The notes under the pieces were generated by a model that was not told where the DNA came from, did not search any database, and saw nothing but the letters and a program-made list of their open reading frames with translations. This document shows positions 1 to 64,000 of a stretch of DNA of 64,000 nucleotides, one piece after another. Each line of letters begins with the position of its first letter. Within the stretch, counting starts at the first letter, position 1. The stretch covers positions 2,173,759-2,237,758 of the forward strand of contig LR746266.1 in assembly GCA_902729315.2 (NCBI GenBank), written 5' to 3'. Source of the DNA: Spirodela intermedia. Its lineage: Eukaryota; Streptophyta; Magnoliopsida; Alismatales; Araceae. The position numbers and the translations under genes are program-made.

Positions 1-1640
1 TCAATTGACTTTTCCTCACCTGAAATATGTTTTTCTTCATTTCTGTCCTTACTCCCTTCTACTAAAATTTGGATGATTCTTCCGTGATTAGCTGCTATTT
101 CTTTATCTAAGGTTCTTTCTCCTCATCATCCTCACTATATTCATTCATCAATTGTGAGTAATAAATGATTTTATTCAAATTTTCTGCTACTATATTTTCA
201 GCCTTAATATTCTCATTTACTTCTAATGGCTCATCGATTTCTTCCAATAATTGGAAATAAGGATCAGGTAAAATATTCTCACTCAATGTATTCACTGTCC
301 TAATATTTTCATTTTGTGAGTTTTTTTTTAAATTTATCCACCTAGACTCTCCTTGCTGAAATCCTACTATTGGATAGTTTCCTGAATTTTCTATGGGCTG
401 ACTAGGTGGCTGTCCCTCTTCTCTTCTATTCTCAAAAGTCTCTATAATTTGTTTTTGGTGCAACATCATTTGATTCATAGTTTGTTATATCATTTGGCTC
501 ATTTGCTGCATCATTTTCATAGCATCATGTTGGATTTGAGAGGGCTGATTTTTCTAAAATCTGTGTTCTTGTTTTGGACAAAATTCAAAATTTGAATTGG
601 ATCCAAGTGCTTCTGGATTTTGAATATTATTTGGGTTTTTCCATAAAAATTTATTCCCCCAATTAGGATTATAAAAATTAGAAAAATATTCCCTATTTTT
701 ACTAAAATTGTGGGGTATCTGCACTTATTCTTGCCTAGGATGATATTGAAATTCGAAATAATCATTTTCACCATTCATAGGACAAGCAATATATGCATTC
801 AATTGAAGATTAGGAGGCTTTCTAATATTCTCAATAAGTAAATCAAGTTTTTTTAATTTTTGATTAATCTGATTAATCTCATTTCTTAAATTAGAATCAT
901 CATCATGATGTAATTCATAAATTTCTCTCTTCTTATCCTTGTCACATAATTCAAAAGAGGCTTGATCTCTAGAATTTTCACTTAAATTCTCATAAAGACT
1001 GTAAATCGCATTAGGAGTTTTTTCCATAAAAGCTCCTCCACTTGGGTATAGCATGATCAGGACATTTTCTAAGTAAATCTTTGAATTTTTTCCATGTCTC
1101 ATGTAATGTGTCTCCTAGTCTTTGAGAAAAACTCTATATATATTTTCTCATATTTTAAGTTTTTCTCAAGGGATAAAATTTTAAAAGAAAGGCGTGTTCT
1201 ATATCTTTTCAACTAGTTAATTCTCTATCTAATGTGGATAGCCAATAGCTAGCTTTGTCTCTAAGTGTATGAGGAAATAATTTCATCTTAATAATTTTCA
1301 GTGTAACTTGAGGGAGATTAACTAAATCATATACCATATGAAATTTTTCTAAGTGCTGATGAGGTTCCTCTAAAGTCAATCCATGAAAATTAGGGAGCAT
1401 TTGAAAAATTCCTAGATTTATTTCGAATTTAATAGTGAGTGCTAATGGAACTCTAATATTGGATGCTCTTTGAAATGAATTAGGGATATAATGATTTTTC
1501 ATGGCCATAGGATTGTTCTCAATTTGACCTATACTTCCTTTAGGATTCATCAAAATTAATTTTTCTTTCAGATTTTTAGTTTTGAATGAAATAATAAAAG
1601 AATTTTCTAGCCTTGGATACAAGGATCTTCTACTATGCAT
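1..1640 (-). pseudogene. Athila-like Ty3/gypsy gag of element Z, broken, runs off left edge
   Basis: Read leftward from an ATG at 1640, this encodes a retrotransposon capsid (gag) polyprotein, which would package element RNA in cytoplasmic particles. The first open segment (1209-1640) has the Retrotrans_gag core: a stretch around FEINLGIFQML, then EEPHQHLEKF, then LFPHTLRDKASYWLSTLD, the usual layout of plant Athila gag. The frame breaks near 1209. It resumes at 725-1102 (acidic, coiled-coil-like, ending in a CPMNGENDYFEFQY block), at about 517-774, and at 107-478 (Gln/Glu-rich, QPPSQPIENSGNYP). At least three frame breaks or stops separate these blocks, so it is not functional as read. Elements X (26.1-27.7 kb) and Y (34.3-36.1 kb) carry homologous gags. 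Assignment to gag is firm; Athila lineage is inferred from gag wording and the tRNA-Asp PBS. Confidence 0.8.
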
Positions 1641-1841
1641 AAAAAATCAATAAATTCGAGGAAAAAGTTTAGTAATTATTACCCTCCTTCAGTATGCTCT
1701 AGTCCTCGCCTTGCTTCTCTTCATTCCCGTTTTTCTTTTGAAAAAAAAAAATTCAGCAAAAAGAAAATAAAACAAGAGTTAACTTTTTTTTTGTGTATTC
1801 TAAGAGAAAAATAGAAAAATACTAAATATTATGCAATACAT

Positions 1842-1858
1842 CCTCAGCAACAGCACCA
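1842..1858 (-). other. Primer-binding site (tRNA-Asp type) of element Z
   Basis: On the minus strand, five bases after the LTR end, the sequence reads TGGTGCTGTTGCTGAGG. It matches the complement of the plant tRNA-Asp 3' end (TGGCGCCGTTGCCGGGG) except for four transitions (three C to T, one G to A). It is the reverse-transcription primer site and fixes the LTR/internal boundary. The mismatches fit decay by methyl-C deamination. Confidence 0.75.
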
Positions 1859-3030
1859 AAATTTGATGTGACTTAGTTGTTGTATAGTAAATCACGTAAA
1901 TTTAAAATTTATAAAACTAGAAAATACGAATTTTTAGATATTTAAAAGTATTTCTGAAAAAATATATCAATTATAATTCAATAAAACTTCCAAAAATAGC
2001 GGTAATTTTTCAAATCGATCACATGGATGTAATATAGTATCAGGTAATTATTCAGAATTTTTCTCATTTAATACAATTTTCTATGAATTTTATACTAGGA
2101 AATGAAAATTAAATATATTTAAAATTCACAAAAAAGGGATATAAGGGTGCGGACGTCAAGATGATGTCACCGCCCGATAAATGCGAATTGGGTGGAAAGA
2201 GAGTTCTGCCCAATGATTCTTACGTAAGTGATTATAGACGATTTAATTGATCAAATTAAGGTCTATAAGAGCCGAAAGAATCATAATGGAATGAAGTATA
2301 TCTTGATAAATTTAAATCACACAAATGATCACTAAATGAAGCGGAAAGTAAGTTGAAAGTAGGAAAATAGAGTTCCAGCATCATGGCGGTGATGCGTCGA
2401 TAATGCACCAAAATCTTGAACATTCAATAGGATTGTCATGTAGTGTCTACAACCTCAAAGGCTCTTCTTAGACAAGGATGACGTGGGCAATCTCTAGATT
2501 TCCTTGTGAAGTTTAGAAATCAATGAAATGAGTCGTCAAATTGTCTCCAGCGGCTGTCATCCCAAGAGAGCAGAAAAATAGTGACTTTGCGGCTCTCCGA
2601 CGGTTGTCACCTAATGGAGTGGAGCTGGATGGAGGTGGGGCACATGTCAGAGAGCTTCATTCTCAGGTCCGTGCTGTAAGAGGAGGCTCTTCATTACATC
2701 TAGTACGCTCTCAAGAGGTGGCGACTCGTCTCCTAACAGATCATCTTCTTCTTGACGACGGCTTGTTTGTCGATCAATCGTAGATGCTTTACTTGATGGA
2801 TTCGCGATCCTTTTATCACGAATCGTTTAACAACTTTAGTAACAATGCTCCACGAATCGCGTTGACGACATTTTCACCAATGATCCGACGATTCTGGTTG
2901 CTTAATCTTTCACTAGCAATATGTAGGAAAGTCGCAATAATCAGATAAAAAATATGAGTTTTGGCTCTGGAAAGACTTAAACCCATGCCAGTTGCCCGCC
3001 CCTTTCTGGGGAAGGTGCGACGCGGGTTTA

Positions 3031-3072
3031 GTCCCACATCGCTTGTGTGCCAAAGTTTCAGGTGAATATATA
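3031..3072 (+). promoter_or_regulatory. snRNA-type USE + TATA in LTR-A of element Z
   Basis: GTCCCACATCG at 3031-3041 is an exact match to the plant snRNA upstream sequence element RTCCCACATCG. TATATA follows at 3067-3072 after 25 nt, the spacing seen in Pol III-type plant snRNA genes. It is antisense to the LTR. LTR-D is inserted 31 bp beyond the TATA box, near the expected start site, so this copy's transcription unit is interrupted; the remainder resumes at 5136. Confidence 0.6.
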
Positions 3073-3643
3073 TTAATGTTACATTTCAAAGCAAGTCCCT
3101 TTCTGATGGCGAGCGGGACCCGTCTCCATCAGCTCAGGAGACACCGGCAGTCTGAGTTCAGCCCGATCGACACGCGAAGACGAAGGAGCCTGGCTTTCGC
3201 TACACGGCCTAACCCTTCGGGACAACGACATTCCACCTCTGTGATGACGACAAGCTCGAGCTCACCCGCATCTTTCTTTGTACTTTCACATTGACTTGTT
3301 GGGCCTCGCATTTGTGTGTTAGCGGGCCCAATTCTATGTGTGTGTTGTTGTTTGTGTCTTCATTTCTTTAGGGTTTTATTGAGTCTCTCTTTTGAGGCCC
3401 AATTAAAACCCTAAGGGGGGGGGACCTATGTGTCTTTCCTTTGGGGCCTCTTTTGGGGGCTTATTTGGGTCTTCATTTGAGGCCTACTTAAGCACCGTAA
3501 GAGGGGCCTCCTCTTTCTCCTTTAGGGGAGCTTATTGGGTCTCTCTTTAAGAGGCCCAATAAGCCCCTTTGTAGCCTTTTGTGGCTTATGGGCTTGAGGG
3601 CCTCAAGTGGGCCCACCTCCCCTAAGCCCACTTGTGGGCCCCA

Positions 3644-3649
3644 TATAAG
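3644..3649 (+). promoter_or_regulatory. Putative TATA box of LTR-D
   Basis: TATAAG inside CCCCATATAAGGGGAGG is the clearest core-promoter motif in LTR-D. It would place transcription start near 3675 and make 3104-3643 the U3 part. Confidence 0.4.
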
Positions 3650-4370
3650 GGGAGGTACGACCCCCCCTCAAGAAGAGCGCCGTATTTTTGAGAGAGATTA
3701 TCGTTTTGTGAGTACCTTCTCCGTGATCTAGGATAGGGAGGGGAGGAAGAGGAAGGCCGTCGATACCCCCTTCGAGGACTTCGTTCCTCGTGACGCTGCT
3801 GCCCGAGAAGTCCCGCCACCGCCTGAGACCACTGCCGCCGCCGGCCATCTCAGTGCCGCCCGGGAGTTCGCCGCCGTCACCGGACGAAACGGTCGCGGTT
3901 GCCGCTGCAACAGCCGCCGCCTCTGCTGGAACCCCGTCACGCCATCGTGACGAAAGGGGCTCGCTTCGCCTCCCTACGAGCCGTCGCCGAGCACTCCGCC
4001 GGAGTCTCTCGACTCCTGGTTCGTCTGCCACCTCTTCCTCCGGAACTCCACGATAAACTCGCCGGAGCCGCCCTCCGCCGCTCCGCCCAGTCGCTGGCCG
4101 TTCACCGACGAACGCCTACCTGCCGCCGACGTCGGGAGAGACCCTGCAGCCGTGCCGACGAGCCAGAACCAGTCCCAGCTCCTCACAGGCCCCCGCCGGA
4201 GTTTCCCGACGCTCCGCCGCCGTCGCGCCGTTTCCGGCGCCGCTTAGACCTGGAGAGCTCAACCCTCCCTGGTATCGTCGGCCGGATCGTCTCCCCTCTG
4301 CTCCGCTTCCCGGCGCCGCCAGAGAGGCCGATCCTTCCGGCGACGGTTGGGTTTCCGCCCCGACCGCCGA

Positions 4371-4456
4371 CGCTCGGCCTTCCCGCCGAAGCGCCGCTGA
4401 CGCTCGGCATTCCTGCCGAAGCGCCGCAGACGCTCGGCCTTCCCGCCGAAGCGCTG
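4371..4456 (+). repeat. 30-bp tandem repeat in LTR-D
   Basis: Nearly three 30-bp units, each starting CGCTCGGC and containing GCCGAAGCG, at 4371, 4401 and 4431. In the 309-codon open frame they read as a repeated LGLPAEAP-type decapeptide. A multiple-of-three period with few differences could suggest coding constraint or simply recent slippage. Confidence 0.7.
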
Positions 4457-6213
4457 CCGCCGCGCCCCGCGCGCCGGCTCCTGCGTGCCCTAAGGCCGCC
4501 GCGCGGTTTGCCTCCCGCGCCCGATAGCGTGCCCTTCGGCCCACCAGCGGGTCCACGCCCACTAGCGTGCCCTTTGGCCCACCTGCAGCCCCACGACTTC
4601 CGTGACTCTCGACCAGGACCAACCATCGACGCTGAGCATTGCTCTTCACCGGACGTCTCTGCCTTCGTCGAATCTCTGCTCCGTCACGACCCGCCGGGTT
4701 ACGCAGCCCTGAAGGTTAGCTCCGTACCCCTTCCTCTTAAGTTTAATTATCTCTTGAAGGGTTTTCTTGGCTCGTCTCCTCCACCATCAGGAGAATGTAG
4801 ACATGATAGGACGGTTATCGGATCGTGACTTCCGACGCTGTGCCAGATTTACCACCATTCGTGAGCTGCAACCCTAGGCTACCTCACGACGATTGTTCCG
4901 CCATCTGTCCGGACATGGACCGAGAGGGCCTCACACTTACCATCGTCGAGTGTTTCCCCAGATTGTCCTAAGTTGATCGTGCATATTGGTATGCCTACTT
5001 GTACTTAGGTTACGTAGTCAGACCTAGAGTCTAGGATCTATACATTCTGATCGGATCGAGCCGACTGCCCCATTCCAAGTCTTGAGTTTCATTGATCAAG
5101 TACAGGGGGTTTTTGCCCCGTCTTGCATCACTTTCTCACGCGTGTATGACCACTCCTTGCCCCACAGCTGGCTGGCCACTAGTGACGTGGAAGGGGAGTG
5201 GTGCACACGTGCCTTATTAATCCAAGGCACTCGAGCCCCTACTCGTGGCTACTCCTCGACTACGCTTTCGACCTACTTGCGGGCCCAACTGGCCAGCAGG
5301 TCCCCCCCCATTTTGTTTTATTTTTATTTTAATTTATTTTTCTTCATTTATCTCAAAAGTAAGACTGTAAAAATCATATAAATTCGTATAAAATCACATA
5401 ATTACCCAAAAATTCACGTTAATCAATTGAAAACCACTTTTCAGACTTTAACACAAATATAAGTCTATCTATCATGAGTTAAGGCTAAAACTATATTATT
5501 TACTAATTATTAACTCATGATAATGAAGACTTATCACCTAACTACACTCAAGGTCTTTGGTTAGTGATCAGCTTTTCCCTTCTCCCCCCAAACAATGGTA
5601 ACAGCGTGGTTGACCCCTCTTTTAATAGATATCTCCGGCAAGTAGCACAACACTTCCAGATGACACTTCTGTGACTTTTGACATGGTGTGAAACGTTTGG
5701 ACAAAACTAAGTCGCCACACCAGTATCTCCAATTGCCCAAGAGGTAGACTAAACTTGGGTAATGATTTATTTTCTATTTTCATCATTTACTTATCTACTT
5801 TTGTCATTTATATACATTTTACGACAAGTTATTTTCATTTCATGCATGTTTCAATTGAAATGAGTAGAATTAATTCAAAACTTAATGAATGATCTTCGTT
5901 CTTCTTCTGAATCCTCTAAAACTCGTATGAGATTAAGGTAAGATCATTTTTAACTTATTTTTTATTAATTTTCACAGTTGAATCTTTACATATTCATGTT
6001 CCCAGGGTTCCATGAATAATGGTTATTCTTCTATTTTCAAACACAAAATCAATGAGACTAAAGGCTGCTTAAGGATCGTTGAACTGTTAAAATAATATGA
6101 AGACATTCACGATTGACCTCATGTCATGTGTGCGAATTCTCAAGCACACATTCGTTTGAGAATAATGGTCACCATGAAAATGAGTTGACCATATTTCTCT
6201 CTTTCCTTAGTAT

Positions 6214-7284
6214 TGATAATTATAAATTAGTAGTTACATTGATACATTGATATCTTAAATATAGATGTTAATTAATGAGTAGAGAATACAATTATACATG
6301 TGTTACCAACTCATTATGACATTCATGATATTTTATCATTTGAGTCCTAATATATATTATTTTATTTATTTTATTTATATTATGAGTCTAACCCCACTTA
6401 ACTTTTATGAAGTCAAGTGGTGATTCTTTCACATTTTCTTGATAATTATTTGATTGCAAGAATTTAGGTGAGCTTTTATTATGAGTTGAAGTAATTGAAG
6501 AAGACTAAGCCTTTAGCCCAATGAAAAGCCCAAGTCTTATGGAGAGGGTCGACCTAATATATTTATGGGCCAAAGAGAGGGTGTCACATTGACCTAGCCC
6601 ATTTGGACTTAAAAGGGCTATCAAAAGATGAGATCTAGGTTGCTCATCTTAGGGTGCCTTAAGATGAGATTAAGAGAAGGATTAGAGCAACTTCCTCATG
6701 GAATAATCTAAACCGTCCACCAAGAGAGTCAGTTATTAATCATAACCGTCCATTAGAGTGGCCTAATTCTCGAGAGGATTAAGGCATCTCGCCCCCTCTT
6801 GGAGGGCGCTTTTTGGCTCTCTCTCTAGCAATGGCTAGCCGAAGGAAACATGAGGGAAATCAAGGCCTAGTCAACAGCATTCTCGTGCCCTAGATCATCA
6901 TGGAGAAGAGATTACCTAGAGCACATCAAGATCATTACGGATCAAGCATTACTCAGCCTAAGATTGACGCACAACAAGATTTGTGCAAGATCCAGATTTG
7001 GGGCATCCTTTTAATCCTCTCCATAGATAGATTAACTTTTAATTCAAACTAATTTTCCATAACTGTTGTCTTCACCCTTTTATATTTAATTTTGCCTTTC
7101 ACAATCTCAAGTATATATATCTATATAAGAAATGAAATAACTAGAAATTTTACTCTCATTGCCCACACTCCCTGAGGATTGATGTTTATTTACCCTAAAT
7201 AGAAGAGTGAGGTTTTATAAATATTATTTGCATGAACTTGGTTGCATCACAACGACGTATTTAACCTCTAATTCAAGTTCATCA
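6214..7284 (+). mobile_element. Solo LTR of family LTR-C, copy 1
   Basis: A 1071-bp segment TGATAATTATAAATTAG..CAAGTTCATCA that interrupts LTR-B; the interruption is visible by comparison with the uninterrupted LTR-B at about 52140. Flanks are AGTAT (6209-6213) and AATAT (7285-7289), a 5-bp target duplication with one mismatch. Typical LTR content is present, with a CTCTCTCTAGCAATGGCTAG segment near 6820. Homologous copies start at 11260, 18019 and 39387. Confidence 0.7.
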
Positions 7285-7292
7285 AATATCGT

Positions 7293-7575
7293 CTTATTTC
7301 TCTCTCTTTCTCTCTCTCTCTTGTGAAACCGCTTCTTCTCTCTCTCTCTTGTGAGATCTCTCCATCTCTCTTGATCGATCTTCTATCTTCCTCTTCATCG
7401 ATAAATTTCCCTTTCTCTCCTCTCTCTCTCTCTCATGAGACCTTTCTCTCTCTTCATCTCACATGAGATTTCCTCCTCTCTTCTCCCTCTTTTCTCTCTC
7501 TCATGAGACCTTCTCTCTCTCCATCTCACGTGTGATTTCTTCTTTTCTCTTCTCTCTCTCTTTTATTCCTTCTTT
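7293..7575 (+). repeat. CT-rich tract with TCTCATGAGACCT-type units in LTR-B
   Basis: Degenerate CT dinucleotide runs interspersed with CTCATGAGACCT / CTTGTGAGATCT motifs. The same arrangement occurs in LTR-B copy 2 (52149-52440), so it is part of the LTR and not an independent microsatellite. Confidence 0.75.
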
Positions 7576-7867
7576 TTCTCTACTTTCCTTCCTTTATTCT
7601 TCTCACCTCACCTTTCTATTTTATTATTTTTATTAAATATCAATAAAATATTAAAATCACTTTATATATAAACTAAATTAATTTTCATGAAAGATTGATC
7701 AATCTCCCTATGTTCAACCTAAGACTTACTTCTATATGAATATTTTATTGTCTTGGTTATAAATATACTAGATAACATACATTTAAGCACAACAACAAGT
7801 GTACATCAAAAGCCATACAAACATTCAGTCAAGGAAATGATACATTTAGTGAACCTTGAAAAAGATT

Positions 7868-8254
7868 TAAGGTATGTGGGGGATCACTTCTTGACAAATA
7901 TGATGACAAGGTGGAAAAATTGATTGAATGGTTGACTGAAATTGACAACCATCACATGGGTTAAATCAAAATGAAAAAAATGTAGGACCCAAGAGAGGAG
8001 TCTTGAATGTTAAAGATATGAAACCAAAACTTGAGAAAGATATGACCAATAGGCATTTAGAGAATGTTGAGGCATCCTTAAGGAAGTTGACTGACATGAT
8101 ATAAAATTTATTATCTAATCTTACTATTTCACATGTTGAGAATACTTCATACTTTGTGTTTCAGCAAAAGACATGCAGATGGAGAATGCATCAACATTAG
8201 TGAAGTGAATGTGATGAACTATATACCACCTCACAACTCATGAAATGACCAAGG
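7868..8254 (+). pseudogene. Athila/Tat-like gag fragment with zinc-knuckle remnant
   Basis: A plus-strand gag relic. An open stretch from 7873 reads VCGGSLLDKYDDKVEKLIEW, like the C-terminal half of plant Athila gag (the LL.KSY.EA..L block). After frame changes come a predicted helical block (KPKLEKDMTNRHLENVEASL) and a CCHC-like region around KRHADGECINISEVNVMNYI, ending at PPHNS. It is broken by stops and frame shifts. LTR-A interrupts it at 8255, and pol of the same orientation appears at 9710, so both are probably pieces of one older element. LTR-B copy 1 just upstream is a possible 5' LTR, but no PBS supports that. Confidence 0.65.
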
Positions 8255-8474
8255 TGATAAGTCTTCATTATCATGAGTTAATAATTAGTAAATAATATAG
8301 TTTTAGCCTTAACTCGTGATAAATAGACTTATATTTGTGTTAAAGTGTGAAAGTGGTTTTCAGTTGATTAATGTGATTTTTGGGGTAATTATGTGATTTT
8401 ATACGAATTTATATGATTTTTATAGTCTTACTTTTGAGACAAATGAAGAAAAAGAAATAAAACTAAAATATTGC

Positions 8475-8661
8475 AAAATGGGGGGACCCGCCGGCCAGCC
8501 GGGCCCACAAGCGGGTCGGAAGCTCAGTCGGGGAGTAGCCGCGAGCAGGGGCTTGAGCGGCTTGAACCGATAGGGGCACGTGTGCGCCACTCCCCTTCCA
8601 CGTCACCGGTGGCCAGCCGGCTGTGGGGCAAGGAGTGGTCGTACACGCGAGAGAAGGGACT
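8475..8661 (-). ncRNA. Candidate Pol III-type RNA, LTR-A copy at 8255
   Basis: GC-rich segment between the USE/TATA module (8684-8725) and the first T-run on the minus strand (complement of AAAA at 8475-8478). Ends are predicted from TATA spacing and a T4 terminator. The USE has one mismatch here (GTCCCACATCA). Confidence 0.25.
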
Positions 8662-8683
8662 TTGCTTAAAAAGCTAACATTAC

Positions 8684-8725
8684 TATATATTCGCCTGAAA
8701 AATCAGCACACAACTGATGTGGGAC
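8684..8725 (-). promoter_or_regulatory. USE (10/11) + TATA in LTR-A
   Basis: Minus strand GTCCCACATCA (8715-8725), 25 nt, then TATATA (8684-8689). Confidence 0.45.
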
Positions 8726-9709
8726 TAAACCCGCGTCACACCTTCCTCAGAAGGGGCGGACAACTGGCGCGGGTTCGAATCCTCCCAGAGTTAAAATTCA
8801 TATATTTTTATCTGATTATCGTGACTTTCCTACAGATCGCCGGTGAAGGATTAAGCAACCAGAATCGCTGAATCATCAGCAAAAATCTCGTCAACGCGAT
8901 TCGCGGAGCATTGCTACTAAAATTGCTGAACGATTCGCGATAAAAGGATCGCGAATCCATCGAGTAAATCATCTCCGATTGATCGACGAACAAGCCGTCA
9001 TCGGGAAGAGGATGATCCGCCGGGAGACGAGTCGCCACCTCCTGAGAGCGTACCGGATGCGATGAAGAGCCTTATTTTCTAGTTTTATAAATTTTAGATT
9101 TGCGTGATTTAATATACAACGACTAAGTCACATCAACTATCCTCCCGAACGCTCAGGATTCCGGTGCATCACTGACGCATCGCCGCCGTGACGCCGGAAC
9201 TCTATTTTCTTGCTTTCAACTTAATTTCTGCTTCTTTTAGTGATAACTTGTTGATTTTAAATTTAGCAAGATATACTCCCTTTCATTACGATTCTTCCGG
9301 CTTTTACAGATCTTAATTTGATCAATTAAATCATCTGTAATCGCTTACGTAAGAATCACCAGGTGGAACTTTGTTTCCGCCCGATTCGCGTTCGTCAGGC
9401 ACTAACCTCATCTTGACGTCCGCACCCTTATTTCCCTTTTTCATGAATATTAAATATATTTCCTTTTCATTTCTTAGTATAAAATCTATAGAAAATAGTA
9501 GTCTTTGAGGAAAATTCTGAATAATTACCAGATATTATATTATATCCTTGTGATCGACTTGGAAAATTACCGCTATTTTTTGGAAGTTTTATTGAATTAT
9601 AATTGATATATTTGTTCAGAAATACTTCTAAATATCTGAAAAATCGTATTTTGTAGTTTTATAAATTTTAGATTTACGTGATTTAATATACAATGACTGA
9701 GTCATGTCA

Positions 9710-11259
9710 GTGCATTCTTAATTACTTGTGATATTGGAGGAACATATTTTTCTAGATCTTTATTAGATTTTGGTGCTAGTGTCAATCTCATGCCAAAAGT
9801 CTTATATGATAAATTTAAATTTAGATATTTAGAACTAATTCTCTTAGAATTACAATGTGCGGATAGATCTATTAAGTAACCATATGGTTTTTTGAAAGAT
9901 GTGAGGATTAAAGTAGAATATTGCACATTTCTCATTGATTTTATTGTGGTTGATATGAAAATACTTGATAATTAGAGTGGAGCACTTACAATTTTAGGGA
10001 GACCCTTTTTAGCCATCGTCAAAATCATAACTAATTGAGAAAAAGGGATAGTAGTATTAAGATAGGAGAGGAGAAGGTCAAACTTAATATTTTGAGATTA
10101 ATGAAATATTCTAGTGTTAGTCATGAAAAAGTTGGTATTTGTGATGTTTTTGATAAAGATGATGAATTAGGAGAAAATTATTTAAAAATTTGTGGAGTAG
10201 AATAAAAGGAAGAACTATTGGACCCTCTGAAACCTTTTGCTACCCCAACTTTGGACCTAAAACCTTTACCTTCTTCATTAAAATATGTTTTCTTAGGCCC
10301 TAAAAACACCTTACCTATTATTACATCATCAAGCCTTACATCTAAACAGGAGGAAAACTCATGCATATATTTATAGGACAGCAATAAGATGGTCATTTGA
10401 TGATATAAAAGAGGTACCTCCTAAGGTATGTGAGCATAAGATATTTATAGAAAAAAGTTCTAAGCAATAAATCGAAAATCAAAAGCGCTTAAATCCTCAT
10501 ATGTTAGAAGTGTTAAAGAAAGAAATATTGAAATAGCTTAAAGCAGATGTGGTATATGCAATCTCGGATAGTTCTTGGGTAAGTCCAATCCACATGGTAC
10601 CAAAGAAAACTAGCATAATAAAAAAAAGAAATGATAGAAGAGAAGAAGTGTAAACTAGATTAGTCACCAGCTAAAGAGTATGTATAGACTATAAGAAACT
10701 AAATTATTCCTTATCTTTTACTGATCAGATTTTAGAAAAATTGATCGATCAAGATTATTTCTATTTTCTTGATGGTTATTCAAGAAATAATCAAATTAAT
10801 ATTCATGCAGACGACCAAGAGAAGACCACATTTGCATGTCTAGTAGAAATATTTGCTTTTAAACAAATGTCATTTGGTCTTTAAAAAAGTAATGCTCCTG
10901 TTACATTTCAAAGATGTATGAATGCCATGTTTACTGAATTAGTGAGAGATGGATTGAAAATTTTCATGAATGATTTTTCAATTTTTGGTGCATCATTTGA
11001 TACAAATTTATTTAATCTACACAGGTTCTACAAATATGTATCCAAAGTAAACTTGTATTAAGTTGGAAAAAATCTGATTTCATGGTGTAAGAAGAAATAG
11101 TACTAAGACATCAAGTCAACAAGTATGGGCTAGAGGTAGACAAGACCAAAGTTGAAGTGGTCAAGCATCTACCTCTTCCCATCAATTTAAAATAACTTAG
11201 AGGGTTCCTCAGCCATGCGAGCTTCTACACAAGATTTATTAAAGATTGTGCAAAGTTTT
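9710..11259 (+). pseudogene. Athila-type pol fragment: protease and reverse transcriptase, degenerate
   Basis: Plus-strand Ty3/gypsy pol relic. Near 9755 is the aspartic protease signature LLDFGASVNLMP, followed by a DRSIK..YGFLKDV block and ILGRPFLAIV near 9990, all standard for plant Athila elements. From about 10500 comes reverse transcriptase: KADVVYAISDSSWVSPIHMV, then VCIDYKKLNYS, FLDGYSRNNQI, EKTTFACL, NAPVTFQRCMNAMF and FMNDFSIFGASF, ending with GFLSHASFYTRFIKDCAKF. The catalytic FMDD is FMND, so a metal-binding aspartate is lost. Several in-frame stops interrupt it. RNase H and integrase are absent because LTR-C is inserted at 11260. No LTR-A internal region in this window carries pol. 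Confidence 0.8.
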
Positions 11260-11692
11260 TGATAATTATAAATTTGTAGTTGTATCTATATATTAATATC
11301 TTATATATAAATAGCAATTAATGGGTAGAGAATATAATTATACATATATTACTGACTCATTATGAAATTCATAATATTTTATTATTTAAATTGTAATACA
11401 TATTATTTTATTATTTGTTTATATTATGATACTAACCTCACTTGACTTTTATGAAGTCAAGTGATGATTTTTTCATATTTTTTTGATAATTATTTAATTG
11501 CAATGACTTAGGTGAGCTCTTATTATAAGTTAAAAGTAATGAAAGAAGCCCAAGTCTTGAGCCAAAGGAAAAGCCCAAGTCTTATGGAGAGGGCCAACTT
11601 AATATAATTATGGGCTCAAGAAAAGTGTTACTCTAGTCTAAGCCTATTTGGACTTAAAAAGGCTATCAAGAGATGAGATTTAGGTCGTCCAT
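11260..11692 (+). mobile_element. LTR-C copy 2, truncated by LTR-A
   Basis: Starts TGATAATTATAAATTTG directly inside the RT coding relic and runs 433 bp until LTR-A begins at 11693. Contains a perfect 10-bp stem hairpin (CACTTGACTT at 11439, loop TTATG, AAGTCAAGTG at 11454). The remainder of this LTR-C is not found on the far side. Confidence 0.7.
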
Positions 11693-12440
11693 TGATAAGT
11701 TTTTATTATCATGAGTGAATAATTAATAAATAATATAGTTTTAGCTTTTACTCATGATAAATAGGCTTATATTTATGTTAAATTATGAAAAGTAATTTTC
11801 AGTTAGTTAATGTGATTTTTTGGCTAATTATGTGATTTTATGTACATTTATATAAATTATATAATCTTGTTTAGAGATAAATAAAGAAAAAATAAAATAA
11901 AAAGATAGAAAAAGGGGAGGATCTACTGGCCAGTCAAAACTACGAGCGGGTCAGAAGCATAGTCAGGGTGAAGCTGTGAGCAAGGGCTCGAACGACTATG
12001 GACTGATAGGGGCACGTGTGTGTCACTCTCCTTTCAAAGGGACTCATTAATTCCCAAATCTCGTATTACTATATATTTGTCCTAAAATTCAGTTTATATA
12101 ACTGATATGAGACTAAACCCGTGTCACACCTTCTCCGAATAATTTTATGATTTTTGTACCTCAAATATCTTTTATTTATCAGAAGGAGGCACCCTGATGA
12201 TGTCACTTTATAAATGTATTCGTGTACTTATTTCATTCTCTCTTATGTAAGTGGGTGACTAGTGAGGATTTGAATCTTACTAGAGTCAAATCTTTTATTT
12301 TTATTTGATTAAAGTATGATTTTCTTATAGATCATCATTGAAGTATTAAGCTGCCAGAATTGTTCAATCATCAATGAAAATCTTGTCAATACGATTTGTA
12401 GAACATCATTACTAAAATTACTAAACAATTCATGATAAAT
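11693..12440 (+). mobile_element. LTR-A copy, old and 3'-truncated
   Basis: Starts TGATAAGTTTTTATTATC and follows LTR-A to about 12440 (CATGATAAATTAAATC), losing the last half. It is much more diverged than other copies; its USE is degenerate (AGTCTCATATCA on the minus strand). It belongs to the subfamily with the extra 115-bp segment (about 12140-12240). Confidence 0.7.
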
Positions 12441-12734
12441 TAAATCTCTAAAAATTATAATTTTGATTATTTATAATGCATAGCAGATTTGGGTTGATCC
12501 ATAGGAAAACTTGGTATTATGCAATCCACAAATATTTTTTATTAAGTGTTTGGACGAGGCTAAAAGCACAAAAAAAAAATGAAAGAGTAATATTATAAGT
12601 CTGTGAAAAATGATAGAGGTGAAAACACCTTCACCAGCAGCTAGTCTGTTGGCGCTAAACCTATTTAACATTCATAAAGAAAAAGAAATGCAGAAAAAAA
12701 TACGTGTAGAAACTAAAATACCTAAATTTGAAGC

Positions 12735-13180
12735 TCGAGAGTGTGGATGCTGCTACTACTGTGCTCGATTCCTCATCTGCCTATCACACAATAAGGGAGC
12801 TCGCAGCCACCGCTGCTGTTGCTGTTGCTGTTGTTGAGAGTGTATTGTCGTCACTGTCACTACTACTGTTGTACTTGCCTCCTCCTTTGCCTATCACCCC
12901 AAACGGGAGTTTGCAGCCACTACCGCTGTTGCCACCATTGCTGCTGCTAGTGTTGTGAGTGCCGCCACCGCCGTGCTCATCTCCTCCTTTGCCTATCATG
13001 CAAAACAGGAGTCCATAGCCACTACTACTATCATCACCACTGTTGATGTCGCCATTGTGAGTGCCACCACCGCCTTGCTCGGCCCTCTCTGCCTGTCACA
13101 CAAAATAGGACTCACCACCATTATCGATGTTGCTACTACCGTCATTGTCATGGTTATCGTTGTTGTGATTTTTCGTTCTT
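12735..13180 (+). repeat. About 104-bp tandem repeat built from trinucleotides, 4 units
   Basis: Four diverged units, near 12740, 12870, 12975 and 13080, each with a CTCCTTTGCCTATCAC-like start followed by alternating GCC/GCT/ACT-rich triplets and TTGTGAGTGCC. Open frames through it on both strands are low-complexity Ser/Ala/Thr or Gly products, so I do not call a gene. Confidence 0.65.
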
Positions 13181-13650
13181 CTGCTCATTGCCCTCCTCTA
13201 TCTTCTATCTACAAGCCCAAGTTTTTCTGATCATGCATGCTTCCCCCCTTTCTCTCTCCTCTCTCTCCCTTTAAAAACCCCCCATTAGGATGGGCTGGTA
13301 TGCAGCATGTTAGTGGGCCGACTATAATGGGTCCACTAGTCAACTCATTAAACACTTAAAACAAATACAAAGAATCCACTTAAAATTTAAACTACCCTTC
13401 TTCTAATTTTCCTACATGTAAATATAATTCTTTCATCTATTAGAATACCCAGCATTGCATAAAAAAAACCTTTTGATTCAATAAAATATGCATGTTATAA
13501 AAGATATAGAATTTAATATTTTTGTATGTAATTTAGTAAACAATATAAATTCTCATAGAAAATATATTTACATTGAATGTATGCTTTCATTAAGGGATTT
13601 AAACTATAATCATATAAACTATGCATATCCTATCATATAATATTGAGGCT
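13181..13650. other. No feature recognised
   Basis: A short CT-rich stretch (13230-13270), then AT-rich sequence with no coding signature and no match to the LTR families defined in this window. Confidence 0.5.
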
Positions 13651-13866
13651 TTATCAATTGGTAACTGCTAGAGAGCTGCAAAGTCATCATTTTTTCTACT
13701 CTATCAAGTGTTAGCCATTAGAGATGATTCGATGACTCAATTTATTGATCTCTAGACTTTGCAAGAAGATCTAGAGATTGTCCATGTCATCCTTGTCTAA
13801 GAAGAGCCTTCGAAGATATGGACACTATATGACAATCCTCTCGAATACTCAAGATTTCGACATATT
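13651..13866 (+). mobile_element. LTR-A internal fragment
   Basis: About 215 bp of mid-LTR-A (GAGAGCTGCAAAGTC through CTCGAATACTCAAGATT) abutting the start of the next LTR-A copy at 13870. It is not the left half expected if 13870-15532 had simply inserted into the partial copy at 15533. Confidence 0.7.
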
Positions 13867-14091
13867 ACCTGATAAGTCTTCATTATTATTAGTTAATAAT
13901 TAGTAAATAATATAGTTTTAGCCTTAACTCATGATAAATAGACTTATATTTGTGTTAAAGTGTGAAAAGTGGTTTTCAGTTGATTAATGTGAATTTTTTG
14001 GTAATTATGTGATTTTATACAAATTTATATGATTTTTACAATCTTACTTTTAAGATAACTGAAGAAAAAGAAATAAAAGTAAAAATAAGAC

Positions 14092-14304
14092 AAAATGGGG
14101 GGGGACCTGCTAGCTAGCCAGGCCCACAAGCGCACAAGTGCACAAGTGTGCAAGCGGGTCGGAAGCACAGTTAGGGAGTAGGTGCAAGCAGGGGCTCGAG
14201 CGGCTTGGACCGATAGGGGCATGTGTGCGCCACCCCCCTTCCATGTCACTGGTGGCCAGCCGGCTGTGGGGCAAGGAGTGGTCGTACACGCACGAGAAAG
14301 GGAC
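14092..14304 (-). ncRNA. Candidate Pol III-type RNA, LTR-A copy at 13870
   Basis: About 210 nt from the predicted start below the TATA (14327) to the T4 run opposite 14092-14095. It is longer than other copies because of a CACAAGTG/CACAAGCG repeat near 14127-14160. Confidence 0.3.
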
Positions 14305-14326
14305 TTGATCAGAAATGTAATATTAT

Positions 14327-14368
14327 TATATATTCACCAGACACTTCGGCGCACAAGCGATGTGGGAC
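14327..14368 (-). promoter_or_regulatory. USE + TATA in LTR-A
   Basis: Exact GTCCCACATCG on the minus strand (14358-14368), 25 nt, TATATA (14327-14332). Confidence 0.6.
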
Positions 14369-15532
14369 TAAACCCACGTCACACCTTCCCCAGAAAGGGC
14401 GGAAAACTAGTGCAAGTTCGAATCCTCCTAGAGCCAAAATTCATATTTTTTTATTTGATTATCGTGACTTTCCTACAGATCGCTGATGAAGGATTAAGCA
14501 ACTAGAATCATTGGATCATCGGCAAAAATCTCGTCAACACAATTCGCGGAGCATTGTTAGTAAAATTCTTGAATGATTCGCGATAAAAGGATCGCGAATC
14601 CATCGAGTAAAGCATCTCCGATTGATCGACGAATAAACCATCGTCGGGAAGAGGACGATGTGCCGGGAGACGAGTCACCACCTCTTGAGAGCATACTAGA
14701 TGCGATGAAGAGCCTCCTCTTGCTGCACGGACCTGAGGATGAAGCTCCCTAACACACACCCCACCTCCATCCAACTCTTCTCTATCAGGTGACAATTGTC
14801 AGAGAGCCGCAAAGTCACCATTTTTCCGCTCTGCCAGGTCACAGCTGCCGGTCGATTCGACGACCCATTTCATTGATCTCTAGACTTTGAAAGGAGATCT
14901 AGAGATCGCCCATATCGTCCTTGTCCAAGGAGAGCCTTTGAGGTCGTGGACACTGCACGACAATCCTCTCGAACGCTCAAGATTCCGGTGCAACGCCGAC
15001 GCATCACCGCCGCGACGTCGGAACTCTGTTTTACTGCTTTCAACTTAATTTTCATTTCATTTAGTGATAATTTATTGATTTTAAATTTACCAAGATATAA
15101 TTCATTTCATTATGATTCTTCGGGCTTTTACAGATCTTAATTTGATCAATTAAATCGTCTGTAATCGCTTACGTAAGAATCGTCGGGCAGAACTCTGTTT
15201 CCGCCTGATTTGCGTTCATCAGGCGTTGACGTCATCCTAACGTCCGCACCCTTATTTCTCTTTTTCATGAATTTTAAATATATTTTCTTTTTATTTCCTA
15301 GTATAAAATTCATAAAATATAGTATTCTTTTAGGAACATTCTGAATAATTACCAGATATTATATTACATCCCTTTGATCGACCTAGAAAATTACTGCTAT
15401 TTTTGAAAGTTTTATTAAATTATAATTGATATATTTGTTCATAAATACTTCTAAATATCCAAAAATTCATATTTTCTAGTTTTATAAATTTTAAATTTAC
15501 CTGATTTACTATACAACAACTAAGTCACGTCA

Positions 15533-16908
15533 TGGGGCAAGGAGTGGTCAGACACGCGGGAGAAAGGGACTTACTTGAAAATATAATATTACTATATATT
15601 TGCCAGAAACTTCAGCACACAAGCGATGTGGGACTAAACCTGCGTCACACCTTCTCTAGAAAGGCTTTGATGATTTTAATACCTACAATACCCCTTATTT
15701 ATAACAGTGATATATCATGATGACGTCATTTGATAAGGGCATTAGAGTACTTATGTCAATCTCTCTCGTGTAGACATACAATCGGCACAGGTTTGAATCC
15801 TCCCAGAGCCAAAACTCATATTTTTTATCTGATTATCGTGACTTTCCTGCAGATCGTCGGTGAAGGATTAAGCCACCAAAATCGCTAGATTATTGGCAAA
15901 AATCTTGTCAATGCGATTCGTGGAGCATTGTTACTAAAATTGCTGAATGATTCACAATAAAAGGATCACGAGTCAATCGAGTAAAGCATCTTTGATTGAT
16001 CGACGAACAAGCCGTCGTCGGGAAGAGGACGATCTGCTGAGAGATGAGTCGTCACCTTCTGAGAGCATACCGAATGTGATGAAGAGCCTCCTCTTGCTGT
16101 GGAGACCTAAGAATGAAGCTCCTTGACACGTGCCCACCTCCATCTAGCTCCTCTCCATCGGGTGACAGCCGCCGGAGAGTTACAAAGTCGTCATTTTTCT
16201 ACTCTGCTAGGTGACAGCTGCCGGAGATGATTCAAAGACCCATTTCATTGATCTCTAGACTTCACAAGGAGATCTAGAGATTGTCCATGTCGTCTTTGTC
16301 AAAAGAGAGCCTTCAAGGCTGTGGACACTATACGACGATCCTCTCGAACGCTCAAGATTATAGTGCATCGTCGATGCATCGCCGCCACGATGCTGAAATT
16401 TTGTTTTCCTACTTTCAACTTAATTTCCGCTTCATTTAGTGATAATTTATGTGATTTAAATTTACCAAGATATACTTCATTCAATTACGATTCTTTCGGC
16501 TTTTACAAATCTTAATTTGATCAATTAAATCGTCTTTAATCACTTACGTAAGAATCACTGGGTAGAACTCTATTTTTGCCTGATTCGCGTTCGCCGAGCG
16601 TTGACATCATTCTAACGTCCACACCGCTATTTTTCTTTTTTTGTGAATTTTTAATATATTGTATTTTCATTTCTTAGTGTACAATTCATAAAAAATAGTA
16701 TTCTTTGAGAAAAATTCTAAATAATTAACTGATATTATATTACATCCCTGTGATCAACTTGGAAAATTACCACTATTTTTGTAAATTTTATTGAATTATA
16801 ATTGATATATTTGTTCATAAATACTTCTAAATATCAATAAATTCATATTTTCTAGTTTTATAAATTTAAAATTTACATGATCTACTATACAATGACTAAG
16901 TCACGTCA
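15533..16908 (+). mobile_element. LTR-A, missing its first ~370 bp
   Basis: Starts mid-module at TGGGGCAAGGAGTGG and continues to a normal end AAGTCACGTCA (16908). Carries the 115-bp extra segment (15660-15775, with GATGACGTCATTTG). Probably the host into which 13870-15532 inserted. Confidence 0.75.
15593..15634 (-). promoter_or_regulatory. USE + TATA in partial LTR-A
   Basis: Exact GTCCCACATCG (15624-15634), 25 nt, TATATA (15593-15598). The downstream GC-rich segment is cut at 15533, about 60 bp past the TATA. Confidence 0.5.
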
Positions 16909-18018
16909 CCTATGTTAGTCAATCCTACTTGGTATGTGGATTCTCATTGATCAGAATTTTCCTTTTTAGGAATAGTGGAAGGACATTGAATCTTAGGTAT
17001 AGAATGATACCTATACATTTCCTATCTACTATACTTCATTCAGTCCTTATATCTTATTCAACCATACCATTTTATCCCTTTATAAAACTTAAATTTGTGC
17101 TTCATATTTTCACAATTAGGCCACCCTCTTTTCACTCATTTTTCTTACCCACTCATGATGGTTGTTACCCCAAATAGCACTTATTCTTTTCATATGTCAT
17201 TTATCTCTCTTCATACTCATCTTTCTCTATATTCCCTCATCCTCTTCTAAGTCGTATATGTTTGAGTTAAGAATTTTTCGTCAAAAAAAAAGAAGAGAAA
17301 AAAAAGAAGAAAAGAAAAGAATGAGAAAAATGTGAATAAATAAGTAATAGAAAAGAAGAGATCAGTAGGAAAAAAAATTGTCTACTTGTTTCATGTTATC
17401 AAATGACACTATATAATTTTTTTCAATCTAAGTATCTTGACTTGGGAGCATAACTATCATGAGTGGAACTTAGCCGTTGATTGGATAACCTATCATTGTC
17501 ACTGCATTAAACCATGCCCTTCAACCCATGACGTACTTTATTAATGTATTGTCCTCTCCATTGTCTCTATTCATCTCACCTTTCTTGTATCACATCATTT
17601 TATCTTCTTTCATTCTGTACCACAAAGAGGAGATGTCTTTGCACTGATTTTCTTCAAGGGAAAAAAGGTTAAAAAAGATTCCTAAACACCAAGTAGACAC
17701 CATATACGAGAGAGTTATCTACTTAGAGGGGGTTAGGATTAGACACATCACTGAAAGGTGAGAATTTTTTTATGCCTATATCATACCTAGAGATGCTTAT
17801 TCTTCTTTATTGTTCGTGGCTCTTTTCAAAAACACTTAAGAGGTTGACCAAGATGATAGAATCTAGACTTTTATGGGTTGCGATCATATGCCGAGGTGTG
17901 ATCAATACTTTGAACATTTCTTGTCTTCATATTTTAAGATTGAAAGGTGAAAGAACAATCTAAGGAGAACTTAAAAGAAATTACTAAAGGACTAACAATG
18001 AGTAAAATGGAGAGTATT
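16909..18018 (+). other. Probable retrotransposon internal remnant with purine tract
   Basis: No protein domain is recognisable. An A/G-rich tract (17283-17375) and scattered short open frames lie upstream of an LTR-C that starts at 18019. Such purine-rich stretches often precede 3' LTRs in plant gypsy elements, so this may be the 3' internal end of an LTR-C element. That is inference only. Confidence 0.35.
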
Positions 18019-19145
18019 TGATAATTCTAAATTAGTAGTTTCATCGATGTATTAATATCTTATATATAGATGCTAATTAATAGATGGAGAATGTAATTAT
18101 ACATGTGTTACTCTCTCATTATGATATTTATAAAATTTTCTCATTTAAATCTTAATTTATATTATTTTATTTATATTATGAGACTAATCCTATATGACTT
18201 TTATGAAGTTAAGTGGTGATTCTCTTACATTTTCTTGATAATTATTTGATTACAAGGACTTAGGTGAGCTCTTATTATGAATTGTAAGTAATGAAAGAAG
18301 CTTAAGTCTTCAGCTCAAAGAAAAGCTCAAGTGTTATAGAGAGGGCTGACCTAATATATTTATGAGCCCAAGAGAGGGCGTCACTTTGACCTAGCCCATT
18401 TGCACTTAAAAGAGTTATCAAGAGATGAGATTTATATTGCTCATCTTAAGGTCCCTTACGATGAGATTAAGAAGAAGATTAACGTTCTACTCTCATAGAA
18501 GACTTTGGAGCATCCACTAGGAGAGTTGGGTATTAATAATAACCGTTTATTAGAGGGACCTAATTTCTAGAGGTTTAAGGCATCTTGCCCCCCTCTTGAA
18601 GGGCACTTTTTGGGCTCTCTCTCTAGTAGTGACTAGTCAAAGAAAAAAAGAAGGAAATCAAGGCCCAATTAATGGCATTCTCATGCTCAAGATTGTTGTG
18701 GAAAAGAGACTATCTGGAGCACATCAAGTTTGTCACAAATCAAGCACCACTCAACCTAAGATTGATGTACAATGAGGTCTATGCAAGACCTAGACTTGGG
18801 ACATCCTTATAATCTTCTCCATAGATATATTAACTCTTAGTTTGAACTAATTTTATCATTTATTCTATCATTCTATTACATTAAATTCATTCTCTCGGCT
18901 TTGCCACACTTTCTATTTTTCTTATCTTTACCTTTTTTTAGATTTAATTCCGCCCTTCACGATCTCAAGTATATCTATATATATATAAAATAAAAGAAGT
19001 AAAATTATTTTTACTTTCATTACCCATGCTCTATGAAGATCTACTTTTACTTATTCTAAACTGAAGAGTGAGGTTTTATAAATGTTATTTGTATGAACTT
19101 TGTTACATCACAACGACATATTTAACCTCTAAATCAAGTGCATCA
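18019..19145 (+). mobile_element. LTR-C copy 3, near full length
   Basis: TGATAATTCTAAATTAG to CAAGTGCATCA, 1127 bp, collinear with copy 1. Flanks (GTATT / ATATG) are not a target duplication, consistent with its being an element end or an old, altered insertion. Confidence 0.7.
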
Positions 19146-20411
19146 ATATGATTCACTATATGATGACATATAATAATTCATACTTATTATGATTCATTAA
19201 TATAAAAGTTGAAGAGAAAATTAATTATTTGTTAGTGATAAATAAATATTTAGCAGTATTGATATCAGCCGCTAAATGGGAGAGGAGGAAAAGCCAAAAT
19301 CCTATTTTCAGTCTTCATAAAGAAAATGATTTCTCTGTCTTTGATTTTTGTCTCTCTCACGCTTTCTCTCTCTCTCCAAACCCTATTTTAATATATGTAT
19401 TACAAAGGGGACTGGACTGGTTTTATACTTGAAACCAGTCCTAAACAAAGGCGCAAAAGTGGGATGAGGTCTGGACAGACCTCTCCTAAAAGAAGGGTTG
19501 ATTGAGTCACCCTTACACCTTTCTCTGCATATCTTGTGGTAAATTTGAAAGGCACATGTAGAAAGTTTTTTCACTTATCATGATGACCAACTCCATCACT
19601 TGACCATTACAATCAATCACATGGATCGCACTCATTTTCCAATGCTTAGGGAGTCCTTGCAAAGGACCCAGATGCGTCCACCCTCCTTTTTCACGCAATT
19701 TACCTGCAGCCATGTTCTCTAACATAACTCACTCTTGGATCTTCTTGTATGATCCATGGTGACTAGATGAAATCCAATTGATCTCCTCTAAGGCACTATG
19801 CATGTTCTAAGGCGAACAAAGAATCACAGAAAATAAATAATCTGTCGTCATATGTCACCATACTCTTAGCTGGATATACTTTAGTGAAATAAATTTTGTT
19901 GATGTAAAATTTTAAATTTTTTGAAATTAGCTTTACATTAATCTGTAGTTCTCCCTTGGACCTTGAACACAGTCATAATTTTTAAGTGTTCAAACCTAGC
20001 TACTGACCGAACCGTGCTCCTGGAGTCGACGTTACACTTTGGCCGGACCTTGTACCGCCAAGCCTGAGCTGATATCTCATACATCACCAGCGCGTCATTT
20101 CTCCCTTCATGGGACCTTCTAAAACTGGTGTTTCTAAAAGGAAAAGCTGCAAAGCGTATCAGAATAAGACTCGTAAACATCTTTCTGCAGGCATAATGGA
20201 AGTTTGTTAGTCCATCTAGACTTGGCTGGAACTTTCGAACTTCAAGAAGGGAATGAACTCTATGCTATCTACACATAGCCTGGATATTTTCTCACGCCTT
20301 TTACGTGAATTATAATGTCTTAACCCGATCTAGGACTAGAGAGAGAGTCCTGAGATGGGTTTTAAGTATGCCTCGTATGAAGCAAATCTCCAAGTCCTAA
20401 AGGCCTGCGAG

Positions 20412-20414
<3 letters not shown>
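19146..20414. other. Intergenic, no confident gene
   Basis: A moderately GC-balanced region. A 70-codon minus-strand open frame (19513-19725) starts MLENMAAGKLREKGGWTHLG, but I recognise no family and no partner exons. An 80-codon minus frame at 19938-20180 is equally anonymous. CT-rich DNA lies near 19350. It may be the 5' intergenic flank of the peptide gene at 21101. Confidence 0.4.

Positions 20415-20461
<47 letters not shown>
20415..20461 (+). repeat. (GA)n microsatellite
   Basis: About 23 uninterrupted GA dinucleotides, 0.7 kb upstream of the cysteine-rich peptide gene. GA tracts of this kind are common in plant promoters and are likely to be length-polymorphic. Confidence 0.95.
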
Positions 20462-20463
<2 letters not shown>

Positions 20464-20721
20464 GGTATGTAATTACAAGTGGGTTTTTGTGGGAGAATAA
20501 TTATGCAGTATAATGGATTCTACGCCGCCGCTGTCCTGATGGAAACCGGGTAATTATTCGCTAGATAACGTTTCCGGACAGATCCGAACTCAGGAAAGTG
20601 GAGCAGACAATGGCCAGCTCTGGCCAGCCTACTTATCCTCCTATGCTGGGCTGGGCCTCGCAGGGAATGGCTGGATAAGACCCAGTCACGCTGGTAGCGA
20701 TCTATTGGGTTAAGAAATTTC

Positions 20722-20727
20722 CACGTG
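20722..20727 (+). promoter_or_regulatory. G-box CACGTG upstream of the peptide gene
   Basis: CCACGTGACA, with a second ACGTGG core about 28 bp downstream (near 20750). Paired ACGT cores bind bZIP/bHLH factors and occur in ABA- or stress-responsive promoters. They lie about 290 bp upstream of the TATA box; regulation is inferred only. Confidence 0.4.
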
Positions 20728-21015
20728 ACATCTTCTGAAACTCTGAAGACGTGGGATTGCATCGTTAGTGGGGCGCCGCATGGCCACCTGCCGTTAGCGA
20801 TCAGCGTTCGATCCTCGTCCAGTTTCTAGCGCCACGTTGCGTGCATTTGGAGTCTCGACCTCGCCATGCGTTGCTGTTCGCCGCGAAAGCTGGCAGGACT
20901 CGTCGCTGTCACGGATGCGTAGGACTGCTAGAAATGAGAACCGTATCTCTTCAACAGGTTCCGCAATCCCCGACTTTTCTCATTCCTTGCCTTTCCTAGT
21001 TTTGGAGGCTATACG

Positions 21016-21022
21016 TATAAAT
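21016..21022 (+). promoter_or_regulatory. TATA box of the cysteine-rich peptide gene
   Basis: TATAAAT in context ACGTATAAATCTCCCC, 79 bp before the start codon. It predicts transcription start near 21050 and a 5' UTR of about 50 nt. Context is good for Pol II core promoters. Confidence 0.65.
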
Positions 21023-21100
21023 CTCCCCAGCAGCCCTCCCCCCCCCGTGTCCAACGAGTGAGCGAGTAAAGCAGAGGGGTCGTAGCCAAAACGCAACAGA

Positions 21101-21525
21101 ATGCAGTCCGCTAGAGTTGGAGCCCTCGCCGTCACTGTCTTTTACATGGTGCTCCTGGCCTGTAAGCTGCAGTTTCCTCTCTTCCTCATGTTCTTCCTCT
21201 TCTTTCCCTTCGTTTCCGTCCCTCTCTTGTTCTGAACTCCTATTTTTGGGAAGTTCCGGAGTGAAGTGCGGTAAGAACTTCGTCTTCTCTTGCCTGAGTC
21301 TGACGGATTTGTGGGTTACGTTCGGTCTGCGTAGGTGGGGAGTGGGTGGATTACCCATCTGGGGTTCGGTGCTGCAGCGATATTCCGGTGGAGCGGTGCG
21401 ACCCGTCGTGCCGTGACGCCAACGCCGCCTGCCGTGATGTGTGCCACTACGGCGGATGCCGGAAGGGCGGACAGTGCGAGGACGGCGCGCTCGGCATCGG
21501 CCGCTATTGCCACTGCAACTGCTGA
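21101..21525 (+). CDS. Defensin-like cysteine-rich secreted peptide, two exons
   Basis: Exons 21101-21161 and 21335-21525 encode an 83-residue precursor. Exon 1 is a signal peptide: MQSARVG followed by a hydrophobic core ALAVTVFYMVLLA. The intron has a strong donor (GT at 21162, T|GTAAGC) and an AG at 21333-21334. It is phase 1, and the joined frame runs straight into the mature domain. The split between signal peptide and mature domain is the classic layout of plant defensin-like genes. The mature part (residues 21-83) has 12 cysteines (21, 33, 34, 42, 46, 53, 57, 62, 68, 79, 81, 83), including CRDVC (CxxxC), GGQC and a terminal CHCNC, which fit a CS-alpha-beta fold with a gamma-core-like GxC..CxC. 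The CC pair and extra N-terminal cysteines are unusual for a classical 8-Cys defensin. The product is likely apoplastic, in defence or reproductive signalling; the role is unknown. Upstream: TATA at 21016, A at -3 of the ATG. No canonical AATAAA was found. The alternative acceptor at 21377 breaks frame. Confidence 0.75.
21162..21334 (+). other. Phase-1 intron of the cysteine-rich peptide gene
   Basis: 173 bp, GT..AG. Donor GTAAGC; acceptor ..GGTCTGCGTAG. It is T/C-rich in the middle (CTTCCTCTTCTTTCCC near 21190). Reading through it from exon 1 meets a stop at about 21233, so splicing is needed to reach the cysteine domain. Confidence 0.7.
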
Positions 21526-23163
21526 TCCCGGCACCGCCACCCGACCTGAACTACACGCCCTCACGATCTTCATCAGCAAGACGGCGGCCCATCTTCGTTC
21601 TCCCTTCGAACCCACCTCAGCCAAGCTGTGTAGCTCCTAGTCCACCGCAGTTTTGCACCCTATTCTCCCGCGATCGCCAGTCAGCGACAATACCCCGCAA
21701 CTTTCATCTCTCCTTTCTGCAAGCCGTACATTATCTCTTTCTCTATCTAGTATCTCTTTTCTCATTCCTGAGTGGTGGTGCATACGTATCTTCCTCGTGA
21801 TCGTAGAGCAGTCGCCTCTAGCAGAAAAAAGCTGAGCTTCTTCTTCGTTTACCCCGCCAGAAACCAGGATAAGTTGTAGGTCCGCGCCGAGCGCACTGAG
21901 CAAATCCTCGTCAGCCCTCTTCGGGAAAACTTTGATGATTTATAAAAATATTCTGGTAGGAGATGCGTACTGACTAGACGTCAACAAAGAGGGCTTCGGA
22001 CCCTCCGTCGGTCCCCGGGATATTCATCCCCGGGGCTGTCGTAATTATTCTCATGCCACACTCAGGGGCTTTCGTGTGTGGTCATGATTTTCTCGGAAAC
22101 CACTGTTGGCACGTACGTCTGCAAGGCAACAAGGCCCACGGCATCGGACCGGCGCACCGACGGTGTAGAAGATAATTCAAAAGCAGCCGGCGGAAAAGGC
22201 GTAGCTGGCCTCGATCTGGTAGTGGCAAGCTCTCCGCTGAAGGGTTCGCAGTGACGCTCTGAAGAAAGAAAGGCGGGCGCTGGCTAGGATTGCTACGAGA
22301 TCCTGACCGGAAGAGGAGTTGTCTTCTATTACGGTTGTCGTCTCTTTCGCTTAAAAAGGCCAGGAAATGTGAATGGTTCATTCTGACTGTAGGAACGAAG
22401 GGGACCGAATGAGAAGCAGAAAAGGAAGATTCGGTCTAACCATGGTGGACGCCCGCCCCGGGATAATACATTTTCCCGGGACTGTATGCAACAGGAGAAC
22501 TCTCAACTTTCTTAGTTTATCGTTATCCTTATCTCCGGCTGCTCGTTGGGTTTCCCACTTCTCTTCAGTGTCCCTCTCACCCATAGACTTCGGCCTGGAA
22601 TCCCTCCCAAGTCACTCAGGTATCTGAAATCTCGTTTCCGGCGCCCCACTCGTGGTAGAGCAACCTTAATCTGGGGTGAGTTCGAAACCAAAGGACACCT
22701 GAGCAGTTCGCTACTTTGGGCTCTGGTCTTACCTCTGTACCTCGTAAGTTTGATTATTGGACATTTAGAGCGGCTTCGAGAAGGGTTGGCGGGGGGAAGT
22801 TGGGAATGATCACCGAGCCTGTCGGACTGGCCGGTTGGTTGACAGTTCTGGTGAAGAGTGCAGCTGAGAGTGCGGCAGAGGCAGCTTCTGTTGTTGTTGA
22901 GTTGTTGAGGGTGACAGCGGAGCAATGTTGGCTGACAACTGAATCAGTAGCCAGCACCGAAGATATCTCCTTCATTGGGGAGTACCATAAGACATTTTCA
23001 ATATTCTAACCATATCCTCTCAAGGCACACCTAAGTGAGTTGTTAATGAGGTGTTAGCTCATTTCAAGTCGAGGTTCAAACTTACATCCTCTCAGAGATA
23101 TCGAATCGTATTGAAGCAAGTGTGAACTCTACCAGTTCAGAATAAAAATAAGGGATGCATATA
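21526..23163 (+). other. GC-balanced island after the peptide gene; anonymous open frames
   Basis: Holds the peptide gene's 3' UTR and about 1.6 kb not matching any repeat family here. A plus-strand open frame from an ATG at 22806 to 23009 (MITEPVGLAGWLTVLV, then an Ala/Glu/Val-rich helix and CWLTTESVAS) has natural-looking composition and might be a first exon, but I cannot name it and see no continuation before element X begins at 23164. Two look-alike CCCGGGATA..CCCGGG motifs occur at about 22015 and 22457. No other gene is supported. Confidence 0.35.
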
Positions 23164-24087
23164 TGACGTGACTTAGTTGTTGTATAGTAAATCACATAAA
23201 TTTAAAATTTATAAAACTAAAAAATACTAATTTTTAGATATTTAGAAGTATTTTTAAATAAATATATCAATTATAATTCAACAAAACTTTTAAAAATAGT
23301 GATAATTTTTCAGGTCGATCACAAGGATGTAATATAATATCAGATAATTATTCAGAATTTTCCTCAAAGAATATGAATTTTTATGAATTTTATACTAAGA
23401 AATAAAAATAAAATATATTTAAAATTCACAAAAAAAGAAAATAAGGGTACGGATGTCAAGATGATGTTAGTACCTGACGAACGTGAATCGGATAAAAATA
23501 GAGTTCTGTCCGGCGATTCTTACGTAAGCAATTACAAACGATTTAATTGATCAAATTAAGATCTATAAAAGTCAAAAGAATCGTGATTGAATGAAGTATA
23601 ACTTGGTAAATTTAAATCGCATAAATTATCATTAAATGAAGCAAAAACTAAGTTGAAAGTAAGAAAACAGAGTTTCAGCGTCGTGACGGTGATGCATCGA
23701 CAATGCACTGAAATCCTAGCTGTGATGTGTTGGCGATGCACCGAAAGGGGAGTGACGCACATGTGCTCTCATTGGTCCTAGCTGCTTGAACCCATGCTCA
23801 CGGTTTCCCTCGACTGTGCTTTCGACCTACTTGCGGGCTGGGCTAGCCAATGATTCCCCCCCATTTTACTAGATTTTTATTTTAATTTCTTTTTCTTCAT
23901 TTATCTAAAAGAAAACTATAAAAATTATATAAATTCGTAGAAAATCACATAATTAGCCAAAAATTTACTTTAATCAACTGAAAACTACTTTTCACAATTT
24001 AACATAAATATAAATCTATTTATCATGAGTTAGGGCTAAAGATATATTATTTACTAATTATTAACTCATTATAATGAAGACTTATCA
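23164..24087 (-). mobile_element. 3' LTR of element X (LTR-A), internally deleted
   Basis: TGACGTGACTTAG at 23164 to GACTTATCA at 24087. About 0.7 kb of mid-LTR, including the USE/TATA, is missing around 23740, where mid-LTR sequence jumps to the GC-rich module. A polypurine tract abuts at 24088, showing this is the 3' LTR of a minus-strand element. The left flank (ATATA) does not match the flank of X's 5' LTR (TTGGT at 38903), so one end has been rearranged. Confidence 0.8.
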
Positions 24088-24100
24088 CACCCCCCAACTT
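24088..24100 (-). other. Polypurine tract of element X
   Basis: Minus strand AAGTTGGGGGGTG immediately before the 3' LTR start TGATAAG. The same tract precedes element Y's 3' LTR. It is the plus-strand DNA priming site in reverse transcription. Confidence 0.75.
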
Positions 24101-24500
24101 AAATCATTGCTAGTCCCTTAGCAATGGAATTATGAAAATAAAAATTTGCAAATCTCAAACATCATATTTTAATTTATAAAAAAATATATAATTTGAAATG
24201 ATGCACCTTTAGACACTTTGGATTCTTATATCAAGTATTTAAGAATGATGTTAAGCACTTAAATGTTTAAGCACTCCTTGAAATATTAATCTAGACTTCA
24301 CTTCTTCTATTCACATCTTTATCAGTTTTTCACTCATAGATATATTTACAAGATGTTTCAATTATCAATACTCATCCAAGAATAATATTGATCCTACATT
24401 TCTCTTTTTTTATGGCTTGATTTTTGAAGTTTACATTATATTTCTTCTTTCTATATATATATATATAGTGGATAAGTAGCTTTTCCTGTAGACAAATTTC

Positions 24501-24815
24501 GACAATAAGAATGATGTCTCACACCTTCCATGTGTACTCCTCATTTTCAGGGCTTTCACTTTATCCACTTATTTTGTAGTAAGTATTTTTCTATGCACGA
24601 TTTTCGACAATGAGAATGATGTCTCACACCTTCCATGTGTACTCTTCATTTTCAGGGCTTTCACTTTATTCACTTATTTTGCAGCAAGAATTTTTCTATG
24701 CACGATTTTCAACAATGAGAATGATGTCTCACACCCTTTATGTGTACTCTTTGTTTCTAGATTTTTCACATTGTTCTCTTTTTTTTTTCAAAATAAGTAA
24801 TTTCTTCTCACAAGT
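24501..24815 (-). repeat. 105-bp tandem repeat in the 3' internal region of X, 3 units
   Basis: Units begin at about 24501, 24606 and 24711, each with AATGAGAATGATGTCTCACA and TGTGTACTC. Element Y has two units at the same place (30741 and after the solo LTR, about 32487). Copy-number difference between sister elements points to slippage or unequal exchange. Confidence 0.8.
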
Positions 24816-25440
24816 CCTATAGATCAGGGTGCAAAAATCTCCATTAAACTAAAATGATCAATTAAATTTTCACATCAAGTAAATACTATCCATCAAGATC
24901 ACGAAGTGAAAAACTGTAAAATCAAATCCATGTTATCTATCATGTATCCAAGGAGTATTCCAACATATCATGCTACTAGATCATTCTTTTGACTCAATAA
25001 TAATCTTCCTAGTATCTTTTGGTATCAATCAATCTATTGGATTTAATTTTTTATGCATACAATATAATGTAAGAAATTTATAAATTAGATAGTTCTAACA
25101 GTTCTATTTTTTATTTTCAGTTCTGTTTTTAGCAATAATAAATTTGTCAAAAATAAATCAAAATTATCCTCTTTATAGTTGTAATTTTGAATTTCAGTAA
25201 TATATGTCTAGGGGATTGAAATGTGAGAAAAGGGTATCTAGAATTTTAAATTTCGGGCTGTTTTTTCTCTGCTGCTTTTGACAATTTGTTGTTCCTGACA
25301 GAAAACCAGAAAATAGATGATATAGTTTTTCCAAATTTTATTTTATTTTAGTTGCTGTTCTAAGTGAACATAAAAATAAAAATAAAAATGCAAACTCATG
25401 TTCTTAATCATCCTACAACATAAGTTAAGAATTAATACTT

Positions 25441-25453
25441 CACCCCCCAACTT
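25441..25453 (-). other. Second, internal PPT-like tract of element X
   Basis: Minus strand AAGTTGGGGGGTG, identical to the terminal PPT, 1.35 kb further into the element, preceded on that strand by a GACAATGTCAT-like stretch found in plant Athila/Tat elements. Y has a near-identical tract at 33227-33240. Confidence 0.6.
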
Positions 25454-25743
25454 AAAAATGACATTGTTCTCAATAACACAAAAAAATCAGAATAGAATAT
25501 GTAGAAAATATAATTTTCAAGTGAAGCATGCATATATGCAAAGTTAAGCACTAAAAATGTTGTCATAAATGATCAAGCTTAGAAAGACGTCACCTCAACC
25601 TCGTTTTTAATTTTCCACTTCATCTTATACTCCTCCTACAATTTTTTTAAATTAAATAAATACAGAAATAAATACTGCGAAATTCTAAGAAAAATAGAAC
25701 TTTAAAACAAATAATAATAAATCAAACAAAATGAAATGAAAAA

Positions 25744-25761
25744 CATGGGTTGCCTTCCATG
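25744..25761 (-). other. Conserved GGCAACCCA motif downstream of gag (element X)
   Basis: Minus strand CATGGAAGGCAACCCATG, preceded on the same strand by AAGACATTAAA. The AAAGACATTAA..GGGAGGCAACCCA combination is a recurrent non-coding landmark after the pol region of plant Athila/Tat elements. Here it follows gag directly, as expected if pol was deleted. Y: 33521-33538. Confidence 0.55.
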
Positions 25762-26100
25762 TAGCGATGAATTTAATGTCTTCAGCTGGACAACTCTTAG
25801 ATCATATAAGATGATCTATGGCCATCAAAATATATTTGTATCCCAAGGTAAGTTTCATGATATTCTTTTTCAAATTTAGCATAAATTCATATACTTCATA
25901 TATATACCTTGACATACTTTCAGCCAAAATAAAATAAAAATTAACAAAAAAAATTCAAAAATAATATTTCCATTTTGAAAGGAATCTTTCCTCATTTCTA
26001 TCTTGTTTTGTAAGGCTCTCATTTATTAATAAATACTTTCTATTAATAGACCATAAAATGTGATCAAGCCATATAAATTTCAAATTAGCTCTTACCCAAT

Positions 26101-27720
26101 TTAGATTTTTTCATTTAAATTTCTATCTCTAATTCTTCCACTCGTCCATTTCTTAATGTGTTCTTTTATTTGTATAATCTTCTCTTGTTTCATTTTATCT
26201 TCCATATATTTGTTCAATTTTCGAGGAGTGAATATTTCAAGCTTAGAAATAATTTTAATAGGCTGTGGGTTTTGAAGGATGGAAGCATTGTCTTCTTTAA
26301 TCTCAGATCTAATGAATTCAGTAAAATTCAAATCTTCTCCTCCAAAATTATCTCTATATTCATATTCATTATTTTCATTTCTCCCCATTAGTTCAATCAA
26401 CTCTTTTTCTAGCTTTTCATTTATTAACTCATCAAATTCTTCATTTTCCCAAGAGCTATCTTCTAATTTTAGTATATGATATACATCATCATCCTCACTA
26501 TCAACATCCATGCCTGCAAAATTCTGATTAAATTTATTAATTTTGTCTCCTACATCTCCCAAATCAACTAATTTTTCCTCACTTGAAATATGTTTTTCTT
26601 CATTTCCATCTTTACTCCCTTCTACTAAAATTTAGATGATTATTCCATGATCAGCTGTTGTTTCTTCATCTAAGGGCTCTTTCTCCTCATCATCCTCACT
26701 ATAGTTATTCATCAATTGTGAGCAATAAATAATTTTATTCAAATTTTCTGCTACTATATTTTCAGTCTTAATATTCTTATTTACTTCTAATGGCTCATCA
26801 ATTTCTTCTAATAGTTGGAAATAAGGATCAAGTAAAATATTTTCACTCAATGTATTCACTGTCCTAAAACTTTCATTTTGTGGGTTTTTCTTAAATTTAT
26901 CCAGCTAAACCCTCCTTGCTGAATTCTTACTATTAGACTGTTTCCTGAATTTTCTATGGGCTGACTTGGTGACTGTCCCTCTTCTCTCTTATTCTCAAAA
27001 GCCTCTATAATTTGTTTCTAGTTCAACATCATTTGATTTATAATTTGTTACATCATTTGGCTCATTTGCTACATTGTTTTCATAGCATTAGGTTGGATTT
27101 AAGAGGGCTAATTTTTTTGAAATCTATGTTCCTGTTTTGGACAAAATTTAGTATTTGAATTGGATCTAAGTGCTTTTGGATTTTGAATATTATTTGGTTT
27201 TCTTCACAAAAAATTATTCCCCCAATTAGGATTATAAGAATTAAAAAAATATTCTCTATTTTTACTAAAATCATGGTGTACTTGCACTTGCTCCTTCTTA
27301 GGATGAAATGATTGATCTAAATTATAATATTGAAATTCGAAATTATCATTTTCACCATACATAGGGCATGCACTATATGCATTCAATTGAAAGTTAGGAG
27401 GCTTTCTAATATTCTCAATAAGTAAATCATGTTTTTCTAATCTTTGATTAATCTGATTAACCTCATTTCTTAAATTAAAATCATCATCATTTCGAATTTA
27501 ATAGTAGGTGCTAATGGGACTCTAATATTGGATGCTCTCTAAAATGAATTAGGGATATAATGATTTTCATGGCCATAGGATTGTTCTCAATTTGACTTGT
27601 ACTTCCTTCAATCCATCAAAATTAATTTTTCTTTCAGATTTTTTTTTTTTTGAATGAAATAGTGAAAGGATTTTCTAGCCTGTGATGCAAGGGTCTTCTA
27701 CCATGCATAAGGATCAATAA
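26101..27720 (-). pseudogene. gag of element X, core deleted
   Basis: Homologous to Y and Z gag. The C-terminal acidic block (26101-26562) is open for 153 codons; further blocks are 26632-26859, 27080-27274 (VKIENIFLILIILIGG frame) and 27204-27386 (CPMYGENDNFEFQYY). The N-terminal block near 27640-27720 retains RLENPFTISF. Compared with Y, about 580 bp is missing at 27490, removing the conserved LRDKASYWLSTL core. A long poly-T (27638-27650) and several stops also break it. Non-functional. Confidence 0.75.
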
Positions 27721-27894
27721 ATTCAAAGAAAAAGTTTAATAATTATTACCCTCCTTTAGTATGCTCCAGTCCTTGCCTTGTTTCTCTTTGTTCCCCCTTC
27801 TCTTTTTTTTGGCAAGAAGAAAATAAAATAAGAGTTAATTTTTTTGTGTACTCTAAGAGAAAAATAGAAAAATACTAAATATTATGTAATACAT

Positions 27895-27911
27895 CCTCGG
27901 CAGCGGCACCA
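27895..27911 (-). other. tRNA-Asp type PBS of element X
   Basis: Minus strand TGGTGCCGCTGCCGAGG, three transitions from the tRNA-Asp complement, five bases from the 5' LTR end at 27917. Confidence 0.75.
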
Positions 27912-27916
27912 AAATT

Positions 27917-28656
27917 TGAGGTGACTTGATCGTTGAATAGTAAATCATGTAAATTTAAAATTTATAAAATTAGAAAATATTAATTTTTTGGATATTTAGA
28001 AGTATTTTTGAACAAATATATCAATTATAATTTAACAAAACTTTCAAAAATAGTGGTAATTTTCTAGGTCGATCACAGGGATGTAATATAATATCAAGTA
28101 ATTATTCAGAATTTTCCTCAAAGAATACAATTTTCTATAAATTTTATATTCAGAAATAAAAATAAAATATATTTAAAATTCAAGAAAAAGAGAAATAAGG
28201 GTGCAGATGTCAAGATGACATTAGTGCCCGACGAACATGAATTAGGTGGAAGCAGAGTTCTGCTCGACAATTCTTACGTAAGCGATTATAGATGATTTAA
28301 TTGATCAAATTAAGATTTGTAAAAGTTGAAAGAATCGTGATTGAATGAAGTATAGCTTGGTAAATTTAAACCACACAAATTATCACTAAATGAAGTGAAA
28401 ATTAAGTTGAAAGTAGAAAAATAGAGTTCTGACGTCACAGCGGCGATGCATTGACAATGCACTAGAATCCTAAGCATTCGAGAGGATCTTCGTGTACTGT
28501 TCATGGCCTCGAAGGCTCTCTTTAAACAAGGACGACGTGGGTAATCTCTAAATCTCCTTACAAAATCTAGAGATCAATAAAATGAATTGTCGAATCGTCT
28601 CTAGTGGCTGTCACCTGACATAGCAGAAAAATGGCAACTTTGCAGCTCTTCGACAG
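27917..28656 (-). mobile_element. 5' LTR of element X, left portion
   Basis: TGAGGTGACTTGATCG at 27917 through CAGCTCTTCGACAG, where element Y is inserted. The LTR resumes at 37912. Flanks GACAG (28652-28656) and GGCAA (37907-37911) are each one change from the GGCAG seen at this position in other LTR-A copies. Confidence 0.85.
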
Positions 28657-30342
28657 TGACATGACTTAGTCATTGTATAGTAAATCACGTAAATTTTAAA
28701 TTTATAAAACTAAAAAATATGAATTTTCAAATATTTATAAGTACTTATGAACAAATATATCAATTATAACTTAATAAAAATTCCTAAAATAGTGATAATT
28801 TTCCAGGTCGATCATAGAGATGATAATTTCAAAGTTTTTCTCAAAGAATACTTTTTTCTATGAATTTTATACTAGGAAATGAAAATAAAATATATTCAAA
28901 ATTCACAAAAAAAGGAAATAAGGGTGCAGACGTCAAGATGACATCAGCACCTAGCGAACTCGAATCAGGCGAAAATAGAGTTCCGCCCGGCGATTCTTAC
29001 ATAAGTGATTACAAACAATTTAATTGATCAAATTAAGATCTGTAAAAGACGGAAGAATCGTAATTAAATAAAATATATTTTGGTAAATTAAAATCACAGA
29101 AATTATCACGAAATGAAGCGGAAAATAAGTTGAAAGTAGGAAAACAAAGTTCCAGCGTCGCGGCGGCAATGTGTCAGCGATGCATCAGAATCTTGAGTGT
29201 TCGGCGATGTGGACAAGGACGACGTGGGCAATCTCTAGATCTCCTTGCGAAGCCTAGAGATCAATGAAATAGGTCATCGAATCATCTCCAGTGACTATCA
29301 CCCGGCGGAGCAAAAAAATGGTGACTTTGCGGATCTCTAGCAGCTGTCACTTGGCGGAGCAGAAAAACGGCGACTTTGCAGCTCTTTGGCGGCTGTCACT
29401 CAGTGGAGCGGAAAAACGGCGACTTTGCGGCTCTCCAGCAGCTGTCACCTGACGGAGAGGAGCTGGATGGAGGTTGGGTGCGTGTCAGGGAGCTTCATCC
29501 TCAAGTCTGCGCAGCAAGAGGAGGCTCTTCATCGCATCTGGTACGCTCTTAGGAGGTGGCGACTCATCTCCCGGCATATCGTCCTCTTTCAGACGACGGC
29601 TTGTTCGTCGATCAATCGAAGATGATTTACTCGATGGATTCGCAATCCTTTTATCGCGAATCCTTCAGCAATTTTAGTAACAATGCTTCGCGAATCGCAT
29701 TGACGAGATTTTCGCCCAATGATCTAGCAATTCTAGTTGCTTAATCTTTCACCGGCGATCTGCAGGAAAGTCGCGATAATTAGATAAAAATATGAGTTTT
29801 GGCTCTAGGAGGATTCGAACCCGCGCCAGTTGCCCATCCCTTTTGGGGAAGGTGATGCAGGTTTAGTTCCACATCGGTTGTGCGCCGAATTTTTGGGCGA
29901 ATATATAGTAATGTTAGATCTCTAAGCAAGTCCCTCTCTTGCGCATGTACGACCACTCCTTGCCCCACACCAAGCTGGCCACCAGTGATGTGGAAGGGGG
30001 GTGGCACACACGTGCCCTATCGGTCCAAGCCACTCGAGCCCCTACTCGCGGCTACTTCCCGACTACACTTCTGACCCACTCGTGGGCCTGGCTGGCTGAT
30101 GGGTCCCCACATTTTATAATATTTTTATTTTATTTCTATTTCTTTTTCTTTATTTATCTCAAAAGTAAGACTGTAAAAATCATATAAATTCGTATAAAAT
30201 CACATAATTACCCAAAAATTCACGTTAATCAATTGAAAACCACTTTTCACACTTTAACATAAATATAAGTCTATTTATCATGAGTTAAGGGTAAAAATTT
30301 ATTATTTACTAATTATTAACTCATGATAATGAAGACTTATCA
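28657..30342 (-). mobile_element. 3' LTR of element Y
   Basis: TGACATGACTTAG to GACTTATCA, 1686 bp, followed by the PPT. It includes an imperfect duplication of the GTCACTTGGCGGAGC / GGAGCGGAAAAACGGCGACTT motif around 29290-29430, making it slightly longer than the family norm. Confidence 0.85.
29866..29907 (+). promoter_or_regulatory. USE (10/11) + TATA, Y 3' LTR
   Basis: GTTCCACATCG (29866-29876), 25 nt, TATATA (29902-29907). Confidence 0.45.
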
Positions 30343-30353
30343 CCCCCCAACTT
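30343..30353 (-). other. Polypurine tract of element Y
   Basis: Minus strand AAGTTGGGGGG directly before TGATAAG of the 3' LTR. Confidence 0.75.
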
Positions 30354-31959
30354 AAATCATTGCTAGTCCCTTATCATTGGAATTACGAAAATAAAAATTT
30401 GCAAATCTCAAACATCATATTTTAATACATGAAAAGAAAATACAATTAGAAATGATGCACCTTTAGACACTTTGAATTCTTATATCAAGCATTTAAGAAC
30501 GATCTCAAGCACTTAAATGTTTAAGCACTCCTTGGAATAACAATCTAGACTTGACTTCTTCTATTCACATCTTTATCACTTCTTCACTCATAGATATATT
30601 TACAAGATGTTCCAATTATCAATACTCATCCAAGAATAATATTGATCTTACATTTCCTTTTTTCCATGGCATGATTTTTGAAGTTTGCACTATATTTCTT
30701 CCTTCTTTTTTTTTTTTATATATAGTGGATAAGTAGCTTTTCCTGTAGACAAATTTCGACAATAAGAATGATGTCTCACACCCTCCATGTGTACTCTTCA
30801 TTTTCAGGGTGACGTGACTTAGTCGTTGTATTTTATAAAATTTATATCTATTAGAAGTATTTTTGGATATTTAGAAGTATTTCTGAATAAATATATCAAT
30901 TATAATTCAATAAAACTTCCAAAAATAGCGGTAATTTTCCAAGTCGATCACAAGGATGTAATATAATATCTGGTAATTATTCAGAATTTTTCTCAATGAA
31001 TACGAGTTTCTATGAATTTTATACTACGAAATGAAAAGGAAATATACTTAAAATTCACGAAAAAAGGGAAATAAGGGTGCGGACGTCAGGATGATGTCAG
31101 CGCCCGGCGAATGCAAATCGGGCAAAAACAGAGTTCCGCTCGACGATTCTTACGTAAGCGATTATAGACGATTTAATTAATCAAATTAAGATCTGTAAAA
31201 GCTGGAAAAATCTTAATTGAACAAAGTATATTTTGGTAAATTAAAAACACAAAAATTATCACTAAATGAAGCGTAAAGTAAATTGAAAGCAGGAAAATAG
31301 AGTTCCAGCGTTGCGACGGTGATGCGTCGGTGATGCACCGAAATCTTAAGCGTTCAGGAGGATCGTCGTGCAGTGTCCACGGCCTCAAAGGCTCTCCTTG
31401 GACAAAGATGACGTGGGCAATCTCTAGATCTCCTTGCAAAGTCTAGAGATTAATGAAATCGGTCGTCGAATCGTCTCCGGCAGCTGTCACCCGGCGGAGT
31501 GGAAAAACGGTGACTTTGCGGCTCTCCGATGGCTGTCACCCGACGAAGAGGAGCTGGATGGAGGTGGGGCGCGTGTTAGGGAGCTTCATCCTCAGGTCCG
31601 CATAGCAAGAAGAGGCTCTTCATCGCATCTGGTATGCTCTCAGGAGGTGGCAACTCGTCTCTCGGCGGATCGTCCTCTTCTCGACGATGGCTTGTTCGTC
31701 GATCAATCGGAGATGATTTACTCGATGGATTCGCGATCCTTTTATCGCGAATCGTTTAGCAATTTTAGTAGCAATGCTCCGCGAATTGCGTTGACAAGAT
31801 TTTCGCCGATGATCTAGTGATTCTCGTTGCTTAATCCTTCACCGGCGATCTGCAAGAAAGTCGCGATAATTAGATAAAAATATATGAATTTTGACTCTGC
31901 GAGGATTCGAACCCGTGCCAGTTGTCCGCCCCTTCTGACGAAGGTGTGACGCGGGTTTA

Positions 31960-32001
31960 GTCCCACATCGCCTGTGCGCCAATTTTTCGAGCGAATATAT
32001 A
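31960..32001 (+). promoter_or_regulatory. USE + TATA in solo LTR-A
   Basis: Exact GTCCCACATCG (31960-31970), 25 nt, TATATA (31996-32001). Confidence 0.6.
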
Positions 32002-32023
32002 GTAATGTTAGCTTTCTAAGCAA

Positions 32024-32211
32024 AGTCCCTTCTCTCGCGTGTACGACCACTCCTTGCCCCATAGCCAACTGGCCACCAGTAATGTAGAAGGGGAGTGGCG
32101 CACACGAGCCCCTATCGGTCCAAGCCGCTCAAGCCCCTGCTCGTGGCTGCTCTCCGAGTGAGCTTCCGACTCGCTTGCGGGCCCGGCTGGCCGGCGGGTC
32201 CCCCTCATTTT
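32024..32211 (+). ncRNA. Candidate Pol III-type RNA from solo LTR-A
   Basis: About 188 nt from the predicted start, roughly 25 nt after the TATA, to the first T4 (32208-32211). It carries the family hairpins: CCACTCC near the 5' end pairs with GGAGTGG; AGCCGC..GCGGCT-type and CCCGC/GCGGG-type stems follow. Ends are predictions. Confidence 0.3.
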
Positions 32212-33520
32212 GTCTTATTTTTATTTATTTTTCTTCATTTATCTCAAAAGTAAGACTGTAAAAATCATATGAATTCATGTAAAATCACATAATTACCTAA
32301 AAATTCACATTAATCAACTGAAAATCACTTTTCACACTTTAACACAAATATAAGTCTATTTATCATGAGTTAAGGCTAAAACTATATTATTTACTAATTA
32401 TTAACTCATGATAATGAAGACTTATCATAGGGCTTTCACTTTCTCCACTTATTTTGCAGCAAGTGTTTTTCTATGCACGATTTTCAACAATGAGAATGAT
32501 GTCTCACACCTTCCATATGTACTTTTCGTTTCTAGATTTTTCACATTGCTCTCTCTCTTTTTTTTTTCGAAATAAGTGATTTCTCTTGACAAGTCCTATA
32601 GATCAGGGTGCAAAAATCTCCATTAAACTCAAATGATCAATCAAATTTTCACATCAAGTAAATACTATCCATCAAGATCATGAAGTGAAAATCTATAAAA
32701 TCAAATCCATGTTATCTATCATGTATCCAAGGAGTATTCCAACATATCATGCTACTAGATCATTCTTTTGACTCAATAATAATCTTCCTAGTATCTTTTG
32801 GTCTCAATCAATCTAATTGATTTAATTTTTCATGCATGCAATATGATGTAAGAAATTTGTAAATTAGATAGTTCTAATAGTTCTGTTTTCTATTTTCAGT
32901 TCTGTTATTAGCAACAATAAATTTATCAAAAATAAATCAAAACTATCCTCTTTATAGTTGTAATTTCGAATTTCAGTAATATGTCTTGGGGATTGAAATG
33001 TGAGAAAAGGGTCTCTAGAATTTCAAATTTCGGGCTATTTTTGGTCTATTATTTTTGACAGTTTGCTGTTCTTGACAGAAAACCAGAAAATAGATATTGT
33101 AGTTTTTCTGAATTTTTTTTATTTTTATTTTTTTAGTTGTTGTTCTAAGTGAGCATAAAAAAAAAAGAATAAAATGCAAACACATGTTCTTAATCGTCCT
33201 ACAGTATAAATTAATAATGAATACTTCACCCCCAAACTTAAAAATGACATTGTCCTCAATGACACAGAAAAATCAAAATAGACTATACAGAAAATATAAT
33301 TTTCAAGTGAAGCATGCATATATGCAAAGTTAAACATTAAAAATACTGTCATAAATGATAAAGCTCAAAAAGACATCACCTCAACCTCATTTTTAATTTT
33401 CCACTTCATCATACACTCCTCCTCCTGCACTTTTTCGAAAAACTAAATACAAAAAGAAGTACTGCAAAATTCTAAGAAAAATAGAGCTTAAAAAAAAATC
33501 AAACAAAATGAAATAAAAAC

Positions 33521-33538
33521 CATGGGTTGCCTCCCATG
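33521..33538 (-). other. Conserved GGCAACCCA motif of element Y
   Basis: Minus strand CATGGGAGGCAACCCATG, the intact form of the post-coding landmark also present in element X. Confidence 0.55.
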
Positions 33539-33578
33539 CAGCGCTGAATTTAATGTCTTTAGCTTGACAGCTCTTAGA

Positions 33579-33860
33579 TCATATAAGATGATCTATGGCC
33601 ATCAAAATATATTTGTCTCCCAAGGTAAATTTTATGATATTCTTTTTCAGATTTAGCATAAATTCATATACTTCATATATATACCTTGACATACTTTCAG
33701 TCACAACAAAATTAAAATTAACAAAATTTTCCCAAAAATAATATTTCCATTTTGAAGAGAATCTTTCCTCATTTCTATTTTGTTTTGTAAGGCTCTCATT
33801 CATTAATAAATACTTTCTATTAATAGACCATAAAATGTGATCAACCCATATAATTTTCAA
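33579..33860 (-). other. 93-codon open frame after gag in element Y, unknown
   Basis: Reads MKIIWVDHILWSINRKYLLM and continues Lys/Asn/Phe-rich. Element X has the same region (about 25800-26080), broken. It sits between gag and the GGCAACCCA landmark, where the end of pol would be, so it may be a stub left by the pol deletion. I do not recognise a domain. Confidence 0.35.
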
Positions 33861-34264
33861 ATTAGCTCTTACTCAATCTAGAATTTTTTCATCTAAACTA
33901 ATATCTCTAATTCTTCCATTCATCCATTTCTTAATGTCTTCTCTTATCTACATAATCTTCCCCTAGTCCATTTTATCTTCCATACATATTTGTTAAATTT
34001 GCGAGGAGTGAAATATTTCAAGCTTAGAAGTAATTCTAATGGGCTGTGGGTTTTGAAGGATGGAAGGATTGTCTTCTTTAATCTCAGATCTAATGAATTC
34101 AGTAAAATTCAAATTTTCTCCTCCAAAATTATCTCTATATTCATATCCATTATTTTTGTTTCTCCCCATTAGTTCAATCAACTCTTTTTCTAGCTTTTCA
34201 TTTCTCAACTCATCAAATTCTTCATCTTTTCAAGAGCTATCTTTTAATTTCGGTGTATGATATA

Positions 34265-36054
34265 CATCATTATCCTAACTATCAACATCGATGGCTGTGA
34301 AATTATGATTAGATTTATTAATTTCGTCTCCTACATCTCCCAAATCAACTGATTTTTCCTCACTTGAAATATGTTTTTCTTCATTTCTGTCCTTACTCCC
34401 TTCTACTAAAATTTGGATGATTCTTTCATGATCAGCTATTATTTCTTTATCTAAGGGCTCTTTCTCCTCATCATCCTCACTATATTCATTCATCAATTGT
34501 GAGCAATAAATGATTTTATTCAAATTTTCTGCTACTATATTTTCAGTCTTAATATTCTCATTTACTTCTAATGGCTCATCAATTTCTTCCAATAATTGGA
34601 AATAAGGATCAGGTAAAATATTCTCTCTCAATGTATTCACCGTCCTAACATTTTCATTTCGTGGGTTTTTTTCTAAATTTATCCAGCTAGACTCTTCTTG
34701 TTGAAATCCTATTGTTGGATAGTTTCCTGAATTTTCTATGGGCTGACTGGGTGGCTGTCCCTCTTCTCTCCTATTCTCAAAAGCCTCTATAATTTTTTTT
34801 TGGTGCAACATCATTTGATTCATAGTTTGTTGCATCATTTGACTCATTTGCTGCATCATTTCCATAGCATCAGGTTGGATTTGAGAGGGCTGTTTTTTCT
34901 GAAATTTGTGTTCCTATTTTGGATGAAATTCAAAATTTGAATTGGATCTAAATGCTTCTAGATTTTGAATATTATTTGGGTTTCTCCACGAAAAATTATT
35001 TCCCCAATTAGGATTATAAGAATTAGAAAAATATTCCCTAGTTTTATTAAAATCATGAGGTTCCTGCACTTATTCTTGCCTAGGATGATATTGAAATTCG
35101 AAATGATCATTTTCACCATACATAGGACATGTACTATTTGAATTAAATTGAGGTTAAGAGGCTTTCTAATATTATCAATAAGTAAATCAAGTTTTTTTAA
35201 TATTTGATTAATCCAATTAACCTCATTTCTAAATTTAGAATCATCATTATGATGCAATTCATAAATTTCTCTCTTCTTATCTCTGTCATATAATTCAAAA
35301 GAGGCTTGATCTCTAGAATTTTCACTTAAATTCTCATAAATATTGTAAATCTCATCAAGGGTTTTCTCCATAAAAGCTCCTCCACATATAGAATCAACCA
35401 TATTTCTTATGTTGTTCTAATTATCCATCATAAAAAATTCTATTGAGCTGCCACTTGGGTATAGCATGATCAGGACACATTCTAAGTAAATCTTTGAACT
35501 TTTCCCATGTCTCATACAAAGTTTCTCCTGGTCTTTGAGAAAAACTCCATATATGTTTTCTCATATTGTGAGTTTTTCCTAAGGGATAAAATTTTTGAAG
35601 AAAGACCTATTCTATATTTTTCCAACTAGTTAATTCTCTATCTAATGTCGATAGCCAATGACTAGCTTTGTCCCTAAGTGTATGAGGGAATAATTTCATC
35701 CTCATAATTTCTAGTGTAACTTGAGGGAGATTAACTAAATAACAGACCATATGAAATTTTTCTAAGTGCTGATGAGGTTCCTCTAAAGGAATTCATGAAA
35801 ATTAGGGAGCATTTGAAAATTTTCTGAATTTATTTCGAATTTAACGATGGGTGTTAATAGGACTCTAATATTGGATGCTCTTTGAAATGAATCAGGGATC
35901 TAATAATTTTTCATGGCCATAGGGTTGTTCTCAATTTGACCTGTATTTCCTTCAGGATCAACGAAAATTAATTTTTCTTTCAGATTTTTAGTTTTGAATG
36001 AAATAATGAAAGGATTTTCTAGCCTTGGATGCAAGGATCTTCTACCATACATAA
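34265..36054 (-). pseudogene. gag of element Y, several breaks
   Basis: The N-terminal part from an ATG at 36054 (MYGRRSLHPRLENPFIISFK) carries the Retrotrans_gag region with stops near 35890 and 35790. The middle block at 34958-35401 is open for 147 codons (ENLSENSRDQASFELYDRDK..). The C-terminal block at 34275-34865 is open for 196 codons, starting MEMMQQMSQMMQQTMNQMM (Met/Gln-rich, coiled-coil-like), then QPPSQPIENSGNYP and an acidic tail. It is the longest continuous gag piece in the window. Block order matches Athila gag; no CCHC knuckle was found. Stops and shifts make it non-functional as read. Confidence 0.78.
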
Positions 36055-36244
36055 AAAATCAATAAATTCGAGAAAAAAAGTTTAGTAATTATTACCCTCC
36101 TTCAGTATGCTCCAGTCCTTGCCTTGCTTTTCTTCGTTCCTTTTTTTTAAAAAAAAAATCAACAAAAAGAAAACAAAACAAGAGTTAATTTTTTTTGTGT
36201 ACTCTAAGAGAAAAATAGAAAATACTAAATATTATGCAATACAT

Positions 36245-36261
36245 CTCCGTCAATGGCGCCA
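36245..36261 (-). other. tRNA-Asp PBS of element Y, best preserved 5' half
   Basis: Minus strand TGGCGCCATTGACGGAG: the first seven bases match the tRNA-Asp complement exactly, with three later mismatches. It lies five bases from the 5' LTR. Confidence 0.8.
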
Positions 36262-37431
36262 AAATTTGACATGACTTAGTCATTGTATAGTAAATCACGC
36301 AAATTTAAAATTTATAAACCAGAAAATACGAATTTTAGGATATTTAGAAGTATTATTAACAAATATATGAATTATAATTCAATAAAAATTCCAAAAATAG
36401 TGATAATTTTTCCAAGTCAATCATAGGGATGTAATATAATATCTAGTAATTGTTCAGAATTTTCCTCAAAGAATACTATTTTCTATGAATTTTATATTAG
36501 GAAATGAAAAGGAAATATATTTAAAATTCACAAAAAAAGGAAATAATGGTGTGGACGTCAGGATGACGTTAGTGTTCGGCGAACACGAATCGGGTGAAAA
36601 TAGAGTTTCGCTCGGCGATTCTTTCATAAGCGATTACAGACGATTTAATTGATCAAATTAAGATCTGTAAAAGCCGAAAGAATCGTAATGTAATGAAGTA
36701 TATCTTGGTAAATTTAAATCACACAAATTATCACTAAATGAAAAGAAAATTAAGTTGAAAGCATGAAAATAGAGTTCCAACGTCGTGGCAGCGATGCGTC
36801 GGTGATGCACCGGAATCCTGAGCATTCAATTGGATCGTCGTGTAGTGTGCATAGCCTCGAAGGCTCTCCTTGGACAAGGATGACGTGGGCAATCTCTAGA
36901 TCTCCTTGTGAAGCCTAGAGATCAATGAAATGGGTCGTCGAATCATCTCTGGTGGCTGTCACTCAGTGGAGCGGAAAAACGGCGACTTTGCGGCTCTCCG
37001 GCAACTGTCACCTGACGGAGAGGAGCTAGATGGAGGTGGGGCGTGTGTCAGGGAGCTTCATCCTCAGGTCTGCATAGCAAGAGGAGGCTCTTCATCGCAT
37101 TCAGTACGCTCTCAAAAGGTGGCGACTCGTCTCCCAGTAGATCGTCCTCTTCTCGATGATGACTTGTTCGTCGATCAATTGGAGATGATTTACTCGATGG
37201 ATTCGCGATCCTTTTATTGCGAATCCTTCAGCATTTTTAGTAACAATGCTCCGTGAATCGCATTGATAAGATTTTCGCCAATGATCCAGCAGTTCTGGTT
37301 ACTTAATCCTTTCACCGGTGATTTGCAGGAAAGTTGCGATAATCAAATAAAAATATGACTTTTTGCTCTAGGAGGATTCGAACCTGTGCCAGTTGCTCAC
37401 CCCTTTCTGGGGAGGGTGTGACGCGAGTTTA

Positions 37432-37473
37432 GTCCCACATCGGTTGTGCGCCAAAGTTTCTAGTGAATATATA
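37432..37473 (+). promoter_or_regulatory. USE + TATA, Y 5' LTR
   Basis: Exact GTCCCACATCG (37432-37442), 25 nt, TATATA (37468-37473). Confidence 0.6.
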
Positions 37474-37496
37474 GTAATGTTCACAGCCGGCTGATC

Positions 37497-37686
37497 AAGT
37501 CCCTTTCTCGCTCGTGTATGACCACTCCTTGTCCCACAGCCGGCTTGCCACCGGTGACGTGGGAGGGGAATGGTGCACACGTGCTGCTATTGGTCCTAGC
37601 TGCTCAAGCGCTTGCTCGTGGCTATTCCCCGACTGCGCTTCCGACTCGCCTGCAAGCCCGCCTGGCCAGCGGGTCCCCTCCATTTT
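37497..37686 (+). ncRNA. Candidate Pol III-type RNA, Y 5' LTR
   Basis: GC-rich segment from the predicted start to T4 at 37683-37686, followed closely by T5 at about 37691. Confidence 0.3.
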
Positions 37687-37911
37687 GCTATTTTTATTTT
37701 AATTTCTTTTCCTTCATTTATCTCAAAAGTAAGACTGTAAAAATTATATAAATTCATATAAAATCACATAATTACCTAAAAATTCACGTTAATCAATTGA
37801 AAACCACTTTTCAAACTTTAACACAAATATAAATCTATTTATCATGAGTTAAGGCTAAAACTATATTATTTACTAATTATTAACTTATGATAATGAAGAC
37901 TTATCAGGCAA

Positions 37912-38902
37912 CTATCACCCGACGGAGAGGAGCTAGATGGAGATGGGGCGCATGTTAGGAAGCTTCATCCTCAAGTCCGCACAGCAAGAGGAGGCTCTTC
38001 ATCGCATCCGGTACACTCTCAAGAGGTGGTGACTCGTCTCTTAGTGGATCGTCCTCTTCCCGATGATGGCTTGTTTGTCGATCAATCATAGATGATTTAC
38101 TCAATGGATTCACAATCTTTTTATCGCAAATCATTCAGCAATATTAGTAACAATGCTCTATGAATCGCGTTGACAAGATTTTCGTCGACGATCTACTGAT
38201 TCAAGCGGCTTAATCTTTCACTAGCGATCTATAAGAAAGTCGCAATAATTAGATAAAAATATGAGTGTTGACTCTAGGAGGATTTGAACCCATGCCGGTT
38301 GCCCACCTACATGAGAAAGATTGAAAGAAGTACTCTAATGTCCTTATCAAGTGACGTCATCTTAGTATATCTCTATTATAACTAAGGGGTATTTTAGGTA
38401 TTAAAATCTTCAAAGCCTTTCAATGGAAGGTGTGACACAGATTTAGTCCCACATTGCTTGTGCGCTGAAGTTTTGGGTGAATATATAGTAATATCACATT
38501 TGCAAATAATGAGTCTCTTTCTCGCGTGTGTATGACCACTCCTGGCCACTAGTGACGTGGAAGGGGAGTGGTCCACACGTGCCCCTATCGGTCCTAGCTG
38601 CTCGAGCCCCTGCTCGCGGCTCCCCCTAACTACACTTCCAACCCACTTGCGAGCTCGGCTGACCAGCGGGTCCCCCTTTTACTATATTTTTATTTTAATT
38701 TTTTTTTCTTCATTTATCTCAATAATTGGACTATAAAAATTATATAAATTCATAGAAAATCACATAATTACCCAAAAATTCACGTTAATCAATTGAAAAC
38801 AACTTTTCACAATTTAACACAAATATATGTCTATTTATCATGAGTTAAGGCTAAAACTATATTATTTACTAATTATTAACTCATGATAATGAAGACTTGT
38901 CA
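37912..38902 (-). mobile_element. 5' LTR of element X, right portion
   Basis: Continues the LTR interrupted at 28656, from CTATCACCCGACGGAG to GACTTGTCA (38902). Carries the 115-bp subfamily insert (about 38310-38425). Confidence 0.8.
38446..38487 (+). promoter_or_regulatory. USE (10/11) + TATA, X 5' LTR
   Basis: GTCCCACATTG (38446-38456), 25 nt, TATATA (38482-38487). Confidence 0.45.
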
Positions 38903-39386
38903 TTGGTCATGAGTCTCTTTGAAAATATCACAAGAATAATAGAAGTCTACTCTAGAATAAGTGCTCGTGGTGGTCTACCATTTCACACTCCCTAACGATA
39001 AATATTATGCATCAGAAAAATGTGTGTCATGCTACTTATCATTTTCTCTCAATTCAAAAGGAAGATAACAATGGCCGCTTTAATGCTTCACAGATTTCTT
39101 ACTTAGATATGATGCAATCGATGGTTAGCGTTCATCTAACTTAGATCCTCGCTTGATATCAGTGTCAAGTAAGTATCTTAGAATCCATGATTGATTGAAT
39201 AACATGATAATTTTCTAAGAAAGATTAGAGATACCTGAATATTTGTTTTTTTTTTCTCACTCTCTTTCATAACTTATGAAATCATGATTATTACCATAAA
39301 AAAAAAATGCAATTGCTTCTTTGCCAAGTTGTGGCTATCAGCTAGTTGAAGCCCACTATGGTAGTCTTTTAGTTGTAAGGTTATAG
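38903..39386. other. Unassigned sequence between element X and LTR-C
   Basis: AT-rich, no open frame with a recognisable domain. It leads directly into an LTR-C start at 39387, so it could be retrotransposon internal DNA. Confidence 0.4.
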
Positions 39387-39569
39387 TGATAATTATAAAT
39401 TAGTAGTGGCATCTATGCATTAATATCTTATATATAGATGCTAATTAATTAGTAGAGAATGTAATTATATATATGTTACCAACTCATTATGATATTTATA
39501 ATATTTTATTATTTAAATCCTAATATATATTATTTTATTTATTTTATATATATTTTGAGACTAATCTCA
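39387..39569 (+). mobile_element. LTR-C copy 4, 5' fragment
   Basis: TGATAATTATAAATTAGTAG through GAGACTAATCTCA, cut by LTR-A at 39570. The rest of this LTR-C is not found beyond the LTR-A. Confidence 0.7.
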
Positions 39570-41077
39570 TGATGTGACTTTGAGTTTGTATAGTAAATCA
39601 CGCAAATTTAAAATTTATAAAACTAGAAAAGACTAATTTTTAGATATTTAGAAGTATTTTTGGACAAATATATTAATTATAATTCAATTAAAATTTCAAA
39701 AATAGTGGTAATTTTCCAGATCAATCATAGGGATGTAATATAATATTGGATAATTTTTCAAAACTTTCCTCAAAGAATACGAGTTTTTATGAATTTTATA
39801 CTAAGAAATTAAAATAAAATATATTTAAAATTCACGAAAAAGAGAAATAGAGGTGCAGACATTAGGATGATGTCAGCACCTGACAAATGGAAATCTCATA
39901 GAAATAGAGTTCTACTCAATGATTCTCACATAAGTGATTACAAATGATTTAATTGATCAAATTAAGATCTATAAAAGTTGAAAGAATCATAGTTGAATGA
40001 AGTATAGCTTAGTAAATTTAAATCACACAAATATCACTAAATGAAGCAAAAATTAAGTTAAAAGTAGGAAAACAGAGTTCCAACATCACGGTGGCGATGC
40101 ATCAGCGATGCACAAAAATCTTGAGCATTCGGGAGGATTGTCATACAATATCCATGACCTTAAAGGCTCTCCTTAGACAAGGACAACATGGGCAATCTCT
40201 AAATCTCCTTGCAAAGTCTAGAGATGAATAAAATAGGTGATCAAATTATCTATGATGGCTTTCATCTAGTAGAGTAGAAAAATGATAATTTTATGACTCT
40301 TCGGCAGCTATCATTTGATAGAGGGGAGTTGGATGGAGGTGGGGCGCATGTCGAGGAGCTTCATCTTTAAGTCCGCACAGCAAGAGGAGGCTCTTCATCA
40401 CATCTGGTATGCTCTTAAGAGGTGACAACTTGTCTCCCTATGGATCATCCTCTTCTCAATGACAACTTGTTCATCGATCAATCGAAGATGATTTACTTGA
40501 TGGATTCACGATCCTTTTATCGCGAATCGTTTAGTAATTTTAATAACAATACTCTACGAATCATGTTGACGAGATTTTCGCCGATGATCTAGTGATTCTG
40601 ACAACTTAATCCTTCATCGACGATCTACAGGAAATTCACGATAATTAGATAAAAATACAAGTTTTGACTCTAAGAAGATTCAAACCCACACTGGTTGCCT
40701 GCCTATATGAGAGATATTAAAATAAATACTCTAATGCCCTTATTGAATGACGTCATCATGGTATATCTTTATTATAACTAAGGGATAGTTTAGGTATTAA
40801 AATCTTTGAAGCCTTTCAGGGGAAAGTGTGATGTGGGTTTAATCTCACAATGCTTGTTGATAAGTCTTCATTATCATGAGTTAATAATTAGTAAATAATA
40901 TAGTTTTAGCCTTAACTCATAATAAATAAACTTATATTTGTGTTAAAGTGTGAAAAGTAGTTTTCAGTTGATTAACGTAAATTTTTGAGTAATTATGTGA
41001 TTTTATACGAATTTATAAGATTTTTAGTCTGACTTTTGAGATAAATGAAGAAAAAGAAATAAAAATCAAAATATAGC

Positions 41078-41264
41078 AAAATGAGGGGGACTTGCCAGCC
41101 AACCGAGCCCGCAAGTGGGTTAGAAGTGCAGTTGGGGAGGAGCCGTGAGCAGGGCTCGAGTGGCTAGGACCGATAGGGGCACGTGTGCGCCACTCCCCTT
41201 CCACGTCATCGATGGTCAGCCAGCTATGGGGCAAGGAGTGGTCGCACATGCGGGAGAAAGAGAC
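41078..41264 (-). ncRNA. Candidate Pol III-type RNA, LTR-A at 40858
   Basis: Segment below the TATA at 41287 to the T4 opposite 41078-41081. Confidence 0.28.
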
Positions 41265-41286
41265 TTGCTTGTAAATATAATATTAC

Positions 41287-41328
41287 TATATATTCGCCCG
41301 AAACTTCAGCGCACAAGCGATGTGGGAT
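41287..41328 (-). promoter_or_regulatory. USE + TATA in solo LTR-A
   Basis: ATCCCACATCG (41318-41328) fits the R of RTCCCACATCG; 25 nt; TATATA (41287-41292). Confidence 0.58.
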
Positions 41329-42864
41329 TAAACCCACATCACACCTTTCCCAGAAGGCTTTGATGATTTTAATACCTACAATACCCCATATTTATAATAG
41401 AGATATACCATGATGACATCATTTTATAAGGCCATTAGAGTACTTATGTCAATCTCTCTCATGTAGGCGGGAACTAGTGCGGGTTCGAATCCTCCCAGAA
41501 TCAAAACTTATATTTTTTATTTGATTAAGCCACCAGATTCGCTGGATCATCGACGAAAATCTCGTCAATGCGATTCACAAAGCATTGTTACTAAAATTGC
41601 CCAACAATTCGCGATAAAAGGATCGCGAAACCATCGAGTAAAGCATCTCTAATTGATCGACGAATAAGCCGTCATTGGGAAGAGAATGATCTGTTGGGAG
41701 ACGAGTTGTCACCTCCTAAGAGCATATCAGATGCGATGAAGAGCCTCCTCTTGCTGCGTGGACCTGAGGATGAACCTCCCTGACACGTGCCCCACCTCCA
41801 TCTAGCTCCTCTCCGTCAAGTGACAGCTGCTAGAGAGCTGCAAAGTCGTCATTTTTCTACTCTGCCAGGTGACAGCCACTAGAGAAGATTTGACAACCCA
41901 TTTCATTGATCTCTAGACTTCACAAAGAGATCTAGAGATTGCCCACATCGTCATTGCCCAAGGAGAGCCTTCAAGGCTGTGGACACTACACGACGATCCT
42001 CTCGAATGCTCAAGATTCCGGTGCATCGCCGACGCATCACCGCCGTGATGTCGGAACTATTTTTTCTTACTTTCAACTTATTTTCCATTTCATTTAGTGA
42101 TAATTTATGTGATTTAAATTTATCAAGATATACTTCATTCAATTATGATTCTTTCAACTTTTACAAATCTTAATTTGACCAATTAAATCATCTGTAATTG
42201 CTTAGGTAAGAATCGTCAAGCGGAACTTTGTTTCTGCCCGATTCACATTCATCAGGTGCTGATGTCATCTTGACGTCTGCACCCTTATTTCCTTTTTTCG
42301 TAAATTTTAAATATATTTCCTTTTCATTTCCTAGTATAAATTTATAAAAAATAGTATTCTTTGAAGCAAATTCTGAATAATCACCAGATATTATATTACT
42401 TCTCTGTGATCGAACTAAAAAATTATCACTATTTTTGAAAGTTTTATTAACATATAATTAATATATTTGTTCAGAAATACTTCTAAATATTTGAAAATTC
42501 GTATTTTTTAGTTTTATAAATTTTAAATTTACATGATTTACTATACAACGAGTAAGTCATGTCACTTGTGCACTGACGTTTTAGGCGAATATATAGTAAT
42601 ATCATATTTCCAAGCAATGAGTCCCTTTCTCCCACGTGTACGACTACTCCTTGCCTCATAGCCGACTGGCCACCGATGACGTAGAAGGGGAGTGACGCAC
42701 ACGTGCCCCCATCAGTCTTAGTTGCTCGAGTCCCTACTCGTGGCTCCCCCTGACTACACTTCTGACCTACTTGCAGGCCCGGCTAGCCAATGAGTCCCCC
42801 ACCTTTTGCTATATGTTTATTTTAATTTCTTTTTCTTCATTTATCTCAAAAATTGTGAAAAGTG

Positions 42865-43025
42865 TTATTATACTTCTTACAATAACATTTCTTCATACAT
42901 TTGGTATCAAATTTTTTCACTTCTTTCTTAGCTTTTACAAGAACGAAACATGTACATCCGAATGGTCTAAAGGAGGTTCTTTAAGTAATGGTCTAATCAT
43001 AATTCTATTCAATATATAAATAGGA
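42865..43025 (-). pseudogene. Ty1/copia integrase C-terminal fragment
   Basis: Minus strand reads ..LNRIMIRPLLKEPP, then after a one-base shift FRPFGCTCFVLVKAKKEVKK FDT. The LNRMPS..P..FGC.CFV..K pattern is the region after the integrase catalytic core in plant copia polyproteins. It abuts the truncated LTR-A. No other copia domain is seen nearby. Confidence 0.6.
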
Positions 43026-44545
43026 TTATTAATACCCTCAGGAAAGATATTTAGGGAAGTAATTTTCAGCTAACTAAGTCCTAGATATATGTGTAAAAAG
43101 CTAATTCATTCTCTAATCTGCACCAACTTGTTGGGGTGTCTTAATACTAGAAAAATATATGAAATTCACTAACCATAACAAAACTTCTATAAATTTTTTA
43201 TTTTCACATTCTCCACAATGATCAACTTATAATTCTCTTAATTCTCAATTTGTTGTAATTCTTAAATTTCTTATTACACTTCTTAGATGCCTCAAGTGTA
43301 TCATCTCTCTATCAAAATAAAAATACCTAAATAAATCTTGAAAAATCATATAAAGTAAAAAATCCATGCCTATTTCCCTTGTAATTGTCACTTTGTTGGT
43401 TAAACTAAATGCATGTAATAGCTTTAATGGTTGACTAGTGATGTCACATTCATCATAGTAAACAAAAATTATCAAAATTTAAATATTTATAAACTGAATT
43501 CAACATAAGAATTAAAATTAAATTTTGGTGAATTCAGGTCATTCAAAGGGATGATAGTTCAACCTCAATATGATTGTTTTTTGTTCCAAAAAATTTACTA
43601 AAATAAAAATAAAATAAAATAATCTTTGAATTACTTGAGCTCTAAATCTTAAAATTTTGATGTGTTCACATTTTCAGAATTGATAAATGACTTGAGATCC
43701 TGAAAATATTTTAGAGAAAATCACAAAGATAAAAGAAAATTAAATGATAGAAAATAAACCAAAAATCAGTAAAAACAAGAGAGGAGAAGGAAAATACAAC
43801 TGCAAGTAGGGAAACCTTGCTACCAGTGAAATGAGAATACTAAGTACTATTTCAAAATAACTATACCATGATGTTATAACAAAGGTCATTTCATCAGAAA
43901 TATTAAAATCGTAAGAAAAAGATGTAAAACAAATGAAATAAAATCATGAACTTGTCTATGTTTGTCATCAAAGAATAGAGTATTGTTGTGATAAGAAATA
44001 GAATAGAAACGTGATTAAAAAAGAATAAAATATGGAATAAATATTTAATCTTGTCATATGCAGGTTGATAGAATGAAATCGAGGGTCATTGAAAACCCCA
44101 AAATTAGTTGATCAAAAAATATTTAGAATCACGAATTTACTAAATTAAAATACAAAAAAAGGTAAGTACGGCGATAATCTTGAAGTCTATCCACAAGAAT
44201 TGAGAATTAGGCATTACTTAGTTACTATTTAATTTGATTTATAGATTTCATTGAAATGAGCTCAAAGGAGAGTCGATGGCAAGTAAGAAGAATTTTCACT
44301 ATCAGGAAAGGGGGAAAATAGAAAATCAATGATGCAGACGATGCTGGAGAGATGAATACATGCATAAAAGACTCATAATACGGAATCAAAAAGATAAATC
44401 ACCCTATTTCAAACCTACAAATACTTAACATGTATACTATTTTAGGGGCCTCTATATGTCACCAAGACTAGGTGGTTTTCCTCTTCGAGTAGCTTTTCCA
44501 AGGATCTATGCTTTGACTCCACACATGAATCAATCAAAACACATC
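43026..44545. other. AT-rich, nothing recognised
   Basis: No LTR family, no domain and only short open frames (the longest is a 76-codon minus frame at 43245-43475 with no signature). It may be more decayed copia sequence. Confidence 0.4.
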
Positions 44546-45654
44546 TGACGTGACTTAGTTGTTGTATATTAAATCACGCAAATATAAAATTTATAAAACT
44601 AGAAAATACGAATTTTCAGATATTTAGAAGTATTTCTAAATAAATATATCAATTATAATTCCATAAAAATTCCAAAAAATAGGGGTAATTTTCCAAGTCG
44701 ATCATAGAGATGTAATATAATATCTGGTAATTATTCAGAATTTTCCTCAAAGAATACTATTTTCTATGAATTTTATACTAAGAAATGAAAAGGAAATATA
44801 TTTGAAATTCACGAAAAAAAAGGAAATAAGGGTGCGGATGTCAGGATGACGTCAGCGCCCGGCAAACGCGAATCGGGTGGAAATAGAGTTCCGCCCGGTG
44901 ATTCTTACGTAAGCAATTACAGACGATTTAATTAATCAAATTAAGATCTGTAAGCCGGAAGAATTGTAATAGAACAAAGTATATTTTGGTAAATTAAAAT
45001 CACAAAAAGTATCACTAAATCAAGCGTAAAGTAAGTTAAAAGTAGGAAAATAGAGTTCCGACGTCGCGACGGCGATGCGTTGGCGATGCACCGGAATTCT
45101 GAGTGTTCGGGAGGATCGTCGTGCAGTGTCCACGACCTCGAAGGCTCACTAAATGGCTCGTCGAGTCGTCTCCGGCGGCTGTCACTCGGCGGAACGGAAA
45201 AACGGTGACTTTGCGGCTCTCCGGCGGCTGTCACCCGATGAAGAGGAGCTGGATGGAGGTGGGGCGCGTGTCAGGGAGCTTCATCCTTAGGTCCGCGCAG
45301 CAAGAGGAGGCTCTTCATCGCATCTGGTACGCTCTCAGGAGGTGGCGACTCGTCTCCCCATGGATCGTCCTGTTCCCAACAACGGCTTGTTCGTCGATCA
45401 ATCAGAGATGATTTACTCGATGGATTCGGGATCTTTTTATCGCGAATCGTTCAGCAATTTTAGTAGCAATGCTCTGTGAATCGCGTTGACGAGATTTTCG
45501 CCGATGATCTAGTGATTCTCATTGCTTAAGCCTTCACCGGCGATCTGCAGGAAAGTCGCGATAATCAGATAAAAATATATGAATTTTGACTCAGGGAGGA
45601 TTCGAACCCGCGCTAGTTGTCCGCCCCTTCTGAGGAAGGTGTGACGCGGGTTTA

Positions 45655-45696
45655 GTCCCACATCACTTGTGCGCCAATTTTTCGGGCGAATATATA
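45655..45696 (+). promoter_or_regulatory. USE (10/11) + TATA in LTR-A
   Basis: GTCCCACATCA (45655-45665), 25 nt, TATATA (45691-45696). Confidence 0.45.
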
Positions 45697-45719
45697 GTAA
45701 TGTTACATTTCTAAGCAAA

Positions 45720-45905
45720 GTTCCTTCTCTCGCGTGTACGACCACTCCTTGGCCCACAGCTGGCTGGCCACCAGTGACGTGGAAGGGGAGTGGCGCACAC
45801 GAGCCCCTATTGGTCCAAGCCGCTCGAGCCCCTACTCGCGGCTACTCTCCGACTGAGCTTCCGACCCGCTTGCGGGCCCAGCTGGCCGGCGGGTCCCCCC
45901 ATTTT
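45720..45905 (+). ncRNA. Candidate Pol III-type RNA, LTR-A at 44546
   Basis: GC-rich segment ending at T4 (45902-45905). Confidence 0.25.
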
Positions 45906-46012
45906 GCAATATTTTATTTCTTTTTCTTCATTTATCTCAAAAGTAAGACTGTAAAAATCATATAAATTCGTATAAAATCACATAATTACCCAAAAAATCA
46001 CATTAATCAACT

Positions 46013-48719
46013 GGTGAAACCTGAATTTGTTTCATGCGAACCGACAAAATGTGAAGGTATTCAAAGTTAAGTTCTTCTACCCGTAAACGGCAACTTAAAT
46101 GCATAAGGATTTACATGAGACGATGGGAATACACATGTAGGGCTGTGAATAATTGAGGGTTGTTTTGTCTTTTTGGCCATGATAAAATCAGGCGAGAGTC
46201 AGTTTCTTCTCAAGTTGATCTGAACCATTGGATTTGGAAGTCTTGTCGTAGCCATAGGATCTTCTTAAATGTTGAGATCCACTGCATCCTCAGTAAGGAT
46301 GCTCCATCTGTCGTTGATTGTGTGGACATTCTTTGTGGCTTATGATGCCACATGTCAATGCCTCAGCCCTTGATTTTGTCACCTCATCTCCACTAACCAG
46401 ATCTCATCCATCAAAGCATATATCGGCTTCCTAAAAACTATAAAAAGACATCAAAAAGTCTTGAAATTCTCTCATATTAATATAAAATCAATTATGACTA
46501 TAAAGCTCAGAGAAAATTTCCAAAAAAGTCTCTAAAATATGGTAACATGCTATATTTTACATCTTTTATGTCATAATCAACATGTTATCACATGTCACTT
46601 GGACAAAGAACTAGGCTAAAAAAAATTTCAAATCAAATTGAAATGAAAATCTGATTCACAAACACCATTCATTGCTCTGCTCATTTGTCACCCAAAAACA
46701 AACTACCAGAAAGTGAATGTGAAATCATCTAAAACGTGCTAAAAATATATATTGAAAGCTTTAATCTCGTTATTTTCGTATCACCAGACAAAGGATTTAG
46801 AAATAATGAAAATAAAACGAAATAAGGAGAGAAATTGAACTCAAATGTGACCAAGATCAGTCCACCTATCATCCAAAGAGAACTTGGCCCCAAAAGCTTG
46901 TAAATTTCTCCAATATTCCCCTTTTTATCATCTAGAAAGCTTCCTCTTTTTGTCCTCGAGCTTCATTCTGATTTTGATGCAATAATATCTCAATAATAAT
47001 CATGAAATCTCTAATTATCTCTATTCATTTCACTGCCAAAAAACAAAGGATGAAAGATGATGTGTACATCAATGATGTGCCATAACCTCTTGACATGGCC
47101 CAAAAATGCTTAGATGGCCCATAAACCCTTGAACATGTCCTCTTGGTGTTGTGACCATAATTTTTTATATTTTTTTCTCATTATATTGATAAGTTCTAAA
47201 TTACTGAAAATGGCTTTAAAATGTCTTCAAACATTTCTTAAAAAATCCATGATAAATCTATTTTCCAATTTTAATTTAATGCTTAATTTCCTTTCAATTT
47301 TCAAATAATCCAGAAGATTATAAACCTTGGATAATCATATTAGCACATGGATAAAAAATAAGAAATATATTTATTTCACATAAATCATATAAATTAGAAA
47401 AATAAAGATAAATTCATCACATCACTCTCAAAAAACTACTAACACTTTTTTAGCTGAAATAATTCACATTTAGTGTTAATTAACACGAAAAATAATTTTA
47501 TTTTACCTTAATTATTAAATAAAAATAAGCATTATCTATTAGTTTTGGCAATATTTTTAGATTTGTGACTCTCTCTAACCTAGCCTCTAATAAATTTTCA
47601 CTATGAAATATCTCATTCAAATTTAGATTAGGCATTAATTTAACTAAGTTCAAATTATTTAATTTCTTTATATTCAAATGCTTACATGTCTTAATTGTCC
47701 ACAACGAATTTATTTACTATATATTATGGGCATTAAATATCAATAATTCATTTAAGTGAAAAATATAAATATTATTTCTGGAATTGAATATACAAAAAAT
47801 ATGACTTCTGAATATTGCATTCATTCTATGATCACATAACTAATGCTGATCAGATTATGTGTTAAAGGTTGTATAATCATAGCATATTCAAATAGAACAT
47901 GATAATTAAGATGACTATTTTTATCTACAATAATTTTTCTTTCTTATTGTTCTCAAAGGTTTACTCACCTCCTCGTACAAGGTAAACCATCATCTCTTTC
48001 TGGTCATGCATTTTGCATAGCTATTATCAAGGTATCATGGTGCTTCATCCATTGAACGAGACTCTTTAATTTTATTACAACAAGGGTATCCAAAAAAGAA
48101 ATCGATTCTTAATCCTAGATGTATAAAAAAATTTCTTGGGAAATCATATTTCTCTATAAAAAAAAATTCTGTCTATTTTTTTATGCTTATATTTTTTTGT
48201 GTACTTACATGTAAATGGATGTCAAAACTCTTATTTAAAGTTTTTTTCCACTGGAAAATGTTGAGTATGATTTTTTATTTTCCACTTTCTTCCATGCTTC
48301 TACTATCAAACTAGCATATCCAATCCCTTTTCAATTGATGTGTTTGTTCCTTGTTTCAATCAATGTATAAAATTTCTATTGATCCCTATTAAATAAGTTT
48401 TCATTTTACCATTTTCTTGTAGCAATGATTTCATCTTTGTCAAGTTTTCAACATGTTTCCTAACATTAAGTTTATCCATTTGTGACTTAAATTTCATATT
48501 TTTCTTAAATATTTAACTATTATGACTTCAACTTTATCTAAAACATCATCAATATCAGTAATAAATTAGTCTAATTATTCAATTGTCATATTACCCTTGG
48601 AGAATTCTTTTTCCTCAAATTCATGCATTATGAAGCAAATATTTTATTTATTTTCATGCTATATTTCGAATGAAGAATCATCTTGATCACTCTTAAGTAG
48701 TCAGCACCACCTTCTTTCT
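46013..48719. other. Long AT-rich stretch, no gene recognised
   Basis: From 46013 to 47100 there are no open frames over about 60 codons with any signature. 47114-47700 has short, low-information frames on both strands. From about 47960 the minus strand may be decayed copia polyprotein, because a copia gag remnant follows at 48720, but I cannot name a domain. Confidence 0.4.
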
Positions 48720-48930
48720 CTTAATGCTGAATTTTAGTTTGGCACAATTGACTTTCATCTAACCTAGTTTTCACAATTCAAAGCATATAGGCTCGACTTG
48801 CATTCTATCACTCCTACCAAAAAATGCATTTAACTTTTTTATCCCTTTCTTTACTTGAAATCTCTTTAATCTCTAAGTAATCATGGCAATATCTTTTAAG
48901 TCTACTTCATCATCAATATCTATGGGTTTG
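48720..48930 (-). pseudogene. Ty1/copia gag fragment with zinc-knuckle remnant
   Basis: Minus strand: DIDDEVDLKDIAMIT, then RLKRFQVKKGIKKLN, then PICFEL*KLG*MKVNCAKLK. The last aligns to the CCHC knuckle C-F-E-C-G-K-L-G-H-M-K-V-N-C, with the second Cys and the His lost (Leu and stop). Typical of plant copia gag just before the protease. Confidence 0.6.
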
Positions 48931-49419
48931 AGGAAAATTGGTTTCTTTGTGAATAGTTATTAAAGCTAGATTTATATGTTTTAATTAGTTTTGTTATTTG
49001 CTTTTATTTTTTTAACTTGCAGAATAAATATGAGATATATTGTTAAATTCAAAAGTCTGAAGTTAGAGTACTTAGTGTAATTTTTTTATTATTAAAATAA
49101 AAAAATAATATAAAATTTCTGTCCACTGGCAAGCGGGCCTTGCTCTACACATGTGCGTCACTCCCCTTCCACGTCTTGGTGGCCAACTGGTCATGGGGTG
49201 ATAAGTCTTCATTATCATGAGTTAATAATTAGTAAATAATATAGTTTTAGCCTTAACTCGTGATAAATAGACTTATATTTGTGTTAAAGTGTGAAAAGTG
49301 GTTTTCAGTTGATTAATGTGATTTTTTGGGTAATTATGTGATTTTATACAAATTTATATGATTTTTCCAGCCTTACTTTCGAGATAAATGAAGAAAAAGA
49401 AATAAAACTAAAATATTGC

Positions 49420-49607
49420 AAAATGGGGGAGACCCGCCGGCTAGCCGGGCCCGCAAGCGGGTCGGAAGCTCAGTCGGGGAGTAGCCGCGAGTAGGGAATC
49501 GAGCGGCTTGGACCGATAGGGGCACGTGTGCGCCACTCCCCTTCCACGTCACCGGTGACCAGCCGGCTGTGGGGCAAGGAGTGGTCGTACACGCGAGAGA
49601 AGGGACT
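49420..49607 (-). ncRNA. Candidate Pol III-type RNA, reference LTR-A copy
   Basis: About 188 nt on the minus strand, from the predicted start roughly 23-25 nt past TATATA (49630-49635) to the T4 opposite 49420-49423. Visible stems: CCACTCC with GGAGTGG enclosing a CCGGC/GCCGG-rich arm, then CCCGC-AA-GCGGG. The AGCCGC..GCGGCT arm seen in other copies is slightly altered here. A TTTTT just after the TATA could cause early termination in this copy. It matches no RNA family I can name. Confidence 0.3.
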
Positions 49608-49629
49608 TTGCTTAAAAAGCTAACATTAC

Positions 49630-49671
49630 TATATATTCGCCTGAAAAATCGGCGCACAACCGATGTGGGAC
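49630..49671 (-). promoter_or_regulatory. USE + TATA, reference LTR-A copy
   Basis: Exact GTCCCACATCG (49661-49671), 25 nt, TATATA (49630-49635). The TATA is nearly palindromic, so it could also serve the LTR's own sense promoter. Confidence 0.6.
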
Positions 49672-50968
49672 TAAACCCGCGTCACACCTTCCTCAGAAGA
49701 GGCGGACAACCGGCGCGGGTTCGAATCCTCCCAGAGTCAAAATTCATATATTTTTATCTGATTATCGCGACTTTCCTGTAGATCGCCGGTGAAGGATTAA
49801 GCAACCAGAATCGCTGGATCATCGGCGAAAATCTCGTCAACGCGATTCGCGGAGCATTGCTACTAAAATTGCTGAACGATTCGCGATAAAAGGATTGCGA
49901 ATCCATCGAGTAAATCATCTCCGATTGATCGACGAACAAGCCGTTGTCGGGAAGAGGACGATCCGCCGAGAGACGAGTCGCCACCTCTTGAGAGCGTACC
50001 AGATGCGATGAAGAGCCTCCTCTTGCTACGCGGACCTGAGGATGAAGCTCCTTGACACGCGCCCCACCTCCATCCAGCTCCTCTCCGTCGGGTGACAGCC
50101 GCCGGAGAGCCGCAAAGTCGCCGTTTTTCCGCTCTGCCGAGTGACAGCCGCCGGAGACAACTCATCAACCCATTTCATTGATCTCTAGACTTCGCGAGAA
50201 GATCTACAGATTGCCCACGTCGTCTTTATCCAAGGAGAGCTTTCGAGGCTATAGACACTAGACAACGATCCTCCCAAACGCTCAGGATTCCAGTGCATCG
50301 CCGACACATCGCCGTCGCGACGCCGGAACTCTGTTTTCCTGCTTTAAACTTACTTTACACTTCATTTAGTGATATTTCTTTGTGATTTTAATTTACCAAA
50401 ATATACTTTGTTCTATTACGATTCTTTCGGCTTTTACAGATCTTAATTTGATTAATTAAATCGTCTGTAATCGCTTACGTAAGAATCGCCGGGCGGAACT
50501 CTGTTTCCGCCCGATTCGCGTTCGCCGGGCGCTGACGTCATCCTGACGCCCGCACCCTTATTTCCCTTTTTAGTGAATTTTAAATATATTTCATTTTTAT
50601 TTCCTAGTATAAAATTCATAGAAAATCGTATTCATTGAGAAAAATTCTGAATAATTACCAGATATTATATTACATCCCTGTGATCGACCTGGAAAATTAC
50701 CGCTATTTTTGGAAGTTTTATTGAATTATAATTGCTATATTTATTTAGAAATACTTCTAAATATCCAAAAATTCGTATTTTCTAGTTTTATAAATTTTAT
50801 ATTTGCGTGATTTAATATACAACGACTGAGTCACGTCATGGGGCAAGGAGCGCCTATATACACGTGTGCACACGAGGGTGGACCACCTTATTGCCTTCTC
50901 CCAAGATGGTCTTGGGCATTATTTTATTTCAAGAGAAGGGAATCTCTGCTGAGAGACCGTAGCTTTAA

Positions 50969-51010
50969 TTTATATTCGGCATATGTTCCGAAATATTTTT
51001 TATGTGGGAC
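50969..51010 (-). promoter_or_regulatory. USE-like + TATAAA in LTR-B
   Basis: Minus strand GTCCCACATAA (9/11, 51000-51010), exactly 25 nt, then TATAAA (50969-50974). The surrounding sequence is otherwise well diverged from LTR-A, so box identity and spacing are the conserved features. Confidence 0.5.
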
Positions 51011-51116
51011 CAAATGTTTTCATCTATTTCAGCGTAGCCATCTAGAGTGTAGTGTGATCCAGCGGTACACAAAGAGTCACGTCATCCGATTAGCCTAATC
51101 CTATGACTGGCGAATC

Positions 51117-51345
51117 GCCACAATACTAGATTTGTAAAGTGATTCATCGATAGTTCATGAATCTGATACCGCTCAACACACACGTGACCTTAAAAGCTGA
51201 TCCAACAACTATGAAGGCACCACGGTACTAGAACTTAAGTTCCCGATCGACAATAGTTCGCAACGGATTGATCTTACGTCGCTCAGAGCGCCACGTGACC
51301 AGGCTCATCTGATCTAGCAACTCATGGAGAGCCACGATATTGGGA
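51117..51345 (+). repeat. Degenerate 100-115 bp direct repeats in LTR-B
   Basis: Three related blocks starting GCCACAATACTAG (51117), CCACGGTACTAGAACTTAAG (about 51219) and GCCACGATATTGGGAACTTA (about 51331). Each follows an ACACGTGACC / CCACGTGACC motif, so the array repeats a G-box (CACGTG), a typical U3 enhancer arrangement. Confidence 0.55.
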
Positions 51346-52148
51346 ACTTAAGTTTTCACACATATCATCCTTAGGGATATAAAGATAATAATTAATTATT
51401 TTCTGGTAAATAGATATTATCAATTATCTTTAAAATCCCGATAGTAGTTGCGAATATGACAATCTGTTCTTCCCTCTTTTCATGCGATCGACATCTCCAG
51501 TGATCAACAAACTTCTTCCTTCCTTGCTCGACTACACTCAAGGCCTCCAGTGAGTGTTCAGCTCTTTCCTTCTCCCCCCAAATGATGGTGACAGCGTGGT
51601 CGAGCCCTCTTTAGGAGATCTCTCCGGCATGATGTGGCACGACTAGACGAAACTAAGCCACCACACTGGTGTCTCCAGTTGCCCAAGAAATAGACTAAAC
51701 TTGGGCAATGATTTATTTCCTATTTTCAGCATTTACTTACTTGCTTTTGTCATTTGTTTACATTTTAGGGCATGTTCTTTCTGTTTCATGCACGTTTTCA
51801 TTGAAATGAGTAGAACTAATTCAAAACTTGATGAATAATCTTTGTTCTTCTTTTGAATCCTCTAAAACTTGTCTAAGATCAAGCTAAGATTATTTCTAAC
51901 TTATTTTCTATTGATTTTCATAGTCGAATCTTGACGTATTCATGTTCCCGACATTCTGCAAATAACGAGTATTTTTCTATTTTTGAATGCAAAATCATCG
52001 AGATTAAAGGCTGATTAATAAGCATTCAATGGTTAAAATAAGCTAGAGACATTCACGGCTGACCTCGTGTCATGTGTGTGAATCTTCGAGCACACATTCA
52101 TCTGGGAAACTAGGTTGACCATATTTCTCTATTTCTTCATTTTTGTCT

Positions 52149-52440
52149 TATTTCTCTCTCTCCCTCTCTCGTGAGACCTCTCTTCTCTCTCCATCTCTCG
52201 TGAGATCTCTCCCTTTCTCTCGATTGATATTTCCTTCTCTTTCTCTCTCTCGATTGATCTCCCTCTCTCTCTCTCGTGAAACTTTTCTCTCTCTCTGTCT
52301 CACGTGAGATTTCTCTCCTTCTCTCTCTTTCTCTTCCTTTCTCGAGAGATCTCATCTCTTCTCTCTCTTGTGAGAGCTCTCTCTTCTCTCTTTCTTCTCT
52401 CTCTTTTCCTCCTTCCTTTTCTCCACTTTCCTTCCTTATT
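52149..52440 (+). repeat. CT-rich tract of LTR-B copy 2
   Basis: Counterpart of 7293-7575: CT runs with CTCGTGAGACCTC and CACGTGAGATTTC motifs. Open frames here are low complexity. Confidence 0.75.
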
Positions 52441-52873
52441 CTTTTGACCTCACCATTCTATTTTATTATTCCTGTTAAATATTAATAAAATATTAAAATC
52501 ATTTTATATATAAACTAAATTAGTTTTCACGACGAATTAATCAATCTCCTTGTGTTCGACCTAAGACTCACTCCCATACTAATATTTTATTAAGTTTTAG
52601 TTATAAATATTAGATAGTGTGTATTTAAATGCAACGACAAGTGCACACCAGTAATTTACTTTATAATCTTCTAAGGTAGTTTACTTTATCAAATGCTATT
52701 TTTTTGTCTCAATGAAGGGGTCAAGGACATAAAACTTATTCATTTCAGCTGATACAAAAGTTTTTCCTTAGTTTTACTAAGGAAAAACTATTTCAAATTC
52801 ATGTTTACTTTTTCCAATTCATATTCCTCAAATTCAGATCATTAATGTCACACATTTCAAAAATGTTGTCATT

Positions 52874-53115
52874 TTAATTCTTAGTAAATAACTCATTTAG
52901 TCTCTTGTACCTTTTTTGTCCCTCATAAATCACTTCTAATTTATCCCAAATTTCTTTTGCTGAACCATATGTCAAAATCCTATTGTTGAATCTAATCCAC
53001 AAAACAACACACTCTTTACTTAGAAAAATCAATAATCTAAGATTTGAATAAGGATTTCTATCTTTATTTTCCAAAATGGGCTGTTTGATCCATTGAAAAG
53101 AGGTAGTTTCTAGAA
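52874..53115 (-). pseudogene. Ty1/copia gag N-terminal fragment (UBN2-like)
   Basis: Minus strand starts PLFNGSNSPFWKIKIEI, the canonical N-terminus of plant copia gag (P.F.G.N...WK..M). It shifts frame to a 66-codon stretch with CVVLWIRFNNRIL and AKEIWDKLEVIYEG, the hallmark of the UBN2/gag-polypeptide family. It ends at a stop near 52874. Lone fragment. Confidence 0.7.
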
Positions 53116-53896
53116 AAAACTTCCTTCCTTATTGTTTCCTAAATATTGAAGTTGGTTCTGAAAGCAATTGCTAGATTTAAAAGTGTACATAGATCAAGAA
53201 GAGGTTGTATTGATCTTACTCTAATTTTGACATTTGGCTAAGTACTCTAAATTCTTCATCTCCTCTCTTAGGTTTTAAATTATCTGAAATATTCAACATC
53301 TGAATAACGAATACTCTTTGATTTTAAATTATAAGAAGGAAATTAGAGATTGTAGAAAGGTCATGGATGATCAAGCAGAATTAATAAAAAAACTTTGATA
53401 CACAACCTTTCCCAATTTTCTGCCCTTTCTCAATATTTAAGATATAAAATTATAAATCAATACATTGCCCTTTATGGTTTTGATATCCTTTAACATAAAA
53501 GCAATATGCAAACTTTTTAGCTATTAAGATACACATCTAAAGCTTTCATTTCAAGTGTGTCTGATGAGACTAAGTTTTTATTATAAAAGAACCAAAAACA
53601 CATCCCTAGATAAATTGATGACTTTGAGTTCAATTTAATCCAAGTGGTTTCAATAAAAAGTGAATATGAAGTAGATGATAAGTCTTCATTATCATGAGTT
53701 AATAATAAGTAAATAATATAGTTTTAGCCTTAACTGGTGATAAATAGACTTATATTTGTGTTAAAGCGTGAAAAGTGGTTTTCAGTTGATTAATGTGATT
53801 TTTTGGGTAATTATGTGATTTTATACGAATTTATATGATTTTTACAATCTTACTTTTGAGATAAATGAAGAAAAAGAAATAAAACTAAAATATTAC

Positions 53897-54084
53897 AAAA
53901 TGGGGGAGACCCGCCGGCCAGCCGGGCCCGCAAGCGGGTCGGAAGCTCAGTCGGGGAGTAGCCGCGAGCAAGGGCTCGAGCGGCTTGGACCGATAGGGGC
54001 ACGTGTGCGCCACTCCCCTTCCACGTCACCGGTGGCTAGCCGGCTGTGGGGCAAGGAGTGGTCGTACACGCGAGAGAAGGGACT
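53897..54084 (-). ncRNA. Candidate Pol III-type RNA, LTR-A at 53676
   Basis: About 188 nt to the T4 opposite 53897-53900. All three family hairpins are intact here, including AGCCGC with GCGGCT enclosing GAGC/GCTC. Confidence 0.32.
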
Positions 54085-54106
54085 TTGCTTAAAAAGCTAA
54101 CATTAC

Positions 54107-54148
54107 TATATATTCGCCTGAAAAATCGGCGCACAACCGATGTGGGAC
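54107..54148 (-). promoter_or_regulatory. USE + TATA in solo LTR-A
   Basis: Exact GTCCCACATCG (54138-54148), 25 nt, TATATA (54107-54112). Confidence 0.6.
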
Positions 54149-55319
54149 TAAACCCGCGTCACACCTTCCTCACAGGCGGGCGACCGGCGCGGGTTCGAAT
54201 CCTCCCAGAGTCAAAATTTATATCTTTTTATTTGATTATCGCGACTTTCCTGCAGATCGCTGGTGAAGGATTAAGCAACCAGAATCGCTAGATCATCGGC
54301 GAAAATCTCGTCAACGCGATTCGCGGAGCATTGCTACTAAAATTGCTGAACGATTCGCGATAAAAGGATCGCGAATCCATCGAGTAAATCATCTCCGATT
54401 GATCGACGAACAAGCCGTCGTTGGGAAGAGGACGATCCGTCGGGAGACGAGTCGCCACCTCTTGAGAGCGTACCAGATGCGATGAAGAGCCTCCTCTTGC
54501 TGCGCGGACCTGAGGATGAAGCTCCTTGACACGCGCCCCACCTCCATCCAGCTCCTCTCCGTCGGGTGGCAGCCGTCGGAGAGCCGCAAAGTCGCCGTTT
54601 TTCCGCTCCGCCGGGTGACAGCCGTCGGAGACGATTCAATGACCCACTTCATTGATCTCTAGACTTCGCGAGAAGATCTAGAGATTGCCCACGTCGTCTT
54701 TGTCCAAGGAGAGCTTTCGAGGCCGTGGACACTGCACGACGATCCTCCCAAATGCTCTGGATTCCGGTGCATCGCCGACGCATCGCCGTCGCGATGCCGG
54801 AACTCTGTTTTCCTGCTTTCAATTTACTTTACGCTTCATTTAGTGATAATTTTTGTGTTTTTAAGTTACCAAAATATACTTTGTTCAATTACGATTCTTC
54901 CGGCTTTTACAGATCTTAATTTGATTAATTAAATCGTCTATAATCGCTTACGCAAGAATCGCCGAGCGGAACTTTGTTTCCGCCCGATTCGCGTTCGTCG
55001 GGCGCTGACGTCATCTTGACGTCCACGTCCTTATTTCCTTTTTTTTTCGTGAATTTTAGATATATTTCCTTCTTATTTCCTAGTATAAAATTCATAGAAA
55101 ATCGTATTCATTGAGAAAAATTCTGAATAATTACCAGATATTATATTACATCCCTGTGATCAACCTGGAAAATTACCGCTATTTTTTGAAGTTTTATTGA
55201 ATTATAATTGATATATTTATTTAGAAATACTTCTAAATATCCGAAAATTCGTATTTTCTAGTTTTATAAATTTAATATTTACGTGATTTAATATATAGCG
55301 ACTGACTCACGTCAGTAGA

Positions 55320-58037
55320 CATACTGGATCATTATTTCATTAACTTGGGGATCTCAATTTTTTTTATAATTAATATTGAAAAGTATTAAAAAAATTGCAA
55401 ACATCATTTAAATGCTATACATTCAATTAATTAATTTCCAATAAAGTTTACTGGAAATAAATATTTTAAATTATAGATATCTATTACACTCATTGAAATT
55501 CTCTACCAATATTTTACTCCAATGATTCATAAAAATCCAATGTGAAACTCATTTTTTACCATAATTCGCCATTTTTGTAATTATGGACATTACTAAGAGT
55601 AGAAAAGAAAAGAATGATTACAAGTGATAAATTCATCCAAATTTGAGAATTCAAACCATTAGTATCAATGATCTACTCCTATGTATTATCCATGAATTTA
55701 TACTTAATTTACTTTATATTCATGTTCAAGAGAATATTCATGTGTATTTGATTTACACTAAATAATTAATGCAATTTGATCCATTTATATATCTTGTGCT
55801 CTTTTCATCATTAAAAATTGATTTGATAATTAAAGATCTAACATAATTAAATAATTCTTACTTGAAAAATGGTGTGAGACAATTGTCTTGTGCAACCATC
55901 GGAAAGGTAATTGAATGATGAACAAAATGTATTCCATAGATCGTCAAATATCAAAGAATTCAGTTTACAACAATTTTTACAAGTTTACTAAACTTATAGT
56001 TTTCCCAATGCTAAAATCTTCTATAGTTGTAAGACAATTGATCAAAATGATTTTTTTAAAAAGATTATCACATATTTGGGCTTGTAGTGATTGGAAATCA
56101 TACTCATAGAGGAATTCAATAGAGTAAATTGTTATGAATTTAACAACTTTTGGTCAGCATATTTTTAAGTATATTTTCAAGCATGTGTGGTCGATTGTGC
56201 TGACTGTTTTGGCATGATAACCAATGATAAAATGAGGGATTTTTCCCAAATTAGGAAATGATAGCATCCAAAATCAAAGAGAGATCATCGAGATTTGTCC
56301 TCATCATCATGCTCTAGCACCTCCAAATAAATCATCCTCCTAGTTGAAGCATTTCTGCAACTCGTAGCATTGATCTTGAAGAGCTTCAGTATGCCCAACT
56401 TCTTCCAAACAAAGCTTGCTGATCCTACCAAAAGATAGTCATACATTTTAGCTAAATATTTCCTATTCTTGATCTTGTTCTTGAATAGAAATGTGAAGAA
56501 AATCTTGGTTTACCTATCATGTGTTATAAAGGGTGGTTAGAACCTTTAGTCTAGTGGATAGATAAATTTATGAAGTATGCTACCAGGTTTTTTAAGGTGC
56601 TAGAGATTTAGAAAGAGGATAAGAATCATAGAGTCTGATAATACTCTATTTATATTGTATAATGTAGATCATATGCATGCATTTTAGTTACATTTAGTAA
56701 GCATAATGTCTTAAAATTAATATAGTATGGAATTACTATGATTCGGTTATTTTGCATATAATTAGCATGAATTATGCTTAAAATATAATCTATGAGCTTA
56801 GCACATTATAAAGATATATTTTTCACATCTATTTTTGGTTGAAAATTTATTTTAGATATAAGAAGTATTGGGCAAAATCTGGGAATTTTCTAAGATTTAT
56901 TTGGGTGTCATTTGAAATGTTTAAGAATGAGTATGATGTTTATAATAATTGTGGATTTATATCCAATTTTTACTAATGATAGGGGTGTTATACAATCCAT
57001 AATACATAATTTTATTACATATGAGAATAGGAATAGTTAAGTGACTCATGTGAGTTTCATTTGAATGCCCATCGACATCATATATTACACTTTACATAAT
57101 TGCAGGAGAATGATGAAGGAGAATGAAATAGTCAAAATGGTCTCCAAAGGAAAGGGAAGCTGATTGGATAAGTGGGACCCACAACTTGCCTACAACTGTC
57201 CATGATGCCATGATGAAGGGACTGAACAGAAGGGTTGGAAACCATTAGAAAAACTACCAATAAAAATACTTTGGTTTGGAATCATTTATCAACCCTCTTT
57301 CCACGAATGAAAACCTAGCAATAGTATATCCATTGGCAAATAATCTTCACTGTGTTGAACATTCTTGTTATAGACTATTTGGGAAGTCTTCAAACTTCTC
57401 CAAGAGGTGTGTAATTCCTCTTTTTCTTCACTCCAAAGAGGTATTTTTGGAGCCAATTTTCTTACCTTTTCTACCCCATGAAGTACTATGAGATTCCTTG
57501 TGTCTTTCTCCTCACCACCCAACAAAAGTACTATTGGGAGATTACTATCCATGAGTTCCAACACACCTTGGTGAGCACCATAGTGTGATGTAAAGCTTGC
57601 TCAAGCTTGTGATGGGTGACGGCCATCATAGCCGCCCACATAGTGTGGTCCTTGGATGTAAAACACTCGTGGATGCATGTGTGGTGTTTCCACAAGTAGA
57701 AGCACCACACAATTGAGCTTAAGGGCTATCTCTACCCTTCTCTCTACTTTCTCTTCATATTTGGTTACATAAATCATTCCAATTCAATCATTTAGTTTCA
57801 ATGTGACGATTTAGATTTTGAGGCTTGAACTTGAAATTTTAAAATCAAAGAATGTTCAGTGAATGAATTAACTTTTTTTTTCTCTTTCAACATTACTTCT
57901 CACTGTGTTTTTATTGTTAAGATGCCTTCCTCATGATTTCTATGAGTTTGTTCTTCACTCTAATCTTCTCATCTCTTTATTCTTCCTTTTCAAAAACATC
58001 TTTCTAACAATTAATTCGAGTTTCCAACTGTTATTGT
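55320..58037. other. AT-rich intergenic, no gene recognised
   Basis: No repeat family in common with the rest of the window. A minus-strand 91-codon frame at 57289-57564 (MLELMDSNLPIVLLLGGEEK) and a 71-codon plus frame at 57276-57491 overlap. Neither has a recognisable domain. Confidence 0.4.
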
Positions 58038-58252
58038 AATCAACCTAGATATTCATTAGTAAGTTCTCACTTTTTAAAATTAACTTCTGATTTATAAATC
58101 AGAAGTTAATTTATAAATCAGAAGTTAATTTATAAATCAGAAGTTAATTTATAAATCAGAAGTTAATTTATAAATCAGAAGTTAATTTATAAATCAGAAG
58201 TTAATTTTAAAGTTTAATTAAATCAACCTAGATATTCATTAGTAAGTTCTCA
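58038..58252 (+). repeat. 19-bp minisatellite grown from a palindrome, within a 32-bp direct repeat
   Basis: A perfect 36-bp palindrome (58077-58112, arms AAATTAACTTCTGATTTA) leads into six identical 19-bp units TTATAAATCAGAAGTTAAT (58092-58205). The array sits between two identical 32-bp direct repeats at 58038-58069 and 58221-58252 (start AATCAACCTAGATATTC). Perfect identity of units and flanks implies a very recent event. Confidence 0.95.
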
Positions 58253-59059
58253 AATATTGAGCTTTAATTACAATGATAGTTTTTGTGCGATCAAAGTATA
58301 TCTTGTAATAGGTTACTCTAGAACTTAGATTTCTAGCATGTGATATGAAATCTCAAAGTTTATGTCGTAATGGGTGTTGATCTTGTAAAATCATTTGTAT
58401 TTGTGAGGATAAAAGTATTACAATTATAACTGTGATTTTAGAGTGGAAGTAGGCTAAAGGGTTTCACCCCAATGAATAGCTCAATATTTGCATATAAACA
58501 GGGCGTTTCTGCCAACTTTAGCATGTGAGTGAGTTAACAAGAGAAACTTGAGTGTGTGTGTCTGTTAATGTCCACCTTCTACCAAGGTCTAGCCTAAGAT
58601 CTACATTTCTGAACAAGAAACATTAAGGAAAATTATCTTTTTTCAGGCTGTCATTAACTTAATCTCAGATCAAATGGTGCCTCAATGAAAGAAAGAAAAT
58701 TCTAGCAATAGAATCTATGAGCTAAAGTTCTAGGAGTGGGGATTTGTTCTTTACTTTGTTCCTATAGTTTTTGAAAATTTAAAGTGCAGCACATATGCTT
58801 TATGAGGCCTTGATATGGTTGGTATCCAGAGCCATATGATCTAGTACATAAGCTTGCTAAAGATTGGATATTTAGTACTTGGTCAATAGAGCCATAAGAT
58901 CAAGACAGGCTCATTGATACTTGGATATTCAATAGAAGTCAGCTTAACCCATCGATTTACAGTATTTCACTCCTAACTTAATGGAACATAAGGAATTTGT
59001 CCTCTGATATTAGACACTCTAAATCTTAGAAGAATTCATTTTGCCCAATGCTATCTCAT

Positions 59060-59164
59060 AATTTCCTTAAAGAGAATATAGATCTTAGACGAATTTGTCC
59101 TAAAAATTGTCCTTGGAACCCATTTCTCCTTCATGGTCTCTCATAATTTCCTTAAAGAGGCATG
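59060..59164 (-). pseudogene. Ty1/copia integrase, distal part
   Basis: Minus strand EIMRDHEGEMGSKDNF matches the I.SDHGGEFE...F segment of the copia integrase core, continuing across the solo LTR-A from 60775. A stop follows. Confidence 0.65.
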
Positions 59165-59379
59165 TGATAAGTCTTCATTATCATGAGTTAATAATTAGTA
59201 AATAATATAGTTTTAGCCTTAACTCATGATAAATAGATTTATATTTGTGTTAAAGTGTGAAAAGTAGTTTTCAGCTGATTAATGTGATTTTTTGGGTAAT
59301 TATGTGATTTTATACGAATTTATATGATTTTTATAGTCTTACTTTTGAGATAAATGAAGAAAAAGAAATAAATTATTAC

Positions 59380-59566
59380 AAAATAGGGGGACCCGCCAGC
59401 CAGCCGGGCCCGCAAGTGGGTCGGAAGCTCAGTCAAGGAGTAGCCGCAAGCAAGGGCTCGAGCGGCTTGGACCAATAGGGGCTTGTGTGCGCCACTCCCC
59501 TTCCACGTCACCGGTGGCCAGCCGACTGTGGGGCAAGGAGTGGTCGTACATGCGAGAGAAGGAACT
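59380..59566 (-). ncRNA. Candidate Pol III-type RNA, LTR-A at 59165
   Basis: Segment from below the TATA to the T4 opposite 59380-59383. Confidence 0.3.
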
Positions 59567-59588
59567 TTGCTTAGAAATGTAACATTAC

Positions 59589-59630
59589 TATATATTTGCC
59601 TGAAAAATCGGCGCACAACCGATGTGGGAC
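59589..59630 (-). promoter_or_regulatory. USE + TATA in solo LTR-A
   Basis: Exact GTCCCACATCG (59620-59630), 25 nt, TATATA (59589-59594). Confidence 0.6.
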
Positions 59631-60774
59631 TAAACCCGCGTCACACCTTCCTCAGAAGGCGCGGGTTCGAATCCTCCTAGAGTCAAAATTCATATATTTT
59701 TATCTAATTATCGCGACTTTCCTACAGATCGCCAGTGAAGGATTAAGCAACGAGAATCGCTAGATCATCGGTGAAAATCTCGTCAACGCGATTCGCAGAG
59801 CATTGCTACTAAAATTACTGAATGATTTGCGATAAAAGGATCGCGAATCCATCGAGTAAATCGTCTCCGATTGATCGACGAACAAGCCATCGTCGGGAAG
59901 AGGACGATCCGTCAAGAGACGAGTCGCCACCTCCTAAGAGCATACCAGATGCGATGAAGAGCCTCCTCTTGCTGCGTGGACCTGAGGATGAAGCTCCCTA
60001 ACATGCACCCCACCTCCATCCAGCTCCTCTCCATCGGGTGAGCTGCAAAGTCGCCGTTTTTCCGCTCCGCCGGGTGACAGCCGCTAGAGACAATTCGACG
60101 ACCAATTTCATTAATCTCTAGACTTCGCGAGAAGATCTAGAGATTGCCCACGTCGTCCTTGTCCAAGGAGAGCCTTCGAGGCCGTAGACACTACACAATG
60201 ATCCTCCCGAACACTCAGAATTCCGGTGCATCGCCGACGCATCGCTGTCGCGACATCGGAACTCTGTTTTCCTGCTTTTAACTTACTTTACGCTTCATTT
60301 AGTGATACTTTTTGTGATTTTAATTTACCAAAATATACTTTGTTCTATTACGATTCTTCCGGCTTTCACAGATCTTAATTTGATTAATTAAATTATCTGT
60401 AATCGCTTACGTAAGAATCACCAGGCGGAACTCTGTTTTCGCCCGATTCACGTTTGTCGGGCGCTGACGTCATCTTGACGTCTGCACCCTTATTTCCTTT
60501 TTTTTTCGTGAATTTAAAATATATTTCCTTTTCATTTCTTAGTATAAAATTCATAGAAAATGTTATTCTTAGAGGAAAATTCTGAATAATTATCAGATAT
60601 TACATAACATCCCTGTGATCGACCTGGAAAATTACCACTATTTTTTGGAATTTTAATGGAATTATAATTGATATATTTATTCATAAATACTTCTAAATAT
60701 CTGAAAATTCGTATTTTCTAGTTTTATAAATTTTATATTTGCGTGATTTAATATAAAACGACTAAGTCACGTCA

Positions 60775-61050
60775 GCATGGCAATTCATTTTGAAATAGTT
60801 ATTGAATTTTATAGAATATCCTAAAGTTTCATTTTTGTGAGCTAAAATATATATGTACGTAAGTTTAGAAAAATCATCAATGATTACAAAAAAAAAACTT
60901 TCTCAAAAGACTATATATCAAAGAATAATCGAATAAATCAACCTGCAACAAGTCTATAGGTTTTGTTGTTTAAATGTGATCTTTATGATTAAAGTAGTTT
61001 TGAGTCTTGTCTTTTATGTATCTTTCAAAAATATAATTACCATCATTTTC
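60775..61050 (-). pseudogene. Ty1/copia integrase catalytic core, first part
   Basis: Minus strand KPIDLLQVDLFDYS, then FFFVIIDDFSKLTYIYIL and AHKNET, then QNEL. This is the L.ELLH.DLFG..S..G..YF..I.DDFSR.TWV segment holding the first catalytic Asp residues of copia integrase. The frame shifts at a long T-run. The remainder is at 59060-59164. Confidence 0.75.
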
Positions 61051-61149
61051 TATTTTGAGAGGGCTACTAAATGGATTTAGTATAGGTAGTTTCTAAATTA
61101 TTAGAGTGCTAACATGTCAAAGTCTTCTATGCCATATGTCTAACTCAAG

Positions 61150-61790
61150 AGCCACTGGACACTTGAGCCCAACTATTAGAATGGTTTCGTAAGTGTTTGC
61201 AAAAAGTTTTTTCATAAATCCTTTTAAAAGTGATAATACAAAAAGGCTAAACCTGATCACTCATTTATCAATGTTTACAATTTTTTCAAGCAGATTTACA
61301 TCAAACTTATTATGGTATAAAACTTTCCTCACTTAAAATGAAGAGCTAAGCTTCCATAACTTGAGTGATCATGATTTGGCAACTGGATACTTGAGTTTAA
61401 CTATTAAAATGATTTTGGTAACTATTTGTGACCTTTATTGCGGTAGCTCTTTGTTTTTAAAATGAAAAACCGATAATATAAGTAAGGCAATGCAAGATCA
61501 TTGATTTCTAAAGTTGTTCAACTATTTCTAGAGCATTTACAATAAATTTAGTATTTTACACAAGTTTCGTCATTGATACACTGTTTTTTAGCCACAATCA
61601 CTTCAGTAACCATAATTTAGCCACTGGGCACTTGAGTCTAACTATTAGAATGGTTTTACATACCATTTGTGACCAATTTGCAACTGTTCCTTGTCCTCAG
61701 AAGTGGATAAATTATAGCACAAAGGTACATCTCACCCTTAATCTCTATGTTTTTACATCTTTTTCATGAGCATTTAAAATGAACTCATAA
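61150..61790. repeat. Diverged 225-240 bp tandem repeat, 3 units
   Basis: Landmark GCCACTGGACACTTGAG..AACTATTAGAATGGTTT at 61152 recurs at about 61377 and 61618. Each is followed by a GTGATCA/AAGATCA and TTTACAA..TTT..TCA sequence. It lies upstream (minus sense) of the copia integrase core. Confidence 0.6.
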
Positions 61791-61799
61791 TTGTACAAA

Positions 61800-64000
61800 T
61801 GGTCTCAAATAGTCGCCCCATTCAGTCTCCGGTCTGGTTTAAAGTCGGACCTTCCGTCAGAGAGTCCACCTGTGTTGGATGCCTGAGCCGGCCTACTGAT
61901 GAATGAAAGGGAAGGTGAAGATACGTGTCTCTTCCCTTCACCAGATCTCCAGTCGCTCCCCGAGTCCATTTGACGCCCAAGGAGGCGGCTCCATCGTTTT
62001 CAACGCTTTCATGACGGTCCCACATTTTAAATATAATGCCGAAGAGGTAGAAAGACATCCACACATGAAGAGGATGGGTAGAGGGCATCACACCCTGGCC
62101 CCGCCGTCCCCACTGCAGCCGTCTCCGGCGGTGCGCCGGCGAGCCTTCGGGGGCGGCGGTCCTTCTACGACGTCCAGTGCCGACATGTCAATTTCTCTTT
62201 CACCTAACTACTCGTCGTAGTCTACTACGGCTGGACAAACATGGGGGGAGATGGCGGGGGAAGGGTAGATGGGCACGAACACCGCCTAGCCGGGCAACAT
62301 GTGCATCCCACCGATGAAGAGGGACCCCGCACGGTCCGAGTCTCGCTCGACGCCGCTGGAACCACGGTTGTACAAACGACGCAAGAGGCGGCGCCGACAC
62401 GGCGGTTGGACGGGAAAGTTTCTCTGACCTGGGCAGTCGTCGGAGTCTCGTGATGGTCTTGCTGATGTTCTTCTGCCCCGGAGACGGCGGACAGACTCTC
62501 CCAGCTCTCTGCCCTAGCTCGGACGACATTCTGTACTTCTCCGCCCGACTTGCAACGAGACTCGGATCGTCGCCGGCTCGGATCAGGTATTGGAGAGATT
62601 ACTGGGAATTGGTGTAAAATAATACAGTCGAATAACCATTATGAGACCTTGGTCTGTAGCTGGTGATCAGTTGATCTAGATTTCTTCTCTACTATATGGC
62701 AGCGGTTTCTGTTGGCCGTAATAACTCTCTCTCTCTCTCTCTCTCTCTTACTTTCTCTCTCCGTCTCTCTCTTTCTCTCTCCATCCCTTGACGAGAAGAA
62801 AAGGGCCACGCAGCCTCAGGGGATTAATTAATCCAAATGAAGTCCTTTAAGCGCTGCCGCGGAGGAGCGGCATGTTGGTTCGTGCGTCCAGACTCTACCA
62901 TTCGGCGGGCGTGAGAATTACCCATGTGCCGCACAGGGAAAGAGAGAGAAAGATAGGCCTCACCCTTGCGCCGTTCTATGGGGAAAGGACGGCAAGGACT
63001 TACCCAGAACACCTTGGCAAGTTAAGCACTGACATTATCAGCCCCGCTGGAGGGTGGAGCCCCACCCTTAAGCTCCGCCCCATTGCCCACGTCGGGCCCG
63101 TGGGCAACTTTGGTGTTTCACCGCGCTTATTATTGCGAAATTTGACGACTTGATTACATGTGGTGAGGTTGAGGTTGAGGTTGAAGGGGGAGCGGGGGGG
63201 GGAGGGAGGGGCGGTGGGGGCAAGCAATGGGTGGCCTTCGGGCCCAAATATGGCCACGTGACCCAATTGTGCCCCCAGCCTGTCATGGTCCCCCAAGGCC
63301 GTGCCCCACGGGCCCTTCATTAGGGAGACGATGGAATGAGGAGTAATGAGGTGGGGACAGTGATTTCACCGCGGCGGCCCCTCACCGGCGCCGGCGGCTC
63401 ATCTCTTCTCGCGGCAGTAGTTTTCTCTCTCATCTCTCATCCACAATGCCGCACATGGCGGTGGTCCCCAGGAAGCCCTCTAACTGACTCCCTCTCTCTC
63501 TCTCTCTCTCTCGGTGTCATCGACGGCGACGAACCAGAATCCCTCAGTACATCACGGTGACTGCGACGGTGGGCGTCGGGAAGAAAGAGAGATTGCATCA
63601 CGCCCCTACATCAGGCGGGGTGGGTGGGCCCGCTTAACAACCTCCGTTAATGACTGACGGCCCGTTAATAAGCGCGTAAGCTTCCAAACGTTTTCCAGAT
63701 TTGGGAATCGCGGCGCCGCCTTAAACAGCCAACCATGCCCTCATGGGATCGGTCGCCCGATCTACCGTGCGCGCTGACGTGTGAATCCGACAAGTTCACG
63801 TCGCTAGGTGGGAGGGGCCGTAGTAAGCTGGTCGTCTCCTCCGTGGGATCGACCGGCGCGTCCGGTCCCTCTCGCCCGGTGGGGCCCGATACAGCTGTTC
63901 CGATGTGTCGCCGCCCACTTTCTTTATTACCGGTATTATTTTATTACCAATTAATCGGGCGTCGTTATTTTATCCACAGTTTCCGAGTCTGTAAAGGTGG
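61800..64000. other. GC-rich genic-looking island, probable gene 5' flank
   Basis: Sharp change to GC-rich, non-repeat DNA. Contents: short GC-rich open frames on both strands (61822-62529) with no domain I recognise; (CT)n runs at 62725-62749 and 63490-63512; a (GAGGTT)3 and G-run tract at 63161-63221; a G-box CACGTG at 63255-63260; GTGGGCCC / GTGGGGCCC (TCP/site II-like) at about 63628 and 63881; an ACGTGTG core near 63777. These are typical upstream elements, so a gene may start just beyond 64000. No coding exon is supported. Confidence 0.4.

Follow-up and report, generated by a model that had tools for sequence, protein, structure and literature searches.

The LTRs of a retrotransposon family, here called LTR-A, carry on their antisense strand a USE of the plant snRNA type (RTCCCACATCG) followed after 25 nt by TATATA, and to judge from its letters and spacing this module very likely represents a promoter of the U6 type, whether inherited or convergent. 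Active elements probably use it, in antisense, as a type 3 (U6-type) promoter for Pol III. Two sequence features of plant type 3 Pol III promoters, the USE RTCCCACATCG and a TATA at Pol III spacing, are present; transcription, the polymerase responsible, the ends of the RNA, and a benefit to the element are inferred. A Pol III-type snRNA promoter in LTR-A had been proposed in a sequence-only reading of this DNA; as far as sequence goes, the proposal is well supported by the gap, the TA that precedes the USE, the slow change of the USE on internal branches of a tree of copies, and a second repeat family with the module.

Occurrence of the Module and Identity of Its Host

The 64,000-nt stretch of DNA analyzed here (the window) had been listed as holding 13 USE sites, and a motif scan of the window recovered precisely these 13, nine with the exact word and four with one mismatch. 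TATATA follows after exactly 25 nt in 13/13, compared with a mean of 0.01 USE-25-TATATA sites in shuffled windows when up to two mismatches are allowed. The interval 49420–49671, to which the module had been assigned, does contain both the module and the predicted transcript, but the whole LTR is larger, spanning 1640 bp at 49199–50838.

Features of the window (positions in the window)
Feature	Position	Strand	Basis or remark
Reference solo LTR (LTR-A), TGATAAG...ACGTCA, target duplication TGGGG	49199..50838	+	Ends common to many copies, TG...CA, 5-bp duplication
USE GTCCCACATCG, antisense in reference LTR-A	49661..49671	-	Motif scan
TTTA directly upstream of USE	49672..49675	-	Seen in 56/56 copies examined
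TATATA, 25 nt past USE	49630..49635	-	Palindromic; possible sense TATA too
Predicted start of the antisense RNA (G of GTCCCTTC; 23 nt past TATATA)	49606..49606	-	Inferred
Predicted ~187-nt antisense RNA, to first TTTT	49420..49606	-	Inferred
Long hairpin of predicted RNA	49523..49595	-	Family B too
Sense B-box-like GGTTCGAATCC in LTR-A	49718..49728	+	51/63 copies with 0-1 mismatch; reversed word 0/63
TATAAA of family-B copy hosting reference solo LTR	50969..50974	-	
Decayed USE GTCCCACATAA of family-B copy	51000..51010	-	
USE-25-TATATA	3031..3072	+	
USE (1 mismatch)-25-TATATA	8684..8725	-	
USE-25-TATATA	14327..14368	-	
USE-25-TATATA	15593..15634	-	
USE (1 mismatch)-25-TATATA	29866..29907	+	
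USE-25-TATATA	31960..32001	+	
USE-25-TATATA	37432..37473	+	
USE (1 mismatch)-25-TATATA	38446..38487	+	
USE-25-TATATA	41287..41328	-	
USE (1 mismatch)-25-TATATA	45655..45696	+	
USE-25-TATATA	54107..54148	-	
USE-25-TATATA	59589..59630	-	

LTR-A is an LTR retrotransposon by its TG...CA ends, 5-bp target duplications, PBS-like stretch, and gag (PF03732), features that it shares with Athila-type elements; the difference lies in the USE/TATA module, which our literature searches found described for none of these. Exact 5-bp target duplications flank 4 of 15 copies of the 1640-bp LTR (TGGGG, GTAGA, GCATG, and CTTGT), one further copy has a duplication matching at 4/5 bases, and the rest are truncated, nested, or unclear. 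A PBS-like AATTTTGG(C/T)GC stretch follows the 3' end of three LTR copies, all on the minus strand (36267–37906, 1864, and 27917), and downstream of one of these sits a gag piece (Pfam PF03732, E 2.9e-10) at 35424–35606 (-). Because of the PBS-like stretch and the position of gag in these minus-strand copies, the sense strand of the copy at 49199–50838 is the plus strand, which bears out the claim that USE and TATATA run antisense to LTR-A. From its PBS and gag, the family is probably of the Ty3, Athila type. For 12 of the 22 ORFs of at least 120 aa, a Pfam scan gave no match above the cut-off.

Two LTR pairs, 31528/37000 and 54174/59646, have an identical spacing of 5472 bp, and for three of these four LTRs the target duplications (one with 4/5 bases) suggest separate solo LTRs. 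The solo LTR at 40858 (duplication CTTGT) is nested between the USE and TATA of another copy, and that at 49199 (TGGGG) in the hairpin of a family-B copy.

The 136.5-Mb genome contains 1916 exact 17-letter LTR-A start words, 858 exact TCCCACATCG-N25-TATATA modules (10-letter USE; reversed-pattern control 0), and 1023 occurrences of TTTAGTCCCACATCG (control 1). The USE with TATAWA at gaps of 20–24 gave 47 rows (control 1) and at gaps of 26–34 gave 23 (control 4), a few places being counted twice. These off-25 rows include a U6 gene (L032) and a U2 gene (L041), and many of the others, judged by eye, resemble either family B or copies of LTR-A that have acquired indels.

Spacing Relative to snRNA Genes

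Control genes were drawn from ten U6 and ten U2 matches in the same genome, of which two U6 genes (L031 and L032) and five U2 genes were used. The exact USE is present in 2/10 U6 matches, namely L031 and L032, and the other eight may be pseudogenes; among the five U2 genes two have identical upstream sequence and L041 alone has the exact USE. The monocot promoter element RGCCCR was found nowhere in the 135 nt upstream of the RNA in L031, L032, and the five U2 genes, and dicot-type promoter rules were therefore applied. Dicot promoters of 70 bp with USE and TATA are sufficient, with exceptions traced to USE changes, according to excerpted text of PMC12268498.

The distance between USE and TATA is 27 nt in L031 and 23 nt in L032, with 51 nt from USE to RNA, and 30–33 nt in the five U2 genes, with 63–66 nt from USE to RNA. 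In the reference LTR-A the gap is 25 nt, and 54 nt separate the USE from GTCCCTTC. The LTR gap falls in the U6 range (23, 27) and outside the U2 range (30–33). Published distances of the USE upstream are 54–55 bp for Pol III and 66–67 bp for Pol II genes, with measuring points that may differ from those used here (PMC10745700, in excerpt). The eight letters of GTCCCTTC are those that start U6; in the reference LTR-A, 23 nt separate them from TATATA, and in L032, which has the same eight-letter start, the distance is 22 nt. RTCY is found 22–25 nt after TATA in 41/56 sampled LTR copies and is absent from 15, compared with 108/497 arbitrary 18-nt windows, and copies L093 and L125 are without the GTCCC block. 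TA directly precedes the USE in 7/7 U6 and U2 genes (as TTTA in four) and in 56/56 LTR copies. LTR-A resembles plant U6-type genes, including L031 and L032 of its own genome, in USE, TATA, a gap of 25 and, in the reference copy, the GTCCCTTC start, but its module lies antisense inside an LTR, exists in hundreds of copies, and precedes a body that is not U6 (Rfam).

The same block could instead serve the element itself as a sense promoter for Pol II, with TATATA as the sense TATA, the USE complement CGATGTGGGAC at a start ∼31 nt downstream of it, and the hairpin arms as upstream enhancer repeats. TATATA is a palindrome and may thus also act in sense transcription by Pol II; a start 31 nt from its first T falls on 49661, the edge of the USE, and the upstream hairpin arms are conserved like the USE. 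We nevertheless consider this account unlikely, as it leaves unpredicted the 11/11 match to RTCCCACATCG, the TA of snRNA genes, the gap in the U6 range, and the antisense RTCY at 22–25 nt. Furthermore, the variant TATAAA, present in 5/63 sampled copies and in family B (whose TATAAA loci came from a pick by the TATAWA pattern), keeps an antisense TATA and reads TTTATA in sense, yet this is still TATA-like. A SNAPc-type promoter read by Pol II, or a SNAPc/TBP site that aids sense transcription, would account for the same elements, since the USE and TATA also serve plant Pol II snRNA genes (excerpted text of PMC5079582), but the gap of 25 falls between the values of the two U6 genes and below those of the five U2 genes, and we regard this account as very unlikely.

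Turnover of the Module among Copies

The sample comprised the top 60 entries in the list of LTR starts, which come from a single contig (C1) and were selected regardless of the USE, together with 11 window copies, and 63 of these 71 passed a region filter; because the filter asks for a USE-like word, the sample leans upward for the USE. The USE is intact in 26/63 copies and TATATA in 52/63. By thirds of nearest-neighbor divergence, the USE is intact in 13/21, 13/21, and, among the most diverged, 0/21. Departures from the USE are C>T or G>A in 57/65 cases, the commonest being G>A at the last base (20), and loss of the last USE base left one tested natural U6 promoter inactive, as described in an excerpt of PMC12268498.

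In a branch test the tree was built from sequence outside the module, and its internal branches represent spreading lineages. On these, changes per site were 0.91 for the USE, 2.24 for the spacer, 3.44 upstream, and 2.26 between TATA and start, with 1.04–1.15 for the hairpin arms and 0.61 for the AT-rich LTR end. Non-CpG C/G sites of the USE had 3 changes versus 10.5 expected on internal branches (P 0.035) and 26 versus 28.6 expected on terminal branches (P 0.38), and 7/10 internal-branch changes in the USE fall at its CpG. An expectation that the USE decays more slowly than its neighbors thus holds for spreading lineages, in which it is slower than the spacer and nearby flanks, but not for C/G in dead copies, which decay at the neighbor rate, since internal changes are few and terminal ones as expected. 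The A/T sites of TTTA plus USE had 0 changes versus 8.2 expected on internal branches (P 0.01) and were slow on terminal branches too (2 versus 18.7 expected); this terminal slowness is not predicted by selection in active copies alone and may be caused by the USE-based filter.

Constraint is not peculiar to the module: the arms of the hairpin and the AT-rich end of the LTR are equally slow or slower, and in conservation the USE window takes rank 31 among 276 windows and TATATA rank 67 among 281. The USE-to-TATA length is unchanged in 59/63 copies; other 42-nt windows average 20 changed copies, and 32/250 of them match this stability.

A Second Repeat Family

Five loci (L141–L145) with a different spacer and gaps of 23–26 came from a search for the USE/TATA pattern, which by construction gives them an exact USE. 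They form one repeat family, family B, presumably also an LTR; the reference solo LTR sits inside a decayed window copy of this family. Identity between family B and LTR-A is 96% for TTTAG (TTTGG in L141) and 71% for the hairpin, versus 39% for the spacer and 50% from TATA to start. The TCCC block is present in some family-B loci, and TTTAG, the hairpin, and part of the block lie at homologous places. Two family-B copies selected without the USE retain 9/11 USE letters and a TATA at 25, and two further loci (L146 and L147, gap 23) seem to be ancient relatives of LTR-A. The two families appear to be homologous, and the caveat attached to the sequence-only reading, which grants the module persistence but no independent origin, therefore stands.

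These comparisons bear on two further accounts. If part of an snRNA gene promoter was taken up by an ancestral LTR and has hitchhiked since, the decay of many copies and their shared ancestry would be expected; the slower change of the USE relative to the spacer and nearby flanks on internal branches would not, nor would a module kept in two families with 39% identity between their spacers (the family-B loci having been picked by the USE/TATA pattern), and we find such a relic improbable. A chance likeness spread by copying, in which a single ancestor accounts for all copies, would have to yield the 11-mer, a correctly spaced TATA, and a U6-like start jointly, and the module is near-intact in the two family-B copies chosen without it; we give this account almost no weight.

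Predicted Transcript

In the reading as a U6-type Pol III promoter, the LTR would carry a type 3, gene-external promoter in antisense, with SNAPc on the USE and TBP/TFIIIB on the TATA box 25 nt further on. The RNA would begin at (G)TCCC, ∼23 nt downstream of the TATA, traverse ∼185 nt of GC-rich hairpin sequence, and terminate at T-runs that precede the 5' end of the LTR. The module would be retained in transposing lineages, with methylation-type changes eroding dead copies. More tentatively, the LTR of this lineage may retain, in antisense, a Pol III gene of the U6 type whose structured, uncapped RNA of ∼187 nt would serve the element, perhaps as a decoy, a silencing modulator, or a chromatin opener.

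The predicted RNA folds well, yet little better than its shuffles (z −1.64), and the alignment fold is −84 versus −64.6 (sd 4.1) over 60 column shuffles. Family B retains 107/126 hairpin pair cells versus 35–78 for slid pairings, with few double changes, and one hairpin pair is broken in all five of its copies; hairpin covariation across LTR-A and family B is weak, and the hairpin may matter at the level of RNA or of DNA. Maintained RNA structure within LTR-A was rejected, as the pair changes resemble independent deamination. The first TTTT lies at a median of 182 nt past the predicted start in 56 copies, a position expected from composition, and a TTTT-free body was set aside as evidence because composition alone gives it in 451/500 shuffles; two longer T4-free antisense stretches occur. 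An Rfam covariance search of the reference LTR, 49199–50838, returned no match at E≤1, and a known noncoding RNA in the predicted body was rejected accordingly.

Relation to Known Systems

A plant LTR family with such a promoter is not known to have been described, and in our searches an LTR with a USE/TATA promoter was absent among the matches listed in the open-licence PMC literature. Cassandra TRIM elements carry a 5S promoter in the LTR. LTR-A resembles them in having a Pol III promoter, here a predicted one, in its LTR; the Cassandra promoter differs in being an internal 5S (type 1) promoter, and a TRIM of this type was rejected for LTR-A, as the same Rfam search (E≤1) found no 5S rRNA sequence in 49199–50838. 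The interface-induced MIRNA loci of Cuscuta campestris have a U6-like promoter (Hudzik 2023, as described in PMC10226582 and in excerpted text of PMC10745700). They are, like LTR-A, non-snRNA loci with a USE at Pol III distance, but they are not LTR ends, and according to the same two commentaries both the RNA and the need for the promoter are demonstrated there. In avocado, primer PaRBIP-6R of the retrotransposon-insertion marker PaRBIP-6 contains CGATGTGGGAC, the USE complement, so that this motif may also be present close to LTRs elsewhere among plants; the marker differs in being known from the primer alone, in LTR or flank, and the excerpted text does not treat it as a promoter (PMC12692301).

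If the proposed promoter is real, each new full insertion adds two copies of it. If it is active, LTR-A, with 858 exact modules in 136 Mb of genome, would be a family of LTRs that disperses a gene-external Pol III promoter of the snRNA type, and would supply new Pol III transcripts; speculatively, U6-like promoters at unrelated loci, the Cuscuta MIRNA genes for instance, might have arisen in a similar way.

Yeast Ty elements target their integration to Pol III genes. Integration targeting to the LTR-A module was considered but found no support: of 64 distinct left flanks, 17 lie within LTR sequence, one of them in family B and 16 spread over LTR-A between positions 408 and 1368, without clustering at the module.

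Other Features of the Element

Rfam snoR71 matches at 35461–35567 and 1048–1154 lie antisense to internal retroelement sequence, the former overlapping the gag piece PF03732 at 35424–35606 (-), and they probably reflect similarity of the retroelement to that Rfam model and not snoRNA genes. Stop-free antisense frames of 135 aa at 49754–50161 (-) and 129 aa at 31428–31817 (+) occur in two LTR copies, apparently at the same place in the LTR. The B-box-like GGTTCGAATCC, in the 25 copies listed, lies mostly 43–47 or 150–155 nt from the USE.
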